Below are positions 1-64,000 of a stretch of DNA of 64,000 bases, one piece after another. The stretch lies in assembly GCF_022761035.1 (NCBI RefSeq), contig NZ_JAKWJP010000004.1, forward strand, positions 372,001 to 436,000, given 5' to 3'. This DNA is from Microbacterium sp. SS28 (GTDB lineage: Bacteria > Actinomycetota > Actinomycetes > Actinomycetales > Microbacteriaceae). The notes beneath the pieces are model-generated. The model was not told the DNA's origin. It saw only the letters and a program-made list of their open reading frames with translations, and did no database searches. The translations under genes were made by a program, and so were the position numbers. Numbering within the stretch: position 1 is the stretch's first letter; each line of letters starts with the position of its first letter.

Positions 1-997
1 CGGGCTCGAGCGCGTAGTCGAGGATGCGCTTGTAGTGCGTGTCGCTTTCCTGCTTGGTCGACCACGTCGCGAGCGGCCAGCCGTGGATCTCGGCGTCGAC
101 GCGCTCCATCGAGAGGTTCGCGCCCTTGACGAGCCGCACCTTGATGCCCGCGCCGCCGCGCGCACGACGGGCCGCGGCCCATTCCTGCAGGCGGATCATC
201 GCCGCGAACGAGTCGGGCAGGTAGGCCTGCAGCACGATGCCGGCCTCGAGCTTCTCGAACTCGGGCTCGTCGAGCAGCCGCGTGAACACGGCCATCGTGA
301 GGTCGAGGTCGCGGTACTCCTCCATGTCGAGGTTGATGAACTTCGCGGCCGGAGACGAGGCCGCGAGCCGGAACAGGGGCGTGAGGCGCAGGGCGATCGC
401 CTCGACGGCCTCGTCGAAGCCCCACGCGGAATGCGGTCCGACCATCGCCGAGACCTTGACCGAGACGTAGTCGACGTCGTCGCGCGCGAGCAGGCGCATC
501 GTGCCCTCGAGCCGGCGCTGCGCCTCGGCCGCACCGAGCACTGCCTCACCGAGGAGGTTGATGTTGAGGCGCACGCCGTCGCGCTTGAGCGCGCTGATCG
601 CCGTGCCGAGCTTCTCGTCGCGCGCGTCGGCGATGAGGTGGCCGACCATGCGGCGCAGCACGGTGCGGGCGATCGGCACGACGACGCCGGGTGCGATGGG
701 ACCCGCGACGCCGCCGAGGCGGACGGCCGTGCGCAGGGGAGCAGGCAGGAAGCCGGGGACGAGCGGGGCGACGCGGCGGAGGGCCTGCGCTGCGACCCGC
801 AGGTCTTCGGGGCGGACGACGCCGTCGACGAACCCGGTCGTGAACTCGAGGCCCGCAGGGTCGCTCAGCACGCCCGCGAGTCGCTGCGCTGCGACGCTCG
901 CGGGAATCGTGGACGCGTCCTTCAGCCAGCGGTCGACGAGAGCGATGGTCTCGTCGGCGAGGTGCGGGGTGGTCTCGGGAAGGACGGTCGTCGTCAT
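1..997 (-). CDS. putA: Bifunctional proline dehydrogenase / P5C dehydrogenase, N-terminal part (runs off window)
   Basis: Oxidises proline to pyrroline-5-carboxylate with FAD; in full-length PutA an NAD-dependent aldehyde dehydrogenase then makes glutamate. Reading leftward from ATG at 997, 332 residues are open to the window edge. The proline-dehydrogenase barrel shows INLLGEAVLG, DYVSVKVSAM, NLDMEEYRDLDLT, LQAYLPDS and RLVKGANL, all typical of PutA. Upstream of the ATG is a good ribosome site (CCAGGAGC). The long N-terminal arm before the barrel suggests the bifunctional form, but the dehydrogenase half is outside the window, so a monofunctional enzyme cannot be excluded. A LysR gene is divergent and is a likely regulator. 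Confidence 0.92.
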   Translation of the reverse strand, partial: MTTTVLPETTPHLADETIALVDRWLKDASTIPASVAAQRLAGVLSDPAGLEFTTGFVDGVVRPEDLRVAAQALRRVAPLVPGFLPAPLRTAVRLGGVAGPIAPGVVVPIARTVLRRMVGHLIADARDEKLGTAISALKRDGVRLNINLLGEAVLGAAEAQRRLEGTMRLLARDDVDYVSVKVSAMVGPHSAWGFDEAVEAIALRLTPLFRLAASSPAAKFINLDMEEYRDLDLTMAVFTRLLDEPEFEKLEAGIVLQAYLPDSFAAMIRLQEWAAARRARGGAGIKVRLVKGANLSMERVDAEIHGWPLATWSTKQESDTHYKRILDYALEP

Positions 998-1049
998 GGG
1001 CTGCTCCTGGATCACAGAGGTCTCTATCCAGTGTCCGCGTCGCATCCAT

Positions 1050-1073
1050 GAAAGAAAAGCGATGCTTTCTTCC
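1050..1073. promoter_or_regulatory. Imperfect palindrome between putA and lysR-type gene, candidate LysR operator
   Basis: In the 116-bp divergent gap an AT-richer dyad reads GAAAGAAAAGC-GAT-GCTTTCTTCC. LysR-family proteins usually bind such interrupted palindromes between their own gene and a divergent target. The site is close to both starts. Binding is inferred. Confidence 0.5.
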
Positions 1074-1113
1074 GTATTCTCTTCATGATTACTTACGTAT
1101 TGGAGGGCGACGG

Positions 1114-2013
1114 ATGCTGGACCTCAAGAAGCTCAGACTCCTGCGTGAACTCCATCTGCGCGGAACGATCGCGGCCGTCGCCGAGTCGGCGGCGTACAGC
1201 CCCTCGGCCGTGTCACAGCACCTCGCCCAGCTCGAGCGCGAGGCCGGCGTCGAACTGCTGCGCAAGTCGGGGCGCGGGCTGCGGCTGACCCCCGCAGCGG
1301 AGCGCCTCGTGGCCCGCACGGCGGATCTGCTCGACGTCATGGAGCTCGCGGAGGCCGAACTGCGGACCTCCGGCGAGGACGTCGTGGGCACCGTGCGCGC
1401 TGCCGTCTTCCAGTCCGCGATGCTCGCACTCATGCCCGCGGCGCTCGAGGCGATGCGCACCGTCGCACCGGACGTGCGCGTCGAACTCGTACAGCGCGAG
1501 CCCGAGACCGCGCTGCGCGAGACGTGGCTGCGCGACTTCGACCTCGTCGTCGCGGAGCACTACCCCGCGCACGCCGCGCCGCACCACCCGGGCCTCGATC
1601 GCCAGCCGCTCACGACCGACGCGATCCGTCTCGCTGTGGCCGTGGAGCACTCCGCCATCGACTCCGTCGCCGCCGCGCGCGACCTGCCGTGGGTCATGGA
1701 GCCGCGCGGCGCGGCCTCGCGTCACTACGCCGAGCAGCAGTGCCGCGCTGCCGGCTTCGAGCCCGACGTGCGCTACGAGACGGCCGACCTGCAGGCGCAC
1801 GTGCGGCTCGTCGAGACGGGCAATGCCGCAGCACTCCTGCCCGATCTCATCTGGACGGGTGCCGAGCCGAGTGGATGCCGCCTCGTCGACCTCCCCGGAA
1901 GCCCCCGCCGGACGGTCTTCACGTCGGCCCGTTCCTCAGGAAGCGAGTTCCCCGCCGTCGCGGTCTTCCGCCGCGTCCTGGCCGAGGTCGCCGCGGCCCT
2001 CACGGCCCGCTGA
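1114..2013 (+). CDS. LysR-family transcriptional regulator, probably of proline catabolism
   Basis: A 299-residue DNA-binding regulator. The N-terminal winged HTH (about residues 1-60: LDLKKLRLLRELHLRGTIAA, then YSPSAVSQHLAQLE) is followed by a periplasmic-binding-like effector domain (about 90-290). The start at 1114 was chosen because GGAGGG lies just upstream and the family begins exactly at MLDLKKL; an earlier in-frame start at 1048 would add 22 unrelated residues. It is divergent from putA over a short shared gap, so control of putA is the simplest reading. The effector (perhaps proline or P5C) is not shown by sequence. Confidence 0.9.
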   Translation: MLDLKKLRLLRELHLRGTIAAVAESAAYSPSAVSQHLAQLEREAGVELLRKSGRGLRLTPAAERLVARTADLLDVMELAEAELRTSGEDVVGTVRAAVFQSAMLALMPAALEAMRTVAPDVRVELVQREPETALRETWLRDFDLVVAEHYPAHAAPHHPGLDRQPLTTDAIRLAVAVEHSAIDSVAAARDLPWVMEPRGAASRHYAEQQCRAAGFEPDVRYETADLQAHVRLVETGNAAALLPDLIWTGAEPSGCRLVDLPGSPRRTVFTSARSSGSEFPAVAVFRRVLAEVAAALTAR

Positions 2014-2032
2014 GCCTTCCCCGTGTGACCGA

Positions 2033-2098
2033 CCGCACATTCTGGCGAGTCGCCAGAATGTGCGGCCCGGCACCGCGCTTCTTGGCGAGTCGCCAGAA
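2033..2098. repeat. Two copies of a TTCTGGCGA-G-TCGCCAGAA palindrome; likely terminator of converging genes
   Basis: The first copy (2033-2065) is a perfect palindrome with arms CCGCACATTCTGGCGA and TCGCCAGAATGTGCGG around one G. The second (2079-2098) keeps the core TGGCGAGTCGCCA with one extra T. They lie between the converging lysR-type and purD genes and could end both transcripts. A half copy (TTCTGGCGACTCG) occurs near 26931, so this may be a dispersed repeat. Confidence 0.7.
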
Positions 2099-2122
2099 AA
2101 CGCGAGGCTCGCGCGCCGAGCG

Positions 2123-3418
2123 TCAGTCGGCGACGCGGGCCGCGATGTCGGTGCGGAACTGCCCGCCCTCGAGGCCGATCTCGGCGAGCGCGCGGTAGGC
2201 ACGATCACGCGCCTCGGCGAAATCCTCGCCGACCGCGACGACGTTGAGCACGCGCCCGCCCGTCGCGACGAGTCCGTCGCCCGACTCGGCGGTGGCCGCG
2301 TGCGCGAGGTGCACGCCGTCGACGGCGGATGCGGCATCCAGTCCCGAAAGCGGCTTGCCCGTGACGGGCGCCTCGGGGTAGCCCTCGGAAGCGAGCACGA
2401 CGGTCACGGCGGCGGAGTCCGAGAAGGCGGGGCGAGAGCGGTCTTCGAGATTGCCGGATGCCGCTGCCAGCAGCAGCTCCGACAGCGGGTCGAGGAGCCG
2501 CGGCAGCACGACCTGCGTCTCGGGGTCGCCGAAGCGCGCGTTGAACTCGATGACCTTGACGCCCTGCGGCGTGAGGATGAGGCCCGCGTAGAGCAGGCCG
2601 ATGAAGGGCGTGCCCTCTTCGTCGAGGCGGCGGATGACGGGCTCGGCCACTTCGCGGGTCACGAGGTCGACGAACGCCTCCTCGGGGTCGCTCGACTCGC
2701 CCTCGACCGCCGGCGCGACGTGATCGCCGAGCCAGGGGAGCGGCGAGTAGGCACCCATGCCGCCCGTGTTGGGACCGGCGTCGCCGTCGCCGAGGCGCTT
2801 GAAGTCCTGCGCGGGGCTCAGCGGCAGCACGTGGTCGCCGTCGCTCAGGAAGAAGAGCGACACCTCGGGGCCGGAGAGGAACTCCTCGACGAGGATCGGG
2901 CCGCTGGGCAGGTACGACTCGGCGTGCGCGAGGGCCGCCGCGCGGTCCTCCGTCACGATGACGCCCTTGCCCGCGGCGAGGCCGTCGGCCTTGACGACGT
3001 GGGGAGCGCCGAGCTCGTCGAGGGCCGCCTCCACCTCGGCGAGCGAGTGCGCGCGGACGGCGCGGCCGGTCGGGACCCCCGCGGCCTCCATGATGCGCTT
3101 CGCGAACGCCTTCGAGCCCTCGAGCTGCGCCGCGGCCCTGCCGGGTCCGAAGACGGGGATGCCGTGCTCGCGCAGCGCGTCGGCGACGCCCGCCACGAGC
3201 GGGGCCTCGGGCCCGATCACCACGAGATCGATCGCGTGCGCGTTGGCGTGCTCCGTGACGGCGGCGGGGTCGTTCGCGTCGAGCTCGACGATCGTCGCAT
3301 CACGCGCGATGCCGGCGTTGCCGGGGGCCGCGAACACCTCGTGGCCCGCCTCCTCCGACCGCAGGGAGAGGATGATGGCGTGCTCGCGAGCACCGGAGCC
3401 GAGGACCAGGATGCGCAT
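2123..3418 (-). CDS. purD: Phosphoribosylamine-glycine ligase (GAR synthetase)
   Basis: Second step of de novo purine synthesis: joins glycine to phosphoribosylamine using ATP. The 431-residue length is normal. Visible family motifs are the N-terminal LVLGSGAREHAI, the ATP-grasp segment GAPHVVKADGLAAGKGVIV, GPNTGGMGAYSP, and the metal/ATP site VIEFNARFGDPETQ. The start codon lies six bases after TAGGCT (3425-3430 on the minus strand) with no ribosome site, so the mRNA is probably leaderless. purM and purF are 1.7-4 kb away on the other strand, a loose purine neighbourhood. It converges on the LysR gene across a palindromic repeat. Confidence 0.97.
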   Translation of the reverse strand: MRILVLGSGAREHAIILSLRSEEAGHEVFAAPGNAGIARDATIVELDANDPAAVTEHANAHAIDLVVIGPEAPLVAGVADALREHGIPVFGPGRAAAQLEGSKAFAKRIMEAAGVPTGRAVRAHSLAEVEAALDELGAPHVVKADGLAAGKGVIVTEDRAAALAHAESYLPSGPILVEEFLSGPEVSLFFLSDGDHVLPLSPAQDFKRLGDGDAGPNTGGMGAYSPLPWLGDHVAPAVEGESSDPEEAFVDLVTREVAEPVIRRLDEEGTPFIGLLYAGLILTPQGVKVIEFNARFGDPETQVVLPRLLDPLSELLLAAASGNLEDRSRPAFSDSAAVTVVLASEGYPEAPVTGKPLSGLDAASAVDGVHLAHAATAESGDGLVATGGRVLNVVAVGEDFAEARDRAYRALAEIGLEGGQFRTDIAARVAD

Positions 3419-3460
3419 CGTTCCAGCCTACCGAGCAGGGGCCGGGGCTACCGTGGACGC

Positions 3461-3829
3461 ATGGCGAAGAAGATCGGCCTCGACGAAGGCCGCGCGGCCC
3501 TCGACGCGGTGCGGGCGGCGGGAGCGGCATCCACTCCGCCCTCGCGCACCGATCACGCGACGGCCGTCCGCTACCTGCTGCAGCTGCTCGTCGAGAAGGC
3601 GCCCGGCAACTCGGTCGAGATGCGCGTGCCCCCGTTCGGCGCCGTCCAGGTCGTCGAGGGCCCTCGGCACACCCGTGGAACGCCGCCCAACGTCGTCGAG
3701 ACCGACGCCGACACGTGGATCGCGGTCGCGACAGGAGCCGAGCAGTGGACGGATGCCGCTGCCGCCGGCCGCATCGTCGCCTCGGGCGTGCGCTCGGACC
3801 TGTCCGACCTCCTCCCGCTGCGCCCCTGA
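3461..3829 (+). CDS. Sterol-carrier-family-like small protein
   Basis: A 122-residue soluble protein starting MAKKIGLDEG. It resembles the actinobacterial proteins annotated 'sterol carrier family protein': an N-terminal helix, then a beta-rich part with VEMRVPPFGAVQVV and TDADTWIAVATGAEQWTDA and a C-terminal helix RIVASGVRSDLSDLLPL. The ligand is unknown. It begins six bases after TACCGT (3449-3454), so its transcript is probably leaderless. It is divergent from purD with a 42-bp gap, and conserved closeness to purine genes may be only positional. The family name comes from recall of similar entries. Confidence 0.65.
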   Translation: MAKKIGLDEGRAALDAVRAAGAASTPPSRTDHATAVRYLLQLLVEKAPGNSVEMRVPPFGAVQVVEGPRHTRGTPPNVVETDADTWIAVATGAEQWTDAAAAGRIVASGVRSDLSDLLPLRP

Positions 3830-3900
3830 TCCGCGGCCGGGGCGACCGGACAACCCCGCCGACCGGCGAAGGCCGCGACGGGCGGTGAGACAATGGAGAC

Positions 3901-4281
3901 ATGGCCGACAAGCCGAACACCCCCGAGATGCCCGAGCCCGAGGCATCCGCTCCTCCTGAGACCGTCGTCGAGGATCACCTCGAGCGCGTGCGCGTGCGGC
4001 GGGCCCCGAAGTTCTCGGTCTTCGTCGTCGCCGGCGGGCTCCTGGGGCTGCTCACGGCCCTGATCCTGACCTTCGCGTACGACGGCACGGTCAACCAGAG
4101 CCCCAACACGGGCCTCGTCTACTCGTCGGGCCAGGTGTTCGGGTTCCTCGCGCTCATCTGCGTCGCCGTCGGCATCGCGCTCTTCGGCGTGCTCGCGATC
4201 ATCCTCGACCGCAGGAGCAGCAAGAGCTCGCGCGAGGTCACGGTCGACCGCGAGACGGTGCAGCGACTCCCCGAGGTCTGA
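3901..4281 (+). CDS. Small two-helix membrane protein of unknown function
   Basis: A 126-residue protein with a charged, Pro/Glu-rich N-terminus (1-37), two transmembrane helices (about 38-62 FSVFVVAGGLLGLLTALIL and 82-108 VFGFLALICVAVGIALFGVL) and a short basic tail. Homologues in Microbacteriaceae are usually labelled hypothetical or, without real support, potassium transporter. No catalytic or transport motif is visible. The start is six bases after GACAAT (3889-3894), another leaderless pattern. It converges on the next gene. Confidence 0.75.
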   Translation: MADKPNTPEMPEPEASAPPETVVEDHLERVRVRRAPKFSVFVVAGGLLGLLTALILTFAYDGTVNQSPNTGLVYSSGQVFGFLALICVAVGIALFGVLAIILDRRSSKSSREVTVDRETVQRLPEV

Positions 4282-4303
4282 GCCGCCGCTCGGTCGAGCA
4301 GGC

Positions 4304-4915
4304 TCAGGCGAGCTCGGCGATGATCGGGTGGATCGCGGCGTCGAAGGCCGCGACATCCCCCCGCAGTCCGTCCGTCACGGCGATCGTGAGCGAGCCGATC
4401 CACCACACGCCGCGCTGCGTCAGCGGGAGCACCTGCACGTTGAGCTCGAACGAGTGCGCGCGCCGGCCGACCTGCCGCTCGTGCTCGGCGATCGCGCTCG
4501 CGTACGCGCGGTACGAGACGCCGGGCTTGGCCGCGGCATCCTTCCGGTATCTCTCCTTCGCCGACTGCGAGTACGCGAGAGCCTCGGAGGCCCACGGCGC
4601 CATCGCCTCGCGCAGGTCGTCGCAGCCCTCGAGGGGCAGCGCGACGAGGGTCTCGTAGCCGTCGACGAGATCGAGCGGCACGGGGGAGGGATGCGCCTGC
4701 GGCTCGACTGTCATGGCCCAGTACTCGCGCCACTGACGCTCGAGGCGCGCCTGCGCGTCGTCGTCCCGCAGATTCTCACGGGCCGGGATGCCGCGCAGCT
4801 GCGGCAGCTCGTCGGGCGAGCGGATGCCGAGCACCTGGCGCAGGTAGAGGGCGAGCAGCACGGGCTGACTCGCGTCCTCGCGAATCACCCACTCCGGGGA
4901 GCCACCGCTGCTCAT
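4304..4915 (-). CDS. Conserved hypothetical protein (203 aa)
   Basis: A soluble 203-residue protein without signal peptide or membrane helix. The N-terminal third is helical (QPVLLALYLRQVLGI, LPQLRGIPARENLRDDDAQ, LERQWREYWAMTVEP); the C-terminal part looks like a beta/alpha fold (ELNVQVLPLTQRGVWWIGSLTIAVTDGLRGD). I do not recognise the family. The start is six bases after TAGACT (4922-4927 on the minus strand). The stop codon sits in a CCTGAGCCTGCTCGACC word, similar to the REP-like repeat seen elsewhere in the window. The divergent neighbour is purM, with a 162-bp gap. Confidence 0.7.
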   Translation of the reverse strand: MSSGGSPEWVIREDASQPVLLALYLRQVLGIRSPDELPQLRGIPARENLRDDDAQARLERQWREYWAMTVEPQAHPSPVPLDLVDGYETLVALPLEGCDDLREAMAPWASEALAYSQSAKERYRKDAAAKPGVSYRAYASAIAEHERQVGRRAHSFELNVQVLPLTQRGVWWIGSLTIAVTDGLRGDVAAFDAAIHPIIAELA

Positions 4916-5077
4916 GCCGTCAGTCTAAATCGCGCACTCCGACATCGGGCAGGCCGGAATGCCCTCTTCTGCCGCCACATCACCCCAGGCGCGGCGAGAT
5001 CGGGCCGCGCGAGGTGGGCCCGGCGCCGGCATGACTCCGGGGCATCCGTCCCGTCGAGCCGCCGGTAGGCTTGGGTG

Positions 5078-6229
5078 GTGGCCAATCCCACCGACGACGC
5101 GCCCGTGACGGGCGCCCCCGCCGACTCCTCCGCAAACCCGTACGCTGCCGCCGGTGTCGATACCGCCGCCGGCGATCTCGCGGTCGAGCTCATGAAGTCC
5201 GCAGTCCGCCGCACGCACGGTCCCGAGGTGCTCGGAGGCGTCGGCGGCTTCGCCGGCCTCTACGACGCGTCGTTCCTGCACGCGTACAAGCGCCCGCTCC
5301 TCGCGTCGAGCACCGACGGCGTGGGCACGAAGGTCGCGATCGCGCAGGCGATCGACAAGCACGACACGATCGGGCTCGACCTGGTCGGCATGGTCGTGGA
5401 CGACATCGTCGTCGTGGGGGCCAAGCCGCTCTTCATGACCGATTACATCGCGTGCGGCAAGGTGTTCCCGCAGCGCATCGCCGACATCGTCCGCGGCATC
5501 GCGGCGGGCTGCTCCGAGACGGGCACGGCGCTCGTGGGCGGCGAGACCGCGGAGCACCCCGGGCTGCTCGGACCCAACGACTACGACGTCGCGGGAGCCG
5601 CGACAGGTGTCGTCGAGGGCGAGGCGCTGCTCGGCGCCGACCGCGTCCGCGATGCGGATGTCGTGCTGGCGCTCGCCTCGAGCGGTCTGCACTCCAACGG
5701 CTACTCGCTCGTGCGGCACATCGTCGCGCGCGCCGGCATCCAGTACGGCGACAACGCCGCCGACTTCGGCACGACGTGGGGCGAGGCCCTGCTCGAGCCG
5801 ACGCGCCTCTACACGGCCCCCCTGCTGCGCCTCATCGCCGAGACCGGTGACGGCGTCCACTCCCTCAGCCACGTGACGGGCGGCGGCATCGCGGCCAACC
5901 TCGCCCGCGTGCTGCCGCAGGGAACGTTCGTCGAGGTCGACCGCTCCACGTGGTCGCCCTCGCCCGTGTTCCGCGTGCTCGCCGATCTCGGCGATCTCAC
6001 CCTCGAGCAGACCGAGGGCACCTGGAACCTCGGCATCGGCTTCCTCGCCGTCGTCTCGCCCGAGACGGCGGATGCCGCGATCACGGCACTCGCGAGCGAC
6101 GGCATCCACGCCTGGCGCGTCGGCACGGTCCAGGCCGGCACGCGCCCCGACGGCGAGTTCGAACAGGGCGCCAAGGGCGTCGACGGCGGGGCCGTGCGCC
6201 TCGTCGGTACCTACAGCGGAGCGAAGTAA
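5078..6229 (+). CDS. purM: Phosphoribosylformylglycinamidine cyclo-ligase (AIR synthetase)
   Basis: Fifth step of purine synthesis: closes the imidazole ring of FGAM with ATP. The protein is 383 residues, with a short disordered actinobacterial N-terminus. Motifs present are YAAAGVDTAAGDLAVELMK, LLASSTDGVGTKVAIA, GLDLVGMVVDDIVVVGAKPLFMTDY, LVGGETAEHPG, LASSGLHSNGYSLVR and HVTGGGIAANLARVLP. GTG at 5078 was chosen over the in-frame GTG at 5075 because it lies exactly six bases after TAGGCT (5066-5071), the leaderless spacing. purF follows after six bases, so the two are co-transcribed. Confidence 0.96.
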   Translation: MANPTDDAPVTGAPADSSANPYAAAGVDTAAGDLAVELMKSAVRRTHGPEVLGGVGGFAGLYDASFLHAYKRPLLASSTDGVGTKVAIAQAIDKHDTIGLDLVGMVVDDIVVVGAKPLFMTDYIACGKVFPQRIADIVRGIAAGCSETGTALVGGETAEHPGLLGPNDYDVAGAATGVVEGEALLGADRVRDADVVLALASSGLHSNGYSLVRHIVARAGIQYGDNAADFGTTWGEALLEPTRLYTAPLLRLIAETGDGVHSLSHVTGGGIAANLARVLPQGTFVEVDRSTWSPSPVFRVLADLGDLTLEQTEGTWNLGIGFLAVVSPETADAAITALASDGIHAWRVGTVQAGTRPDGEFEQGAKGVDGGAVRLVGTYSGAK

Positions 6230-6235
6230 CACCAC

Positions 6236-7696
6236 ATGTGCGGAATCGTCGGGATGGTCGGGCGCGGATCCGTCAACCAGGAGATCTACGACTCCCTGCT
6301 GCTCCTGCAGCACCGCGGCCAGGACTCGACCGGCATCGCGACGGCCGAGCGCAGCGGCGTCGTCCACATGGCCAAGGCCAAGGGCCAGGTGCGCGAGGCG
6401 TTCCGCACGCGCGACATGCGCTCGCTGCTGGGCGACATCGGCCTCGGGCACGTCCGCTATGCGACGAAGGGCACGGCGTCGAGCGAGGAAGAGGCGCAGC
6501 CCTTCTACGTCAACGCCCCCTACGGCATCGTGCTGGTGCACAACGGCAACCTCACGAACACGCGCGAGCTGACCGGCGAGCTCTTCCACAAGGATCGCCG
6601 TCACCTCAACACGTCGAGCGACACCGAGCTGCTCGTCAACGTGCTCGCGAATGAGCTGCAGTCCTCGATCTCGGGCCTCGAGCTCGACCCCGAGCAGGTG
6701 TTCCAGGCGGTCACCCGCGTGCACGAGCGCGTCGAGGGCTCGTACGCGACGATCGCCCTCATCGCGGGCTACGGTCTGCTGGCGTTCCGCGATCCGTTCG
6801 GCATCCGTCCCCTCATCCTCGGAACCCGCAAGCACGAGGACGGCCACTACGAGTGGGTCGTCACGAGCGAGTCGCTCGTGCTCGAGAACGGCGAGTTCGA
6901 GGTCGTCCGCGACGTCGACCCCGGCGAGGCCGTCTTCATCGACCTCGAGGGACGCCTCCACACCAAGCAGTGCGCGCCCGAGACGCAGCTCGCGCCGTGC
7001 TCGTTCGAGTACGTCTACCTCGCGCGGCCCGACTCGGTCATGAACGGCATCTCGGTGTACGAAGCCCGTCTGCGCATGGGCGACCGGCTCGCGGACACGA
7101 TCGCGAAGTACACGCCCGAGGGCACGATCGACGTCGTCATGCCGATCCCCGACTCGTCGCGGCCGGCCGCGATGCAGGTCGCCCGAAAGCTCGGCATCGA
7201 GTACCGCGAGGGCTTCTACAAGAACCGCTACATCGGCCGGACGTTCATCATGCCGGGCCAGGCGGTGCGCAAGAAGAGCGTGCGCCAGAAGCTCAACGCG
7301 ATGTCGAGCGAGTTCAAAGGCAAGAACGTCCTGCTCATCGACGACTCGATCGTGCGCGGGACGACCTCGAAAGAGATCATCCAGATGGCTCGGGATGCCG
7401 GTGCCAAGAGCGTGACGTTCGCCTCGGCCGCCCCACCCGTGCGCTACCCGCACGTGTACGGCATCAACATGCCCTCGCGGCACGAGCTCGTCGCGCACGG
7501 CCGGACGATCCCCGAGATCGCCGAAGAGCTCGGCGCGGACTTCATCGTCTATCAGGAGGTCGAGGACCTCAAGGCCGCGATCATCGAGGGCTCCGACCTC
7601 GACGACCTCGACATGAGCTGCTTCGACGGCCGCTACGTCACGGGCACCGTCTCGGACGAGTACCTCGCCTGGGTCGAGGGCTCGCAGGAGTCCTGA
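6236..7696 (+). CDS. purF: Amidophosphoribosyltransferase
   Basis: First committed step of purine synthesis: transfers ammonia from glutamine to PRPP. The protein is 486 residues. The N-terminal Ntn glutaminase starts MCGIVGMVG, with Cys2 as nucleophile after Met removal, and shows LLLQHRGQDSTGIAT, GHVRYATKG and HNGNLTN. The C-terminal phosphoribosyltransferase has the PRPP loop NVLLIDDSIVRGTT and MPSRHELVA. It lies six bases after purM and shares its promoter. A hairpin (7721-7781) follows and probably ends the operon. Confidence 0.97.
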   Translation: MCGIVGMVGRGSVNQEIYDSLLLLQHRGQDSTGIATAERSGVVHMAKAKGQVREAFRTRDMRSLLGDIGLGHVRYATKGTASSEEEAQPFYVNAPYGIVLVHNGNLTNTRELTGELFHKDRRHLNTSSDTELLVNVLANELQSSISGLELDPEQVFQAVTRVHERVEGSYATIALIAGYGLLAFRDPFGIRPLILGTRKHEDGHYEWVVTSESLVLENGEFEVVRDVDPGEAVFIDLEGRLHTKQCAPETQLAPCSFEYVYLARPDSVMNGISVYEARLRMGDRLADTIAKYTPEGTIDVVMPIPDSSRPAAMQVARKLGIEYREGFYKNRYIGRTFIMPGQAVRKKSVRQKLNAMSSEFKGKNVLLIDDSIVRGTTSKEIIQMARDAGAKSVTFASAAPPVRYPHVYGINMPSRHELVAHGRTIPEIAEELGADFIVYQEVEDLKAAIIEGSDLDDLDMSCFDGRYVTGTVSDEYLAWVEGSQES

Positions 7697-7720
7697 CTTC
7701 GATCCACCCCGGCATCCGCA

Positions 7721-7781
7721 GGTCGACCACGGATCTGCAGGACGGATCTGCGATCTTTCGCCTCCGGACGCGTGGTTGACC
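7721..7781 (+). terminator. Hairpin after purF
   Basis: GGTCGACCACG (7721-7731) can pair with CGTGGTTGACC (7771-7781), 10 of 11 positions plus one G-T pair. The loop holds a repeated CGGATCTG. It sits 24 bases after the purF stop. There is no clear U-tract, so termination strength is uncertain. Confidence 0.45.
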
Positions 7782-7845
7782 TGTCGATCGGGTGTCGGCG
7801 GAGGCGGCGGCCCGGGGTGTCGCGAGGGCCCGTAGGCTCGTACGA

Positions 7846-9075
7846 GTGACTTCTCCCTCCCGTCCGCTCTGGCGTGGGAGGGCCCTCGCACTCGTCGGCA
7901 TCGTCCTGCTGGCCTTCTCGCTGCGGTCGGCCGTGGCATCCCTTTCGCCGATCCTCGACCACGTCGCGGTCGACTTCGACGTGCCCGCGTGGGCGATCGG
8001 GCTCATCGGCACGGCGCCGCCCGTCTGCTTCGCGATCTTCGGCATCCTCACGCCGCAGTTCGAGCGCCGACTCGGCCTCGAGCGGCTCGTCGTGGTCGCG
8101 CTCGCGGTCGCCGCGTTCGCGATGATCGCGCGCGCCCTGGCGGTCGACGGACTGACGCTGCTGCTCGGGACGGCGCTCATCTTCGCTGCGGTCGGCGTCG
8201 CGAACGTGCTGCTTCCGCCCCTCGTGAAGAAATACTTCCCCGATCGGATCGGCCTCATGACTGCCGTGTTCTCGACGACGATGGCGGTCTCGACATTCCT
8301 GCCGCCGCTCATCGCCGTGCCGGTGGCGGATGCCGCGGGCTGGCGGCTCTCGCTGGGACTGTGGGCGGTCTTCGCGCTCGCGGCGCTGGGCCCGTGGATC
8401 GCGCTGCTCGTGCGGTCACGCAGCAACGGGGCGGACGAAGCCATCGAAGGCGCGAGCCCCGCCGTCTTCGGCCGGCTCTGGCGGCTTCCGCTCGCCTGGG
8501 CGCTCACGGTGTCGTTCGCCGTCTCGTCGACGATCGCCTACACCTGCTTCGCCTGGCTGCCGACGATCCTCGTCGACATCGCGGATGTCACGCCCGCCGC
8601 CGCGGGGGCCCTGCTGTCCCTCTTCGCGGCGATGGGCCTTCCCGCGTCGCTCCTCGTACCCGTGCTCGTCGCGCGCCACCGGATCGTGCGCTCCCTCTAC
8701 ACCGTGGCGGTCGTCGCGGGTCTCGCGGCCGTGGCGGGGCTGCTGCTGGCCCCGGCGGCCGCGCCGTGGCTGTGGGTCGCGCTGCTCGGCATACCGCCGC
8801 TGCTCTTCCCGCTCGTGCTCGTGCTGCTGGGGCTGCGCACGCGCACGCACGAGGCATCCGTCGCTCTCAGCGGGTTCGTGCAGAGCATCGGCTACGCGAT
8901 CGCGGCCGTCTTCCCGCTCGCCATCGGACTTCTGCACGATGCGACCGACGCGTGGGTCGTGCCGCTCCTTATCCTCGCGGCCGTCGTCGTGGCCGCGATC
9001 CCGGCGGGGTTCGTCGTGGCGCGCCCGCACACCGTCGAGGACGAGTGGGAGCGCCGGCACGGCGCGTGGGCATGA
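7846..9075 (+). CDS. MFS transporter, CynX/NimT-type
   Basis: A 409-residue inner-membrane carrier with about twelve hydrophobic helices. The early LLAFSLRSAVASLSPIL and later VANVLLPPLVKKYFPDR and TAVFSTTMAVSTFLPPL are typical of the CynX/NimT (cyanate/nitroimidazole) subfamily, which usually exports or takes up small organic anions; the substrate here is unknown. The start was placed at GTG 7846, seven bases after TAGGCT (7833-7838), rather than at an upstream frame start that adds only unrelated basic residues. It is monocistronic and ends at a hairpin shared with the converging PfpI gene. Confidence 0.88.
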   Translation: MTSPSRPLWRGRALALVGIVLLAFSLRSAVASLSPILDHVAVDFDVPAWAIGLIGTAPPVCFAIFGILTPQFERRLGLERLVVVALAVAAFAMIARALAVDGLTLLLGTALIFAAVGVANVLLPPLVKKYFPDRIGLMTAVFSTTMAVSTFLPPLIAVPVADAAGWRLSLGLWAVFALAALGPWIALLVRSRSNGADEAIEGASPAVFGRLWRLPLAWALTVSFAVSSTIAYTCFAWLPTILVDIADVTPAAAGALLSLFAAMGLPASLLVPVLVARHRIVRSLYTVAVVAGLAAVAGLLLAPAAAPWLWVALLGIPPLLFPLVLVLLGLRTRTHEASVALSGFVQSIGYAIAAVFPLAIGLLHDATDAWVVPLLILAAVVVAAIPAGFVVARPHTVEDEWERRHGAWA

Positions 9076-9077
9076 GA

Positions 9078-9108
9078 CTGCCCGGCCCGTGGCGAGCGGA
9101 CCGGGCAG
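9078..9108. terminator. Hairpin between converging MFS and PfpI genes
   Basis: CTGCCCGG (9078-9085) pairs with CCGGGCAG (9101-9108). It lies in the 45-bp gap between two converging stop codons and can serve both strands. Confidence 0.6.
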
Positions 9109-9120
9109 ACGGGGGACGGC

Positions 9121-9687
9121 TCAGGCGGTGACGCGGGCTCCTTCGAGCACGTCGATGAAGGCCTTCATCCAGATGCCGTTGTCGGGCCACGCGCGCGCCG
9201 TCACGAGGTTGCCGTCCACGACAGCGCCGCCGTTCTCGAACAGGCCGCCGGCCGTCTCGACGTCGATCGCGAGCTCGGGGTAGGCCGACGACGTGCGACC
9301 CTTCAGGACACCCGCCGCAGCGAGCAGGAGAGGACCGTGGCAGGTCGCCGCGACGGGGGAGTTCGCCTCGAAGAAGTGCCGCACGATGCGCTTGGCGTCC
9401 TCGTCGTTGCGGATGTACTCGGGCGCACGTCCGCCGGGCACGACGATTGCGACGTAGTCGGCGGGGTCGACGTCGGCGAACGCGACGTCGGCGTCCCACG
9501 CGTGGCCCGGCTTCTCGGTGTAGGTGCCGAATCCGTCGACGAAGTCGTGCACGACGAACTGCAGCTTGCGCTTGACGGGTGCGCCGATGTGCACTTCGTA
9601 GCCCGCCTCCTGCAGGCGGTGGTACGGGTAGAACACCTCGAGGGTCTCGGCGGCATCGCCGGTGAGGATGAGGATCTTGTCGGTCAT
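9121..9687 (-). CDS. DJ-1/PfpI-family protein
   Basis: A 188-residue class-I glutamine-amidotransferase-like protein (DJ-1/PfpI superfamily), covering proteases, glyoxalases, deglycases and stress chaperones. The Rossmann-like start KILILTGDAAETLEVFYPYH, the IVVPGGRAPEYIR strand and the nucleophile elbow ATCHGPLLLAAAGVLKG (Cys followed by His-Gly-Pro) are visible. ATG 9687 has GAGAGGAACC upstream. An IclR regulator is divergent over 113 bp and may control it. The exact activity cannot be read from sequence. Confidence 0.88.
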   Translation of the reverse strand: MTDKILILTGDAAETLEVFYPYHRLQEAGYEVHIGAPVKRKLQFVVHDFVDGFGTYTEKPGHAWDADVAFADVDPADYVAIVVPGGRAPEYIRNDEDAKRIVRHFFEANSPVAATCHGPLLLAAAGVLKGRTSSAYPELAIDVETAGGLFENGGAVVDGNLVTARAWPDNGIWMKAFIDVLEGARVTA

Positions 9688-9800
9688 GGTGGTTCCTCTC
9701 GTAGACGACCGTGTCTGCCACCAGCGTCGAGCCGCGCGGGCCCGCGCCGCGACATCCGTTCTCACGATGTGCGAAAGTCGCCGCGACATACACTGTCGCC

Positions 9801-10571
9801 ATGAGCGCCCCCACCCGCGATGCCGCGGGCATCCGTTCCGCCGACCGCGTGCTGCGGATCCTCGCCGAGATCGGCGCGACGCCCGACGGGCTGACGGCCG
9901 CCGAGCTGGGGGAGCGACTCGACCTCTCGACCGCGACGACGTACCGCCTGCTCGCGTCGCTGCAGACGCAGGACTACCTCGTGCGCGGCAGCGACGCCCG
10001 GTACATGCTCGGCCGGGCCGTCGACGGCCTCGGCCGCGCTGTGCGCTCGCAGCTCGTCGCGACGCCCACCGTGCGACGCATCCTCGAGGACATGCGCGAC
10101 GCGGCGCGCACGCCGGCCTACCTCACGGTCTTCCGCGGCGATGACATCGCCGTCGCGCACGTCGCCGAGTCGGCGGCGCATCCGAGGATCGGCCAGCTGC
10201 ACATCGGATTCGCGGATGCCGCACACGTGACGGCGTTCGGAAAGCTCATGCTCGCGGCGCGCGACGACGACGGCGTCCGCCGCTACCTCGAGCGGCACGG
10301 CGCCGCGGCCGTGACGTCGCGCTCCGTGACGAGCGAGCGGGCACTGCTGGAACAGCTCGACGACGTGCGGGCGCTGCAGATCGCGGTCGAGGTCGAGGAG
10401 TACATGCCCAAGCTCGCATGCATCGCCGCGCCCGTGAGGGCGCGCAACGGCCGGACAGTGGGCGCCGTGTCGCTCTCGACGACGGCCGATGACTTCGCGT
10501 CCCGCGCGCACGAGCTCGAGAGGATCGCGCGACGCGGCGCGTGGCACGTCTCGAGCAGCCTGCATCCCTGA
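9801..10571 (+). CDS. IclR-family transcriptional regulator
   Basis: A 256-residue regulator. The N-terminal winged helix (about 10-70: SADRVLRILAEIG, TAAELGERLDLSTATTYRLL) is followed by a GAF-like effector domain (about 85-250) with HIGFADAAHVTAFGKLMLA and CIAAPVRARNGRTVGAVSLS. ATG 9801 lies six bases after TACACT (9789-9794), the leaderless arrangement; a longer upstream frame adds no family sequence. It is divergent from the PfpI-type gene, its likely target. The effector is unknown. Confidence 0.9.
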   Translation: MSAPTRDAAGIRSADRVLRILAEIGATPDGLTAAELGERLDLSTATTYRLLASLQTQDYLVRGSDARYMLGRAVDGLGRAVRSQLVATPTVRRILEDMRDAARTPAYLTVFRGDDIAVAHVAESAAHPRIGQLHIGFADAAHVTAFGKLMLAARDDDGVRRYLERHGAAAVTSRSVTSERALLEQLDDVRALQIAVEVEEYMPKLACIAAPVRARNGRTVGAVSLSTTADDFASRAHELERIARRGAWHVSSSLHP

Positions 10572-10620
10572 CGGGCATGCCTCCCAGCAGTCACGCGAGA
10601 TGGCTTGCTACCGTCGGAGC

Positions 10621-11028
10621 ATGACGCTGACGGCTCCGCAGGCCTCCACCTCGCAGGCGCCGACCGACGCCGTCCGACGTGGCGAGGTCGCGGCATCCGC
10701 TCCCGACGGCGAGCAGCGCGATCACGCCGTCTTCCGCCGCCTCGCGCGCATGCGCGCGTGGGTGACCGAGCGTCCGCGCCTCGAACTCGCCTACCGTGCC
10801 GTCGTCGCGGTGATCGGCGTGACGCTCACCCTCGTGGGCATCGTCCTGCTCGCGCTACCCGGACCCGGATGGATCACGGTCTTCCTCGGGCTCGCGGTGC
10901 TGGGCACCGAGTTCCACTGGGCGCGCCGCATCTCGGCGTGGCTGAAGGTGCGCCTCGACCGCGCGTGGACATGGTGGCGCGCACGGCGGGCGCGACGGAA
11001 GTCGAGCGCAGTCGGCTCCCAGAGCTGA
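10621..11028 (+). CDS. TIGR02611/PGPGW-family membrane protein
   Basis: A 135-residue protein: a 55-residue polar N-terminus, two adjacent hydrophobic helices (about 58-95) joined by the hallmark LLALPGPGWITVFLGLAVLG, and a basic C-terminal tail with WTWWRARRARRK. The PGPGW motif marks a widespread actinobacterial membrane family of unknown function. The start lies six bases after TACCGT (10609-10614). It converges on the DUF3073 gene with a 22-bp gap. Confidence 0.88.
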   Translation: MTLTAPQASTSQAPTDAVRRGEVAASAPDGEQRDHAVFRRLARMRAWVTERPRLELAYRAVVAVIGVTLTLVGIVLLALPGPGWITVFLGLAVLGTEFHWARRISAWLKVRLDRAWTWWRARRARRKSSAVGSQS

Positions 11029-11050
11029 CCGGCGCGCGCCGAGGGGCGGG

Positions 11051-11224
11051 TCAGGCCCGCTCGTCCTCGAGTTCGTCGGCGTACTGATCCGCCCACTTGT
11101 CGACGTACTCGACCTCGTGATGACCCAGCTCGCGCTCGAGCGCCGAGTAGTTGACACTCGGACTATAGGACTTCAGTTCACGGGCGATCTTCGTGTTCTT
11201 CGCCTTCTGACGGCCACGCCCCAT
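11051..11224 (-). CDS. DUF3073 small basic protein
   Basis: A 57-residue protein starting MGRGRQKAKNTKIARELKSY, followed by NYSALERELG and YVDKWADQYADE. This is the DUF3073 pattern, a small, highly conserved actinobacterial protein of unknown function. The start at 11224 was preferred over an upstream in-frame start because homologues begin MGRGRQKAK and AGGGGG lies 11 bases before it. The leader is about 100 nt from an AT-rich island (11318-11336) with a minus-strand TATTCT, unlike the leaderless neighbours. Confidence 0.92.
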   Translation of the reverse strand: MGRGRQKAKNTKIARELKSYSPSVNYSALERELGHHEVEYVDKWADQYADELEDERA

Positions 11225-11317
11225 ATGCGAGACCCCCTCATTTCCGAGTAGCGGGCTGGTGTGCGGGCGTCCCGCTGTCCATAGCCCGGGCAATCACATC
11301 CGGCGGCAAGGCCGGTA

Positions 11318-11336
11318 AGAGTAGCATTCAGAATAA
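11318..11336 (-). promoter_or_regulatory. AT-rich promoter region of the DUF3073 gene
   Basis: A strikingly AT-rich patch in this GC-rich DNA holds TATTCT (11330-11335 read on the minus strand) as a -10 candidate, giving a long 5' leader to the DUF3073 start. The divergent universal stress gene begins 57 bases to the right. Confidence 0.45.
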
Positions 11337-11392
11337 CACGGCGCTCCGGGGCGACGGTGTCTGCACACGCATGCGGAAGGGGCGATGCACAG

Positions 11393-11932
11393 ATGGCGCA
11401 GGAAGAATCCGAGGTCGTCGGCGAGGGAGCTCCCGCGCCGGAGGTTCACGGCGCGGTCATCGTGGGCGTCGTCCCGGGTGAGCCCGCACGGGTCGTGAAG
11501 GAGGCTGCGCGCTACGCCAAGGTGCTCGGCGCCCCCCTGCTGGTCGTGCACGTCGACGTGACGCGATTCGTGACCTACGAAGACCCGGACGGGTATGTGC
11601 ACTCGGCGCCGATCGACATGCACGTCGGCGGAGGCGAGGCCGAACTCGACCTCGTCAGGAACGAGACGGCCACGGCGCTCGAGGGTCACGAGGTGACCTG
11701 GACGGCCCAGCAGCTGGTCGGAGACCCGGCGATCGCCATCAAGCACCTCGCCGAGCAGGTCGACGCGCGTCTCATCGTCGTCGGCACGCGCAAGCGCGGT
11801 CTCGGCGAGTCGATCCGCGAGTTCTTCACCGGTTCGGTCGCCGCGCGCCTCGCGCACCGCCAGCACCGGCCGATCCTCGTCGTCCCGCTCGGCGACCCGA
11901 TCGCCGACGACGAGGAGATCTGGCCGGCGTAG
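11393..11932 (+). CDS. Universal stress protein (UspA family)
   Basis: A 179-residue cytoplasmic single Usp domain. The alpha/beta fold begins HGAVIVGVVPGEPARVVKEA; the C-terminal ATP-loop region RLIVVGTRKRGLGESIREFFTGSVAARLAHRQHRPILVVPLG resembles the G-2x-G-9x-G-S/T motif, with Arg/Lys in the first part. Start ATG 11393 follows GGAAGGGG at a slightly long distance; an in-frame GTG at 11357 is possible. The role is generic stress or energy-state response. It is divergent from DUF3073 and converges on the cupin gene. Confidence 0.9.
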   Translation: MAQEESEVVGEGAPAPEVHGAVIVGVVPGEPARVVKEAARYAKVLGAPLLVVHVDVTRFVTYEDPDGYVHSAPIDMHVGGGEAELDLVRNETATALEGHEVTWTAQQLVGDPAIAIKHLAEQVDARLIVVGTRKRGLGESIREFFTGSVAARLAHRQHRPILVVPLGDPIADDEEIWPA

Positions 11933-11943
11933 CCCGGCTGAGG

Positions 11944-12327
11944 TCAGGCGCTCGCCGTCTCGGCGTGCGCACCCTCCTTCGCCCAGTTCGTCGAGCCGAA
12001 CCAGTCGACGACGATGACGGGCTCGTCTCCGACGACCCAGGCATCGTGCCCCTCCGGCAGGCTCGTGACGTCTCCGGGGCCCGCGATGAACTCCGTGCCG
12101 TCGTCCATGCGGATCGCCAAGCGACCCTGCACGTGGTACTGGAAGTGCGGGGCCAGGCAGGATTCCGTCCCTGCGATGGGTCCCACGTCGTTCGACCAGC
12201 GCCACCCGGGTTCGAGGATGAGGCGACCGATCGTGCTGTCGCCGACCTCGAGGATCTCGGCCTTGCCGTGCGTGAACGTCCGCACCTCGGACGGCTTCGC
12301 GAACGTCTCGTGCTCCACTGTCTGCAT
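11944..12327 (-). CDS. Cupin-domain protein under TetR control
   Basis: A 127-residue single-domain cupin. Motif 1 is degenerate around GPIAGTESCLAPHFQYHVQGRL, then IRMDDGTEFIAGPGDVTSLPEGHDAWVVGDE gives the typical G(D)V-x-P-x-H segment. It might bind a metal or small ligand; no enzymatic role can be assigned. GAGGAGGACGAG is a strong ribosome site. A minus-strand TAATCT (12367-12372) is a plausible -10, lying between two TetR-type palindromes, so repression by the divergent TetR gene is likely. Confidence 0.85.
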   Translation of the reverse strand: MQTVEHETFAKPSEVRTFTHGKAEILEVGDSTIGRLILEPGWRWSNDVGPIAGTESCLAPHFQYHVQGRLAIRMDDGTEFIAGPGDVTSLPEGHDAWVVGDEPVIVVDWFGSTNWAKEGAHAETASA

Positions 12328-12349
12328 CTCGTCCTCCTCGACGAATCCA

Positions 12350-12394
12350 TCTACCTACTAGTAGACAGATTATCTACCTACCAGAAGGTAGATA
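12350..12394. promoter_or_regulatory. Two TetR-type operators in the cupin/tetR divergent promoter
   Basis: Site 1 (12350-12365) has arms TCTAC and GTAGA. Site 2 (12371-12394) has perfect 9-bp arms TATCTACCT and AGGTAGATA around ACCAGA. Site 2 covers the -35 area of the tetR promoter (TACTAT 12413-12418) and the spacer of the cupin promoter; site 1 lies at the start of the cupin transcript. This fits autorepression plus repression of the cupin gene. Confidence 0.75.
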
Positions 12395-12425
12395 CAAGAG
12401 GCGGTGCGGCATTACTATGGCGACC

Positions 12426-13022
12426 ATGGGCGACACTCCGACCATCGCGACGGCCGACCGCATCCTCGACCTCGCCGAGGAGCTCGTGCAGACGAGGGGC
12501 GTCAACGGCATGTCGTACGCCGACATCTCGGCGGGCCTCGGCATCACGAAAGCGTCGCTGCACTACCACTTCGCGACGAAGGCCGACCTCGTGCGGGCTC
12601 TCATCGACCGGTACTCGAGTCGCTTCTTCGCTCAGCTGCACGTGATCGAAGAGGGCGAGACGGATGCGGCAGTCAGACTGCGGGAATACGCCCAGGTCTA
12701 CGGCGGAGTGCTCGCCCGCGGCCGCATGTGCCTGTGCGGCATGCTCGCGTCGGACTATGAGACGCTCTCGCCCGACGCGCAGTCCGAGGTCGCGCAGTTC
12801 TTCGAGCGCAACACGGAGTGGCTCGCACGCGTCATCGCCGAAGGCGTGCGTGACGGCGAGCTGACCGAGACGGCTCCGCCGCGGGATGCCGCCGAGACGC
12901 TTCTCGCGGGCCTCGAGGGGGCGATGCTCGTCTCGCGTCCGTTCGAGGGCTCGCAGCGGTTCGACACGATCTCGGCGGCACTGCTGAACGCGCTCGGCGC
13001 CGCGCCGCGTCCTGCGGCCTGA
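12426..13022 (+). CDS. TetR-family transcriptional repressor
   Basis: A 198-residue regulator. The N-terminal HTH (about 10-55) reads TADRILDLAEELVQTRGVNG, then YADISAGLGITKASLHYHFATKADLVRAL, a clear TetR signature. The C-terminal ligand domain contains RMCLCGMLASDYETLS, a cysteine-containing stretch typical of the YcdC-like C-terminal subfamily. ATG 12426 was chosen because TACTAT (12413-12418) lies seven bases upstream; ATG 12417 overlaps that box. Paired palindromes upstream indicate autoregulation and control of the divergent cupin gene. The ligand is unknown. Confidence 0.9.
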   Translation: MGDTPTIATADRILDLAEELVQTRGVNGMSYADISAGLGITKASLHYHFATKADLVRALIDRYSSRFFAQLHVIEEGETDAAVRLREYAQVYGGVLARGRMCLCGMLASDYETLSPDAQSEVAQFFERNTEWLARVIAEGVRDGELTETAPPRDAAETLLAGLEGAMLVSRPFEGSQRFDTISAALLNALGAAPRPAA

Positions 13023-13063
13023 CGCCGAGGCGGCCGGCCGCCGGACGAGCAGAGGAGAACCAG

Positions 13064-13102
13064 CGAGGGGAGGGCGGGATGCGACATCCCGCCCTCCCCT
13101 CG
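13064..13102. terminator. Strong bidirectional hairpin between tetR-type and padR-type genes
   Basis: An 18-bp perfect stem (13064-13081 with 13085-13102, beginning CGAGGGGAGGGCGGGATG) with a 3-base loop lies between two converging genes, 41 bases after the TetR stop and 10 bases before the PadR stop. Confidence 0.8.
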
Positions 13103-13111
13103 TCGTATTCC

Positions 13112-13732
13112 TCAGCCGCGCAGGGCGCGGGTGACGGAGCGGGCCGCCGAGTCGAGCGCCGACTCGAGGTCGTCGACGGTCCACTCGGCGATGACGCCGC
13201 CGCGGGCCACGTACGTCCGCAGGTCGCTGCGCACCTGCGCGCGGAACTCGGCCACGAGGGCCTCGGCGCGATGCAGCTGCTCGCGGCTCGCCGTGCGCGC
13301 GTCGTCGACGGCGGATGCGGCATCCGGCGCCGACTTCGGCTCGGCACGCTCGTCTTGCGCGGCCGCGGCGAGGTCGGCGCGCAGGCTCTTCATGGCCTCA
13401 CGGACACTGCCGCGCACTTCGTCGGCGATGAGGCGGACGGAGTCGGCGAGACCCGCCTCGATGCCCTCGAGCTCGCCCGCGCGGGACTGCACCTCGGCGT
13501 GTCCGGCCTCGGTGATCTGGTAGACCGTCTTGCGGCCGTCGACGGACTTCGTGACGAGTCCCTCTTCCTCGAGCTTCGCCAGGCGCGGGTAGATCGTGCC
13601 GGCGCTCGGGGTGTAGGTGCCGCCGGTGCGGTCCGAGAGCGCCTGCATGATGTCGTAGCCGTGGCGGGGACCCTCGTCGAGGAGGTTCAGCAGGTAGAGG
13701 CGCAGGTCGCCGTGCGAGAAGACGGGAGCCAT
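13112..13732 (-). CDS. PadR-family transcriptional regulator
   Basis: A 206-residue regulator. The N-terminal PadR winged helix (about 5-85) shows LRLYLLNLLDEGPRHGYDIMQAL, TPSAGTIYPRLAKLEEEGLV and DGRKTVYQITEAG. A long helical C-terminus with an Ala/Asp-rich linker probably dimerises. Start ATG 13732 overlaps the TGA of the upstream DUF4097 gene (TGATG) and has GAAGGA six bases before; an ATG at 13738 would have no spacing. It is co-transcribed with the DUF4097 gene, whose promoter carries two CGATATATCG operators that this protein probably binds. Confidence 0.92.
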   Translation of the reverse strand: MAPVFSHGDLRLYLLNLLDEGPRHGYDIMQALSDRTGGTYTPSAGTIYPRLAKLEEEGLVTKSVDGRKTVYQITEAGHAEVQSRAGELEGIEAGLADSVRLIADEVRGSVREAMKSLRADLAAAAQDERAEPKSAPDAASAVDDARTASREQLHRAEALVAEFRAQVRSDLRTYVARGGVIAEWTVDDLESALDSAARSVTRALRG

Positions 13733-14586
13733 CACCATTCCTTCGCTTCGTCGTGGGGCTCGGGCGTCGGCGCTGCCGCGCGGCGGAGCACCGTGACATC
13801 GCCCGACACCGAGTTGGCGCGCACGTCCGCGAACGTGCCGCTCAGCTCGCCGACCGAGCCGGTGTAGTTGGTCGTGATGCCGCCCTGGCCCGAGCGGACG
13901 ATGCCGTCGACCTGGACGCGCCCGCCGACGCTGCGGATGGCGTAGTTGGCGGGCAGCCCCTCGTCGAGGCGGATCGTGGCGTTGCCGCTCACGCTGTTGA
14001 GCGTCACCGTGTGCACGCCGCCGGTCGAGTCGACGAGCATCGCGCCCGAGACGGTGTCGATCGTCGCGCGGCGCAGCGCACCGGTCGCCGCGACGTCGCC
14101 CGAGACGCTGTTGGCGTTGAGCGTGCCCGAGAGGCCGCGCGCATTGACGTCGCCAGAGACGGCGTTGACCGAGACGTCGCCTGTGATGCCGTCGACCATG
14201 ATGTCGCCCGACACGGTGTTGAGCTTGGCATCGCTGTGCAGCCCCGACACGAGCGCGCTCGCCGACACGACGCCCAGGGTCAGCGCGATGTCACGGGGGA
14301 CGGCGACGCTGATCTCGGCCTTCGGCCCGCTCACGCCGAAGTTGCGGAACACCTCGAGGAAGTTGTCCCAGCGCAGCTGCGGATGGTCGATCTCGAGCAG
14401 GTCGCCCGAGGCCTCGATGCGCAGGTCCTTGATGGTGACGCCGTGCACTTCGATGCGCACGCCCGGCTCATCGTGCGCGACGACGTCGATCTGGCCTCCG
14501 ACGAGGCCGACTTTTAGCTTGCGCACGTCTTCGATGTCGATGACGCGCGTCTCGCCCGGGTGGATGATCCACTTCTCGAGGGTCAT
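13732..14586 (-). CDS. DUF4097-family beta-helix protein
   Basis: A 284-residue protein with at least six imperfect repeats of a NSVSGDV unit (NTVSGDIMVDG, NAVSGDVNARG, NSVSGDVAATG, DTVSGAMLVDS, NSVSGNATIRL, NSVSGDVTVLR), the pattern of DUF4097, expected to fold as a right-handed beta-helix. There is no signal peptide or membrane helix. In Firmicutes related proteins (LiaG-like) belong to envelope-stress operons, but the role here is unknown. It heads a two-gene operon with PadR (TGATG overlap), has ribosome site CAGGAGAC, and is controlled from twin palindromes at 14611-14654. Confidence 0.9.
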   Translation of the reverse strand: MTLEKWIIHPGETRVIDIEDVRKLKVGLVGGQIDVVAHDEPGVRIEVHGVTIKDLRIEASGDLLEIDHPQLRWDNFLEVFRNFGVSGPKAEISVAVPRDIALTLGVVSASALVSGLHSDAKLNTVSGDIMVDGITGDVSVNAVSGDVNARGLSGTLNANSVSGDVAATGALRRATIDTVSGAMLVDSTGGVHTVTLNSVSGNATIRLDEGLPANYAIRSVGGRVQVDGIVRSGQGGITTNYTGSVGELSGTFADVRANSVSGDVTVLRRAAAPTPEPHDEAKEW

Positions 14587-14610
14587 GGTGTGTCTCCTGT
14601 GGGTTCGTCT

Positions 14611-14654
14611 CGCGATATATCGCGTTCCACCAGAGTAACACGATATATCGCGAG
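14611..14654. promoter_or_regulatory. Twin CGATATATCG operators of the DUF4097-padR operon
   Basis: A perfect 14-bp palindrome CGCGATATATCGCG (14611-14624) and a near copy around CGATATATCG (14641-14650) have centres 28 bp apart. Between them the minus strand carries TACTCT (14632-14637) as -10. PadR regulators commonly bind such AT-centred palindromes, so autorepression is likely. Confidence 0.75.
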
Positions 14655-14707
14655 TCAGTCAAGAGGAGGCATTCGTTCGTCTTCTGAGAAGTTCCGGATG
14701 CCGCCGC

Positions 14708-14738
14708 TTGACCTTGCCGCGACGTCAACCTTTACCGT
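14708..14738 (+). promoter_or_regulatory. MerR-type promoter with 19-bp spacer
   Basis: The -35 TTGACC (14708-14713) and -10 TACCGT (14733-14738) are 19 bp apart, the overlong spacing that MerR-family activators correct by twisting DNA. A dyad TTGAC-N11-GTCAA (14708-14728) lies inside it. The next gene is a MerR protein, so autoactivation is expected. Confidence 0.7.
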
Positions 14739-14761
14739 GGAACACAAGAGAGGAGGTCGCC

Positions 14762-15520
14762 ATGGAGTGGTCGATCCAGCAGGTCGCGAAGCTCGCGGGC
14801 ACGACGAGCCGCACGCTGCGGCACTACGACGACATCGGGCTGCTCGCGCCGTCGAGCGTCGGGCACAACGGCTATCGGCACTACGACCAGGCGTCGCTCG
14901 TGCGGCTGCAGCGGATCCTGCTGCTGCGCGATCTGGGCCTGGGCCTCCCGCAGATCGGCGAGGTGCTCGCGCGCGAGACCTCGGAGGCGAGCGCCCTCGA
15001 GAGCCACCTCGCGTGGCTGCGGCAGGAGCAGGACCGGCTCGCCCGCCAGGTCGGGTCGGTCGAGGCGACCATCAGAGCATTGAGAGGAGGTGAACGACTC
15101 ATGGCACAGGACATGTTCGACGGCTTCGACCACACGCAGTACAAGGACGAGGTCGAGGACCGCTGGGGCAAGGACGCGTACGCGCGCTCCGACGCGTGGT
15201 GGCGCGGGATGGATGCCGGCGAGAAGGCCGCGTTCAAGGAGCGCGTGCAGCGCCTCGGCGCCGACTGGATCGCCGCGGCGGAGTCCGGCGCAGCGCCCGA
15301 CGGCGCCGAGGCGCAGGATCTCGCCCGACGTCACGTCGAGTGGCTGACCGGCATTCCCGGCACACCCGCCGAGGTGCCCGGCGGCGACGTCAAGGCGTAC
15401 GTCATCGGGCTCGGCGAGATGTACGTCGCCGACCCGCGGTTCGCGAAGAACTACGGCGGCGAGACCGGAGCCGCATTCGTGCGCGACGCACTGCGCGTCT
15501 ACGCGGAGGAGAGCCTCTAG
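14762..15520 (+). CDS. MerR-family regulator with TipAS effector domain
   Basis: A 252-residue TipAL-like activator. The N-terminal MerR HTH (1-70: WSIQQVAKLAGTTSRTLRHY, DDIGLLAPSSVGHNGYRHYD) and a dimerising coiled coil (about 75-110) are followed by a C-terminal TipAS domain (about 113-252: FDHTQYKDEVEDRWGKDAY, W-rich start, YVADPRFAKNYGG). In Streptomyces TipAS binds thiopeptides such as thiostrepton and activates multidrug genes. The start has AGGAGGTCGCC. Inside the gene a second strong ribosome site before ATG 15101, in frame, should give TipAS alone. It is followed by a strong terminator. Confidence 0.93.
   Translation: MEWSIQQVAKLAGTTSRTLRHYDDIGLLAPSSVGHNGYRHYDQASLVRLQRILLLRDLGLGLPQIGEVLARETSEASALESHLAWLRQEQDRLARQVGSVEATIRALRGGERLMAQDMFDGFDHTQYKDEVEDRWGKDAYARSDAWWRGMDAGEKAAFKERVQRLGADWIAAAESGAAPDGAEAQDLARRHVEWLTGIPGTPAEVPGGDVKAYVIGLGEMYVADPRFAKNYGGETGAAFVRDALRVYAEESL
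15083..15103 (+). promoter_or_regulatory. Internal ribosome site and in-frame ATG for a separate TipAS product
   Basis: AGAGGAGGTGA (15083-15093) precedes ATG 15101 by seven bases, in the TipA frame (codon 114). Translation from here yields about 139 residues, exactly the TipAS effector domain. Streptomyces tipA is known to produce TipAS from an internal start. Confidence 0.8.
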
Positions 15521-15533
15521 ACGGCTCGAAGAA

Positions 15534-15571
15534 AGGAGAGCGGATGCCTGGGTCTAGGCATCCGCTCTCCT
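15534..15571. terminator. Bidirectional terminator hairpin
   Basis: Perfect 16-bp arms AGGAGAGCGGATGCCT (15534-15549) and AGGCATCCGCTCTCCT (15556-15571) around GGGTCT lie between the converging TipA-like gene and a small membrane-protein gene. Confidence 0.85.
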
Positions 15572-15581
15572 GGTCTCGGGG

Positions 15582-15746
15582 CTAGACGCGATTGCGTCCG
15601 CTGATGAGTCGGAACAGGAAGACGATCAGGGCGATGACGCCGATGATGATCGCGACCCACAGCAGCCAGCTGAGGGCGGAATTCAGTCCTCCGAAGATCG
15701 CGAGGATGACCGCGATCACGATGATGATGATGAGGGCGAGGTTCAT
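15582..15746 (-). CDS. Small hydrophobic membrane protein (54 aa)
   Basis: A 54-residue protein that is almost entirely two hydrophobic helices (LALIIIIVIAVILAIFGGL and WLLWVAIIIGVIALIVFLFRL) with a short basic end GRNRV. AGGAGAACCC lies eight bases before ATG 15746, which decides the start. Similar small proteins are common and uncharacterised in Microbacteriaceae. The word GCGGATGCCTGGGTC in its upstream region is repeated in the terminator downstream. Confidence 0.8.
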   Translation of the reverse strand: MNLALIIIIVIAVILAIFGGLNSALSWLLWVAIIIGVIALIVFLFRLISGRNRV

Positions 15747-15958
15747 GAGAGGGTTCTCCTTCTCCGCTGTGGGCCGCTTCGGGAAGCGGATGCCTGGGTC
15801 GGCATACGACAACGCTCGCACCGACCCCGAGCACCGGGGAGGCCCTTGACGGCGCTCGATCCGCGGTGCTAGTCGCGGGAGATCCGGCTGGGATACCGAC
15901 GCCGCGGGCGCTGTCAATCCCCCCAGCCCGGGCCTCCCGGCGGACTAGGTTCGCAGGC

Positions 15959-16921
15959 GTGCCGCGGCTTTCGAGGGTGCGCCCGGGGGAGGACCCCGGG
16001 CTGCGCCGCGTCCGCGCGGGATCGGGCTTCCGCTACCTGACGCCCGACGGCTCGGCGGTCGGCGACGACGATCGCGAACGCATCCAGGCGCTCGTCATCC
16101 CGCCCGCGTGGCAGGACGTGTGGATCTCCTCCGACCCGTTCGGCCACGTCCAGGCGGTGGGCACCGACGACGCGGGGCGGCGCCAGTACCTCTACCACCC
16201 GCACTGGCGCGAGCGCCGCGACCGCGGCAAGTTCGCCCGCGCGCTCGACCTCGCCGAGGCGCTCCCGTCGGCCCGCCGACGCGTCACGACGGCGCTCCGC
16301 CGTGAGGACCTCGACCGCGAGAAGGTTCTCGCCGCCTCGTTCCGCCTGCTCGACGAGGGCGCGCCGCGCATCGGCTCGGCCCGCTACCTCGAGAGGCATG
16401 GCAGTCGGGGGCTCACGACGCTGCAGAGACGGGATGCCGCGGTCGAGGCATCCGTCATCACACTGTCGTTCCCCGCCAAGAGCGGCCAGCGCGCATTCAT
16501 CCAGCTCGACGACGAAGACCTCGCCGCCGTCATCTCGGACCTCACGGCGGGGCGCCCGCAGTCCCGCCTGCTCGCGTATCGCCGGGGTCGCAAGCGCGTC
16601 GCGCTCACCCCCGGAGAGGTCAACGCGCACGTGCGGGCCATGACGGGCGCGACCTTCACGGCGAAGGACTTCCGGACGCTGCGCGGCACGATCCTCGCGG
16701 CGGAGGCGCTCGCGCAGATCGGCACGGTCGACACGGAGCGGGACCGCAAGCGCGCCGAGGTGCTCGCCGTGCGCGCGACGGCCGAGGCGCTCGGCAACAC
16801 GCCCGCGGTCGCGCGGTCGAGCTACATCGATCCGCGCGTGTTCCGGGAGTACGCGAAGGGGCACGTCCTCGAGCTCGGGGTGTCGCGCGAGTCCGCCATC
16901 CGCGGCCTCCTGCGCCGATAG
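15959..16921 (+). CDS. DNA topoisomerase IB
   Basis: A poxvirus/bacterial type IB topoisomerase, about 320 residues, relaxing supercoils through a 3'-phosphotyrosine. The N-terminal domain shows GSGFRYLTPDG, IPPAWQDVWI and YHPHWRERRDRGKF. The catalytic domain shows RIGSARYLERHGSRGLTTL, FTAKDFRTLRGT and, near the end, SSYIDPRVFREY, whose Tyr is the nucleophile. GTG 15959 was chosen since TAGGTT (15946-15951) lies seven bases upstream; the longer frame adds only basic low-complexity residues. It is an accessory enzyme beside the housekeeping TopA and gyrase. Confidence 0.94.
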   Translation: MPRLSRVRPGEDPGLRRVRAGSGFRYLTPDGSAVGDDDRERIQALVIPPAWQDVWISSDPFGHVQAVGTDDAGRRQYLYHPHWRERRDRGKFARALDLAEALPSARRRVTTALRREDLDREKVLAASFRLLDEGAPRIGSARYLERHGSRGLTTLQRRDAAVEASVITLSFPAKSGQRAFIQLDDEDLAAVISDLTAGRPQSRLLAYRRGRKRVALTPGEVNAHVRAMTGATFTAKDFRTLRGTILAAEALAQIGTVDTERDRKRAEVLAVRATAEALGNTPAVARSSYIDPRVFREYAKGHVLELGVSRESAIRGLLRR

Positions 16922-16978
16922 CCCGCACTCCCGGCGCGCTCCCGCCGGGCCGCGGCGTCCAGCTCCTACAGTGAGCGC

Positions 16979-17413
16979 ATGGCACGCCGTCGCGCGTTCA
17001 CCCCGGCGGGTCTCGTCGCGGTCGTCCTCGGCGGGACCATCGGGGTCGCCGCGCGTGCGGCGCTCGCTCTGCCGCTCGCGGACGCCGAGAACCCCCTCGC
17101 CGTCCCGACCGCGACGCTCGCGATCAACATCGTCGGCTCGTTCCTGCTCGGCATGCTCGTCGGCTTGGTCGACGATCATCGCCCGCTGCTGCGCGCCTTC
17201 GTCGGCACCGGAATCCTCGGCGGCTTCACGACCTACAGCGCGTTCGCGGTGCAGGTCGTCGAGCTCGGGGGATCCGCGCCCGTCGTGGGAATCATGCTCG
17301 CCGTCGCGGCGATCTTCGGCGGCGTCATCGCTGCGGCCGTCGGCCTGCGTGTCGGCCACGCCGCCGCGCGCGTGCCGGCCGACCGCGTCGAGATCCCGGA
17401 GGCCGCCGAATGA
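16979..17413 (+). CDS. crcB: Fluoride channel CrcB/Fluc, subunit 1
   Basis: A 144-residue, four-helix membrane protein exporting fluoride. Family motifs are GGTIGVAARAALALPL, TLAINIVGSFLLGML and GTGILGGFTTYSAFAVQ (the GGxTTxS pore segment). ATG 16979 lies six bases after TACAGT (16967-16972), so the mRNA is leaderless and leaves no room for a fluoride riboswitch. Its stop overlaps the start of the second crcB (ATGA), pointing to a co-translated heterodimer, as in many Gram-positives where two homologous genes form one dual-topology pair. Confidence 0.93.
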   Translation: MARRRAFTPAGLVAVVLGGTIGVAARAALALPLADAENPLAVPTATLAINIVGSFLLGMLVGLVDDHRPLLRAFVGTGILGGFTTYSAFAVQVVELGGSAPVVGIMLAVAAIFGGVIAAAVGLRVGHAAARVPADRVEIPEAAE

Positions 17414-17802
17414 CCGGATGGATGCTGCTCCTCGTCGTCGCAGGCGCGGGAGGCCTCGGCGCGGGCCTGCGCTACACGATCGACGCCCTCGTCATGCGGG
17501 GCCGCCGCGGGGTGTTCCCGCTCGGCATCCTCATCGTCAACGTCACGGGATCCCTCGTGCTGGGAGTCCTCACGGGCCTGGGCGCGGCGATCGAGGGGGA
17601 CTGGGCGACGGCCATCGGCATCGGGCTGCTCGGCGGCTACACGACCTTCAGCACGGTGTCGGTCGAGACCGTCCTGCTCGGCCGCAGTGGGCGCCGGGAC
17701 TGGGCGTGGGTGAACCTCCTCGGGACGCTCATCGCATCGGCCGCGGCAGCCGCGCTCGGCGTGGGTCTCGGGCGTCTCGTGGCGGGCTGGCTCCCGGCCT
17801 GA
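17410..17802 (+). CDS. crcB: Fluoride channel CrcB/Fluc, subunit 2
   Basis: A 130-residue, four-helix membrane protein with GLGAGLRYTIDALV, GILIVNVTGSLVLGVLTGL and GIGLLGGYTTFSTVSVETV, the signature Fluc sequence (Asn in IVN-TGS and the TTFST pore stretch). Translation is coupled to the upstream crcB by a 4-base ATGA overlap. The two proteins differ in loop charge, as expected for oppositely oriented partners of a heterodimer. No regulatory element specific to fluoride was seen. Confidence 0.93.
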   Translation: MTGWMLLLVVAGAGGLGAGLRYTIDALVMRGRRGVFPLGILIVNVTGSLVLGVLTGLGAAIEGDWATAIGIGLLGGYTTFSTVSVETVLLGRSGRRDWAWVNLLGTLIASAAAAALGVGLGRLVAGWLPA

Positions 17803-17819
17803 CGCGCACGATCGCCGTG

Positions 17820-17850
17820 CGATACTGACTTTCGATACATTCACGTATCG
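17820..17850. promoter_or_regulatory. CGATAC repeat cluster upstream of the RND pump
   Basis: CGATAC occurs directly at 17820-17825 and 17833-17838 and inverted as GTATCG at 17845-17850. The last two form a dyad with a 6-base spacer. It lies in an AT-richer patch 77-107 bases before the pump start and is a candidate repressor operator; no regulator gene is adjacent. Confidence 0.5.
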
Positions 17851-17926
17851 GCCGCGCCACTCGTCGTCCGGACGGCGCGGAGCCGCAGCATCCGGCAACC
17901 CTCCCTGCACCCGCGAAGGGCCATCC

Positions 17927-20900
17927 GTGTCGAATCTCGCCGTCCTGAGCCTCAAGAACCGCGCGCTGATCGCGCTCGTGACGATCGTCGCCGCGGTGTT
18001 CGGAGGGCTCGCGCTCACGAGCCTCAAGCAGGAGCTCATCCCCTCGATCGAGTTCCCGCAGCTCTCGATCGTGACGACCTACCCGGGGGCCTCGCCCGAG
18101 GTCGTCAGCAACGACGTCTCGTCGCCGATCGAAGGGGCGATCCAGGGCATCCCGGGGCTCGAGTCCACGTCCGCGACGAGCACGACCAACGCCTCGATCG
18201 TCCAGGCGTCCTTCACGTACGGCACGGATCTCGCGACCGCCGAGCAGAAGATCACGCAGGCGATCAACCGCATCAAGAGCACGCTGCCCGCGAACGTCGA
18301 GCCGAACGTCGTCTCGTTCTCGTTCGACGACCTGCCGGTCATCCAGCTCGCCGTCACGGGCTACGACGACGAGGCGACGATCCAGTCGCAGCTCGAGGCA
18401 TCCGTCATCCCGGACCTCGAAGACATCGACGGCGTCAGCGCCGCGGGGATCGTCGGCGGTCGCGGGGAGCGCGTGACGATCACGCCGGATGCCGCGGCCC
18501 TCGCCGCGGCCGGGTACTCGCAGCAGGCGATCAGCGACGCCCTCGAGCAGAACGGCGTGCTCTTCCCTGGTGGCACCGTGACCGAGGGCGACCAGACGCT
18601 CACGGTGCAGACGGGTGCGAAGCTCACGTCCGCCGACGAGATCGCGGCACTGCCGCTCGTGCCCTCGACGCCCGCGCAGGCGCAGTCGGGTCCCACGACG
18701 ATCGCCGATGTCGCGACTGTCGCGCAGGAGCAGGATCCCGTCACCTCGATCTCGCGCGTCAACGGCGAGCCGGCCCTCACGGTCGCCGTCACGAAGCTGC
18801 CCTCGGCCAACACGGTCGACGTGTCGAAGGCCGTCAACGCGGCGATCCCGGCGATGCAGGACGCGCTCGGCGAAGACGTCGAGATCACCGTCGTGTTCGA
18901 CCAGGCCCCCTACATCCAGCAGTCGATCGACTCGCTCGCGCAGGAGGGTCTGCTGGGCCTGCTGTTCGCCGTCATCGTCATCCTGATCTTCCTCATGTCG
19001 GTGCGCGCGACGCTCGTGACGGCGATCTCGATCCCCACGAGCGTGCTGCTGACCTTCATCGGCATCCAGGCGTTCGGCTACTCGCTCAACATCCTGACGC
19101 TCGGCGCCCTCACGATCGCGATCGGCCGCGTCGTCGACGACGCCATCGTCGTGATCGAGAACATCAAGCGCCACTACGTCGGCGATGCCGAGAAGCTGCC
19201 CTCGATCCTGCGCGCCGTGCGCGAGGTCGCGACGGCCATCACCGCCTCGACGATCACGACGGTCGCGGTGTTCCTGCCGATCGCGTTCGTCGGCGACGTC
19301 ACGGGCGAGCTGTTCCGGCCGTTCGCCCTCACGATCACGATCGCGATGGCCGCCTCGCTGCTCGTCGCGCTCACGATCGTGCCGGTGCTCGCGTACTGGT
19401 TCCTCAAGCCCGGCAAGCCGATCCTCGATGCGACCGGCCGCGAGGTCGATCCCGAGGCTCCGGATGCCCCGCCCACGCGTCTGCAGAAGGGCTACCTGCC
19501 GATCCTCCGCTGGACGCTGCACCACTCGTGGGTGACGCTCGGCCTCGCGGTGCTCGTGCTCGTCGGCACGATCGCCGCGGCCCCGCTCATGAAGACGAAC
19601 TTCCTCGGCGACTCGGGGCAGAACACCTTCACCGTGACGCAGGAGGTCGGCCCCGCCGCGAGCCTCGAGGCCGAGGACGAAGCGGCACAGAAGGTCGAGG
19701 AGGCGCTGCTCTCGGTCGACGGCGTCGAGACGGTGCAGACCTCGATCGGCTCGAGCGGATCCGCCCTGCGCGACGCCTTCACGGGCGGCGGCGGAGGCAT
19801 CACGTACTCGGTCACGACCGACGCCGACGCCGATCAGGTGCAGATCCGCGAAGACGTCCAGACGGCGGTCGCCGACCTCGAGGACGTCGGCACCGTGACC
19901 GTCGCGTCCGGCGGGGGCGGCTTCGGCTCGAACGACATCGAGGTCGACGTCACGGCTCCCGACCAGTCCACGCTCGATGAGGCGACCGACGCCGTCGTCG
20001 CCGCGATGGAGGACGCCGAGGGCGCGGGCCAGGTCACGAGCAACCTCTCGGCCTCGCTCCCGTACGTCGCCGTGACGGTCGACCGCGATGCGGCCGCTCA
20101 GCTCGGGCTGTCGGAGGTGGCGGTCGGCGCGCTCGTGTCGAACACGATGCAGCCGCGCTCGATCGGCGCCGTCGAGATCGACGACACGTCGCTCACCGTC
20201 TACCTCGCAGCCTCCGAGCCGCCGACGACGATCGAGCAGCTGCAGCAGCTGACGATCCCGAGCGCCGCCGGGCCCATCCCGCTCGAGCAGGTCGCGACCG
20301 TCGAGGAGTCGCAGGGCCCGACCTCGATCACGACGCAGCGCGGGCAGCGCACGTCGACGGTCACCGTGACCCCGTCGACCGACGACCTCAACACGGCGAC
20401 GGCCTCGGTCACGCAGGCGCTCGCCGACGTCGACCTGCCGACGGGTGCCGACGCCACGCTCGGCGGCGTCGTGACGCAGCAGCAGGACGCCTTCTCGCAG
20501 CTCGGACTCGCGCTGCTCGCGGCGATCCTGATCGTCTACATCGTGATGGTCGCGACGTTCAAGTCGCTGCGCCAGCCGCTCCTGCTCCTCGTCTCGGTGC
20601 CGTTCGCCGCGACGGGCGCGATCCTGCTGCAGATCATCACGGGCGTGCCGCTCGGCGTCGCGTCGCTCATCGGCGTGCTCATGCTCATCGGCATCGTCGT
20701 GACCAACGCGATCGTCCTCGTCGACCTCGTCAACCAGTACCGCGAGAAGGGCCTGTCGGCCCAGGAAGCGACGATCGCGGGCGGTTCACGCCGCCTCCGC
20801 CCCATCCTCATGACGGCGCTCGCGACGATCTTCGCGCTCACGCCCATGGCGATGGGCATCACGGGTCACGGCGGATTCATCTCGCAGCCGCTCGCGATCG

Positions 20901-21184
20901 TCGTGATCGGCGGTCTCATCTCCTCGACGGTGCTGACACTGCTCGTGCTGCCGACGCTGTACAACCTCGTCGAAGGCGCGCGCGAGCGTCGCGAGGCGCG
21001 CCGGTCCGGGGGAGGGGATGCCGCGTCCCCGCGGTCGGACGACGATGAGCCGTCGCTGCCCGGAGCCGCGGTGCCGGCGCTCGCCTCGTCTGGTCTGACG
21101 CCGGCCGCACCCGTGACGTCGGGCCTGACGCCCGCAGCACCCGTGAAGCAGACCCGCCGGACACGGCGCGACCCGCAGGAGTGA
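17927..21184 (+). CDS. HAE1/AcrB-type RND efflux permease
   Basis: A 1085-residue proton-driven RND permease. It shows the two-fold layout: TM1 at residues 12-30, a large extracytoplasmic loop (about 31-340), six helices (about 340-520), a second loop (about 560-865) and six helices (about 870-1030), then a low-complexity tail with repeated SGLTPAAPV. The proton-relay motif GRVVDDAIVVIENIKRH carries the paired Asp of AcrB. In Gram-positives such pumps (SwrC/YerP-like) export surfactants or antimicrobials; the substrate here is unknown. No membrane-fusion partner is adjacent. GTG start with weak AAGGG upstream. A perfect palindrome follows the stop. Confidence 0.93.
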   Translation: MSNLAVLSLKNRALIALVTIVAAVFGGLALTSLKQELIPSIEFPQLSIVTTYPGASPEVVSNDVSSPIEGAIQGIPGLESTSATSTTNASIVQASFTYGTDLATAEQKITQAINRIKSTLPANVEPNVVSFSFDDLPVIQLAVTGYDDEATIQSQLEASVIPDLEDIDGVSAAGIVGGRGERVTITPDAAALAAAGYSQQAISDALEQNGVLFPGGTVTEGDQTLTVQTGAKLTSADEIAALPLVPSTPAQAQSGPTTIADVATVAQEQDPVTSISRVNGEPALTVAVTKLPSANTVDVSKAVNAAIPAMQDALGEDVEITVVFDQAPYIQQSIDSLAQEGLLGLLFAVIVILIFLMSVRATLVTAISIPTSVLLTFIGIQAFGYSLNILTLGALTIAIGRVVDDAIVVIENIKRHYVGDAEKLPSILRAVREVATAITASTITTVAVFLPIAFVGDVTGELFRPFALTITIAMAASLLVALTIVPVLAYWFLKPGKPILDATGREVDPEAPDAPPTRLQKGYLPILRWTLHHSWVTLGLAVLVLVGTIAAAPLMKTNFLGDSGQNTFTVTQEVGPAASLEAEDEAAQKVEEALLSVDGVETVQTSIGSSGSALRDAFTGGGGGITYSVTTDADADQVQIREDVQTAVADLEDVGTVTVASGGGGFGSNDIEVDVTAPDQSTLDEATDAVVAAMEDAEGAGQVTSNLSASLPYVAVTVDRDAAAQLGLSEVAVGALVSNTMQPRSIGAVEIDDTSLTVYLAASEPPTTIEQLQQLTIPSAAGPIPLEQVATVEESQGPTSITTQRGQRTSTVTVTPSTDDLNTATASVTQALADVDLPTGADATLGGVVTQQQDAFSQLGLALLAAILIVYIVMVATFKSLRQPLLLLVSVPFAATGAILLQIITGVPLGVASLIGVLMLIGIVVTNAIVLVDLVNQYREKGLSAQEATIAGGSRRLRPILMTALATIFALTPMAMGITGHGGFISQPLAIVVIGGLISSTVLTLLVLPTLYNLVEGARERREARRSGGGDAASPRSDDDEPSLPGAAVPALASSGLTPAAPVTSGLTPAAPVKQTRRTRRDPQE

Positions 21185-22034
21185 CCGAGAGGCGCCGGAC
21201 GCGTCCGGCGCCTCTCGCCGCCCGCAAGAAGCGGCGGGTAGCGACGCGGCGTGCGGCGACGTGGCTCGTCGACACGACGCGGGACGCGGCATCCCGTCGC
21301 GCCTGATCGTTCGCCGCGCGGCGCAGGGCGGTGCCGAAGGCCAGGAGCCACACGAAGATCAGGCCGAAGCCGATGACCTCGAGCGTCGCGAGGGTGATCA
21401 CGCCGATCACGAGAAGTGCGATGGACGGCAGGAGGAGCACCGCGACCCCCGCCGAGACCACGCGCAGACGGCGGGGCGTCCAGGGGTTCGCGAGGACGAC
21501 GACAAGGATGCCGAGGAACGACAGCATCATGCCCGACGCGACGCGCTCGTGCAGCGCCGTGTTGATGTCGAGGGGCACGAGTCCGACGAGCCCGAGGTGA
21601 GTGCCGAACGACGCGATCAGGGCGACGAGCAGCCGCGACACGTGCTGACGGCCGTGCACGACGGTGGCGAGGCGCAGCCGGATGTCGCGCATCTCGCGCC
21701 GCACACGCGCGGCGAACAGGATGAACATCACGCCCGCCGACATCGAGCCGATGTTGAAGGCGGTCCCCGAGAAGTCCCGGTGCGTGCCGAGCTCGCTGAA
21801 GTGCAGTCGCCACCAGCCGTAGTCGGTCGTCGTCGCGGCCGCGATTCCGGTGCACAGCACGAGCAGCGTGACCGACGTCACGGCGAGCTGGCGGGCGTCG
21901 AGGCGCGCGGCCCGCTCGCCGAGAGCGGAGAGCCCGTCCCAGGCCACGCGGGTGGTGCGAAGGATGCCGGGATCGACGGATCCCAGCATGATCGCACGGG
22001 GGACTCGCCGTCGGCTCGGTGAGATCGCAGACAT
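20916..22034 (-). CDS. DUF998-family membrane protein with an antisense-overlapping C-terminal extension
   Basis: A 372-residue frame. Residues about 50-235 are a DUF998-type membrane domain: TTDYGWWRLHFSELGT, FNIGSMSAGVMFILFAA, LVGLVPLDIN and VASGMMLSFLGILVVVL. After residue about 245 the sequence turns into Arg/Ala-rich low complexity (RRVATRRFLRAARG) and runs 269 bp into the 3' end of the converging RND gene, passing through that gene's terminator palindrome. The paralogue just upstream stops soon after the last helix, so the tail is probably a read-on after loss of the original stop. ATG 22034 has GAGGT upstream. Function unknown. Confidence 0.75.
   Translation of the reverse strand: MSAISPSRRRVPRAIMLGSVDPGILRTTRVAWDGLSALGERAARLDARQLAVTSVTLLVLCTGIAAATTTDYGWWRLHFSELGTHRDFSGTAFNIGSMSAGVMFILFAARVRREMRDIRLRLATVVHGRQHVSRLLVALIASFGTHLGLVGLVPLDINTALHERVASGMMLSFLGILVVVLANPWTPRRLRVVSAGVAVLLLPSIALLVIGVITLATLEVIGFGLIFVWLLAFGTALRRAANDQARRDAASRVVSTSHVAARRVATRRFLRAARGAGRVRRLSVTPAGRAVSGGSASRVLRASGPTSRVRPASDQTRRAPAPRLRAATAHRRPTAGTRHPLPRTGAPRDARARLRRGCTASAARAVSAPSRR
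21186..21217 (+). terminator. Perfect 32-bp palindrome after the RND gene
   Basis: CGAGAGGCGCCGGACG is followed directly by its reverse complement, starting two bases after the RND stop codon. It is the likely RND terminator and lies inside the extended DUF998 frame on the other strand. Confidence 0.75.
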
Positions 22035-22177
22035 CGGCACCTCGAAGATTCAAGGCGATCCACAAGTCGAAAGCCCTCAACCGGGTGACCCCGCGGACCG
22101 CCTCGCGCCTCCCGCCCCCGCCTGAGGTGACGGCACGCCGTCCCGACTACCGTAACCGCTCAGCGCGCGGCGTCTAT

Positions 22178-22199
22178 CCGTACTCGATCACTAATACGG
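22178..22199. promoter_or_regulatory. AT-rich dyad upstream of the first DUF998 gene
   Basis: CCGTA (22178-22182) and TACGG (22195-22199) flank an AT-richer stretch in the 268-bp gap between the two DUF998 genes. Nothing else recognisable is in this gap. Promoter or operator use is a guess. Confidence 0.25.
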
Positions 22200-22302
22200 C
22201 GCGATGACTCGGGCGGTGCGGTCGTGAGGCTTTCGAGCGGGATGTCGCGCGCGCGGTGAAGGGCGCGTACAGCGGCCGCGTGGAGCCGCCGAACGGCGAG
22301 GC

Positions 22303-23397
22303 TCAGGCGCTCGTCTGCTGCTGCGCGGCGATTCCGAGGAACCGGATGAAGACCGCGATCCACGCGAAGACGAGCGCGAAGACGATGATCTCGAACGCCG
22401 TGAGACCGAAGAACTGCGTGATGAACAGTACGACCGAGAGCACGAGCGACGCGAGGAAGCCCCAGGTCACGACGAAGAAGGTGCGTGGCATCCCGCGCAG
22501 CACGCGCGGCGCCGCGATGAGCAGGCCGAAGAAGACGATCGCCATGCCCGTCGCCGAGAGGTTGTGGATCAGCAGGTTGACGTCGACGGGGACGAGCCCG
22601 ACGCCCGCGAGCAGGATGCCCATCGCGACGAACACGGTCGACACGATGCGCGGGCTGTTCGCCCGCTCGAGGATCCCGCGGTCGACGAGCGCGTGCATGT
22701 CGTGCGCGACGTACACCGCGAACGTCGTCACGAGCAGACCGCCCGCGATGAGCGTGCCGTTGAAGACCCAGCTCGACACGGTGCCCTCGAACGAGCCGAG
22801 GTGGCTGAAGTGCAGCTGCCACCATGCCGGGTCGGGGGTCGTGACCATGGCGGTGAGCGCGCCGATGAGGATGAACGCCATGAGCAGCGACGACATGCGC
22901 TGCGTCGTCATGCGCGATGCCGAGAGGTAGGTGAAGTGCGCCGCGAGGCCGAGGTTGATCGCCATCAGGACGGCCGACCAGAACGCGTTCATCGTGAGCC
23001 CGATGAAGCCCTGCCCGAGGACGAAGTAGCCTGCGATCGTCGCGAGGATCGCGAGGCTCGCGTGCACGATGACGACCGAGATCGCGTTGACCGTGAACTT
23101 CCACGAGGCGAGCTCGAGGCGCCATTCCTGACCGGGGGAGTTGCGCGACCGCCAGTACCCGACGCTCGTCGACGCGATCGCCACGGCGCCGGCCGCGAGC
23201 GCCGAGATCTCGCCGAACGAGCCGGGGCCCGACAGTGGCAGGTCGGGGCGCACGAACGCGACGATCAGTCCCAGGATGGCGCCGAGGATGCCCGCCGTGC
23301 CGCCCGCACTCAGCCCCTCGTTGACGACGCGGAGGCTCGGCGCGCGGGTCGCGGGCGCCGGGTTCGTGACGGAGGCGGGGGCGGATGCATCGGGCAT
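22303..23397 (-). CDS. DUF998-family membrane protein
   Basis: A 364-residue protein with about nine or ten transmembrane helices, ending cleanly after the last helix (FIRFLGIAAQQQTSA). The C-terminal half matches the neighbouring DUF998 protein: PDPAWWQLHFSHLGSFEGT against TDYGWWRLHFSELGTHRDF, and VGLVPVDVNLLIHNLSATGM against VGLVPLDINTALHERVASGM. The N-terminal half has three further helices. The start lies six bases after TACACT (23404-23409, minus strand). Function unknown; the pair is a tandem duplication with diverged length. Confidence 0.88.
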   Translation of the reverse strand: MPDASAPASVTNPAPATRAPSLRVVNEGLSAGGTAGILGAILGLIVAFVRPDLPLSGPGSFGEISALAAGAVAIASTSVGYWRSRNSPGQEWRLELASWKFTVNAISVVIVHASLAILATIAGYFVLGQGFIGLTMNAFWSAVLMAINLGLAAHFTYLSASRMTTQRMSSLLMAFILIGALTAMVTTPDPAWWQLHFSHLGSFEGTVSSWVFNGTLIAGGLLVTTFAVYVAHDMHALVDRGILERANSPRIVSTVFVAMGILLAGVGLVPVDVNLLIHNLSATGMAIVFFGLLIAAPRVLRGMPRTFFVVTWGFLASLVLSVVLFITQFFGLTAFEIIVFALVFAWIAVFIRFLGIAAQQQTSA

Positions 23398-23485
23398 AGC
23401 GGAAGTGTAAGTCCGCCGCGGGGAGCCGGGCTCATCCAGGGCGGATGGTTGCCGAAGCGACATCCGCCGGCCGGGCGGGCGCCGT

Positions 23486-24406
23486 TCAGGCCAGACGGTA
23501 GGCGACGCCCCAGTGCAGCTCCCACGTCTCTCCGGGGGCGAGCCAGCGCAGTCCCTGACCCGAGTTGAGGGCATCGGCGGGCGACGTCATCGGCTCGATC
23601 GCGACGGCGACGTCCTGACCCGGATAGCGGTCGGTCGTGAAGATCTGCACGTACTCGAACCCCTCGCCCTGCCAGATCTCGAGCGTCCGGCCGTCAGGCG
23701 TCGCGAGTGTCGTGCGGATGCGCCCGTCCTCGTCGCGCACGAGCGAGCTGTACCCCGTGTCGAGGTCGACGTCGCCGATCCAGCGCCCTGCGCGGAGGTC
23801 GGTCGCGGCATCCACGGGCTCCTCGCCGACCGGGAGCTTGCGGTCGTCGAGGACGAACCGCGAGGCGCCGGAGGAGGTGAGCACGAGGTCTGCGGTCTCG
23901 ACGTCGCCGATGCAGAAGTAAGGGTGTGCGCCGAGCGCGACGGGCGCCTCTTCCGGGCCGACGTTGGTGAGCGTGTGCGTGACCTCGAGGCCGAGCCCGG
24001 CGAGGGCGTAGGTGACGCTCGTCGCGAGATGGAACGGATACCCCGTCTGCGGGACGACGGGAGCCGAGAGCGTCACGGCCGCGGCATCCTGTGCCTGCGC
24101 CGTGTAGGAGGCGAACCGCAGCAGGCCGTGCGATGCGTTGCCCGTCGGACGGTCCGTCAGAGCGAGCTCGCGCGTCAGTCCGCGCTGCGTCCACCGTCCG
24201 TCGCGCACGCGTCCCGGCCACGGCACGAGGATCGCGCCCGACCCTGCCGGCGCTGCCGACTCGAGCGGATAGCGCGGCACCAGGTCGACTCCGTCCACGG
24301 CGAGCGCGCGCAGGGCCGCGCCGACCTGTGCGATCTCGGCCGTCACCCGCCCATCGGCCGAGCGGAGGACGAACTGAGCGCCGGTGGGCGGCTGGATGTC
24401 GGTCAT
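23486..24406 (-). CDS. Aldose 1-epimerase family protein
   Basis: A 306-residue cytoplasmic beta-sandwich enzyme interconverting sugar anomers (mutarotase). Visible motifs are the catalytic-region HGLLRFASY, the second His in VALGAHPYFCIGD and the late Glu in DVAVAIEPMTSPADALN. ATG 24406 lies six bases after CAGAAT (24413-24418 on the minus strand), which decides the start; the frame remains open far upstream only because of antisense coding in the helicase gene. It is divergent from the DEAD-box helicase. Substrate range cannot be told. Confidence 0.93.
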   Translation of the reverse strand: MTDIQPPTGAQFVLRSADGRVTAEIAQVGAALRALAVDGVDLVPRYPLESAAPAGSGAILVPWPGRVRDGRWTQRGLTRELALTDRPTGNASHGLLRFASYTAQAQDAAAVTLSAPVVPQTGYPFHLATSVTYALAGLGLEVTHTLTNVGPEEAPVALGAHPYFCIGDVETADLVLTSSGASRFVLDDRKLPVGEEPVDAATDLRAGRWIGDVDLDTGYSSLVRDEDGRIRTTLATPDGRTLEIWQGEGFEYVQIFTTDRYPGQDVAVAIEPMTSPADALNSGQGLRWLAPGETWELHWGVAYRLA

Positions 24407-24461
24407 CCCGCCATTCTGGCGCGGTCCGGGCTGGACAGGCACCTTCACAGGTGAGTCCGGT

Positions 24462-24685
24462 AGTGTGGGCCGGTCGGCTCTGAACACCGCGCTGTTTCCA
24501 TCGCGCGGGTGGGTTTGTGAGTTCTGTGGGGCCGATGGTGGGAGCGAATCCGCTCCGACCACCATCACTGTGAATGGCCCCCGGCCGACAGAGTCCGGGT
24601 TACTCCACGCCGCTTGAGGCGGCCGCACTCGCGTGCGCGTCGAGGAGTGCTGTTCTCGTGCGAGAGAACCCAGAAGGACACCACC
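24462..24685 (+). promoter_or_regulatory. Long structured 5' leader of the DEAD-box helicase gene
   Basis: A likely -10 TAGTGT at about 24462 predicts a 5' leader of roughly 210 nt, in contrast to the leaderless genes around it. It contains a stem pairing GATGGTGG with CCACCATC and inner GAGCG/CGCTC, a CCGC/GCGG hairpin, and a GTTCT/AGAAC hairpin just before the AGAAGGA ribosome site. Such leaders often mediate temperature or autogenous control of RNA helicases. No known riboswitch was recognised. Confidence 0.5.
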
Positions 24686-26896
24686 ATGCCCAAGAACAAG
24701 AAACCCGCCGGCGGTCGACCCGCCAAGAACTTCGAGCCGCGCTACGGCGAGAAGACGAGCTACCAGGACCGCAAGCGTCGTCCGGATGCCGGTGCTTCCG
24801 CCCGCTCCGCCGACTCGCGCCCCGGCAGCAAGAGCCCCAGCCACCGCGGCTACCGCCCCGACGCCGCCGAGGCGCCGGGCAAGCGTCGCTGGACCGCGCA
24901 GGAGCGCGCGGGCCGCGACGAGGCACAGGGCATCCGCACTCACAACGGCGCTTCGCCCAAGGGCCACGGCGACCGCCCCCGCTACGGTCGCGACGACCGT
25001 CCCGCCCGCTCGTACGACGACCGTCCGGCTCGGTCGTACGACCGTCCGCGCGACGACCGCCAGCGCGGCGGCGACGACCGCCCGCGTCAGTACGACCGTC
25101 CCCGCACCGATGGCCGGCCCGCGTACAACGACCGCGTCGACCGCGACAACCGTCGCTCGTTCGGCGACGGTCGCCCGTCGTACCGCCAGGACGACCGTCC
25201 GCGCAACGACGACCGCCCGCCGCGTTCGAACGACGACCGTCCGGCTCGCTCGTACGACAGCCGCCCTCCGCGTGATGACCGCGCGCCCCGTTCGTACGGC
25301 GACCGCCCGGCCCGCTCGTACGACAATCGCCCGCCGCGCTCGAACGACGACCGTCCGGCTCGCTCGTACGACAGCCGTCCTCCCCGTGACGATCGCGCGC
25401 CCCGTTCGTACGACAATCGCCCGCCGCGCTCGAATGACGACCGTCCGGCTCGCTCGTACGACAGCCGTCCCCCGCGCGATGACCGCGCGCCCCGCTCGTA
25501 CGACAGCCGTCCGCCCCGCGCGAACGACGACCGTCCGCGCCGCTCGTACGACGACCGTCCGGCTCGCTCGTACGACGACCGTCCCCGCCGCAACGACGGC
25601 GCCGGTCGCTCCGACTGGAACGCGAAGCCCGTCCGCGACAAGGCGCACGAGCAGCACGTCGACGTCGTCCACGAGCGCCTGCAGGCCGAGGCCATTCAGG
25701 CCGAGAACGTCGCCGGCACCGGCTTCGGCGATCTGGGCCTCGGCCAGAACATCGTCGCCGCGCTCGCCGAGCTCGGCGCGGCGAGCCCCTTCGCCATCCA
25801 GGCGGCGACGATCCCCTCGATCCTCGAGGGCAAGGACGTGCTCGCCCGTGGTCGCACCGGCTCCGGCAAGACGATCGCCTTCGGCGCACCGCTCGTCGAG
25901 AGCGTGCTTCAGTCGCAGGCCGGCAAGCGTCGCGAATTCGGCCGCAAGCCCAAGGCCCTGATCCTCGCCCCGACGCGCGAGCTCGCGCTGCAGATCGACC
26001 GGACGATCCAGCCGATCGCCCGCTCGGTGGGCCTGTTCACGACGCAGATCTACGGCGGCGTGCCCCAGGCTCGCCAGGTCGGCGCGCTCAAGAAGGGCGT
26101 CGACATCATCATCGGCACCCCGGGGCGCATCGAGGACCTCATCGAGCAGGGCAAGCTCGACCTCTCCGACGTGCGGATCGCCGTGCTCGACGAGGCCGAC
26201 CACATGTGCGAGCTCGGCTTCTTCGAGCCCGTGCAGCGCATCCTGCGTCACACCGCCGACGGCTCGCAGAAGCTCCTCTTCTCGGCGACCCTCGACCGCG
26301 AGGTCGCGGGTCTCGTCGACGAGTTCCTCGTCGATCCCGCCGTCTACGAGGTCGCGGGTGAAGACCAGGACTCGGGCACGATCGACCACCGCGTGCTCGT
26401 CATCGACCACCGCGACAAGGCCGAGATCCTCGGTTCGCTCGTCGACCGCGAGGGCAAGACGCTCGTCTTCGCCCGCACCCGCGCCTACGCCGAGATGCTC
26501 GCCGAGCAGTTCGACGACGCAGGCATCAACGCGGTCGCGCTGCACGGCGACCTCAACCAGGCCAAGCGCACGCGCAACCTCGAGCGCCTGACGTCGGGTC
26601 GGGTCAACGTGCTCGTCGCGACGGATGTCGCGGCTCGCGGCATCCACGTCGACGACATCGATCTCGTGATCCAGGCCGACCCGCCGGACGAGTACAAGAC
26701 GTACCTGCACCGTTCGGGCCGCACAGGCCGCGCGGGTCGCTCCGGCACCGTCGTGACGCTCATCACGCGCCAGCGCCGTCGCAAACTGACCGAGATGCTC
26801 GAGCGTGCCGAGATCGAGGCGCCGTTCGACGACGTCCGCCTCGGCGACGACCTCATCGAGGAGATCGCGGGCCGTCAAGTCGACCCCGTCGCCTGA
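24686..26896 (+). CDS. DEAD-box RNA helicase with long arginine/aspartate-rich disordered N-terminus
   Basis: A 736-residue ATP-dependent RNA helicase. Residues 1-335 are disordered and rich in Arg, Asp, Ser, Tyr and Pro, with RSYD/DDRP repeats from about 97 to 303. The core follows: Q-motif FAIQAATIP, Walker A ARGRTGSGKT (389-396), PTRELALQ, GTPGR, DEAD in VLDEADHM, SAT, ATDVAARGIHV and HRSGRTGRAGRSG. The N-terminal position of the low-complexity tail is unusual, since RhlE/CsdA types carry it at the C-terminus. Start ATG 24686 follows AGAAGGA. It probably acts in ribosome assembly, mRNA decay or cold response, possibly in condensates. Confidence 0.95.
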   Translation: MPKNKKPAGGRPAKNFEPRYGEKTSYQDRKRRPDAGASARSADSRPGSKSPSHRGYRPDAAEAPGKRRWTAQERAGRDEAQGIRTHNGASPKGHGDRPRYGRDDRPARSYDDRPARSYDRPRDDRQRGGDDRPRQYDRPRTDGRPAYNDRVDRDNRRSFGDGRPSYRQDDRPRNDDRPPRSNDDRPARSYDSRPPRDDRAPRSYGDRPARSYDNRPPRSNDDRPARSYDSRPPRDDRAPRSYDNRPPRSNDDRPARSYDSRPPRDDRAPRSYDSRPPRANDDRPRRSYDDRPARSYDDRPRRNDGAGRSDWNAKPVRDKAHEQHVDVVHERLQAEAIQAENVAGTGFGDLGLGQNIVAALAELGAASPFAIQAATIPSILEGKDVLARGRTGSGKTIAFGAPLVESVLQSQAGKRREFGRKPKALILAPTRELALQIDRTIQPIARSVGLFTTQIYGGVPQARQVGALKKGVDIIIGTPGRIEDLIEQGKLDLSDVRIAVLDEADHMCELGFFEPVQRILRHTADGSQKLLFSATLDREVAGLVDEFLVDPAVYEVAGEDQDSGTIDHRVLVIDHRDKAEILGSLVDREGKTLVFARTRAYAEMLAEQFDDAGINAVALHGDLNQAKRTRNLERLTSGRVNVLVATDVAARGIHVDDIDLVIQADPPDEYKTYLHRSGRTGRAGRSGTVVTLITRQRRRKLTEMLERAEIEAPFDDVRLGDDLIEEIAGRQVDPVA
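25223..25594 (+). repeat. In-frame tandem repeats in the helicase N-terminus
   Basis: Three to four imperfect 90-111-bp units encode RSNDDRPARSYDSRPPRD followed by DRAPRSYDNRPP. Copies differ mainly by silent changes (CGTCC/CGCCC, GAT/GAC). Tandem units of this length can expand or contract by recombination. Confidence 0.85.
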
Positions 26897-27035
26897 CCCG
26901 TCTCTTCCGACTCGGCCTCGAGCTGCCAGATCTTCTGGCGACTCGGGGCCGATTCGCCGTATCGGGGGGCACGTCGGCGGCGGTCGGCTCCTGTGACGGC
27001 CGGTTTCCGACGACGGATGCTGCGGGCCCGGGCCG
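26897..27035. other. Convergent gap with weak hairpin and a half copy of the TTCTGGCGA repeat
   Basis: Between the helicase and glycosyltransferase stops there is a short dyad GCCAGA-TCT-TCTGGC and the word TTCTGGCGACTCG, related to the palindrome at 2033-2098. No gene or strong terminator is visible. Confidence 0.4.
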
Positions 27036-28307
27036 TCAGCCGCGCGCGGCCAGCGCCTCGATGAGGTCGGCCGCGCGCTCGGGACCACCGAGAGAGCGGA
27101 GCTCTGCGCCGACGCGCTGCGCGGCATCCCGGAACGATGGATCGTCGCGGACGCGGTCGACCCCGGCCCGCACGTGAGCGGCAGTCGGCGTGCCGGTCTT
27201 GAGGTTGACCCCCGCACCGGCCCACGCGACGCGCGCGGCGATCTCGGGCTTGTCGAGGTCGCCGCCCGCGATGACGAGCGGGATGCCGTGGCCCAGCGCC
27301 GCGAGCGTCCCGCCCCAGCCGCCGTTCGTCACGACGGCATCGACGCGCGGCAGCAGCTCGGCGTACGGCAGGAAGCCGCCGACCCGCGCATTCGCGGGCA
27401 CGGGGAACGGCAGGTCGTCGCGTCCGGGAACGCCCGTCGCGACGACGACGAGCACGTCGAGGCCGCCGAGCGCCTCGAGTGCGGGGCGGATGAGGTCGTC
27501 GGGGTCGATGTTCTGGGTCCCCTGCGTGACGTGCACGACGGACCGTCCGTCGAGATCGCCCCACCACGGCGGCAGCACGGCGGACGCGGGCGCCGGTGAG
27601 CGGAGCTCGCCGACGAACTCGAGCCACGCGGGGCGGTCGGTGCGTCCGTAGTCGAGCAGGGGTGAGCCGCTCGCGACGACGAGGTCGCGTGAGAAGACGA
27701 GCTTGTCCATCGTGAGCTTCGACGGCGGCAGCCCCGCGGCCGCGCGCGCCTGAGCGAGCGGCTCGCGCAGCGGCCGCGAGAACAGTGGCACGGCCGCTCG
27801 CAGCGCGGCATCCCGCGTCTTCGTGAACGGGTTGCGCCCCGGCGCGAGGCCCATGCCGCTCGGCGGGCCGTGCTTGCCCGGGATGTTGAGCGGCAGCACG
27901 GCGAGCGTGACCCACGGGAACGACAGCTTCTCGGCCGCCAGCACCCCGCCGATCGACACTTCGTCAGCCACCATGACGTCCCAGGGCTCGCGGTTCCACT
28001 CCGCCTCGAGGTCCGCGACCTGCGCGGGTGCGGTGCCGATGAACAGGTCGGCGACATTGATGAGCAGCTGGCGCAGGCCCTTCTCGCCGACGAGCCTGGG
28101 GAACGTCGGCGTGAGGTCGTTCTCGTCGAAGTCCGGTGCGGCCTGCCACGGCACGAAGACCGCCCCCGACGCCTCGACCCGATCGCGGAAGGCGGAGCCC
28201 GTGTAGAACCGCACGTCGTGACCGCGGGCGAGGAGCGCCCGCGCCACGGGGAGCGTCGGCGACAGGTGTCCCGTGAAGGGCATCGCCGTGAGGAGGAACC
28301 GCGCCAT
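27036..28307 (-). CDS. GT1-family UDP-sugar glycosyltransferase (MGT type)
   Basis: A 423-residue soluble GT-B enzyme transferring a sugar from a nucleotide donor to a small lipophilic acceptor. The N-terminal acceptor domain begins FLLTAMPFTGHLSPTLPVARALLARGHDV. The C-terminal donor domain has VVHVTQGTQN, VGGFLPYAELLPRVDAVVTNGGWGGTLAALGHGIPLV (the HxGxGT-like loop reading NGGWGGT) and DLDKPEIAARVAWAG. It resembles macrolide and flavonoid glycosyltransferases, so detoxification by glycosylation is possible. The usual His of the GT1 'HCGWNS' loop is Asn here. CAGGAGC is the ribosome site. Confidence 0.9.
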   Translation of the reverse strand: MARFLLTAMPFTGHLSPTLPVARALLARGHDVRFYTGSAFRDRVEASGAVFVPWQAAPDFDENDLTPTFPRLVGEKGLRQLLINVADLFIGTAPAQVADLEAEWNREPWDVMVADEVSIGGVLAAEKLSFPWVTLAVLPLNIPGKHGPPSGMGLAPGRNPFTKTRDAALRAAVPLFSRPLREPLAQARAAAGLPPSKLTMDKLVFSRDLVVASGSPLLDYGRTDRPAWLEFVGELRSPAPASAVLPPWWGDLDGRSVVHVTQGTQNIDPDDLIRPALEALGGLDVLVVVATGVPGRDDLPFPVPANARVGGFLPYAELLPRVDAVVTNGGWGGTLAALGHGIPLVIAGGDLDKPEIAARVAWAGAGVNLKTGTPTAAHVRAGVDRVRDDPSFRDAAQRVGAELRSLGGPERAADLIEALAARG

Positions 28308-28409
28308 CGTCGCTCCTGTGGCCGGAACAGGTCTCAGGTCGAGGAAGCAGCAGGGCAGTCCGGCGCCGCGCCCATCGTAGCCAGGGGACGCGGGTGCCGA
28401 CAGGGCAGG

Positions 28410-30530
28410 TCAGAAGAGCATCGCGGGCGCCGCCTGCCCCGCCGCGGCCCGGCCGCGCGACGTCGTGACGATCTGGCTGCGCGCCGCGAGGCCCGGGACG
28501 GCGCCGCGCGGCGGCGAGTCGTCCTCGGCCTGACCGCCGAGGCCGTGCACCCGCAGGAGGGGCCGCACGCGCTTTGCGAGCCACGTGCGGTATCCCTTCG
28601 GTGCGTACGACGAGACACCGGGATAGAGGCCCAGATACGACGACACGAGCTCGGGATGCTCCCGCCCGAGCCACTGCATGAACCACGGCTTCACGCCCGG
28701 TCTCAAGTGGAGCGCGCCGTAGACGACGCGGGCCGCGCCCGCCTCTCTGATGCGCCGCAGCGCATCATCGAGCGCCGCGATCGAATCGGTCAGGTGGGGG
28801 AGGATCGGCATGAGGAAGACCGTCACGCGGAATCCCGCCTCGGTCGCCGCCCGGACCGTCTCGAGCCGCGCGGCCGTCGACGGTGTGCCCGGCTCGACGA
28901 GCTTCTGGAGCGTGTCGTCGAAGACGGCGATCGACGTCGCGATCGTGACGGGGACGGATGCCGCTGCCTCCTGCAGCAGCGGAAGATCCCGCCGCAGCAG
29001 CGTGCCCTTCGTCAGGATCGAGAACGGCGTGCCCGAATCCGCGAGCGCCGACACGATGCCCGGCATGAGCCGGTAGCGCCCCTCGGCGCGCTGGTACGGG
29101 TCGGTGTTGGTGCCGAGCGCGACCGGCTCGCGCGTCCACGACCCGCGCGCGAGCTCTTTGCGGAGCACCTCGGCGACGTTGATCTTCACGACGATCTGCG
29201 AGTCGAAGTCATGCCCGGTGTCGAACTCGAGGTACTCGTGGGTGCCGCGGGCGAAGCAATTGTGGCTGATCACGCCGTTGGCGATGAAGTCGCCCGTGCC
29301 GGTCGTGATGTCGACCATGTCGCTCTCGACGCCGAGATCCTCGATCGACACGATGCGCAGATCGGCGACGGTCTTCACGGCCATTCCCTCGATTGCGAGC
29401 TTGCGAGTGATCGCCGGCTCGGTGATGCGGAAGAAGCGCTGACGCTCGGGGAGGCCGCCGGTCACGCGCACAGCGCGGACGCCGTTCGGGCGGGGAGGTT
29501 CGATGACGTACGGAAGGTCGTGGACCGTGAGGGCGTCGGCGATGAGCTGCAGCACCTCCGGATCCTTGTTGCTGATCCGAAGAATCCCGCGCGAGTGCGA
29601 GCCCTCCGCGTCGAAGACGCCCGCCAGGAAGCCCGCCTGCCACGTTCGGGTGCGCAGCGAGGGAACGCCGATGAGGCGTTCTATCGTCTCGACGTCTGTG
29701 CGGCGCGCCGAGTGGATCGCCGTCATCGCGCGCCGTGTGTCGGTGGCGGTCGTGAACGGGCGCGTGTGGGTGGCAACGCCCTCGTCGAGAAGCATTCGAC
29801 GAGTGCGGTCGAGCGCTTCGGAGTCAGCCAGCGCGAGCCGGAAGCGGTGGAGCGTCCGGCTGCGAGCTCCGTCGTCGTAGGTACGGTGGAACAGCATCCC
29901 GTCGCCGCGGATCATCCCCGAGAGATATCCGCGGCGATACTCGCCGGAACCGCTGACACCGAGGGCTGGGCGTCCGCCGAGGCCGAAGCCCTGCAGTCGA
30001 TTGCTCGTCGTGAGGAAAGGGCGCCGGCCGTCTCCGCTCATGGCCCCTGTGACGTGCTTCCACCCGCGATCGGTCAGGAAGCGATGGTCGCCGCTCGCCG
30101 TCAGCACGGTGCCATCGGCGAGCGTGATGCGGTGGGCTCGTTTGTGCGTGGTCCACTTCGCCAGCACTCGCGTGCGCACGTAGCGCCGATACTCGCCGAC
30201 TGCTTCGGAGCCGATGATCTCCTGCCCGATAGCCAATCCGTCCATGCGTCGTTGGCGGCCGTCTGCGCAGAGCACGAGTGTCTCAGGAGCCATGCAGTAG
30301 ACGCAGGCATGCGAACAGCCCCGATAGGGGTTCACCGTCCAGTCGAACGGCATCGCCGACGCACCGGGCACATGGTTGAGGGCGCTCTTCGCCATGACCT
30401 CGTGGAAGGTCACTCCCGAGAACTCGGGGGTCGTCACGGAGCGCACGAGGCCGTTCAGGTGCTCGAGACCGGGGAGGGCCGCGGCATCCGGCACACCGAG
30501 CTCTTGTCCCTGCCATCGCATAGCGTTCAT
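28410..30530 (-). CDS. Intein-containing Rv2578c-family radical SAM protein
   Basis: The precursor is 706 residues: a 78-residue N-extein, a 346-residue intein and a 282-residue C-extein. Spliced, it gives a 360-residue radical SAM enzyme like M. tuberculosis Rv2578c, with cluster motif GCSHACVYCFARGTHEYL (CxxxCxxC), then GTNTDPYQRAEGRY and FSILTKGT. The third cluster Cys is both the first intein residue in the gene (Cys79) and, after splicing, the +1 Cys425, so the enzyme cannot bind its Fe-S cluster until splicing occurs. The reaction is unknown. ATG 30530 lies seven bases after TATTTC (30538-30543), the leaderless spacing. Confidence 0.95.
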   Translation of the reverse strand: MNAMRWQGQELGVPDAAALPGLEHLNGLVRSVTTPEFSGVTFHEVMAKSALNHVPGASAMPFDWTVNPYRGCSHACVYCMAPETLVLCADGRQRRMDGLAIGQEIIGSEAVGEYRRYVRTRVLAKWTTHKRAHRITLADGTVLTASGDHRFLTDRGWKHVTGAMSGDGRRPFLTTSNRLQGFGLGGRPALGVSGSGEYRRGYLSGMIRGDGMLFHRTYDDGARSRTLHRFRLALADSEALDRTRRMLLDEGVATHTRPFTTATDTRRAMTAIHSARRTDVETIERLIGVPSLRTRTWQAGFLAGVFDAEGSHSRGILRISNKDPEVLQLIADALTVHDLPYVIEPPRPNGVRAVRVTGGLPERQRFFRITEPAITRKLAIEGMAVKTVADLRIVSIEDLGVESDMVDITTGTGDFIANGVISHNCFARGTHEYLEFDTGHDFDSQIVVKINVAEVLRKELARGSWTREPVALGTNTDPYQRAEGRYRLMPGIVSALADSGTPFSILTKGTLLRRDLPLLQEAAASVPVTIATSIAVFDDTLQKLVEPGTPSTAARLETVRAATEAGFRVTVFLMPILPHLTDSIAALDDALRRIREAGAARVVYGALHLRPGVKPWFMQWLGREHPELVSSYLGLYPGVSSYAPKGYRTWLAKRVRPLLRVHGLGGQAEDDSPPRGAVPGLAARSQIVTTSRGRAAAGQAAPAMLF
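29259..30296 (-). mobile_element. Intein with LAGLIDADG homing endonuclease
   Basis: A 346-residue in-frame protein intron. The splicing N-block CMAPETLVLCADGR (Cys1), block B TASGDHRFLT (His71) and the C-block FIANGVISHN ending His-Asn before extein Cys all look intact. The endonuclease has two LAGLIDADG helices: YLSGMIRGDG (124-133, acidic Asp) and FLAGVFDAEG (223-232, acidic Glu). The usual block-F His is replaced in TGTGDFIANG. Codon use appears less GC-biased than in the exteins, consistent with horizontal arrival. Confidence 0.93.
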
Positions 30531-30644
30531 TCGAACAGAAATACGAGCGTGAGTCAAGGAGTCTAGAACGCATGGACGATGAAATTCGAGTGAGAATCCG
30601 CGCCCGTTTCGCGAGAACAGGGCGCGGGGCGAGACAATGGCCGA

Positions 30645-31670
30645 GTGACGCCCCCCGCGACGCGCCGCGACGCCCGCGCGGACCACCTGCTCACGACGGC
30701 CTCCTCGCCCGTGCGCCATGCCCGCGCGCGCCGCGCGGCCCGCATCCGGTTCGCATTCGCGGGGATCGCGGCCGTCGCCCTGGGCGTCGGCGGAGCCGCG
30801 GCGATCACGGCGGCCGTCCTGGGTCCCGGGGTGTCCGCCTCGGCGGGGATGATCGCCGATGCGGCCCCGCGCACGACGCCCGTCCCGCTCCCGCAGGCTG
30901 TGACGGCGCTGCCCGTGCCGACGCTCGCGGCGGTGGCCGCGATCGTCGACGTCTGCGCGGACGCCGCGTTCGTCGCGGCGCTCGCAGCAGGAGACGATGC
31001 GGCCACGATCGCTGCGGCGGGCGGCGCCGAGTCGTTTCGGGCAGCTGTCGCGTCGGGGCAGGCCGCGTGCGTGTCGCTCGGCGACCCCGCGCGTGTGTGG
31101 GCGGTCGTCAACAAGACGCGACCCTTCGAGCCCGCGGACTACCGGCCGGCACAGCTCGGCGATCCCTCGGGCATGCGCGACATTTCGGGAGGCGCTCTGC
31201 GGACGGATGCCGCCGCCGCACTCGCGGAGATGGCTGAGGCTGCGGCATCCGCGGGTGCCGGCCAGATCGCGCTCGAAAGCGGGTTCCGCTCGTACGGTAC
31301 GCAGCGCTCGACGTATCAGCGGCAGGTCTCGGCGCGAGGACGCGCCGAGGCGGATCTCGTCAGCGCGCGCCCCGGCTACAGCGAGCACCAGACGGGACTC
31401 GCCGCCGACGTGACGGCGTGCTCGCCCGGCTGCATCGACATGGGCGGATTCGGCGGAACGCCTCAGCAGGAGTGGGTCGCGGCGCACTCGTGGGAACACG
31501 GGTGGATCGTCCGCTACGTCGAGGGCAGGACCGACGTGACGGGCTACTCGCCCGAGCCGTGGCATCTGCGCTACATCGGCCGAGAGCTCGCCGCCGCATA
31601 TCACGAGGGCGGGTGGGAGAGTCTCGAGGAGTTCTTCGGCCTGCCCGCCGCGCCCGCCTACGTCGGCTGA
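30645..31670 (+). CDS. M15-family D-alanyl-D-alanine carboxypeptidase (VanY-like)
   Basis: A 341-residue envelope protein. A single N-terminal helix (about 35-62, after a basic stretch RHARARRAARIRF) anchors or exports it. An Ala-rich spacer leads to the zinc peptidase domain (about 200-330): LESGFRSYGTQ, ARPGYSEHQTGLAADVTAC (His and Asp ligands), WEHGWIVRY and PEPWHLRYIG (third His). It trims the terminal D-Ala of peptidoglycan stems. GTG 30645 lies six bases after GACAAT (30633-30638). It is divergent from the radical SAM gene. Confidence 0.93.
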   Translation: MTPPATRRDARADHLLTTASSPVRHARARRAARIRFAFAGIAAVALGVGGAAAITAAVLGPGVSASAGMIADAAPRTTPVPLPQAVTALPVPTLAAVAAIVDVCADAAFVAALAAGDDAATIAAAGGAESFRAAVASGQAACVSLGDPARVWAVVNKTRPFEPADYRPAQLGDPSGMRDISGGALRTDAAAALAEMAEAAASAGAGQIALESGFRSYGTQRSTYQRQVSARGRAEADLVSARPGYSEHQTGLAADVTACSPGCIDMGGFGGTPQQEWVAAHSWEHGWIVRYVEGRTDVTGYSPEPWHLRYIGRELAAAYHEGGWESLEEFFGLPAAPAYVG

Positions 31671-31743
31671 CGCGCCGGACCGAAGGCCTCCCCGTGTCCG
31701 CTCCGGCCTCGGCGAGCGGCGAGTGGAGGCATCCCACAATCGC

Positions 31744-31817
31744 GGTACTGAGTACCACCCCACCTGACATGCGATGTCACATCGTCGCCCGCGGGCAGTC
31801 CGTCGTGTCATAGGATC
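31744..31817 (+). promoter_or_regulatory. Two short palindromes and a -10 box upstream of the acyl-CoA dehydrogenase
   Basis: GGTACTGAGTACC (31744-31756) and CGATGTCACATCG (31772-31784) are perfect dyads with a one- or three-base centre. TAGGAT (31812-31817) follows as a -10 candidate. They lie in the 230-bp gap before the acyl-CoA dehydrogenase and may bind a fatty-acid-type repressor. Confidence 0.45.
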
Positions 31818-31900
31818 GGCCTCGGCGATGCGGCCGCGGGAAGGCCCGATGACGGGCCCCGGCCCTCGCCCACGCACTGCGACGAAAGGGGCACGCTCTC

Positions 31901-33064
31901 ATGGAGCGCGACATCTACGACGAGGATCACGAAGCTTTCCGCGACGTCGTCAAGGAGTACATCAAGCGGTACGTCACGAACGAGGCGATCGAGCGGTGGA
32001 ACGCCGCCGGCGAGATCGACCGCGAGACGATGCTCGCGGCCGGCCAGTCCGGCATCATCGGCCTTTCGGTGCCCGAGGAGTTCGGCGGCGCCGGGATGCT
32101 GCAGGACTTCCGGTTCCGCGCGGTCGTCAACGAGGAGATCATCGGCGCGGGCGCAGGCTCGCTCGCCGGGGCGTTCGGCATCCAGGACGACCTCGCCGTC
32201 CCCTACCTCGTGCACATGGGCACGCAGGAGCAGAAGGAGAAGTGGCTGCCCGGCATGGCGACCGGCGAGATCATCGGCGCCCTCGCGATGACCGAGCCCG
32301 GCGCGGGTTCCGACCTGCGCGGCATCAAGACGACGGCGAAGAAGGTCGACGGCGGCTACCTCGTCAACGGCGCCAAGACGTTCATCTCGAGCGGCAAGAC
32401 CGCCGACCTCATCGTCACGTTCGTCAAGACCGGCGAGGGCAACCGCCCCGACGCCTTCAGCCTGCTGCTCATCGAGAACGGCATGGAGGGCTTCGACCAC
32501 GGCAAGAAGCTCCACAAGATGGGCTTCCACGGCCACGACACCGCCGAGCTCTCGTTCAGCGACGTCTTCGTGCCCGAGGAGAACCTCATCAGCGGCAAGG
32601 AGGGCATGGGCTTCGTGCAGCTCATGATGAACCTCCCCCTCGAGCGCCTCTCGATCGGCGTCGCGGGCGCCGCCGCCGCGCAGGCGGGCCTGGACTGGAC
32701 GCTCGCCTACACGAAAGACCGCGAGGCCTTCGGCGAGAGGATCATCGACTTCCAGAACACGCGCTTCAAGCTCGCGGATGTCGCGACGACCGTCGACGCG
32801 CTCTGGGCGTACATCGACCGCGCGCTGCTGGCCTACAAGGACGGCAAGCTGTCGGCCGAGGAGGCCGCGAAGGTCAAGTTCTGGGCGACCGAGCGCGAGT
32901 GGGATGTGCTCGACGTGTGCGTGCAGCTGCACGGCGGATACGGCTACATCACGGAGTACCCGATCGCGCGCGCCTTCCTCGATGCCCGCGTGCACCGCAT
33001 CTACGGTGGCACGAACGAGATCATGCGCGAGATCGTGGGGCGCCAGCTCGCCGGCAAGCGCTGA
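31901..33064 (+). CDS. Acyl-CoA dehydrogenase
   Basis: A 387-residue flavoenzyme of fatty or branched-chain acyl-CoA oxidation. Signatures are ALAMTEPGAGSDLRGIKTTA, NGAKTFISSGKTAD, LHGGYGYITEYPIAR and RIYGGTNEIMREIVGRQ. The usual short/medium-chain catalytic Glu before GT is Gly here (YGGTNEI). Glu248 in NLPLERLSIGVAG is instead where isovaleryl- and long-chain enzymes keep the base, so a long-chain or branched substrate is likelier. GAAAGGGG is the ribosome site. A terminator with a T-rich tail follows. Confidence 0.94.
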   Translation: MERDIYDEDHEAFRDVVKEYIKRYVTNEAIERWNAAGEIDRETMLAAGQSGIIGLSVPEEFGGAGMLQDFRFRAVVNEEIIGAGAGSLAGAFGIQDDLAVPYLVHMGTQEQKEKWLPGMATGEIIGALAMTEPGAGSDLRGIKTTAKKVDGGYLVNGAKTFISSGKTADLIVTFVKTGEGNRPDAFSLLLIENGMEGFDHGKKLHKMGFHGHDTAELSFSDVFVPEENLISGKEGMGFVQLMMNLPLERLSIGVAGAAAAQAGLDWTLAYTKDREAFGERIIDFQNTRFKLADVATTVDALWAYIDRALLAYKDGKLSAEEAAKVKFWATEREWDVLDVCVQLHGGYGYITEYPIARAFLDARVHRIYGGTNEIMREIVGRQLAGKR

Positions 33065-33088
33065 CGCGCGCCGGATCAGCGTGGTTCT

Positions 33089-33135
33089 GGATGCCGCGGT
33101 CCTCCCTGGGGGTGAGGATCGCGGCATCCGTCTTT
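33089..33135 (+). terminator. Intrinsic terminator after the acyl-CoA dehydrogenase
   Basis: GGATGCCGCG (33089-33098) pairs with CGCGGCATCC (33120-33129), extended by inner TCCTC/GAGGA, then GTCTTTATCT. Confidence 0.8.
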
Positions 33136-33227
33136 ATCTGGGCAGCCCTTCCGCGACAAGGGGTGGCTTCCTTGGCGACGCGCGGATAACGTCGGGGGTG
33201 CTGGCCGAACCCCGTCAGCACTCATCG

Positions 33228-33249
33228 CACGTGTCGACGAAGACACGTG
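33228..33249 (+). promoter_or_regulatory. Hairpin in the leader of the M28 peptidase gene
   Basis: CACGTGTC (33228-33235) pairs with GACACGTG (33242-33249) around GACGAA. It lies 20 bases before the start codon and next to the GCGAAGGAG ribosome site, so it is an mRNA leader hairpin or an operator. Confidence 0.4.
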
Positions 33250-33268
33250 GTAGCGAAGGAGCTCTACG

Positions 33269-34876
33269 ATGCATCTCCCTGCCCGACGTTCCCGAAGAAT
33301 GATCGCCGTCACAGCGGCGACCGCGACGGCGCTCGCGCTCGTCGCGGTGCCCGCCGGCGCGGCGATGGCCGCCCCCGCGGCCAAGGCGTGCGACACACGC
33401 AACAACAACACGATCGCGAAGCTCACGGAATGCGTGACGGCGGCCGGAGTGAACGAGCACCTCGAAGCGCTCCAGGCGATCGCCGATGCCAACGGAGGCA
33501 CCCGCGTCGCGGGCCTGTCCGGCTATGAGGCGAGCGTCGACTACGTCACGGGCGTCCTCGAGGCGGCCGGCTGGAACGTGACGATCGACGAGTTCCCGTT
33601 CACCTACGTCGGTCCCGCCGAGCTCGAGCAGACGGCGCCCGTCACGGCGGACTACGCGACCGGCGCGTTCACGGGCACCGGCTACGGCGAAGTCGTGGGC
33701 AACGTCATCCCCGTCGATCTGCAGCTGGCGACCCCCGCCGCGACGACCAGCGGCTGCGAGCCGGGCGACTTCGCGGGGCTGGACTTCTCCGGGGAGAACG
33801 ACATCGCGCTCATCCAGCGCGGCTTCTGCAACTTCTCCTTCAAGGCACTGAACGCCGAAGCCGCCGGTGCTGAGGCCGTCGTCATTTTCAACCAGGGGAC
33901 GCCCGATCGTCTCGACCTGATCGTCGGAACCCTGGGCGGGCCGAGTGTCGTCGACATCCCGGTCGTGGGCGGATCCTATGCGAACGGCGTCGCCCTCTCG
34001 CAGGCGGGTTCGACCGCACGCGTGTTCGTGCCGGCTCCCGAGCAGCGACCGCAGAAGAACGTGATCGCCGAGCTCCCGGGCCGCAACACCCAGAACGTCG
34101 TGATGGCCGGAGCGCACCTCGACTCGGTCGCGGCAGGACCCGGAATCAACGACAACGGCAGCGGCTCGGCCGCTCTGCTGGAGCTCGCGCAGAACCTTTC
34201 GAAGCTCAAGCCCGAGAACACCATCCGCCTCGCGTGGTGGGGCGCCGAGGAGGCGGGCCTGCTCGGCTCGGCCGCCTATGTCGACGAGCTGTCGCAGGCG
34301 GAGAAGGACCGCATCGCGCTGTACCTCAACTTCGACATGATCGCGTCCCCGAACTACGTCTTCATGATCTACGACAGCGACCAGTCGGGCTTCCCGGCTC
34401 CCGTCGCGATCCCGCCGGGATCGGTCGAGATCGAGGACCTGTTCGAGCGCTACTTCACGACGGCGGGGGTGCCCTATGACGACGCGCAGTTCACCGCGCG
34501 CAGCGACTACCAGGCCTTCGTCCTGGCGGGGATCGCCTCCGGCGGACTCTTCACCGGCGCGGAAGTGCCCAAGACCGCGGCGGAGGCCGCGATCTGGGGC
34601 GGCACGGCCGGCGAATGGCTCGATCACTGCTATCACCAGGCGTGCGACACGATCGACAACATCGACATGCACGCGCTGGATGTCAACTCCGACGCCATCG
34701 CCCTCGCCGTCCTCGCGTACTCCTATTCGACGGAGCTCGTGAACGGGGTCGTGGGCAAGTCGATCCCGGGCGGTCTCAACCTCGCCGAGCCCGCAGGCCC
34801 GGCGATTCCGGTCGCCGCGGCGGCGGGCGGTGGTGGCCTGAGCCACGACCACGACCACGCTCTGGCTGCGGACTGA
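33269..34876 (+). CDS. Secreted M28 zinc aminopeptidase with PA domain
   Basis: A 535-residue exported peptidase. The signal peptide is residues 1-34 (RRSRRMIAVTAATATALALV, cleavage after AMAA). An M28 N-part is followed by a protease-associated domain (about 130-255: IALIQRGFCNFSFKALNAEAAG) and the co-catalytic zinc domain with AGAHLDSVAAGPGINDNGSG, WWGAEEAGLLGS, LYLNFDMIASPNYVF and CYHQACDTIDN. The layout resembles Streptomyces griseus aminopeptidase. A Gly-rich end with HDHDH may bind metal. It probably releases N-terminal residues from external peptides. A terminator follows. Confidence 0.94.
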   Translation: MHLPARRSRRMIAVTAATATALALVAVPAGAAMAAPAAKACDTRNNNTIAKLTECVTAAGVNEHLEALQAIADANGGTRVAGLSGYEASVDYVTGVLEAAGWNVTIDEFPFTYVGPAELEQTAPVTADYATGAFTGTGYGEVVGNVIPVDLQLATPAATTSGCEPGDFAGLDFSGENDIALIQRGFCNFSFKALNAEAAGAEAVVIFNQGTPDRLDLIVGTLGGPSVVDIPVVGGSYANGVALSQAGSTARVFVPAPEQRPQKNVIAELPGRNTQNVVMAGAHLDSVAAGPGINDNGSGSAALLELAQNLSKLKPENTIRLAWWGAEEAGLLGSAAYVDELSQAEKDRIALYLNFDMIASPNYVFMIYDSDQSGFPAPVAIPPGSVEIEDLFERYFTTAGVPYDDAQFTARSDYQAFVLAGIASGGLFTGAEVPKTAAEAAIWGGTAGEWLDHCYHQACDTIDNIDMHALDVNSDAIALAVLAYSYSTELVNGVVGKSIPGGLNLAEPAGPAIPVAAAAGGGGLSHDHDHALAAD

Positions 34877-34887
34877 CGAACGACACA

Positions 34888-34921
34888 GGAAGGGCCCGTC
34901 GCTTCGGCGGCGGGCCCTTCC
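34888..34921 (+). terminator. Strong hairpin after the M28 gene
   Basis: GGAAGGGCCCG pairs with CGGGCCCTTCC through an inner GC stem and a TTCG-containing loop, twelve bases after the stop codon. It can also serve the converging LCP gene. Confidence 0.8.
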
Positions 34922-34968
34922 CCGTGCGGTCGCCGCGGTCGCGACGTCGGCCGCAGCGGCGGCATCCG

Positions 34969-36204
34969 TCAGCGGACGTTGCCTGCGCTGCAGGTCTCCT
35001 GCGCCGCCGTCGACCCCGTGATGCTCGAAGGCAGCTCGACGGCGTCGACGGGAACGTCGGTCGCGCCGGGTGTCGCACCCGGCGTGGGTTCGGTGGGCGG
35101 GGCGGTCGGCGTGACCTCGACGACGCCGCCGTTCGCTCCGACCCCGCCCGTCAGGACGAGAGGCCTGTTCGACGCGAGCGCGTCCCACAGCGCGGCGGCG
35201 GCGGTGGTGTCCGGGACGACGCGGTTCGGGTCTCCCGGCGCCGGCAGCGTCGGGTACTGGACGAAGACGATCTCATCGAACGGCACGTCCTTGACGGCGA
35301 GCGCGATCTGCACGACCGTGAACGGATTCGCGAGCGGCCGGGTCGGCGTCACGTTGTCCAGCGCGACGGAGGCGAGCTTGAAGAGGCGGGCGGGGTCCGA
35401 GAGCACCTCTTCGCTCACGAGCTTGCGCGCGAGCCTCGACATGTACTGCTGCTGGTTCGAGACGCGGCCGAGGTCGCTGCCGTCGCCGACGCCGTACCGC
35501 GTCCGCAGGAACTGCAGCGCCGTCACGCCCGAGATCGTGTGGGTGCCCGCCGGGAGGTCGAGTCCCGTGTTGCGATCCCGGATGCCGCGGGCGAGGCACA
35601 CGTCGACGCCGCCGATCGCGTCGGTGATCTTGATGACCCCGCCGAACGTGACGACGGCGCCGAACGGGATGTTCTGGCCGCTGAGCGCCGAGACGGTGTT
35701 GACGACGCATCCGAGCCCGCCGTACTGATACGCCGTGTTGATCTGGTCGCTGCCGCCGCCGAAGGTGCTCCCGTCGGCGCGCGTGCAGGGCGGGAGCGTC
35801 ACGATGAGATCGCGCGGGAACGAGACGACCGTCACGCGCCGCGGGTTCGATGAGATGTGCACGAGGAGGTTGACGTCGTTGAGGCGGCTTGTGCGGTCGG
35901 CGCCCGTGCAGCGTGCGCCGAACAGGTAGGCGAACTCCTTCTCGCACTCGTCGATACCCGTCACGAGCACGTTGACGCCGCCCTCGATCGCGCCGATGTC
36001 GGGTGGAACGGCGCCCTGCTCGGGGACGTCCACGATGACATCGGTGAAGCTCGACGTGAGGTCGTAGGTCGCGTACGCGGCGATGCTGCCGGCGCTCGCG
36101 ATGACGACGGCGAGCGCGACGACGAGGATCTTGCCGAACTGCGCGGCAGGATGCGGGGAGCGCAGCCGCGCGTGCCGCGCAACGGTGCGTCGACGTCGTG
36201 CCAT
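34969..36204 (-). CDS. LytR-CpsA-Psr (LCP) family protein
   Basis: A 411-residue membrane-anchored enzyme expected to attach polyprenyl-linked glycopolymers to peptidoglycan. A basic N-terminus and one transmembrane helix (about 26-46) precede the LCP domain: NVLVTGIDECE, RTSRLNDVNLLVHISSNPRR, VVSFPRDLIVTLPPC, INTAYQYGG and LQFLRTRYGVGDGSDLGR, then VSNQQQYMSRL, which hold the Arg and Asp residues that bind pyrophosphate. The C-terminus is a Pro/Thr-rich extracytoplasmic tail. A minus-strand TAGAAT (36232-36237) and GAACAGGA before ATG 36204 give the promoter and ribosome site. Confidence 0.93.
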   Translation of the reverse strand: MARRRRTVARHARLRSPHPAAQFGKILVVALAVVIASAGSIAAYATYDLTSSFTDVIVDVPEQGAVPPDIGAIEGGVNVLVTGIDECEKEFAYLFGARCTGADRTSRLNDVNLLVHISSNPRRVTVVSFPRDLIVTLPPCTRADGSTFGGGSDQINTAYQYGGLGCVVNTVSALSGQNIPFGAVVTFGGVIKITDAIGGVDVCLARGIRDRNTGLDLPAGTHTISGVTALQFLRTRYGVGDGSDLGRVSNQQQYMSRLARKLVSEEVLSDPARLFKLASVALDNVTPTRPLANPFTVVQIALAVKDVPFDEIVFVQYPTLPAPGDPNRVVPDTTAAAALWDALASNRPLVLTGGVGANGGVVEVTPTAPPTEPTPGATPGATDVPVDAVELPSSITGSTAAQETCSAGNVR

Positions 36205-36289
36205 GCCGCCGTCCTGTTCGTTCAGGTTGCGGCGATTCTAACCATGGCGGACCGCGGGGACGCGGCATCCGTCCCCGAGCATGCACCCC

Positions 36290-36376
36290 CGACCAGCCGA
36301 ACCACGGTTCCCGTCCAGCCGAACCGCGGTCCCCGAGCTTGCCGAAGGGTCGTATGCCGCCGCTTCGACGAGCTCA
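36290..36376. repeat. REP-like inverted repeat cluster at the end of the ECF operon
   Basis: Two tandem copies of a roughly 22-bp CCAGCCGAACCRCGGTYCCC word are followed by GAGCTTGCCGAAG and, in inverse orientation, CTTCGACGAGCTC (11 of 13 pair). The stop codon of the S-component gene (TGA at 36374-36376) lies within the last copy. The hairpin can terminate the ECF operon. Confidence 0.65.
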
Positions 36377-36967
36377 GCGACCGTCCTGCGTGGGCACCGT
36401 CCCGGCAGGGGCCGCGACGGCCTTCGGCCGGCGGCGCGCGAGGCGTGCGACTCCTGCGCGCTCGAGGCGATCGGCCACGAGGATGCCGAGAGCCGTTCCT
36501 GCGACGGCGCTCACGAGGACGAGCGCGAAGAACCCGATCTGCACCGCGAGCGTCATGGAGCCCAGGTCGAAGGAGGCCCACGCGAGGATCGGGTAGACCG
36601 CGCCGACGGCGAGAGCGCCCGCGTAGTGCTGCCACGTCTTCCAGAAGCGGTACGCGACGATGAGGAACGGCAGCTCGGCGAAGAACGCCCACCAGAGGTT
36701 GGTCGCGACGCTCGCGAAGCCGTAGCCCGAGAAGGGCACGATCACGAGGCCCGAGATGAGCCCGACGAGCAGGCCCGCGAGAGGGCGCTGCAGCAGGCGC
36801 AGCGCGACGACGGCGGGGAGCAGCCAGAGTCCCGCGATCGCGACCGAGAAGAACGGCAGCGCCGCGAACAGCGCCGTCGAGACCCAGTTCGCGGCGACGA
36901 GGAGCGCCCCGCCGGCGACGCCGATCGCGGCGCACGTCAGCAGGTACGCGGTCGTGACGCGGCTCAT
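36374..36967 (-). CDS. ECF transporter S component, YkoE-like (distal gene of operon)
   Basis: A 197-residue membrane protein with five to six helices, the substrate-binding subunit of an energy-coupling-factor importer. It begins YLLTCAAIGVAGGALLVAAN, has the conserved SGYGFASVATNLWWAFFAELPFLI stretch, and ends in a Pro/Ala tail. It shares LLTCAAIGVA and RAGVAR with the second S protein at 40832-41383. Its start overlaps the SIP gene stop by four bases (ATGA). In YkoE-type systems the substrate is thiamine or its pyrimidine, but the operon's iron box and SIP gene point to an iron-related ligand here. Confidence 0.85.
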   Translation of the reverse strand: MSRVTTAYLLTCAAIGVAGGALLVAANWVSTALFAALPFFSVAIAGLWLLPAVVALRLLQRPLAGLLVGLISGLVIVPFSGYGFASVATNLWWAFFAELPFLIVAYRFWKTWQHYAGALAVGAVYPILAWASFDLGSMTLAVQIGFFALVLVSAVAGTALGILVADRLERAGVARLARRRPKAVAAPAGTVPTQDGR

Positions 36968-37848
36968 GCGGCGACCTCCGTCGACTGCTGCTGGGCCTTC
37001 GGAGTGGGCGACGCGGCGCCGACGCGCCAGTAGCCGCAGAAGCTCACCCGATCCTTGTCGGCGCCGCGGTCGTTCACGAGGTGGCGGCGCGCGCCCGTCG
37101 GCAGCGCCTGCTCGCCCACGATGTACGCGTGGAACGGCGCAGCGGGAAGCTCGGCATCCGAAAGAGCGGTCAGCGCCGCGAGCGCCGGTTCGCCGGCCTT
37201 CGCGTCGTGGTCGCGGACGATCCACCGCACGTCGATGCCCTCGGGGTGTGCGAAGGGCAGGGCGTCCTCCTCGCTCGGCACCTCGACGATCGCGATGCCG
37301 ACGGCGTCCGCCGGAAGGCTCGCACAGATGCTCGCGACGGCCGGCAGCCCCGTCTCGTCGGCGACCAGCACGACGCGGTCGGTGCCGCGCTCGGGGTTGA
37401 AGGCGAGCCCCTCGTCGATCAGCACGACGCTCTCGCCCGGCGTCGCGGTTTCGGCCCAGCGTGATGCGGGGCCCGCTGTGCCGTCCGCGGCCGAGCCGTG
37501 CAGCACGAAGTCGACGTCGATCTCGGCGCCCTGCTCGCCCGTCGCGGGGCGGAACGCGCGTACGGAGTAGTTGCGCATGACGGGCCGCATGCCGTCCGGG
37601 ATGCGCAGGTAGCGCAGGTAGCCGAAGATCTTGTGGGCCTTCGCGGGCAGGCGCTCCAGGCCTTCGTCGCCGCCGAGCGGCAGGAAGATCCGGAACCACT
37701 GGTCGAAGCCCATCGGCCGGAATCGCTCGATCTCGCCGCCGCCGAGCGTGATGCGCATCCAGTGCGCAGAGAGACGCTCGGTGCGCAGCACCTGCAGGTG
37801 GACGAGCTCCTGCGTCTGCGGCTTCACCAGTCGGCTGCTGAGAGACAT
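36964..37848 (-). CDS. Siderophore-interacting protein (SIP/ViuB-type flavoreductase)
   Basis: A 294-residue cytoplasmic FAD/NAD(P)H-dependent ferric-chelate reductase. FAD-binding segments ERFRPMGFDQWFRIFLP and MRNYSVRAFRP precede FVLHGSAADGTAGPASRWAE and VLVADETGLPAVASICASLP. The C-terminus carries the family end FCGYWRVGAA. SIPs reduce Fe(III) bound to imported siderophores so that iron is released. It sits inside the ECF operon, 118 bp after the T gene and overlapping the S gene by ATGA, an unusual partner for an ECF transporter. AAAGGATCC is the ribosome site. Confidence 0.92.
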   Translation of the reverse strand: MSLSSRLVKPQTQELVHLQVLRTERLSAHWMRITLGGGEIERFRPMGFDQWFRIFLPLGGDEGLERLPAKAHKIFGYLRYLRIPDGMRPVMRNYSVRAFRPATGEQGAEIDVDFVLHGSAADGTAGPASRWAETATPGESVVLIDEGLAFNPERGTDRVVLVADETGLPAVASICASLPADAVGIAIVEVPSEEDALPFAHPEGIDVRWIVRDHDAKAGEPALAALTALSDAELPAAPFHAYIVGEQALPTGARRHLVNDRGADKDRVSFCGYWRVGAASPTPKAQQQSTEVAA

Positions 37849-37966
37849 GCGGGATCCTTTCGTACGAGCGCGACGCCGCGAGACTTCGCTCGTGTCCGTT
37901 CGCGACGGCGTTTCGATGACAGAGGTGACGTCTCGCGAGTCTGTCGTGCTGTCGCGCGAGAGGGCG

Positions 37967-38866
37967 TCACGCGAGACCCCACGGGAAGAAGAGCCAGAAG
38001 AGCAGAGTGGATGCCGCGAGGAACAGCACCGCGAAGACGGTGTCGCGCACGCGCCACGGCACGAGGTGCCGCTCGGTGCGATCGGGGTAGGCGCCGAAGG
38101 CGCGCGCGTCCATCGCGAGCGCGACGCGCTCGGCGTGCCGGATCGCACCCGCCAGGAGCGGCACGATGTACCCGCCCCAGCGCGCGATCGCGGCGAACGG
38201 CCCGCGCCCGCCATGGGTGCCGCGCACGCGGTGCGCCTGGCGGATGACCTCGAGCTCGTGCCCGAACCGCGGCACGAAGCGGAACGCCGCGAGCGCCGTG
38301 TATCCGATCCGGTACGGCACGCGCAGCTGCTGCACCATCGAGCGCGCAAGGTCGGGGCCCGTCGTGCTGAGACCCGAGATGAGCGACAGTGCCACGATCG
38401 CGGCGAGCCGCAGCGCCGTCGAGAACCCGATCTGCAGCATCCCGCCGTAGAGCGTCCACGACCCGATCTGCAGCACGACGACGCTCTGGTCGACGCGCGA
38501 CGGGTCGGTCCACACCGAGAAGCCGACGCCGATCGCGGCGACCGCGACGGGCAGTGCGACGAAGAGCATGAGGGCGAGCCGCCGCGTGAAGCGCACGCCC
38601 ACCAGCAGCACGGCGTACGCGAGGGCGACGAACGCGAGCGGGGTCGCGGCATCCCGGACGAAGACCAGCAGCACCATCGCGGGCGCCGGGCCCGCGAGCT
38701 TCGTGAGGGGATTGAGCCGGTACAGGAAGCGGACGGCGGACGCCGCCGGACCCTCGGCGTAGGGGTCGAGGGTCCCCACGCCTCCTCCAGGCGCCGCTGG
38801 CGCGGCCCCCGGAGCCTCTCGGCGCGTGGGCCCGTCCCCGCGCGACGTGCTCTCGAGCTGGGTCAT
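37967..38866 (-). CDS. ECF transporter T component (CbiQ/EcfT family)
   Basis: A 299-residue membrane coupling protein linking S proteins to the ATPase. An N-terminal polar stretch leads to LYRLNPLTKLAGPAPAMVLL, several helices, and the two C-terminal coupling helices with RQAHRVRG and ALAMDARAFGAYPDRT (the paired Ala-Arg-small motifs that dock on the ATPase). Its start overlaps the ATPase stop by ATGA, and it is transcribed with it. The spacer to SIP (118 bp) has several short CTCGCG dyads but no clear promoter. Confidence 0.92.
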   Translation of the reverse strand: MTQLESTSRGDGPTRREAPGAAPAAPGGGVGTLDPYAEGPAASAVRFLYRLNPLTKLAGPAPAMVLLVFVRDAATPLAFVALAYAVLLVGVRFTRRLALMLFVALPVAVAAIGVGFSVWTDPSRVDQSVVVLQIGSWTLYGGMLQIGFSTALRLAAIVALSLISGLSTTGPDLARSMVQQLRVPYRIGYTALAAFRFVPRFGHELEVIRQAHRVRGTHGGRGPFAAIARWGGYIVPLLAGAIRHAERVALAMDARAFGAYPDRTERHLVPWRVRDTVFAVLFLAASTLLFWLFFPWGLA

Positions 38867-40764
38867 GCCGCACCTGCCCCGGGAAGGTCCGCGAGCCGTG
38901 CGATGCGGGAGAGCTCGGGATGCCGCGTCAGCCCGTGCAGCGCGCGCCGCAGGGGCGGCAGCCGCAGGCCGGCGCGCTCGACGAGGTCGGCGTCGGCGAA
39001 GACGTCGGCCGTCGATCCCTGCGCGATGACGCGCCCCTCGGCGAGGACGACGGTGCGGTCGGCGTGCTCGGTCACGAGCTGCATGTCGTGGGTCACGACG
39101 AGGATCGTGGTGCCCTCGTCGTTGAGCTCGCGCAGCAGCCGGAGCAGCTCGTCGGCCCGGGCGCGATCCTGGCCGAACGTGGGCTCGTCGAGCGCGAGGA
39201 CGGGCGCGCCCGCGACGAGGGCCGTGCCCACGGAGAGGCGGCGCTTCTGGCCGCCGGAGAGCAGGAAGGGGTGGGATGCGGCCTTGGACGAGAGGCCGAA
39301 GCGCTCGAGCACGTGCTCGGTGCGCTCGCGCACCTCGGCGTCGGGCAGGTGCCGCAGCCGCAGGCCGTGGGCGAGCTCGTCGTACACGGTGTGGGCGATG
39401 AACTGGTGCTCGGGGTTCTGGAAGACGAAGCCGATGCGCGACGACAGGGTGCGGGCGTCGGCGCGCCCGACGTCGAGACGGTGTCCTGAGCCCGTCGAAG
39501 GGTCGCCGAGGTGCACCGTCCCGCGCGGCGGGGTCACGACGCCTGCGATCGCCTGGATGAGGCTCGTCTTGCCCGCGCCGTTTGCTCCGACGATCGCGAC
39601 GAACTCTCCTGCGTGGACGTCGAGGTCGATGTCGTGGAGAACGCGCGTGCGGCCGCGGTGGAGGGTGAGTCCGCGGACGGTGATCGCCGGGGTCGAGCCA
39701 CTCACGGTCGACGAGCCCGCTGCGGTCCTCGAGCCACTCACGGTGCCCGAGCCGGGGGCGGTCGCCGAGCATGCCGAGGGGTTGTGGTGCGACGCTTCGG
39801 CAGGCTCCGCGACGGGGTGTGGCCCGGCGGCCGGCGTGGGGCCGGCGGCAGAGGGAGCCTCGACCGCCTCGAGGGCGTCGTGAAGCTCGGCGGGCGTGAG
39901 CGGCAGGGGGTCGAGCGCGTAGCCGGCCGCCCGGAGGCGCAGGGCCGCGAGGGTCGAGGTCGGCAGCCACACGCCGAGGTCGTGCAGCTCTTCCGCGCGG
40001 CGGCGCAGCACGTCCCCGGCCGGGCCGTCGGCGACGAGACGGCCGTCGTGGTCGAGCACGACGACCCGGTCGACGAACCCGACGGCGGCGTCGAGGTTGT
40101 GCTCGACGAGCACGATCGCCCGGTCGCCGGCGGCCACGAGGTCGGCGAGCGCGGCATAGACCTCGTCGATGCCGCGCGGGTCCAGGTTCGCGGTCGGCTC
40201 GTCCAGGACCAGCAGCGGCGAGCCCATCGCGAGCGCACAGGCGATCGCCAGGCGCTGGCGGCCGCCGCCGGACAGCCGGTCGGGGTTCTCGCGCCGCCGC
40301 TCCCACAGCCCGACGCGGCGCAGCGCCGTCTCGGCGCGCGCGAGCACGTCGTCGACCGGCATCCGGAGGTTCTCGGGACCGAAGGCGACCTCGTCGAGGA
40401 CCGTGCCGGTGACGAGCTGGGCGTCGGGGTCCTGGAAGACCATCCCGACGCGCGTCGAAAGCGTCGCAACGGTCGCGGTGGACGTGTCGATGCCGTCGAC
40501 GAGCACCGTGCCCTCGACGGTCGCGGGGACGGCGTGCGGGATGAGCCCGTTCAGCGCGAGCGCGAGCGTCGACTTGCCGGATCCGCTCGGACCGAGGATG
40601 AGCACGACCTCGCCCACGCGCACCTGGAAGGTCGCCGCGGCGGGGGTCGCGGCATCCGCGCCCTCATGCGTGATCGCGAGATCCCGCACCGCGAGGAGCG
40701 GGGGTGCTTCGGCCTCCGCGGAGAGCGCGGCAGAGGTGTCGCGTCGCGGAGCGGTCACGGTCAT
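38863..40764 (-). CDS. ECF transporter fused double ATPase (EcfA-EcfA')
   Basis: A 633-residue cytoplasmic ATPase with two ABC domains in one chain, as in YkoD. Domain 1 (about 22-285) has Walker A LGPSGSGKST, signature RLSGGGRQR and LVLDEPTANLDP. Domain 2 (about 360-600) has VGANGAGKTS, FLLSGGQKRR and LALDEPTFGQDR. The linker (about 300-360) is a Ser/Gly/Thr-rich sequence created partly by a REP-like hairpin, and DPSTGSGH (421-428) is another translated REP copy. An iron box lies 30-48 bp before the start. It is followed by the T gene with ATGA overlap. Confidence 0.95.
   Translation of the reverse strand: MTVTAPRRDTSAALSAEAEAPPLLAVRDLAITHEGADAATPAAATFQVRVGEVVLILGPSGSGKSTLALALNGLIPHAVPATVEGTVLVDGIDTSTATVATLSTRVGMVFQDPDAQLVTGTVLDEVAFGPENLRMPVDDVLARAETALRRVGLWERRRENPDRLSGGGRQRLAIACALAMGSPLLVLDEPTANLDPRGIDEVYAALADLVAAGDRAIVLVEHNLDAAVGFVDRVVVLDHDGRLVADGPAGDVLRRRAEELHDLGVWLPTSTLAALRLRAAGYALDPLPLTPAELHDALEAVEAPSAAGPTPAAGPHPVAEPAEASHHNPSACSATAPGSGTVSGSRTAAGSSTVSGSTPAITVRGLTLHRGRTRVLHDIDLDVHAGEFVAIVGANGAGKTSLIQAIAGVVTPPRGTVHLGDPSTGSGHRLDVGRADARTLSSRIGFVFQNPEHQFIAHTVYDELAHGLRLRHLPDAEVRERTEHVLERFGLSSKAASHPFLLSGGQKRRLSVGTALVAGAPVLALDEPTFGQDRARADELLRLLRELNDEGTTILVVTHDMQLVTEHADRTVVLAEGRVIAQGSTADVFADADLVERAGLRLPPLRRALHGLTRHPELSRIARLADLPGAGAA
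39485..39505. repeat. REP-like word inside the ATPase gene
   Basis: CTGAGCCCGTCGAAGGG within this span is in frame and is translated on the minus strand as DPSTGSG in domain 2 between Walker A and the Q-loop. It matches the dispersed CTGAGCCTGTCGAAGG-type words common in this group of genomes. Confidence 0.6.
39767..39807. repeat. REP-like inverted repeat forming the inter-domain linker of the ATPase
   Basis: GAGCATGCCGAGG (39767-39779) and CTTCGGCAGGCTC (39795-39807) are inverted (11 of 13 pair) and are translated as part of the linker EPAEASHHNPSACSAT. Next to it GAGCCACTCACGGT occurs twice (39694-39707 and 39731-39744). Confidence 0.65.
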
Positions 40765-40793
40765 CCAAGCGGGGGAGGGCTACTGAGTCTCCC

Positions 40794-40812
40794 CTAACTT
40801 AGCCTGCCCTAA
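40794..40812 (-). promoter_or_regulatory. DtxR/IdeR-like iron box upstream of the ECF ATPase gene
   Basis: The minus strand reads TTAGGGCAGGCTAAGTTAG. The known DtxR/IdeR consensus is TTAGGTTAGGCTAACCTAA, so 14 of 19 positions agree, including the central AGGCTAA. It lies 30 bp before the ATPase start, within the expected promoter. Repression by Fe(II)-loaded DtxR/IdeR is the prediction. Confidence 0.65.
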
Positions 40813-40831
40813 CCTCCGGCGCGAAGCGGAA

Positions 40832-41383
40832 TCAGCGCTGGGCGCCCCGCGCGACGCCCGCACGGCGCAGCGCCGCCCCGATGCCGAGGCCCGCCGCCGT
40901 CCATGCGACGGGTCCGAGGACCGCGACGGCGAGGTAGACGATCTGCGCCCACGGCGCGAGCGCCGACAGGTGAGCCGCGAAAGCCACGACGACCGCGACG
41001 AGCGCGCCGATGATGAGCGCCGAGATGAAGAAGCGCCAGGCCTGCCACACGCGGTAGCGAGTGAGCGCCGCGACGATCTCCTGGATGCCGCCGAAGAGGA
41101 TGGCCGTGCCGATGAACCGGAACGCCCACTGCGGAGCCATCGCGCTCGCGACGAGAGCCGCCACGACGTGCGAGATGAGGGCGACCCACGGGCGTCGGAT
41201 GAGCTCCTGCGCGATGATGCCCGGCAGGACGTGCGCGCCCAGGATGAAGCCGTACAGGATGGGCGCCGTCGCGAGGACGACGGGGGTCAGCCAGCCGGCG
41301 ACGCCTCCCAGGACTCCTGTCGCCACGCCGATCGCGGCGCAGGTGAGCAGGACGCTCGTCGAGAGCCGGGTCGAGGAAGGCAC
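40832..41383 (-). CDS. ECF transporter S component, YkoE-like (proximal gene)
   Basis: A 183-residue membrane protein with about six helices: VLLTCAAIGVATGVLGGVAGWL, LATAPILYGFILGAHVLPGI, FRFIGTAILFGGIQEIVAAL. It is paralogous to the S protein at the operon's distal end and lacks that protein's Pro-rich tail. GTG 41383 lies six bases after TACGCT (41390-41395 on the minus strand), so it has its own leaderless promoter, and the ATPase gene starts 67 bp downstream behind an iron box. Two S proteins with one A-T module suggest two related ligands. Confidence 0.83.
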   Translation of the reverse strand: MPSSTRLSTSVLLTCAAIGVATGVLGGVAGWLTPVVLATAPILYGFILGAHVLPGIIAQELIRRPWVALISHVVAALVASAMAPQWAFRFIGTAILFGGIQEIVAALTRYRVWQAWRFFISALIIGALVAVVVAFAAHLSALAPWAQIVYLAVAVLGPVAWTAAGLGIGAALRRAGVARGAQR

Positions 41384-41453
41384 CCGATCAGCGTAACCGC
41401 AGGCGTTATGGGTTTCTCATCTGAAGGCATTCCACCGGCCCGCGGACGCGCGC

Positions 41454-41500
41454 TAGGGTGAACGCGTTGCGCGCCAATGATGCCGCGCAACGTTTTATTT
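41454..41500 (+). terminator. Orphan promoter-like box followed at once by an intrinsic terminator
   Basis: CGTTGCGCG (41465-41473) pairs with CGCGCAACG (41484-41492) and is followed by TTTTATTT, a textbook plus-strand terminator. TAGGGT (41454-41459) just before it looks like a -10 box. No plus-strand gene precedes it; neighbours on both sides are on the minus strand. Confidence 0.6.
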
Positions 41501-41529
41501 CCGGCGCTTCCCGAGAGCGACCGGATGCC

Positions 41530-42546
41530 TCAGACCCGGCGTCTGCGCTGCGTGAGCCGCACGGCGGGGAGTGGCGGCGCGGGAATCCGCACGTCGCCGT
41601 GCCCTTCCACGCGGCCGAACCGGTCGCTGCGGGCCTCCCACTCCTCGCGCGCTTCGACGATCTCTTCATGCGAGCGGCCGACGAAGTTCCACCACATCAC
41701 GATGTCGTCCTCGAACGGCTCGCCGCCCAGCACGAAGAGCGTCGCACCGTCCGGCGCCGAGATCTCGATCGCCTCGCGATGGATGCCGAGGTACAGCAGA
41801 TGGTGGCGGTCGAGGTCGACGGAGGACTCCGCCTCCGACGTCGCGGCATGCACGACGACCGTCCCCTCGACGCCGACGAGCGCATGCTCCCACGCGGGAT
41901 CGAGCGGGAGCCGCACGCGCGAGCCCGCCGGAATGCGCAGCTCGGCGCCCACGATGGGCGTGTACGCGGTCGCGGGGGAGTCGACGCCCCCGAGGGAGCC
42001 GAGCACGACGACCGCCTCGCCGGGCTCGCCCGCCGCTTCGCCGGACCCGCCGGTCACGGCCGGCACGGCGAGCCGGGGCAGCGCCTCGTGCCGCTCGAAC
42101 GCGGGTGCGCCGTGGCGCCGCGATTCGGGCAGCGCGACCCACAGCTGCAGCGCGTCGAGCGGCACGTCGCCCTCGCCGAGGGAGTACTCCGAGTGCGAGA
42201 TGCCGGCCCCGCTCGTCATGAGATTGAGCGCCCCGCGCGACACGTCGACGTCGCTGCCGATCGAGTCGCGGTGACGCACATCGCCGACGAGAGGCCACGT
42301 GACAGTCTGCAGTCCGATGTGCGGATGCGGCTCGACGCGCATCGTCGTGACCTGCGGCCCGAAGCGGTCCAGGAAGCACCACGCTCCCACCATCGGGAGG
42401 TCGCGCTGCGGCAGCGTGCGGTGCACCTCCATCGCGCGGATGCCGCCGAGCGGCACTTCGCGCGACTCGAGCAGGAGCGCGCGAGGCCCGTCGCACGCCG
42501 TCGCCGCGGCGGGCTGCTCGGGCGCGTCCACGTCGAGTCGCGTCAT
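41530..42546 (-). CDS. Pirin family protein
   Basis: A 338-residue bicupin of the pirin family; bacterial members act as quercetin dioxygenases or regulators. The metal-site motifs VEPHPHIGLQTVTWPLVGDV and LNLMTSGAGISHSEYS are complete, with the His/Glu ligands. The C-terminal cupin includes DIVMWWNFVGRSHEE. It begins ten bases after the stop of the upstream GNAT gene and is probably co-transcribed. The true substrate is unknown. Confidence 0.93.
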   Translation of the reverse strand: MTRLDVDAPEQPAAATACDGPRALLLESREVPLGGIRAMEVHRTLPQRDLPMVGAWCFLDRFGPQVTTMRVEPHPHIGLQTVTWPLVGDVRHRDSIGSDVDVSRGALNLMTSGAGISHSEYSLGEGDVPLDALQLWVALPESRRHGAPAFERHEALPRLAVPAVTGGSGEAAGEPGEAVVVLGSLGGVDSPATAYTPIVGAELRIPAGSRVRLPLDPAWEHALVGVEGTVVVHAATSEAESSVDLDRHHLLYLGIHREAIEISAPDGATLFVLGGEPFEDDIVMWWNFVGRSHEEIVEAREEWEARSDRFGRVEGHGDVRIPAPPLPAVRLTQRRRRV

Positions 42547-42556
42547 CCGTCGATCC

Positions 42557-42874
42557 TCACTCCGGGTTGGCGTGCTCGGGCCACTCCACCGTGAGTCCGG
42601 GCACGTCGTTCCTGCGAAGATACGCCGTCACGACGGGGCAGTGGGGCACGACAGTCTCGCCGCGGGCCGCGACATCCGTCATCGCTTCCGCGACGAGAGT
42701 CTGTGCGAGTCCGCGCCCCCGGAACGCGGGGTCGATCTCGGTGTGCGGGAAGTTCAGCCGCCCCTGTTGATCGATGCGGAACATCGTGAAGCCCACGAGG
42801 AGCTCGCCGACGCGCAGCTCGTAGCGGTGGGTCGTGTCGTTGCGGGTCACCGTGGTGTGGTCGAGGTCGCTCAC
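42557..42874 (-). CDS. Small GNAT-type N-acetyltransferase (YjdJ-like)
   Basis: A 105-residue minimal acetyltransferase: HRYELRVGELLVGFTMFRI, NFPHTEIDPAFRGRGLAQTLV (the acetyl-CoA R-G-x-G-L/A motif) and HCPVVTAYLRRN, as in the compact YjdJ/GNAT subfamily. GTG 42874 was preferred because GGAAGGACC lies before it; the longer frame adds non-conserved residues. It heads a two-gene unit with pirin. The acceptor is unknown. Confidence 0.88.
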   Translation of the reverse strand: MSDLDHTTVTRNDTTHRYELRVGELLVGFTMFRIDQQGRLNFPHTEIDPAFRGRGLAQTLVAEAMTDVAARGETVVPHCPVVTAYLRRNDVPGLTVEWPEHANPE

Positions 42875-43047
42875 AGGGGTCCTTCCGTCCGTCACCTCAC
42901 CGTAGGTCCGCGGCGGCCTGTCGCGCCACGCGACCCACTGTCGTTCGTGCGCCGACAGGTCTATCCTCGGCGCTATCTCGCGTGCTGGGGAGCCGCGGGG
43001 GTGCACTGGGGAGCGGGCCGTCGGCTCGCGCGATTCAAAGGGGAATC

Positions 43048-43998
43048 ATGAAACGACGCATCATCGCCGCGCTCGCGGCACTGGGGCTTACGGCGACGAT
43101 GGCGGTGGGGCTCGCACCGGCCGCTCAGGCGGCGGATCCCGTCGACTACGTGGCTCTGGGCGACTCGGTGGCCGGCGGAAACGGCCTGCTGCCGTACATC
43201 GCCGATGACGGCTGTCTCCAGTCCAAGAAGAAGTCGTACCCGATGCAGCTCGCCAAGAGCCTCGGGCTCTCGGCCGTCACGCGCGCGTGCTCGGGGGCGT
43301 CGACCCTCGCGGTCGGCACGGTCCAGCTGCCCGCAGCGGTGGCCTCGGGCGCGCTCGGGCCGGCGACAGAACTCGTGACCCTCACCGTGGGCGTCAACGA
43401 CGTGCAGTGGGCGGGAGGCAGCTGGGGTTCGGCCGTCATCGCCTGCAGCAACGAGATCAACCCCATCGACTGCAGCACGGCGCTGTATCTCGCGCTGGGA
43501 TCGCTGACGGCCCTGCCGGGACTGACGCCGCCCGCCGTCCCGCTGAATGACAGGATCACGATGCTGGTCGGCGCGATCCGGGCGGCCGCGCCGAATGCGG
43601 AGATCGTGGTGACGGGCTATCCGTTCTTCTTCGGGGACTTCACCGGGACGTGCGGGACGGGTCTGCTCGACCGGCCCGAGGCGGGGATCCGCACGCCGCT
43701 CACCTACAGCCCTGACGAGGCGCAGCAGGTCGACCAGGCCACCGGCGTCGCGAACGGCCTCATCGCGCAGGGAGTCCTCGCCTCGGGCGACCCGAAGGCG
43801 CTCTACGTCGACGTCAACGGCGCCGTGCCGGGCGTCGCGAGCTTCGACGGTCACGGCTTCTGCGACACGGGAGACGCCTGGATCAGCGGCCTTATGCCGT
43901 CCACGGCCAAGCCCGTCGATCGCGGATTCCACCCGAACGCCCCGGGTCAGGCGGCGTACGCGGCGATCATCGCGCAGGCGCTTGCGCTCGCGCCCTAG
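43048..43998 (+). CDS. Secreted SGNH/GDSL hydrolase
   Basis: A 316-residue exported esterase or lipase. The signal peptide is MKRRIIAALAALGLTATMAV to about residue 29 (AQAA). Block I DYVALGDSVAGGNG gives the nucleophilic Ser, block III TVGVNDVQW the Asn, and RGFHPNAPGQAAYA the catalytic His with its partner. Six or more cysteines suggest disulphides, as in Streptomyces lipases of this type. AAAGGGGAATC before ATG 43048 is the ribosome site. The substrate is unknown. Confidence 0.93.
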   Translation: MKRRIIAALAALGLTATMAVGLAPAAQAADPVDYVALGDSVAGGNGLLPYIADDGCLQSKKKSYPMQLAKSLGLSAVTRACSGASTLAVGTVQLPAAVASGALGPATELVTLTVGVNDVQWAGGSWGSAVIACSNEINPIDCSTALYLALGSLTALPGLTPPAVPLNDRITMLVGAIRAAAPNAEIVVTGYPFFFGDFTGTCGTGLLDRPEAGIRTPLTYSPDEAQQVDQATGVANGLIAQGVLASGDPKALYVDVNGAVPGVASFDGHGFCDTGDAWISGLMPSTAKPVDRGFHPNAPGQAAYAAIIAQALALAP

Positions 43999-44067
43999 GC
44001 CGCGACCGCGGTTCTCTCGGGTCTGTCAGGGTCGGAGCCCGCACTCCGTCCCTGGCAGACTCGGGTC

Positions 44068-46701
44068 ATGCCGCTCACACTGCTGGATGCCGTGCCCCGC
44101 GGTGCGGATGCGGATGCCGCCTATGCGGGCTTCGTCGACTGGGCCCTGGACCGCGGCCTCACGCTCTACCCCGCGCAGGACGAGGCCGTCATCGAGATCG
44201 TGTCGGGGGCGAACGTCATCCTCTCGACGCCGACCGGCACGGGCAAGTCGCTCGTCGCGGTCGCGGCACACGCCTTCGCGCTCGCCCACGGCGGACGCAG
44301 CTACTACACGGCGCCGATCAAGGCGCTCGTGAGCGAGAAGTTCTTCGCCCTCGTCGACATCTTCGGCGCCGAGAGCGTCGGCATGGTGACGGGCGACTCG
44401 TCGGTCAACCCGGACGCGCCGATCGTGTGCTGCACGGCCGAGATCCTCGCGAACCTCGCGCTGCGTCAGGGGCCGGACGCCGCGGTCGACCAGGTCGTGA
44501 TGGACGAGTTCCACTACTACGGCGACCCCGACCGCGGCGGGGCCTGGCAGATCCCGCTCCTGCTCCTGCCGCGCGCGCAGTTCATCCTCATGTCGGCGAC
44601 CCTCGGCGACGTCGCGACGATCGCCGAGGACCTCGAGCGACGCACGGGCCGTCCCGTCGCGCGCATCACAGGAGTCGAGCGGCCCGTGCCGCTCAACTTC
44701 TCGTACGCGCGGACACCCGTGCACGAGACGGTCGAAGAGCTGCTGCAGACGGGGCAGTCGCCCATCTACATCGTGCACTTCTCGCAGGCGGCCGCGATGG
44801 AGCGGGCGCAGGCGCTGTCGTCGATCAGGATCGTGAGCCGCGAGCAGCGCGACGAGATCGCCGAGGCGATCGGCGGCTTCCGGTTCACGACGGCGTTCGG
44901 CCGCACCCTCTCGCGGTACGTACGCGCGGGCATCGGCGTGCACCACGCGGGCATGCTGCCCCGCTACCGCCGGCTCGTCGAGACGCTCGCGCAGCGGGGG
45001 CTCCTCCGGGTCATCTGCGGCACCGACACGCTCGGAGTCGGCATCAACGTGCCGATCCGGACGGTGCTCGTGACGGCGCTGTCGAAATACGACGGACAGC
45101 GGATGCGGCAGCTCAGCGCGCGCGAGTTCCACCAGATCGCGGGGCGTGCGGGTCGGGCGGGGTTCGACACGCACGGGAACGTCGTGGTCATGGCGCCGGA
45201 GTGGGAGATCGAGAACTCCGTCGCGCTCGCGAAAGCCGGCGACGACCCCGCCAAGCGCCGCAAGATCGTGCGCAAGAAGGCGCCGACGGGCGTCGTCAAC
45301 TGGGGCCTCGGCTCGTTCGAGCGTCTCGTGGAGGCCGAGCCCGAGCCGCTCGTGCCGCAGCTGCAGCTCACCGCCGCGATGCTCATCAACGTCATCGCGC
45401 GCGGCGGCGACGTGTTCGCGAACGTCCGCGCGCTCGTCCGCGACAACCACGAGCCCGCCGCCCGCCAGTTCGCGCTCGCGCGACGGGCGCTCGCGATCTT
45501 CCGCACGCTGCTCGCGGCGGACGTCGTGGAGGTGGATGCCGCGACCGGCGAGATCCGGCTCACGGTGGATCTGCAGCCGAACTTCGCGCTCAACCAGCCG
45601 CTGTCTCCGTTCGCGCTCGCCGCGATCGGCCTGCTCGACCCGGACGATTCCGCGGGCGCGGCATCCCGCCCGCCCTCTTCACCCGGACGATTGCACGATA
45701 TTCGGACCGATGAGGCGGATCCATCCGAATTCGGTGCAATCGTCCGAATGGCGGGGGGTTCGGGGAGCGCAGTGAAAAGCGCCGGCACTGGCCACTACGC
45801 GCTCGATGTCGTGAGCGTCATCGAGGCGACGCTCGACGACCCGCGGCCCGTGCTTGCGCAGCAGCAGTTCAAGGCGCGCGGCGAGGCCGTCGCGGCCATG
45901 AAGCAGGAGGGCCTCGACTACGACCAGCGGATGGAGGCGCTCGAGGAGGTCACGCACCCCAAGCCTCTCGAAGAGCTGCTCGCGCAGTCGTACGAGGTGT
46001 TCGCGTCGAGCCAGCCGTGGATCCGCGACTTCGAGCTGTCGCCCAAGTCGGTCGTGCGCGACATGTTCGAACGCGCGCTGTCGTTCTCCGAGCTCATCTC
46101 GCTCTATCAGCTCGCCCGCAGCGAGGGACTCGTGCTGCGCTACCTGAGCGACGCCTACCGTGCGATCCGCCAGACCGTCCCGGTCGAGGCGCAGACCTCC
46201 GACCTGCTCGACCTCGTCGAGTGGCTCGGCGAGCTCGTGCGGCAGGTCGACTCGAGCCTCGTGGACGAGTGGGAGGCGCTGATCAATCCGGTCTCGGATC
46301 CCGAGGCTCCCGTCGTGCCGCCCGCCCCGCCGTCCGTCCTGACGAACCGGCGCGCGTTCCTCGTGCTCGTGCGCAACGAGCTGTTCCGCCGCGTCCAGTT
46401 CGCGGCGCTGCAGAAGGACGACGAGCTCGTCGCGCTGGACCCCGACGTCGACTGGCCCGCCGCGCTCGACGCCTACTTCGAGGACCACGACGTGCTCCTG
46501 ACGGGAGGCCCGGCGCGGTCCCCGAGACTCGTGACGATCGATGAGACGGATGCCGCGGCATCCGGAATCTGGAAGCTCGAGCAGACGCTCGACGACCCCG
46601 CCGGCGACCACGACTGGCGCATCCGCGGCGAAGTCGACCTCGCGGCGTCGGAAGAGGCCGGAACCGCCGTCGTGCGGATCACGGAGGTCGTGCGGCTCTG
46701 A
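44068..46701 (+). CDS. Ski2-like DEAD/DEAH helicase with DUF3516-type C-terminus
   Basis: An 877-residue superfamily-2 helicase. Core motifs are LYPAQDEAVIEI, Walker A STPTGTGKSLVAV, TAPIKALVSEKF, DEFHYYGDP (DEFH for DEAH), LMSATLGD, GIGVHHAGMLPRYR, CGTDTLGVGINVPI and QIAGRAGRAGFD. The long C-terminal region resembles the DUF3516 domain of actinobacterial homologues. A 63-bp palindrome (45684-45746) is inserted in frame, giving the extra PGRLHDIRTDEADPSEFG segment. The start lies six bases after CAGACT (44056-44061). RecQ follows 97 bp downstream. Confidence 0.92.
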   Translation: MPLTLLDAVPRGADADAAYAGFVDWALDRGLTLYPAQDEAVIEIVSGANVILSTPTGTGKSLVAVAAHAFALAHGGRSYYTAPIKALVSEKFFALVDIFGAESVGMVTGDSSVNPDAPIVCCTAEILANLALRQGPDAAVDQVVMDEFHYYGDPDRGGAWQIPLLLLPRAQFILMSATLGDVATIAEDLERRTGRPVARITGVERPVPLNFSYARTPVHETVEELLQTGQSPIYIVHFSQAAAMERAQALSSIRIVSREQRDEIAEAIGGFRFTTAFGRTLSRYVRAGIGVHHAGMLPRYRRLVETLAQRGLLRVICGTDTLGVGINVPIRTVLVTALSKYDGQRMRQLSAREFHQIAGRAGRAGFDTHGNVVVMAPEWEIENSVALAKAGDDPAKRRKIVRKKAPTGVVNWGLGSFERLVEAEPEPLVPQLQLTAAMLINVIARGGDVFANVRALVRDNHEPAARQFALARRALAIFRTLLAADVVEVDAATGEIRLTVDLQPNFALNQPLSPFALAAIGLLDPDDSAGAASRPPSSPGRLHDIRTDEADPSEFGAIVRMAGGSGSAVKSAGTGHYALDVVSVIEATLDDPRPVLAQQQFKARGEAVAAMKQEGLDYDQRMEALEEVTHPKPLEELLAQSYEVFASSQPWIRDFELSPKSVVRDMFERALSFSELISLYQLARSEGLVLRYLSDAYRAIRQTVPVEAQTSDLLDLVEWLGELVRQVDSSLVDEWEALINPVSDPEAPVVPPAPPSVLTNRRAFLVLVRNELFRRVQFAALQKDDELVALDPDVDWPAALDAYFEDHDVLLTGGPARSPRLVTIDETDAAASGIWKLEQTLDDPAGDHDWRIRGEVDLAASEEAGTAVVRITEVVRL
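45684..45746. repeat. 63-bp palindromic element inserted in frame in the Ski2-like helicase
   Basis: Outer arms CGGACGATTGCAC (45684-45696) and GTGCAATCGTCCG (45734-45746) are perfect inverted repeats; inner arms ATTCGGA (45700-45706) and TCCGAAT (45724-45730) extend the stem. Its length, 21 codons, keeps the frame. ACCCGGACGATT at its left edge is also present 43 bp upstream (45638-45649). It is less GC-rich than the flanking gene. Confidence 0.8.
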
Positions 46702-46798
46702 CCCCGGCTGCTCGCCGGCGGCATGCGGCGGGAGTCGGGATGTCTCATCCGCTCCTCCCCAGGCGGGAGCGTCCGCCGCCGCGGCTACCCTGGGACGA

Positions 46799-48766
46799 GT
46801 GAGCATTCCGCAGGGCGACCCGTACGCCGACCTCGAATGGGCTGCGGACGACTTCGCCCCGCCGCCCGACGAGTTCGAGCCTCCGCCCGACTACGCGTGG
46901 GGTGCGCCGGGGCCCGTCGCACCTGCCGCGCTCGCGCCCCGCGCGCGTGACTTCACGGGCGTACCGGCGCGCGAGATCCTGCGCGAGGTGTTCGGCTACG
47001 ACGACTTCCGCGGCGACCAGGCGGATGTCGTCGACCACGTCATCGGCGGCGGCGACGCCGTCGTGCTCATGCCGACGGGTGGCGGCAAGAGCATCACGTA
47101 CCAGGTGCCGGCGCTCGCCCGACCGGGCACGGGACTTGTCGTGAGCCCCCTCATCGCGCTCATGCACGACCAGGTCGACGCCCTCGTCGCGAACGGCGTG
47201 CGGGCCGCGTACCTCAACTCGACGCAGGGTCCGGCCGAGCGGCAGACCGTCGAGCAGGCCTTCCTCGCGGGCGAGCTCGACCTGCTCTACGTCGCTCCCG
47301 AGCGGCTGTCGGCCGCCGCGACGACGTCGCTGCTGCAGCGCGGGCGGCTCAGCGTCATCGCGATCGACGAAGCCCACTGCGTCTCGCAGTGGGGCCACGA
47401 CTTCCGCCCCGACTACCTCGCGCTCGGCGATCTCGCCGAGCGCTTCCCGGGCGTTCCGCGCATGGCGCTCACGGCGACCGCGACGCGCGAGACCCACCGC
47501 GAGCTCACGCAGCGGCTCGACCTGCCGACGGCGCGGCATTTCGTCGCGAGCTTCGACCGGCCCAACATCCAGTACCGCATCGAGGCCAAGAACGAGCCGC
47601 GCAAGCAGCTCGTCTCGTTCATCCGGTCGATCGACGCGGGCTCCGGCGCCGGAATCGTCTACGCCCTGAGCCGCAAGTCGGTGGAGCAGACTGCCGAGTA
47701 CCTGCGCACGCAGGGCATCGACGCGCTGCCGTACCACGCGGGTCTCGATGCCTCCCTCCGCGCCGCGAACCAGTCGCGGTTCCTCCGCGACGACGGCGTC
47801 GTCATGGTCGCGACCATCGCGTTCGGCATGGGCATCGACAAGCCCGACGTCCGGTTCGTCGCCCACATCGACCTGCCGAAGTCCGTCGAGGGCTACTACC
47901 AGGAGACGGGTCGCGCGGGCCGCGACGGCGACCCCGCTGTCGCATGGATGGCGTATGGTCTCGGCGACGTCGTGCAGCAGCGCCGGCTCATCGATCAGAG
48001 TCCCGGCGACCGCGGCTTCAAGACGCGCCTCGGACAGCACCTCGACGCGATGCTCGCCCTGTGCGAGACGGTGGGATGCCGTCGGCAGAACCTGCTCGGA
48101 TACTTCGGTCAGGACTCCACGCCGTGCGGCAACTGCGACACGTGCCTGCAGCCGCCCGAGACGTTCGACGGCACCGTCGCGGCTCAGAAGCTCATGTCGA
48201 CGATCGTGCGCCTGCAGCGCGAGCGCAACCAGGCGTTCGGCGCAGGCCAGCTCATCGACATCCTGCGCGGCAACAAGACGGATCGCGTCACGCAGCAGCG
48301 CCACGACGAGCTCAAAACCTTCGGGATCGGGGCCGACCTCTCGGAGCAGGACTGGCGCGGCGTCGTGCGGCAGCTGCTCGCCACGAGCCTGCTCGTCGCG
48401 CGCGGCGAGTACGGCACGCTCGCGCTCGGCGACTCCGCGAGCGACGTCCTGCGCGGCGAGAGGCAGGTGCTGCTGCGCCGCGACGTGCTCGGACGCCGCG
48501 GGCCGACGTCGGTGCGCCGCACCACGGTGTCCGAGGCCGTCGACCCGGGGGATCGCGACCTCTTCGAGGCGCTGCGCACGTGGCGCGCCTCGGCCGCACG
48601 CGAGCAGGGTGTTCCCGCCTACGTCGTGTTCAACGATGCGACGCTCCGCGCGCTCGCGGCGTCCCGGCCGTCGTCGTCGGCAGACCTCGACGGCATCTCG
48701 GGCATCGGCGCGAAGAAGCGCGAGACCTACGGCGAGGCCGTGCTCGCGGTGATCGCCGCGGCGTAG
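46799..48766 (+). CDS. recQ: ATP-dependent DNA helicase RecQ
   Basis: A 655-residue 3'-5' DNA helicase for replication-fork repair and recombination. An acidic, Pro-rich extension (1-50) precedes the helicase core: DDFRGDQADVVDHVIGGGD, PTGGGKSITYQ, IDEAHCVSQWGHDFRPDY (aromatic-rich loop), TATATRET, QETGRAGRDG. The zinc module has C-V-G-C-R-R-Q and CGNCDTC. A winged helix and a C-terminal HRDC domain (about 585-655) follow. GTG 46799 lies seven bases after TACCCT (46786-46791), the leaderless pattern; longer frames read into the preceding gene. Confidence 0.95.
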   Translation: MSIPQGDPYADLEWAADDFAPPPDEFEPPPDYAWGAPGPVAPAALAPRARDFTGVPAREILREVFGYDDFRGDQADVVDHVIGGGDAVVLMPTGGGKSITYQVPALARPGTGLVVSPLIALMHDQVDALVANGVRAAYLNSTQGPAERQTVEQAFLAGELDLLYVAPERLSAAATTSLLQRGRLSVIAIDEAHCVSQWGHDFRPDYLALGDLAERFPGVPRMALTATATRETHRELTQRLDLPTARHFVASFDRPNIQYRIEAKNEPRKQLVSFIRSIDAGSGAGIVYALSRKSVEQTAEYLRTQGIDALPYHAGLDASLRAANQSRFLRDDGVVMVATIAFGMGIDKPDVRFVAHIDLPKSVEGYYQETGRAGRDGDPAVAWMAYGLGDVVQQRRLIDQSPGDRGFKTRLGQHLDAMLALCETVGCRRQNLLGYFGQDSTPCGNCDTCLQPPETFDGTVAAQKLMSTIVRLQRERNQAFGAGQLIDILRGNKTDRVTQQRHDELKTFGIGADLSEQDWRGVVRQLLATSLLVARGEYGTLALGDSASDVLRGERQVLLRRDVLGRRGPTSVRRTTVSEAVDPGDRDLFEALRTWRASAAREQGVPAYVVFNDATLRALAASRPSSSADLDGISGIGAKKRETYGEAVLAVIAAA

Positions 48767-48798
48767 CCCTCTTCGGGCGCCCCGCCCCGGGTCGCTGG

Positions 48799-48844
48799 GC
48801 CTGCCGAGGCGTCGCCGTCGCTCGGGCTCGACCCCTCGGCAGGC
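48799..48844. repeat. REP-like hairpin between recQ and fhs
   Basis: GCCTGCCGAGG (48799-48809) and CCTCGGCAGGC (48834-48844) are perfect 11-bp inverted repeats, of the same GAGCCTGCCGAAG family seen elsewhere. It probably terminates recQ. Confidence 0.7.
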
Positions 48845-48934
48845 TCGGGGACCGTGGAGCCGGCGCGCGGACGGCGGGGTGGCCCGGGACCACGCTTTAG
48901 GCTGGCCCCGTCGACGGTGACGAGCGGAGGACCA

Positions 48935-50638
48935 GTGGGGCTCAGCAACATCGAGATCGCCCAGGGCGCGCAGATGCGGCCCATCGCGCAGATCGCGGAC
49001 GGCCTCGGCATCCCCGAGGAGAGCCTCGAGCCGTACGGGCGCCACAAGGCGAAGGTCTCGCTCCGGTTCCTCGACTCGATCGCCGACCGCCCGACGGGCC
49101 GGCTCGTGCTCGTGACTGCCGTGTCGCCCACGCCGGCGGGCGAGGGCAAGACGACGACCACGGTGGGGCTCGGCGACGCGCTCACGCGGATCGGCGAGCG
49201 CGCCATGATCTGCCTCCGCGAGCCCGCCCTCGGACCGGTCTTCGGCATGAAGGGCGGCGCGGCCGGCGGCGGCTACGCCCAGGTCGTCCCGATGGAGGAC
49301 ATCAACCTGCACTTCACGGGCGACTTCTCGGCGATCGCCGTCGCGACGAACCTCCTCGCCTCGCTCATCGACAACCACATCCACCAGGGCAATGCACTCG
49401 GCATCGACCTCCGCCGCATCACGTGGCGCCGCGTGCTCGACGTCAACGACCGCGCGCTGCGCGACGTCGTCGTCGGGCTCGGCGGGCCGGGCAACGGGTA
49501 TCCGCGCGAGTCGGGCTTCGACATCGTCGTGGCGAGCGAGGTCATGGCGATCTTCTGCCTCGCGACAGGGCTTGCCGACCTCAAGCAGCGCCTCGGCGAC
49601 ATCGTCATCGGGCACACGCGCGACCGGCAGCCCGTCTACGCGCGCGACCTCGAGGCGCACGGGGCGATGGCCGCGATCCTGCGTGATGCGCTCGCCCCGA
49701 ATCTCGTGCAGACGCTCGAGCACACTCCCGCGTTCGTGCATGGCGGCCCGTTCGCGAACATCGCGCACGGCTGCAACTCGGCGATCGCGACGCAGTCCGC
49801 ACTGCGCCTCGCCGACATCGTCGTGACCGAGGCCGGCTTCGGGGCCGACCTCGGCGCCGAGAAGTTCGTCGACATCCTGTGCCGCTCGACGGGGCTGCGC
49901 CCCTCGGCGGCCGTCATCGTCGCGACCGTCCGGGCCATGAAGTACCACGGCGGCGTCGAGGTCGCCGATCTGCCGACCGAGGACGTCGCGGCGCTCGAGC
50001 GCGGAACCGTCAACCTCGTGCGGCACCTCACCACGGTGCGCGACACGTGGGGGATCCCCGCCGTCGTCGCGATCAACCACCGTCAGGAGGACACGGATGC
50101 CGAGACGCAGGCCCTCGTCGCCGCCGTCGAGCGGGCCGGCGCGAGGGCCGTCGTCGCCCGCCACTTCGCGCAGGGTGGCGCCGGCGCCGAGGAGCTCGCC
50201 CGCGAGGTCGTGCGGCTGTGCGCCGAGCCCTCGGAGCACGCCGAGCCCGCTCAGCCACGGGGCGGACTGCACTTCACGTACCCGGATGACGCGACGCTCT
50301 GGGAGAAGATGCGCATGATCGCGACACGCGTATACGGGGCATCCGACATCACCGCGTCGACCGCCGTCCGTGCCCAGATCAGGCGACTCCAGGATGAGGG
50401 GTACGGACACTATCCCGTCTGCGTCGCCAAGACGCAGTACTCGTTCTCGACGGATCCGAAGCTGCGCGGGGCGCCGTCGGGGCACGTCGTCGACATCCGC
50501 GAGGTCCGGCTCGCAGCGGGTGCGCGCTTCGTCGTCATGGTCTGCGGCGACATCATGACGATGCCCGGTCTGCCCGCCGTCCCGGCCGCCAACACGATCG
50601 ACGTCGACGACGACGGGCGGATCACCGGCCTGTTCTAG
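48935..50638 (+). CDS. fhs: Formate-tetrahydrofolate ligase
   Basis: A 567-residue enzyme making 10-formyl-tetrahydrofolate from formate, ATP and THF, feeding purine and fMet synthesis. Key motifs are [20 protein letters not shown] (P-loop), [60 protein letters not shown] and [19 protein letters not shown] 48935 was chosen because CGGAGGA lies just before it and the family begins LSNIEIAQ; an upstream GTG at 48917 is possible. A TAGGCT lies at 48899-48904. Confidence 0.96.
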
Positions 50639-50673
50639 GAACACCGGACACCTATCTCCGGTTGAATCCCGGT

Positions 50674-51156
50674 ATGACCCTCCAAGACATCCCGTTTCAG
50701 ACGATGGACGGCGAGACGCAGACGCTCGCCGACTACGACGGCAAGCTGCTCATGATCGTCAACGTCGCGTCGCGGTGCGGCCTCGCGCCGCAGTACGAGA
50801 CGCTCGAGCGTCTGCAGCGTGAGTACGGCGAGCGCGGCTTCCAGGTGCTCGGCTTTCCGAGCAATCAGTTCCTGCAGGAGCTCGGCAGCAACGACGCCAT
50901 CAAGGAGTACTGCTCGATGACGTACGGCATCTCGTTCCCCGTGCTCGACCGCGTCCGGGTCAACGGCCGCAAGGAGCACCCGCTGTACACCGAGCTGAAG
51001 AAGGCTCCGGATGCCGCCGGCAAGGCCGGTCGCGTCACGTGGAACTTCGAGAAGTTCATGGTCACGCCCGACCGCGAAGTCCTGCGATTCCGCCCGCACA
51101 CCGAGCCGGACGACCCCGCCGTGATCGCCGCCCTGGAGGTCAACCTCCCCGGCTGA
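50674..51156 (+). CDS. Glutathione peroxidase-family thiol peroxidase
   Basis: A 160-residue thioredoxin-fold peroxidase reducing hydro- or lipid peroxides. The catalytic set is Cys35 (NVASRCGLAPQY), Gln65 (GFPSNQFLQE) and Trp123-Asn124 (VTWNFEKFMV). The nucleophile is Cys, not selenocysteine. Actinobacteria lack glutathione, so thioredoxin or mycothiol-linked donors are likelier. ATG 50674 lies six bases after TTGAAT (50662-50667). A second Cys at position 80 could be the resolving residue. Confidence 0.95.
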   Translation: MTLQDIPFQTMDGETQTLADYDGKLLMIVNVASRCGLAPQYETLERLQREYGERGFQVLGFPSNQFLQELGSNDAIKEYCSMTYGISFPVLDRVRVNGRKEHPLYTELKKAPDAAGKAGRVTWNFEKFMVTPDREVLRFRPHTEPDDPAVIAALEVNLPG

Positions 51157-51180
51157 GGCCCTCCTCGCACGCTCGCACTA

Positions 51181-51202
51181 GAAAACCTAGCGCTATTCGG
51201 TT
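51181..51202 (+). promoter_or_regulatory. LacI-like dyad in the promoter of the first GH3 gene
   Basis: AAACC and GGTTT arms flank a central palindrome TAGCGCTA, directly upstream of the -10 TATGCT (51203-51208). The position over the -35 region and the central CG are usual for LacI-family repressors of sugar genes. Confidence 0.5.
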
Positions 51203-51214
51203 TATGCTGACAGC

Positions 51215-52996
51215 ATGAGCAACGACGCCGTGACCACCGCCGACCTCGACACGCGCTACCGCGACTCCTCGCTTCCCATCGACGAGCGCGTCGAGATCCT
51301 GCTGGCCCAGATGACCGTCGCCGAGAAGGCCGGGCTGTTCTTCCACACGATGATCGCGATGGGTGAGGGCGGCGAGCTGTCCGAGGGTGACCCCGTCTTC
51401 GGCATGGCCTCGAACGCCGAGTACGTCGTCGGGCGCTCGATGACGCACTTCAACCTGCTCGGCATCGCGCCGACGGCAGGCGACATCGCGCGCTGGCAGA
51501 ACAAGCTCCAGGAGCTCGCGGCATCCACTCGTCTCGGCATCCCCGTGACGATCTCGACCGATCCCCGCCACGCGTTCAACGACAACCCCGGCGCGTCCTT
51601 CTTCGCGGGTCCCTTCTCGCAGTGGCCCGAGCCGCTCGGCCTCGCCGCGACGCACGATGCCGCACTCGTCGAGAATTTCGCCGACATCGCGCGCCGCGAG
51701 TACACGGCGGTCGGCATCCGCGTCGCACTGCACCCGCAGGTCGACCTCGCGACCGAGCCGCGGTGGGCGCGCCAGCTGCAGACCTTCGGCGAGGACGCCG
51801 ACCTCGCGGGCGAGCTCGGCGCCGCATACGTGCGGGGGTTCCAGGGCGAGGCGTTCGGCGAGGGCTCGGTCTCGACCATGACGAAGCACTTCCCGGGCGG
51901 AGGTCCGCAGAAGGACGGCGAAGACCCGCACTTCGACTACGGCCGCGAGCAGGTCTACCCCGGGGGTCAGTTCGAGCTGCACCTCAAGCCCTTCGAGGCC
52001 GTGTTCGCCGCCGGCGGACGCCAGATCATGCCGTACTACGGCATGCCGATGGGCACCGAGTACGAAGAGGTCGGGTTCGGCTTCAACAAGTCGGTGCTCA
52101 CGGGCCTGCTGCGGGAGCGATTCGGCTTCGACGGGATCGTGTGCACCGACTGGGGCCTCATCACCGACCAGCCGATCATGGGCCACGACTTCTCGGCCCG
52201 CGCGTGGGGGGTCGAGCACCTCACGCCCGCTGAGCGCATGATCAAGGTGCTCGACGCGGGCGCCGACCAGTTCGGCGGCGAGCACGACCCGAACCTGCTC
52301 ATCGCGCTCATCGAGGACGACCAGGTCAGTGAAGAGCGAGTGGATGTCTCGGCACGCCGCCTGCTGCGCGAGAAGTTCCTGCTCGGCCTCTTCGAGAACC
52401 CGTACGTCGACGCCGAGGCGGCCGACGACATCGTCGGCTCGGCCGAGTTCCGCGCGGCCGGCGAGGCGGCGCAGCGCGCCTCGATCGCCGTGCTGACCAA
52501 CCGCGACGCCCTCCTTCCGCTCGCCGGATCGCCGAAGCTCTACGTCGAAGGCATCGACGCCGAGACGGCCGGCCGTTACGGCGTCGTGGTCGAGACGCCG
52601 GAAGAGGCGGATGCCGCGATCCTGCGCCTGCACGCGCCGTTCGAGCAGCGCGACACGATGTTCGAGAACTTCTTCCACGCGGGATCGCTCGACTTCGGAG
52701 GCGAGACCATCGCGCACGTGCGGGAGGTCGCGTCGGACGTCCCCACGATCGTCGACGTGTTCCTGGACCGCCCCGCGATCCTCGGACCGATCGCCGAGGC
52801 CGCGCACGCCGTCGTCGCGAACTGGGGAGTGAACCCCGGTGCGCTCCTGGATGTGCTGACGGGCGCCGCACCGGCGACGGGCCGGCTGCCGTTCGACGTG
52901 CCCTCGTCGATGGCCGCGGTCGAGGCATCCCGCCCCGACGTGCCGTTCGACACGGCCGACCCGCTCTTCCGCTTCGGCCACGGCCTGACGCTCTGA
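51215..52996 (+). CDS. Glycoside hydrolase family 3 beta-glycosidase
   Basis: A 593-residue cytoplasmic GH3 enzyme (no signal peptide) removing terminal beta-linked sugars. The barrel domain shows GIPVTISTDPRHAF, VALHPQVDLATEPRWAR, TFGEDADLAGE, KHFPGGG and GFDGIVCTDWGLITD, whose Asp312 is the nucleophile. The C-terminal alpha/beta sandwich ends LFRFGHGLTL, with no fibronectin-III domain. Insertions between the two resemble exo-beta-glucosidases. ATG 51215 lies six bases after TATGCT (51203-51208). A LacI-like dyad overlaps the promoter. The specific sugar is not certain. Confidence 0.92.
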   Translation: MSNDAVTTADLDTRYRDSSLPIDERVEILLAQMTVAEKAGLFFHTMIAMGEGGELSEGDPVFGMASNAEYVVGRSMTHFNLLGIAPTAGDIARWQNKLQELAASTRLGIPVTISTDPRHAFNDNPGASFFAGPFSQWPEPLGLAATHDAALVENFADIARREYTAVGIRVALHPQVDLATEPRWARQLQTFGEDADLAGELGAAYVRGFQGEAFGEGSVSTMTKHFPGGGPQKDGEDPHFDYGREQVYPGGQFELHLKPFEAVFAAGGRQIMPYYGMPMGTEYEEVGFGFNKSVLTGLLRERFGFDGIVCTDWGLITDQPIMGHDFSARAWGVEHLTPAERMIKVLDAGADQFGGEHDPNLLIALIEDDQVSEERVDVSARRLLREKFLLGLFENPYVDAEAADDIVGSAEFRAAGEAAQRASIAVLTNRDALLPLAGSPKLYVEGIDAETAGRYGVVVETPEEADAAILRLHAPFEQRDTMFENFFHAGSLDFGGETIAHVREVASDVPTIVDVFLDRPAILGPIAEAAHAVVANWGVNPGALLDVLTGAAPATGRLPFDVPSSMAAVEASRPDVPFDTADPLFRFGHGLTL

Positions 52997-53078
52997 CTCA
53001 CAGCGTTTCGTCTCGCTCGACGACCGGGGAGAGCGTGGCTCAGCGACCGGGAGGCGCGGCTCGGCGGCACAGAGCGGC

Positions 53079-54356
53079 TCAGTAGCCGGCGGCCCCGGCT
53101 GCCGGCGGGTAGGAACGCACCCACGCCACCCGGAAGCGGTGCGGCAGGGCCGCGGCATCCCGAGCCCCGTCCTCGGGCGGGAACTCGTACACGTCGAGCA
53201 TGAGCTGCACGGGGTAGTCGATGCTCTGGGCGACGGTCTTGACCCAGCGCCCGTCGATGAAGAACCGCAGGCGCTCGGCCGTCCACTCGACGGCGTAGTC
53301 GTGGAAGGCCGTGAGGTCGCCCTCGACCCGCACCTTCTCGAAGTCCTCCCGTAGGCGGGGGTCGTTCTGCGGCTTGACCCCAACCCCGACCCATCCGCCG
53401 TCGTCGTCGAGCTCGGACCCGAAGATCTCGGCGATGCAGATCTCGCCGCAGTCCTCGGGACGCTCCTCGAAGCCGATCGGCCAGAGCGCGACCATGACGG
53501 ACGGATGCCGCACCGCGGCCAGGCGCGCCTCGATGACCCCGCCGCGCACCAGCCAGCCGCGGAATTCGGGCTGCTCCTCGCGCACGACGAGCCCGGGGCG
53601 GAAGCGGTGCTGCCCGACTCCTGAGCCCGCAGGCCCCGAGTACTGGCCCGTCTGGACGTGCGAGACGCGCAGGTCGCCGTCGAGGTCGGGCGCCCACGGC
53701 GGCGTGTCGTCGTCGATCCGCAGCGCGAGTCCGTCCGGGTCGAGGTCGTATCGTGCGGCCGTGCGCTCACGGGAGGACCAGTGCGGCGTGTAGTGCCGCG
53801 ACCAGCGCGAACCCTCGAGCGTCTCGAACCGCTCCTCGACATCGGGCGCGCGGCCCGCGAGGTCGAGGGGCGACATGTCGAGCTCCCAGACGTGGAAGGT
53901 CAGCTCGCCGCCGCGCCACGGCATCGTGCGCGTGGCGGTCAGGGCGAAGCCCGCGCGCCGGCACAGGGCGTTCGACCCGGGGTTCTCCACTCCGGGGTAC
54001 GCCACCAGGAGGTCGCGCTCGCCGTCGGCGCGCACGTCGGTGATGAGCCGGCGCAGCGCCTCGCTCGCGACGCCCCGGCCCTGCCACGGCGGTTCGATCG
54101 CCCAGCCCGTCTCGTAGGCGGGTCGGCCGTCGTGCTCGACGCGCCACCACCCGATCGATCCCGCGGGAGCCCCGTCGACGTCGACGCGGAACATGTGCGC
54201 CTCGTCCGATTCGCCCAGTCGCAGGTAGCGCGCGTGCCGCTCGACGACCTTCTCGTGCGCCTCGGGGCCTCCGATGTGCCGCGTCATTTCGGCCGTGTTC
54301 GCCCGCTCCAGCACGGGAAGGTCATCGGTGCTCCAGCGGTGCAGTGTCACGCTCAT
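53079..54356 (-). CDS. GNAT acetyltransferase fused to a GH16-like domain
   Basis: A 425-residue two-domain protein. Residues 1-160 form a GNAT acetyltransferase (HMFRVDVDGAPAGSIGWWRV, AIEPPWQGRGVASEALRRLI). Residues about 170-425 resemble a GH16 beta-jelly-roll: GGVIEARLAAVRHPSVMVALW, then GEICIAEIFG, FHDYAVEWTAERLRFFIDG and YPVQLMLDVYEF. The GH16 catalytic ExDxxE reads E305-I-C-I-A-E310, with Cys307 instead of Asp, so ordinary glycanase activity is doubtful and carbohydrate binding is possible. It starts one base after the stop of the neighbouring GNAT paralogue, in one operon. Confidence 0.85.
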   Translation of the reverse strand: MSVTLHRWSTDDLPVLERANTAEMTRHIGGPEAHEKVVERHARYLRLGESDEAHMFRVDVDGAPAGSIGWWRVEHDGRPAYETGWAIEPPWQGRGVASEALRRLITDVRADGERDLLVAYPGVENPGSNALCRRAGFALTATRTMPWRGGELTFHVWELDMSPLDLAGRAPDVEERFETLEGSRWSRHYTPHWSSRERTAARYDLDPDGLALRIDDDTPPWAPDLDGDLRVSHVQTGQYSGPAGSGVGQHRFRPGLVVREEQPEFRGWLVRGGVIEARLAAVRHPSVMVALWPIGFEERPEDCGEICIAEIFGSELDDDGGWVGVGVKPQNDPRLREDFEKVRVEGDLTAFHDYAVEWTAERLRFFIDGRWVKTVAQSIDYPVQLMLDVYEFPPEDGARDAAALPHRFRVAWVRSYPPAAGAAGY

Positions 54357-54357
54357 G

Positions 54358-54855
54358 TCAGTCGATCATCCAGATGTCGACCTCGACGTCGCCGTCGTCG
54401 GACGGGAACACCCCGGTGCCGCGATGCGCGAACCCGACCCGCAGACAGAGGGCTCGGGATGCCGCGTTGCCGACCTGCCCGTATCCGACGACAGGCCGCG
54501 GATCGCTCTCGCGCGCGAGGGCGATGACGCGCCGCACCGCCTCCGTCGCGACGCCGCGCCCCTGCCACCCGGGCTCCACGGCGCAGCCGACCTCCCACAC
54601 GGGCTCGCCCTCGTGCTGCTCGCTCCACCAGCCGGCGTACCCGGCCGGCTCGCCGTCGACCTCGACGCGGAACATCGCGCCCTCGCCCGTCTCGGCGAAG
54701 GCGACGTACTCCGCGTGCCGGGCGACGAGATCGTCGGGCGATTCGACGCCGCCGAGGTACTCGGTCATCGCGACCGAGTTCGCACGCTCGAGCACTGCGA
54801 AGTCGACGTCCGACCACGGCACGAGCGTCATCTGCAGGGCGGCACGACTCATCAC
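54358..54855 (-). CDS. GNAT N-acetyltransferase, paralogue of the fused one
   Basis: A 165-residue stand-alone acetyltransferase. It aligns along its length with the GNAT half of the next gene: VLERANSVAMTEYLGG against VLERANTAEMTRHIGG, MFRVEVDGEPAGYAGWW against MFRVDVDGAPAGSIGWW, and VEPGWQGRGVATEAVRR against IEPPWQGRGVASEALRR. This indicates a tandem duplication. GTG 54855 lies six bases after TAGACT (54862-54867 on the minus strand); ATG 54852 is the alternative. The acceptor is unknown. Confidence 0.9.
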   Translation of the reverse strand: MMSRAALQMTLVPWSDVDFAVLERANSVAMTEYLGGVESPDDLVARHAEYVAFAETGEGAMFRVEVDGEPAGYAGWWSEQHEGEPVWEVGCAVEPGWQGRGVATEAVRRVIALARESDPRPVVGYGQVGNAASRALCLRVGFAHRGTGVFPSDDGDVEVDIWMID

Positions 54856-54989
54856 GCCGCGAGTCTAGGCCGAGCCTCCGACCTCGCGGCGGGTCCCGAT
54901 CCGGCGGACTCGACGCGACCGACGAAACCGTCGACCGAGGGCCTGGATGTCGGGACCGCACAACCGCGCTCACCCACGGCCGCCGCTCA

Positions 54990-55042
54990 TTTTGTGAACA
55001 AGCGCTAACCGTGTTGGAGGGACGTTGTGGAAGTTCTACCGT
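54990..55042 (+). promoter_or_regulatory. Promoter region of the acyl-CoA oxidase gene
   Basis: An AT-richer stretch with AACAAGCGCTAACCGTGTT, an imperfect dyad around AGCGCT, precedes TACCGT (55037-55042) as -10. A leader of about 40 nt with GAGAGGTGA leads to ATG 55087. A fatty-acid-responsive TetR repressor would be the obvious candidate ligand. Confidence 0.4.
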
Positions 55043-55086
55043 GAAAAACGACTCCGTTCCCCCCTTCACCCGAGAGGTGATGTGCC

Positions 55087-57189
55087 ATGGCCGACGCCGC
55101 CGTCCGTTCCAAGAAGCCCGCCACGAGCAAGCGCACGCCCGCCGGCGGAGCGCCCACCGCACCGCACACCGCGGCCGAGGCATCCGACCCCCGCATCGAT
55201 CTCGATGCCGTCACGAACCTGCTCCTCGGAACCTGGGCCGACGCGCGCCGCGAAGCGCGCGAGATGCTCAAGGATCCCGCGTTCCACCGCGTCGACGACC
55301 TCGGCATGGACGAGCACCGCGAGCGTGTGCTGAGCCAGCTGCACCTGCTCGTCGAGAACGGCACGGTCCACCGGGCCTTCCCGAAGGAGTACGGCGGCGA
55401 GGACAACAACGGCGCGAACATCGCGGGCTTCGAGGAGCTCGTGACGGCCGATCCGAGCCTGCAGATCAAGTCGGGCGTGCAGTGGGGCCTGTTCGGGTCG
55501 GCCGTGCATCAGCTCGGCACGAAGGAGCACCACGACAAGTGGCTGCCCGGCATCATGAGCCTCGAGATCCCCGGCGCGTTCGCGATGACCGAGACGGGAC
55601 ACGGATCGGATGTCGCCTCCATCGGCACGACCGCGACCTACGACCCCGAGACCGAGGAGTTCGTCATCCACACGCCGTTCCGCGGCGCCTGGAAGGACTA
55701 CCTCGGCAACGCGGCGCTGCACGGCATCGCGGCGACGGTCTTCGCGCAGCTCATCTCGAACGGCGTGAGCCACGGCGTGCACTGCTTCTACGTGCCGCTG
55801 CGTGACGAGGACGGCGCCTTCCTGCCGGGCATCGGCGGTGAGGACGACGGCCTCAAGGGCGGGCTCAACGGCATCGACAACGGCCGCCTGCACTTCGACC
55901 ACGTCCGCATCCCGCGCACGAACCTGCTCAACAAGTACGGCGACGTCGCCCCCGACGGCACCTACACGAGCCACATCTCGAGCCCCGGCCGCCGCTTCTT
56001 CACGATGCTCGGAACCCTCGTCCAGGGGCGCGTCTCGCTCGACGGGGCAGCCGCCTGGGCGTCGGCCCTCGGCCTCTACATCGCGACGACCTACGCGAAC
56101 CAGCGGCGCCAGTTCTCGTCGGGCACGGGAACCGACGAGGTCGTGCTGCTCGACTACGCCAAGCACCAGCGGCGCCTGCTGACGCGGCTTTCGACGACGT
56201 ACGCGACGATCTTCGCGCACGACGAGTTCCTGAGGAAGTTCGACGGCGTCTTCAGCGGCAAGGCCGACAGCGACGCCGATCGCGAAGACCTCGAGACGCT
56301 GGCGGCGGCCCTCAAGCCGCTGTCGACGTGGCACGCGCTCGACACGCTGCAGGAGGCGCGCGAGGCGTGCGGCGGCTCCGGGTTCCTCGCCGAGAACCGC
56401 CTCGTGGGCCTGCGCGCCGACCTCGACGTCTACGTGACGTTCGAGGGTGACAACAACGTCCTGCTGCAGCTCGTCGGCAAGCGCCTCCTGGCCGATTACG
56501 CCAAGCAGTTCACGGGGAAGGATGCCGCGTCCCTCGCCCGCATCGCGCTGGGGCACACCGCCGGCAAGGTCTTCCACGGCGCCGGGCTGCGTCAGTTCGG
56601 CCAGACCGTGACAGACCGAGGATCGATCGCGCGCTCCGTCGAGCTCGGCCTGCGCGCCGACCAGCAGCACGAGCTGCTGTCGGGCCGCGTGCAGCAGATG
56701 GTCTCGGACATCGCGGGACGCCTGCGCCCCGCCGCGAAGCTCTCCAAGGCCGAAGCGGCCGCGCTCTTCAACGCCAACCAGTCCGAGCTCATCGAAGCGG
56801 CGCGGGCGCACGGCGAGCTGCTGCAGTGGGAGGCCTTCACGGATGCCGTCAACGCGGTGACGGACGAAGGCAGCCGACAGGTCCTGGGGTGGCTGCGCGA
56901 CCTGTTCGGGCTGACCCTCATCGAGAAGCACCTCGCGTGGTACCTCATCAACGGCCGGCTCTCGACGCAGCGCGCGGCATCCGTCGCCCGCTACATCGAC
57001 CGTCTGTGCGCACGCCTGCGTCCGCACGCGCAGGACCTCGTCGACGCGTTCGGCTTCGCGCCCGAGCACGTCCGCGCGCCCATCGCGTCGGGCGCCGAGC
57101 TCGCGCGGCAGAACGAGGCGGCTGCGCACTATGCGGCGCTCGCGGCATCCGGAACCGCTCCCGTCTCGGAGAAGAGCCTCAAGAAGTAG
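55087..57189 (+). CDS. Acyl-CoA oxidase / dehydrogenase
   Basis: A 700-residue flavoprotein of the peroxisomal-type acyl-CoA oxidase family, doing the first step of beta-oxidation. After a 35-residue polar extension come the N-terminal helical domain (VHRAFPKEYGGEDNNG), GAFAMTETGHGSDVASIGTTA and the FAD-binding middle domain. The second half has EACGGSGFLAENRLVGLRADLD and TFEGDNNVLLQLVGK, whose Glu is the expected base. The full two-lobed length fits oxidase rather than classic dehydrogenase (about 390 residues). If a true oxidase it yields H2O2. Confidence 0.92.
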   Translation: MADAAVRSKKPATSKRTPAGGAPTAPHTAAEASDPRIDLDAVTNLLLGTWADARREAREMLKDPAFHRVDDLGMDEHRERVLSQLHLLVENGTVHRAFPKEYGGEDNNGANIAGFEELVTADPSLQIKSGVQWGLFGSAVHQLGTKEHHDKWLPGIMSLEIPGAFAMTETGHGSDVASIGTTATYDPETEEFVIHTPFRGAWKDYLGNAALHGIAATVFAQLISNGVSHGVHCFYVPLRDEDGAFLPGIGGEDDGLKGGLNGIDNGRLHFDHVRIPRTNLLNKYGDVAPDGTYTSHISSPGRRFFTMLGTLVQGRVSLDGAAAWASALGLYIATTYANQRRQFSSGTGTDEVVLLDYAKHQRRLLTRLSTTYATIFAHDEFLRKFDGVFSGKADSDADREDLETLAAALKPLSTWHALDTLQEAREACGGSGFLAENRLVGLRADLDVYVTFEGDNNVLLQLVGKRLLADYAKQFTGKDAASLARIALGHTAGKVFHGAGLRQFGQTVTDRGSIARSVELGLRADQQHELLSGRVQQMVSDIAGRLRPAAKLSKAEAAALFNANQSELIEAARAHGELLQWEAFTDAVNAVTDEGSRQVLGWLRDLFGLTLIEKHLAWYLINGRLSTQRAASVARYIDRLCARLRPHAQDLVDAFGFAPEHVRAPIASGAELARQNEAAAHYAALAASGTAPVSEKSLKK

Positions 57190-57200
57190 GGCGATTCGCA

Positions 57201-57240
57201 CGAACCGGGTCCTCGTCCGCAGCGCCGAGGACCCGGTTCG
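57201..57240 (+). terminator. Terminator after the acyl-CoA oxidase
   Basis: Perfect 15-bp arms CGAACCGGGTCCTCG and CGAGGACCCGGTTCG flank a 10-base loop, twelve bases after the stop codon. Confidence 0.85.
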
Positions 57241-57275
57241 AAACGCGAGTCGGTGACCCGCCATAGGCTGAGGCG

Positions 57276-57848
57276 ATGAGTGTGCGCATCGGACCGGACG
57301 GGGTCGCGCGCTGCGCGTGGGTCGGCGACGACGACGAGTACCGGCGGTACCACGACGAGGAGTGGGGGATGCCGCTCCACGGCGATCGCGCGCTGTTCGA
57401 GAAGCTCAGCCTCGAGGGGTTCCAGGCGGGGCTGTCGTGGATCACGATCCTGCGCAAGCGCCCGCGCTTCCGCGAGGTGTTCGCGGGGTTCGAGCCGGAG
57501 GCCGTCGCGGCGTTCGAAGCGCCGGACATCGAGCGGCTCATGGGCGACGCCGGCATCATCCGCAACCGCGCCAAGATCGAGGCGACGATCTCGAACGCGC
57601 GGCTCGTCATGGGCCTCGACGAGGGCGAGCTCGACGCGCTCCTGTGGTCGTTCGCCCCGACGGAGCCGCGCGAGCGGCCGCAGGGGTTCGGCGACATCCC
57701 GGCGACGACTCCCGAGTCGGTCGCGGCGTCGAAGGCGCTCCGCAAGCGCGGCTTCCGCTTCGTCGGACCGACGACGATGTACGCCCTCATGCAGTCGGCG
57801 GGCATGGTCGACGACCACGTGGTCGGCTGCCACCGCGCGACGGACTGA
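57276..57848 (+). CDS. tag: DNA-3-methyladenine glycosylase I
   Basis: A 190-residue base-excision repair enzyme removing 3-methyladenine. The zinc 'snap' residues match E. coli Tag: Cys13 (RCAWVGDDDEY), His26 (RRYHDEEWG), His181 and Cys185 (DDHVVGCHRATD). FEKLSLEGFQAGLSWITILRKR and GFRFVGPTTMYALMQSAGMVDDH form the helical base pocket. ATG 57276 lies six bases after TAGGCT (57264-57269). It is monocistronic and converges on the GH3 gene. Confidence 0.96.
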   Translation: MSVRIGPDGVARCAWVGDDDEYRRYHDEEWGMPLHGDRALFEKLSLEGFQAGLSWITILRKRPRFREVFAGFEPEAVAAFEAPDIERLMGDAGIIRNRAKIEATISNARLVMGLDEGELDALLWSFAPTEPRERPQGFGDIPATTPESVAASKALRKRGFRFVGPTTMYALMQSAGMVDDHVVGCHRATD

Positions 57849-57856
57849 CCGCCCGA

Positions 57857-57946
57857 CGTCGCCTCACCCCGTTTCGGGGGCGGACTTCGGGGTGGGGTGA
57901 GTTGGTGTCGGGTGGGTCGTGGCGATGCGGCGTCGCCTCACCCCGT
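57857..57946. repeat. Direct and inverted repeats between tag and the GH3 gene
   Basis: CGTCGCCTCACCCCGT occurs at 57857-57872 and again at 57931-57946. CTCACCCC (57863-57870) is inverted as GGGGTGAG (57894-57901), giving a hairpin that can terminate the converging genes. Confidence 0.65.
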
Positions 57947-57971
57947 CCGAGTCGGCCGAACTCCGAAGCCC

Positions 57972-60476
57972 CTACCCGCCGACCACCTCGAGCTCGGCGG
58001 AGACGGGGAGATCCCACGCGGACGGCCCGGCGGCGAGCGTGTACGTCCCGGGCTGCACGCGCAGCGCGCCGGCGTGCAGCCAGTCCTCCGGGGCGCCCGG
58101 CAGGCGGAGGGCGTCGTCCCACACCGCGAGGCGCGCGGGGGCGAACTCCAGCTCGACATCCCGCGCCTCGCCCGGAGCGAGCGTCACGCGACGGTAGGCG
58201 ACGAGCACGCGACGGGGCGTCGCGATCGGCAGGCCGGCGGCGGGCACGGCGTAGAGCTGCACGAGCTCCTCCGCCGTCCGGTCTCCCGCATTGCGCACGC
58301 GCACGACGGCCTTCACGACGGACTCACCGGCGCGCGGTTCGAACCCGGGATGCCGGTGCGTCGGCGTACCCGCGGACGCGAGTGAATCGGCCGCGAGCGA
58401 CTCGTACGCGACGCGCGAGTAGGTGAGCCCGTGGCCGAAGGCGAACGCCGGCGCCTCGGACTGGTGCCGGTAGGTCGCACCCTGACGCGCCGTGTCGTAG
58501 TCGAAGAGGTCGCCCGCCTGCTCGGGCGTCGCGGGCCAGCTCTGCGCGAGACGGCCGCGCGGCTCGCGGTCGCCCGACAGCACGTCGGCCAGGCCGTGCC
58601 CGAGCTCCTGTCCGCCGTGGCTCGACCACACGACGGTCGCGGCATCCACTCCATCCAGGATGTAGGGGTAGCTCGACACGATCGTGAGCACCGTCGCGGG
58701 GTTCGCCTCGTGCGCCGTGCGCCACAACTCTCCGAACGCGGCGGGAAGCCGCAGGTGCGGGCGGTCCTCGGTCTCGCGGCCCGCGAGGTGCGGGTCGTTT
58801 CCGACGGCCACGACGACGGCGTCGGCGCGCGCGGCGGCTTCGGCGATCGCGTGCCGGCCCGAGCGGACCGTCCGCACGTCGAACCGCTCCGCCGTCTCGA
58901 GGGTCACGGCGTCCGCCGCGAGCAGGCCCGAGTCGCGGAAGGCGTGCAGCCAGCGCCCCGACCCGAGGTGCAGCAGCGACCACGTGCCGTCGGCGTGCAC
59001 GTGCCGGCGGAAGCTCTCCTGCACGACCCACTCGCCGACGCGCGTCGCGTCGGCGCGCATGGGCCAGTGGGCGCCCGTCAGGAGCAGTCCGCTCGCCTTC
59101 GAACGGAGGGTCAGGATGCCGTCGCCCCAGTCCGTGACGTCGAACCACGTGTCCTCGCCCGCGACCGGCGAGGCGGCCGAGACGACGGCGCCGGCCGCGT
59201 CGGAGGTGACGTAGCGTCCGTTCGAGCCGGCGCGAAGCGCGATCGTGTCGGCTCCCGTGACGGCCTCGACCGCGGCATCCGGATACCGCTCGGCCAGGCC
59301 CTGCGCGATCCCGACGGCGTACGGCGGGGTGCCCGCGTACCAGTCCGTGAGCACGCGATCGGCGAGCGGACCCACGACGGCGATGCGCGCAGGCGAAGCG
59401 AGCGGGAGCGCCGCGTCGTCGTTGCGCAGGACGACGACCGACGCCGCGACGCTCTCGCGGGCGAGGGCGCGGGAGGCGGGCGCGTCGATGTCGTCCGCCG
59501 TGATGCCGGCGTACGGGTCGGCGTCGCCGTCGAACTCGCCTGTGCGCAGACGCAGCTCGAGCAGCCGCGTCACGGCGCGGTCGATGTCGTCCGCCGTGAG
59601 CCGCCCGTCGGCGAGAGCTTCGCGCACGTAGCCGATCGTGGGCTCGGCGTTCGCGTCGTTGTCGGTGAACGAGTCCAGGCCCGAGGTGAGGAGTGCGACA
59701 GTCGCGCTCACGTGGTCGGGCTGCGTGCGCTGCGTCGTGACGAGGAAGGTCGGGGCGCCGGCATCCGACACGATCGCGAGCGAGCCGTCGGTCCACGACC
59801 GCGCCTCCGCGACGAGCTCGGGCTGCGTGTGCGCGGGAGCGCCGTTGACGCGGTTGTACGAGAGCATCATGCTGCCCGCCACTCCCGCCTCGATCGCACC
59901 GCGGAAGGCGGGCAGCTCCTCTTCGTGGAGCGTGCGCAGCGACAGCTCGGAGTCCGTCGTCGAGCGGTCCGTCTCGTTGCTGTAGCCGAGGAAGTGCTTG
60001 AGCGAAGGGACAGTCCGCCAGACGCGCTCATCGCGGCCGCGCAGACCCTGCGAGTAGGCCGTGCCGAAGTGCGCCGTGAGGTGCGGGTCTTCGGAGTAGC
60101 CCTCCTCGTTGCGGCCCCACGCGGGGTGGCGCAGCGTGTTGACGACGGGCGCCCACACGTTGAGGCTCACGAGCGGGTCGGCGGCGCGCTTGGCGCGCAC
60201 CTCCGTCGCCGCGACCTCGCCGACCTTCTCGATGAGCTCGGCATCCCACGTCGCCGCGAGGCCCACGGCCTGCGGGAAGACCGTCGCGGTGCCGAGCCAC
60301 GCGACGCCGTGCAGAGCTTCGCAGCCCGTGCGGAACTCCGCGATGCCGAGGCGCTCGATCGCGGGCGCGGCCTGGTGCAGCATCGCGATGCGCTCGTCGG
60401 GAGTCAGCTGGGCGAGCAGGTCGCGGGCGCGGTCGGCGAGCGGCTGATCGACCTGGCGGAACACGGGCGTCGACAT
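57972..60476 (-). CDS. Glycoside hydrolase family 3 beta-glucosidase/xylosidase with inserted beta-trefoil-like domain
   Basis: An 834-residue cytoplasmic GH3 enzyme. The N-terminal barrel has GCEALHGVAW, APVVNTLRHPAWGRNEEGYSED, SLKHFLGYSNET and AIVSDAGAP, where Asp238 is the nucleophile (the next residue is Ala instead of the usual Trp). The alpha/beta sandwich is interrupted at about 405-530 by a fascin/PA14-position domain (IALRAGSNGRYVTSD, LTLRSKASGLLLTG, WSLLHLGSGRWLHAF). A C-terminal fibronectin-III-like domain follows FAFGHGLTYSRV. GAAGGAGATC precedes ATG 60476. It is co-transcribed with the GH42 gene 33 bp upstream. Confidence 0.93.
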   Translation of the reverse strand: MSTPVFRQVDQPLADRARDLLAQLTPDERIAMLHQAAPAIERLGIAEFRTGCEALHGVAWLGTATVFPQAVGLAATWDAELIEKVGEVAATEVRAKRAADPLVSLNVWAPVVNTLRHPAWGRNEEGYSEDPHLTAHFGTAYSQGLRGRDERVWRTVPSLKHFLGYSNETDRSTTDSELSLRTLHEEELPAFRGAIEAGVAGSMMLSYNRVNGAPAHTQPELVAEARSWTDGSLAIVSDAGAPTFLVTTQRTQPDHVSATVALLTSGLDSFTDNDANAEPTIGYVREALADGRLTADDIDRAVTRLLELRLRTGEFDGDADPYAGITADDIDAPASRALARESVAASVVVLRNDDAALPLASPARIAVVGPLADRVLTDWYAGTPPYAVGIAQGLAERYPDAAVEAVTGADTIALRAGSNGRYVTSDAAGAVVSAASPVAGEDTWFDVTDWGDGILTLRSKASGLLLTGAHWPMRADATRVGEWVVQESFRRHVHADGTWSLLHLGSGRWLHAFRDSGLLAADAVTLETAERFDVRTVRSGRHAIAEAAARADAVVVAVGNDPHLAGRETEDRPHLRLPAAFGELWRTAHEANPATVLTIVSSYPYILDGVDAATVVWSSHGGQELGHGLADVLSGDREPRGRLAQSWPATPEQAGDLFDYDTARQGATYRHQSEAPAFAFGHGLTYSRVAYESLAADSLASAGTPTHRHPGFEPRAGESVVKAVVRVRNAGDRTAEELVQLYAVPAAGLPIATPRRVLVAYRRVTLAPGEARDVELEFAPARLAVWDDALRLPGAPEDWLHAGALRVQPGTYTLAAGPSAWDLPVSAELEVVGG

Positions 60477-60509
60477 CGACGGATCTCCTTCGGTGGGTGG
60501 AGCGGGGGA

Positions 60510-62558
60510 TCAGGGGCGGTCCGTCAGGACGACGGCGTCGCCGGGGCCGATGGCAACGGCGTCTTCGAGCGGCGCGTCGGACAGGAGGTCGCGCCACCGT
60601 CCGGCTGCGGTGACGATGCGCTCGGTCGAGCCGTGGTTGAGGAGGAAGAGCGCGGCTCCGCGACGCACGGCCTCGACGTCGTCTGGCAGGTCGAGCACGA
60701 CGCCCCGGACGTCGACGGCCTCGAGCGCGTCGCCCAGGACGGCGCCGAGGACGTCGTCCGAGACGATCGCGCCGAGGTACCACGCCGTGCCTTCCCCGGC
60801 GTGATGCCGCGTGACGGCGGGTGCGCCCGCGAGATGGCCTGCCGCGAAGCGCGCGAGCACGTCGGCACCCTCGGCGCGCAGGCGCTCGCCGAGGATCCCG
60901 GCGGTGGGGAGGCCTGCGGCCGCGGCCCGGCCGGTCGTCCACTCCGGCGCGATCTCCAGCGCGGTCGGGGCGTCCGGCAGCCCGACCCACTCCTCGCCAC
61001 TCACTCCGAGCACGTCCCGCAGGAGCGCGGGGGAGCGCCCCGGCAGGATCGCGGCGTTCGCATCCGCGACGCCCGAGAACGGGCCGACGACCAGGCTCGC
61101 GCCCGCGCGCACTGCCGCGCTCAGCGAGGCAGCGGCATCCGGCTCCAGCACATAGCTGTGCGGCACGAGCACGACGCGGTAGGCCGACAGGTCGGCGCCC
61201 GGTCGCACGAGGTCGACCGCGACGCCGCGACGCCACAGCTCGCGGTGCCAGCGCTGCACCTGCGCGAGGGTCTCGAGGCGCTCTGTCGGGCGAGCAGGCT
61301 CTTCGCCGGCCCACCACGACGACCAGTCGAAGAGGACGGCGACGGATGCCTCGACCCGCCCGTCCGCGACATCCCGCAGTCGCCGCAGGTCGGCGCCGAG
61401 CGCCGTCACCGAGCGGAAGACGTCCGTGTCGGCGCCCGCGTGCGGGAGCATCGCGGAGTGGAAGCGCTCGGCCCCGCTGCGCGCCTGCCGCCACTGGAAG
61501 AAGCAGATCGCATCGGCGCCGCGCGCGACGGCCTGCAGCGAGTCGAGCCGAGTCTGCGCGGGCGACTTGGGCAGATTGTGCGGGCGCCATGACACAGAGC
61601 TGACGGCGTGCTCCATGAGCACCCACGGGCGCCCGCCGCCGAGCGAGCGCATGAGGTCGTGCACGAGCGCCGCGTCGGACGCGGCCGTGGGGGAGGAGTG
61701 GTCGATGTAGTGGTCGTTCGCGATGACGTCGACCTCGGGTGCCCAGGCCCAGTAGTCGGCGTGCACGAAGAACTCCATGAAGTTCGTCGTGATGGGCTGC
61801 GTCGCGCCGACGGCGCGGATCGCGTCGCGCTGCTCGCGATAGACCGCCAGCAGCTGGTCGGAGCTGTACCGCCGGAAGTCGAGCGACTGGGCGGGGTTCA
61901 CGAGATACGGCATGCGCCGCGGCGGCAGCACCTCGTCGAAGGCGCGGTACCCCTGCGCCCACACGGTCGTGCCCCACGCGGCGTTGAGCGCCTCGATGGT
62001 GCCGTACTTGTCACGCAGCCACGAGCGGAACTCGCGCGCCGCCTCGTCGCCGAAGTCGAGCTGCCCGTACTCGTTGCCGACGTGCCACATCCGCACGGCA
62101 GGGTGATCGGCGTAGCGACGGGCGAGGTCGGTCGTGATGGCGAGGGCGTGCTCGCGGTAGACCCGCGACGCCGGCGTGAACTGATTGCGCGAGCCCGCGA
62201 CGAGGCGCACGCCATCGCGGTCGACGGGCAGGGTCTCGGGATGCTGCACCCCGAGCCACGGCGGCGGCGAGGCCGTCGGCGACGCGAGGTCGACGGCGAT
62301 CCCCCGCGCGTGCAGCAGGTCGAGCACCTCGTCGAGCCACGCGAAGTCGCGCTCGCCCGGAGACGGCTCGAGGCGCGACCAGCTGAACACGCCGATCGTG
62401 ACGAGGTTGACGCCGGCCTGCACCATGAGGTCGGCATCCTCGAGCCAGACATCGCGCGGCCACTGCTCGGGGTTGTAGTCGCCGCCGAAGCAGATGCCGA
62501 GGTCGTCGACGAGCGCGCGGAAGCCCTCGGTGCGGGGGACATGCGGAACGGTTGTCAT
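60510..62558 (-). CDS. Glycoside hydrolase family 42 beta-galactosidase
   Basis: A 682-residue cytoplasmic enzyme cleaving terminal beta-galactose. The GH42 start GICFGGDYNPEQWPRDVW, ASPTASPPPWL, acid/base Glu163 in MWHVGNEYG and nucleophile Glu316 in WVLMEHAVSSVSW are all present, followed by the trimerisation and C-terminal beta domains. GAAGAGGTC lies before ATG 62558. It is the first gene of the GH42-GH3 operon; the divergent GH95 gene shares a LacI-type operator. Together they suggest intracellular processing of galactose- and fucose-bearing plant oligosaccharides such as xyloglucan fragments. Confidence 0.95.
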   Translation of the reverse strand: MTTVPHVPRTEGFRALVDDLGICFGGDYNPEQWPRDVWLEDADLMVQAGVNLVTIGVFSWSRLEPSPGERDFAWLDEVLDLLHARGIAVDLASPTASPPPWLGVQHPETLPVDRDGVRLVAGSRNQFTPASRVYREHALAITTDLARRYADHPAVRMWHVGNEYGQLDFGDEAAREFRSWLRDKYGTIEALNAAWGTTVWAQGYRAFDEVLPPRRMPYLVNPAQSLDFRRYSSDQLLAVYREQRDAIRAVGATQPITTNFMEFFVHADYWAWAPEVDVIANDHYIDHSSPTAASDAALVHDLMRSLGGGRPWVLMEHAVSSVSWRPHNLPKSPAQTRLDSLQAVARGADAICFFQWRQARSGAERFHSAMLPHAGADTDVFRSVTALGADLRRLRDVADGRVEASVAVLFDWSSWWAGEEPARPTERLETLAQVQRWHRELWRRGVAVDLVRPGADLSAYRVVLVPHSYVLEPDAAASLSAAVRAGASLVVGPFSGVADANAAILPGRSPALLRDVLGVSGEEWVGLPDAPTALEIAPEWTTGRAAAAGLPTAGILGERLRAEGADVLARFAAGHLAGAPAVTRHHAGEGTAWYLGAIVSDDVLGAVLGDALEAVDVRGVVLDLPDDVEAVRRGAALFLLNHGSTERIVTAAGRWRDLLSDAPLEDAVAIGPGDAVVLTDRP

Positions 62559-62584
62559 CGACTCTGTGACCTCTTCGCTACTTC

Positions 62585-62623
62585 TTCGAAGCGCTTCAAC
62601 ACGGAGACCATATACTACGGGTT
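62585..62623. promoter_or_regulatory. LacI-type operator and divergent promoters of the GH42/GH95 locus
   Basis: GAAGCGCTTC (62588-62597), a perfect LacI-family core, overlaps the -35 area of a plus-strand promoter whose -10 is TATACT (62611-62616), seven bases before GTG 62624. On the minus strand the same operator lies downstream of TAGTAT/TATGGT boxes for GH42. One repressor could thus control both directions. Confidence 0.75.
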
Positions 62624-64000
62624 GTGTCGAAGTCCACGCACAGTCGCGCGGCGCTCCATGAGCTGCGCTCCAGCCGTCCTGCCGCGCGCTGGTTAGACGC
62701 CTATCCCGTCGGCAACGGCCTTCGTGGCGCCATGTGCGCGGGGCTCGCGGGCGGTGACCGACTCTGGCTCAACGACATCACGGCGTGGTCGGGTGTCGCC
62801 GATTCCGACCCGTTGCCGGGCGTTGCGTCGCGCGGGCGCGAAGCGCTCGATGGCGTGCGCGCCGCGATCGCCGAGGGCGAGACGGATCCCGCAGAGTCCG
62901 CCCTGCAGCGCATGCAGGCCACGTGGGTGCAGGCGTATCTTCCGCTCGGCTGGATCGACCTCGAGGTGCTCACCGCCGACGGCACCGCCGTCGCGGCGGA
63001 CACCGGCAGGCCGCACCGGCGCGTGCTCGACCTCGCGACGGCGACCGCGATCCACCAGTACGTCGTGTCGGGGGCCGTCGTGCGGCACCGCACGTGGGCC
63101 GACCTCGTGACGGGCGCGATCACGCACGAAGTGACCTCGGACGCTCCGCTCCGCCTCCGCGTGCAGGTCGGCGGCCTCCTGCGACCCCGCGGCGTCGCGC
63201 GCGCCGAAGCGGGCGCCCTCGTGACCGACTGGTGGCTGCCGATCGACGTCGCACCGGGGCACGAGGACCCGCCCGAACCCGTCCGCTACGACGAGCACGC
63301 CGGTCGCCATGGCGCGGTCGCCGTCCGGAGCGCGGCACCGTCGACGATCGAGGACGGCCGCCTCACGACGGCCCCCGCGACGGCGCACCTGCTCACGATC
63401 GCGACAGCGACGGCTCCCGCGATCCCCGGGATGCCCGGAGGCGTGGAGGCCGTCGCCGACGCGATCGCGCTGCTCGGCGGCATCCCGTCCACCGACGACT
63501 CCGGAGCGCTCGCCGAGCGTCTGCACGAGGCCCACTCGGCGGCGCACGGTGCGCTGTACGAGCGGAGCGCGCTCACGCTGCCCTCGCCCGACGACATCCT
63601 CGATCTCGACAGCGATGAGCGCGTGCACCGCGCGCAGGAGCGCGACGATGCAGGTCTCGCGGCCCTCGCGTACCACTACGGGCGCTACCTGCTGATCGCG
63701 TCGTCGCAGCCCGGCGGACTGCCCGTGACCCTCCAGGGCCTCTGGAACGCCGAGCTGCCGGGGCCGTGGTCGAGCGCGTACACGATCAACATCAACACGC
63801 AGATGGCCTACTGGCCCGCCGAGACGACGAACCTCGCGGAGTGCCACGAGCCGCTGCTCGCGTTCGTGCGGCGGCTCTCCGAGACGACCGGACCGGTCGT
63901 CGCGCGCGAGCTCTACGGCGCGGACGGCTGGGTCGCGCACCACAATTCGGATGCCTGGGCCTTTGCGGCGCCCGTCGGCGCCGGCCACGGCGACCCGTCG
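62624..64000 (+). CDS. Glycoside hydrolase family 95 alpha-L-fucosidase, N-terminal part (runs off window)
   Basis: The frame is open from GTG 62624 to the window end (459 residues). The N-terminal beta-supersandwich begins WLDAYPVGNGLRGAMCAGLA and is followed by the helical barrel start: AGLAALAYHYGRYLLIASSQ, PGGLPVTLQGLWNAELPGPW, then SAYTININTQMAYWPAETTN, YGADGWVAHHNSDAW, all typical of GH95 (alpha-1,2-fucosidase or alpha-galactosidase). There is no signal peptide, so it acts on imported oligosaccharides. The general-acid Glu lies beyond the window. TATACT seven bases upstream decides the start. Confidence 0.93.
   Translation, partial: MSKSTHSRAALHELRSSRPAARWLDAYPVGNGLRGAMCAGLAGGDRLWLNDITAWSGVADSDPLPGVASRGREALDGVRAAIAEGETDPAESALQRMQATWVQAYLPLGWIDLEVLTADGTAVAADTGRPHRRVLDLATATAIHQYVVSGAVVRHRTWADLVTGAITHEVTSDAPLRLRVQVGGLLRPRGVARAEAGALVTDWWLPIDVAPGHEDPPEPVRYDEHAGRHGAVAVRSAAPSTIEDGRLTTAPATAHLLTIATATAPAIPGMPGGVEAVADAIALLGGIPSTDDSGALAERLHEAHSAAHGALYERSALTLPSPDDILDLDSDERVHRAQERDDAGLAALAYHYGRYLLIASSQPGGLPVTLQGLWNAELPGPWSSAYTININTQMAYWPAETTNLAECHEPLLAFVRRLSETTGPVVARELYGADGWVAHHNSDAWAFAAPVGAGHGDPS

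Follow-up and report, generated by a model that had tools for sequence, protein, structure and literature searches.

Gene organization of the locus

The window, by which we mean the whole stretch of 64,000 nucleotides of Microbacterium sp. SS28 DNA that was analysed, carries on its minus strand an ECF importer locus in the order S1 – DtxR/IdeR-like box – A – T – SIP – S2. Its features, in the direction of reading of that strand, are the following:

41390-41395 (-): -10 element TACGCT of a leaderless promoter, 12 nt 5' of the S1 GTG (from TANNNT conservation and controls)
40832-41383 (-): S1, an intact ECF S component of 183 aa with a GTG start, PF09819 (YkoE family; Pfam, BLASTP)
40794-40812 (-): DtxR/IdeR-like iron box TTAGGGCAGGCTAAGTTAG between S1 and A, which includes a TANNNT (TAAGTT; consensus match)
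40783-40797 (-): second box-like unit TTAGGGGAGACTCAG, overlapping the first box and 15 nt downstream of it (direct reading)
38863-40764 (-): A, two fused ECF ATPase domains (NCBIfam TIGR04520 and TIGR04521, both over cut-off)
37967-38866 (-): T, a CbiQ-type ECF transmembrane component (Pfam) with a 4-nt overlap with A (ATGA)
36964-37848 (-): SIP, a siderophore-interacting flavoprotein of the ferric-chelate reductase family (PF04954 and PF08021)
36374-36967 (-): S2, a second ECF S component with an ATG start, PF09819 (Pfam, BLASTP)

The SIP protein contains both the FAD_binding_9 and the SIP domain of Pfam, and its solved relatives are 2gpj, 8c4l, and IrtA. NCBIfam returned no match for S1 and a chance match only for S2. 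The coupling of S2 with SIP, proposed in a preliminary description of this DNA, is borne out, because the S2 ATG overlaps the SIP TGA by 4 nt (36964-36967); an identical overlap recurs in 41 of the 68 named relatives measured. The gap between T and SIP is 118 nt in the window, which makes a further promoter possible there.

Upstream of S1 and on its strand, the first gene with Pfam support encodes a pirin (PF02678, PF05726; 41530-42546, -), and a DEAD-box helicase with DUF3516 lies at 44068-46701 (+). A short CCTTCGACRRGCTCAGG-like element, which looks like a dispersed repeat, was found three times against 0.12 expected: an exact copy lies within the A gene at about codons 422-427, in the second ATPase half (39485-39501), and two copies with 2 mismatches lie at and behind the end of S2 (36362-36378 and 36332-36348).

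S1 and S2 are paralogs with a predicted YkoE fold

S1 and S2 align by BLASTP at 32% identity over 179 aa (E 4e-24), so the paralogy that had been claimed for them is not a matter of chance, and the strings LLTCAAIGVA and RAGVAR that had been singled out as shared are present exactly in both proteins. Structure prediction had been suggested as a way to compare the two binding pockets; it gave the YkoE fold for both proteins, and the pocket contrasts described below come from alignment to YkoE. The models, each of a single chain, reached a mean pLDDT of 89.2 (S1) and 91.5 (S2), and each had one solved match at E ≤0.001, namely the thiamine S component YkoE (5edl), with a Foldseek E of 8.4e-05 and a TM of 0.81 by query for S1, and an E of 4.9e-05 and a TM of 0.75 for S2. 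VIA-align placed the S1 model on YkoE with a Z of 20.3; the next rows were far lower (Z 9-11.5) and comprised other S components as well as methane and ammonia monooxygenase chains. In phmmer searches of solved structures, S1 found YkoE alone (E 0.064), and S2 found none up to E 10.

An S-protein tree of 130 rows separates S1, S2, and canonical YkoE, with SH-aLRT values of 95 for the S1 set including L052, 96 for a 32-row S2 set, and 97 for YkoE. The tree excludes four broken or odd S2-like rows, and a dozen distant S2-labelled rows fall outside the S2 set on long branches, where their placement is uncertain. Labels follow the better BLAST score, except that L052, labelled S2 by this measure, stands among the S1 rows in the tree and was relabelled. 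The window's own genome holds a third PF09819 gene (L001), which lies under a TPP riboswitch and carries W, Q, and E at the positions of W49, Q95, and D131 of YkoE; its riboswitch and residues together identify it as YkoE.

In a search of the genus, 259 of 295 genomes matched S2, and 113 of the 295 did so strongly (E 8e-36 or better, two of these being broken genes); the weaker matches were S1-like where examined. From 139 relatives found, 80 named S2 loci were kept, mostly from Microbacterium and otherwise from Agreia, Herbiconiux, Schumannella, Pseudoclavibacter, Agromyces, and Leucobacter, which are likewise Microbacteriaceae; loci labelled Stenotrophomonas or Planococcus are probably mislabelled or contaminated records. 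The order S1, A, T, SIP, S2 is present in 62 of the 80, the other 18 having other or truncated layouts. SIP accompanies S2 in 69 of the 80 and is missing beside it in L035, L038, L233, L235, and four of five loci from a second family of the order, so that S2 needs no linked SIP. At two loci with long hits for A, T, and S1, the distal genes are broken: in L108 (G151) SIP and S2 are both cut short, as if jointly eroded, and in L106 (G432) S2 is in two pieces. The S2-SIP arm therefore seems to have been lost in some lineages.

A probable single A-T module for two S proteins

Group I ECF modules are, by the published rule, dedicated to one S component (PMC7755397, excerpt). The preliminary description had nevertheless assigned two S proteins to one A-T module here, and comparison of relatives supports that assignment. 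In a tree of T, loci with S1 only, with both S genes, and with S2 only interleave, for which reason A-T looks like one module family: the starred branches force at least 7 changes of the state "both", and after label correction there are 13 changes over 67 rows (L052 relabelled; L090, L108, L041, L064, L224, and L225 left out, L090 having no S1 in the stretch fetched, though its genome has a second match in the genus search). The T nearest to that of the window belongs to L100 (G350), whose genome has a single S match, an S1. Across 12 genomes other than that of the window, each had one close T at 45-68% identity, and any second T was at ≤33%.

The linkage of the S genes varies as well. G133 and G079 have an A-T without a neighbouring S gene and S genes elsewhere in the genome. 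Six lone Agreia S2 genes each have their own box, and in G077 and G140 such a boxed, lone S2 is far from an S1-A-T operon. The lone S2 of G093, also separate from A-T and S1, has no box at ≤5 mismatches, and S1 is separated from an A-T-S2 unit in G587, G573, and G142. Single-S genomes include the S2-only G118 and four of five second-family genomes, with one match each, as well as many S1-only Microbacterium genomes with one S match. Judged by gene content, the pattern appears to be that of shared group II modules, set on a group I chassis. As a separate observation, L041 (G127) has three S-like genes, one of them divergent, beside one A-T-SIP, with a 3-mismatch box between (8824-10596), and is possibly a module with three S subunits.

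Sequence identity between S1 and S2 is unevenly distributed. Over 23 same-locus pairs it peaks at 69% in residues 9-24 (helix H1, first half) and at 60% in the C-terminal nine residues, and these two peaks coincide with the LLTCAAIGVA and RAGVAR strings. The remaining helical segments reach 18-39%, and the N-terminus 16%. Within-family identity in the first half of H1 is 75% and 81%, whereas S1 or S2 compared with YkoE gives only 31-33%. For YkoE, contact with T has been proposed to run through helix H1 (PMC5037267, excerpt). We infer that a common helix-1 face may dock both S proteins on one T.

S1 has a predicted leaderless promoter of its own

The leaderless promoter that had been ascribed to S1 proved to be highly conserved. 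TACGCT lies 12 nt 5' of the GTG, and TANNNT occurs at exactly -12 in 86 of 87 distinct Microbacterium-type S1 upstream regions, the window's included, with the last one having it at 13; the start codon is GTG in 83 of these 87 genes. The same position holds a TANNNT in 0/82 T, 0/82 SIP, 1/101 S2, and 6/87 A genes, and before 13 of the 3385 ATG/GTG triplets of the window. Column counts over the 87 S1 upstream regions revealed no conserved -35 element. In high-GC bacteria, leaderless genes are recognized by a TANNNT about 12 nt 5' of the start (PMC3160421, excerpt).

Four relatives (L156, L159, L189, and L108) have a predicted opposite-strand gene in the S1-A gap (by Pfam, MFS and acyltransferase-like in L156 and L189), which should make S1 an independent transcription unit in these relatives. 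The window's S1 and A are 67 nt apart, and a terminator scan found none between them; read-through from the S1 promoter could thus supply a basal level of A-T-SIP-S2.

A predicted iron box accompanies A-T

The box was scored against a 19-bp DtxR/IdeR consensus, from which the window site differs by 5 mismatches. It is the sole site at ≤5 mismatches in the 64 kb (20 mononucleotide shuffles of the 64 kb gave 3 such sites together) and lies between S1 and A, in agreement with the earlier placement of the S1 promoter upstream of an iron box. The deviation from consensus is about equal to that of published putative IdeR sites of Arthrobacter (PMC2991359, excerpt). A tandem resembling the first and second box units is seen in near relatives such as L188, L094, and L209.

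Among loci with S2 and SIP, a box stands upstream of A in 62/82 at ≤5 mismatches, 79/82 at ≤6, and 82/82 at ≤7, with shuffle controls of 2, 3, and 29 of 820. At ≤5 mismatches, 48 of the 62 full-order loci have a box; all 48 have it in the S1-A gap, and none has one in the 200 nt that precede S1. Microbacterium-type loci without S2 also have it upstream of A (10/11 at ≤6), and it therefore marks A-T rather than S2 alone. Other-genus operons with S2 downstream have a box upstream of A in 5/5 cases at ≤5 mismatches, as against 1/22 at ≤6 for other-genus loci without S2 downstream; in the second family of the order, all five loci fetched read box-A-T-S2, one of them with SIP. At ≤5 mismatches, no box was found upstream of T (0/123) or of SIP (0/89). 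Within 150 nt upstream of S1, a box at ≤7 mismatches occurs in 0/37 Microbacterium regions and in 12/24 from other genera (shuffle controls, 9/370 and 6/240). By these matches the box would seem to follow A-T widely, and within Microbacterium S1 alone appears to lie outside it.

The window's genome has two PF02742 (DtxR-type) genes. Its search for near-consensus boxes gave no site within 3 mismatches, and a search with the window's own box variant gave one other place, L242 (C12:746808). By sequence, the gene downstream of L242 presumably encodes a cytochrome oxidase subunit rather than an iron-uptake protein. At L232 and L238, SIP genes with no A, T, or S nearby have DtxR-like boxes upstream.

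These data divide the earlier proposal of a constitutive S1 and an iron-controlled S2. S1 is indeed without an iron box, and A-T-SIP-S2 lies behind a DtxR-like one, but the absence of a box need not mean that S1 is constitutive. Further, S1 needs A-T, whose promoter carries the box, so import through S1 may also be iron-limited; and since boxes are frequent at S1 in other genera, S1 may be iron-related by ancestry.

Binding pockets and candidate substrates

Thiamine contacts in YkoE are W49, E77, Q95, D131, and Y46, and a Q95W mutation abolished thiamine binding (PMC5037267, excerpt). We compared these positions, by alignment to YkoE and not by distances, in 61 S1, 31 core S2, and 25 YkoE rows, the more distant best-hit S2 rows being excluded. 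At Q95, the YkoE rows have Q (23) or E (2), whereas S1 has I, F, or V in 61/61, and S2 has W in 28/31 and F or Y in the other 3. At D131, an E, D, or N is found in 23/25 YkoE rows; S1 has V in 42/61, another uncharged residue in 18, and E in 1, and S2 has A, T, or S in 31/31, with an acid or amide in none. The W49 position is W in 31/31 S2 rows, and H or Y in 61/61 S1 rows. E77 is uninformative on thiamine, because this position is S in 20/25 YkoE rows. The W49/Q95/D131 ligand set of YkoEDC is thus broken in both families, Q95 being lost in every S1 and S2 row, and with Q95 and D131 replaced thiamine appears an unlikely substrate for either protein. No riboswitch was detected in the window at the Rfam gathering score; one, a TPP riboswitch, reached this score at L001.

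Two histidines, H51 and H72, are present together in 34/61 S1 rows, all of the window's genus, and in the other 27 position 51 is Y or H and position 72 is never H. The pair may at most hint at haem or a metal chelate. The siderophore synthetase PF04183, the sole siderophore synthesis route searched, occurs in 5/20 S2 genomes (the window's included) and in 1/20 S1-only genomes, and haem oxygenase in 18/20 and 14/20, respectively; both sets of counts are too weak to settle the substrate. Since PF04183 is absent from 15 of the 20 S2 genomes, both own and foreign siderophores are possible. The neighbours of unlinked S1 genes led nowhere as a clue to the substrate; by sequence they presumably belong to polysaccharide-export and sugar-nucleotide genes.

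We favour the reading, at a probability of about two in three, that a group I-type ECF module is shared by two S subunits, of which S2 would serve a ferric chelate that is reduced by SIP, and S1 either another substrate or the same one at a basal level. It is highly improbable that S1 or S2 is still the thiamine/HMP subunit of a plain YkoEDC: the Pfam family and fold of both S proteins would suit this, but Q95 is lost in 61/61 S1 and 31/31 S2 rows where Q95W abolished binding in YkoE (PMC5037267, excerpt), D131 is matched by an acid or amide in 1/61 and 0/31 as against 23/25 in YkoE, and a separate, TPP-riboswitch-controlled YkoE is encoded in the genome, whereas the window has no riboswitch at gathering score. 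Nor is there much to be said for S proteins that act jointly, as a hetero-oligomer or with one as a regulator, rather than as alternatives; 62 of the 80 named S2 loci do keep both, but related A-T modules exist in S1-only and S2-only genomes, and the S genes are unlinked in several relatives.

That S1 or S2 carries haem, with SIP in some other role, is an unlikely option, which the H51/H72 pair of S1 and the frequency of haem oxygenase in S2 genomes favour; however, the difference in haem oxygenase between the genome sets is small, and the solved proteins of the SIP family are named ferric-siderophore reductases or utilization proteins. Rather less doubtful, though still on the unlikely side, is a single class of iron compound for both subunits, with S1 as the ancestral, basal form and S2 as a high-affinity or wider-range copy for starvation. 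The boxes at the S1 promoter in 12/24 other-genus regions (6/240 in shuffles, ≤7 mismatches) and the box-controlled A-T that adjoins S1 in Microbacterium loci without S2 (10/11, ≤6 mismatches) speak for it, whereas the pockets differ consistently, with H/Y in S1 and W in S2 at W49 (61/61 and 31/31) and I/F/V in S1 and W in 28/31 S2 rows at Q95, and Microbacterium S1 has no box in front (0/37, ≤7 mismatches).

Proposed mechanism

Under the favoured reading of a shared module, the two YkoE-fold S subunits would dock on one YkoEDC-like A-T via the helix-1 face, and a separate leaderless promoter would keep S1 transcription independent of iron. When iron is sufficient, a DtxR/IdeR-type repressor would cover the box at the A promoter, with the TANNNT inside it, and A-T-SIP-S2 would stay low, with read-through from the S1 promoter as its only possible supply. 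As iron falls, A, T, SIP, and S2 would rise together, and S2 would come to outnumber S1. S2 would then capture a ferric chelate, that is, a siderophore of the cell's own or of foreign make, whose import A-T would drive, and SIP, a member of a cytosolic flavoprotein family, would reduce the imported chelate in the cytosol, while S1 would let the motor go on serving another substrate, or the same one at a basal level. The scheme is anchored in the gene order, the paralogy and fold of the S proteins, the positions and conservation of promoter and box, and the related A-T modules of S1-only, S2-only, and two-S loci; to these it adds, by inference, that one T docks both S proteins, that a repressor binds the box, that S2 takes a ferric chelate, that SIP reduces it, and a role for S1.

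Relation to known systems and implications

YkoEDC of Bacillus subtilis (thiamine/HMP, group I, 5edl) has the S fold, the Pfam family, the CbiQ-type T, and the dual ATPase in common with the system described here, which differs from it by two S subunits per module (two linked S genes in 62 of the 80 S2 loci, where YkoEDC has one dedicated S), by the loss of Q95, and by an iron box and SIP in place of a TPP riboswitch. The ATPases of group II ECF importers are encoded by two separate genes; in the window there is a single fused gene. Group II systems, in which one EcfAA'T works with several S subunits such as FolT2 and PanT (PMC7755397, excerpt), likewise have several S genes per module, some of them unlinked, but the window's system has a fused ATPase and S proteins of the YkoE family, and its sharing is deduced from genomics. 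Such sharing between S subunits is unusual for group I ECF importers.

The closest system in print is LhaSTA, the haem importer of Staphylococcus lugdunensis, which is also an ECF system and is iron-regulated, as the window's system may be to judge by its DtxR-like box sequence; in the excerpt of its description (PMC7299338), LhaSTA is under Fur control and has one S, haem as its demonstrated substrate, and no SIP gene. SIP itself resembles the ferric siderophore reductases of its type (ViuB and the SIP domain of IrtA) in its PF04954 and PF08021 domains and its similar solved chains, and is set apart from them by its partnership with an ECF importer. The sifABCDE genes of Bifidobacterium were considered and rejected, as their permeases are FtsX-like (PMC5449479, excerpt). 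Among the open-licence papers searched, no title or abstract described such an operon or an ECF siderophore importer. The main text of a study of the Corynebacterium glutamicum DtxR regulon contains no mention of cobalt, ykoE, thiamine, energy-coupling, or siderophore-interacting (PMC12327846, excerpt), and the excerpt of PMC7397307 mentions ykoE solely in a co-expression table. A survey of Microbacterium genomes, again in excerpt (PMC7438953), reports few siderophore genes yet unspecified siderophore-interacting proteins, and desABCD for desferrioxamine synthesis without the related transporters desEF; ECF or cobalt-type transporters are unmentioned in its main text.

In summary, we tentatively suggest, at somewhat less than even odds, that a group-I-type ECF importer can act as a shared, iron-switched motor, in which what is imported would change with the proportions of two competing S subunits, one made from a leaderless promoter without an iron box and the other from a DtxR-controlled promoter; the S1 of Microbacterium would lie outside iron control and, in most lineages sampled, bear a two-histidine pocket. 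Genomes with S1 only, S2 only, or both would offer a natural case of sharing and a clean test of S competition for the motor, and the conserved separation of the leaderless promoter from the iron box provides a putative two-promoter switch that is open to direct test. If true, an ECF route for ferric chelates would be a second iron substrate class beside the haem of LhaSTA and would help explain siderophore uptake in Microbacterium without desEF (PMC7438953, excerpt).
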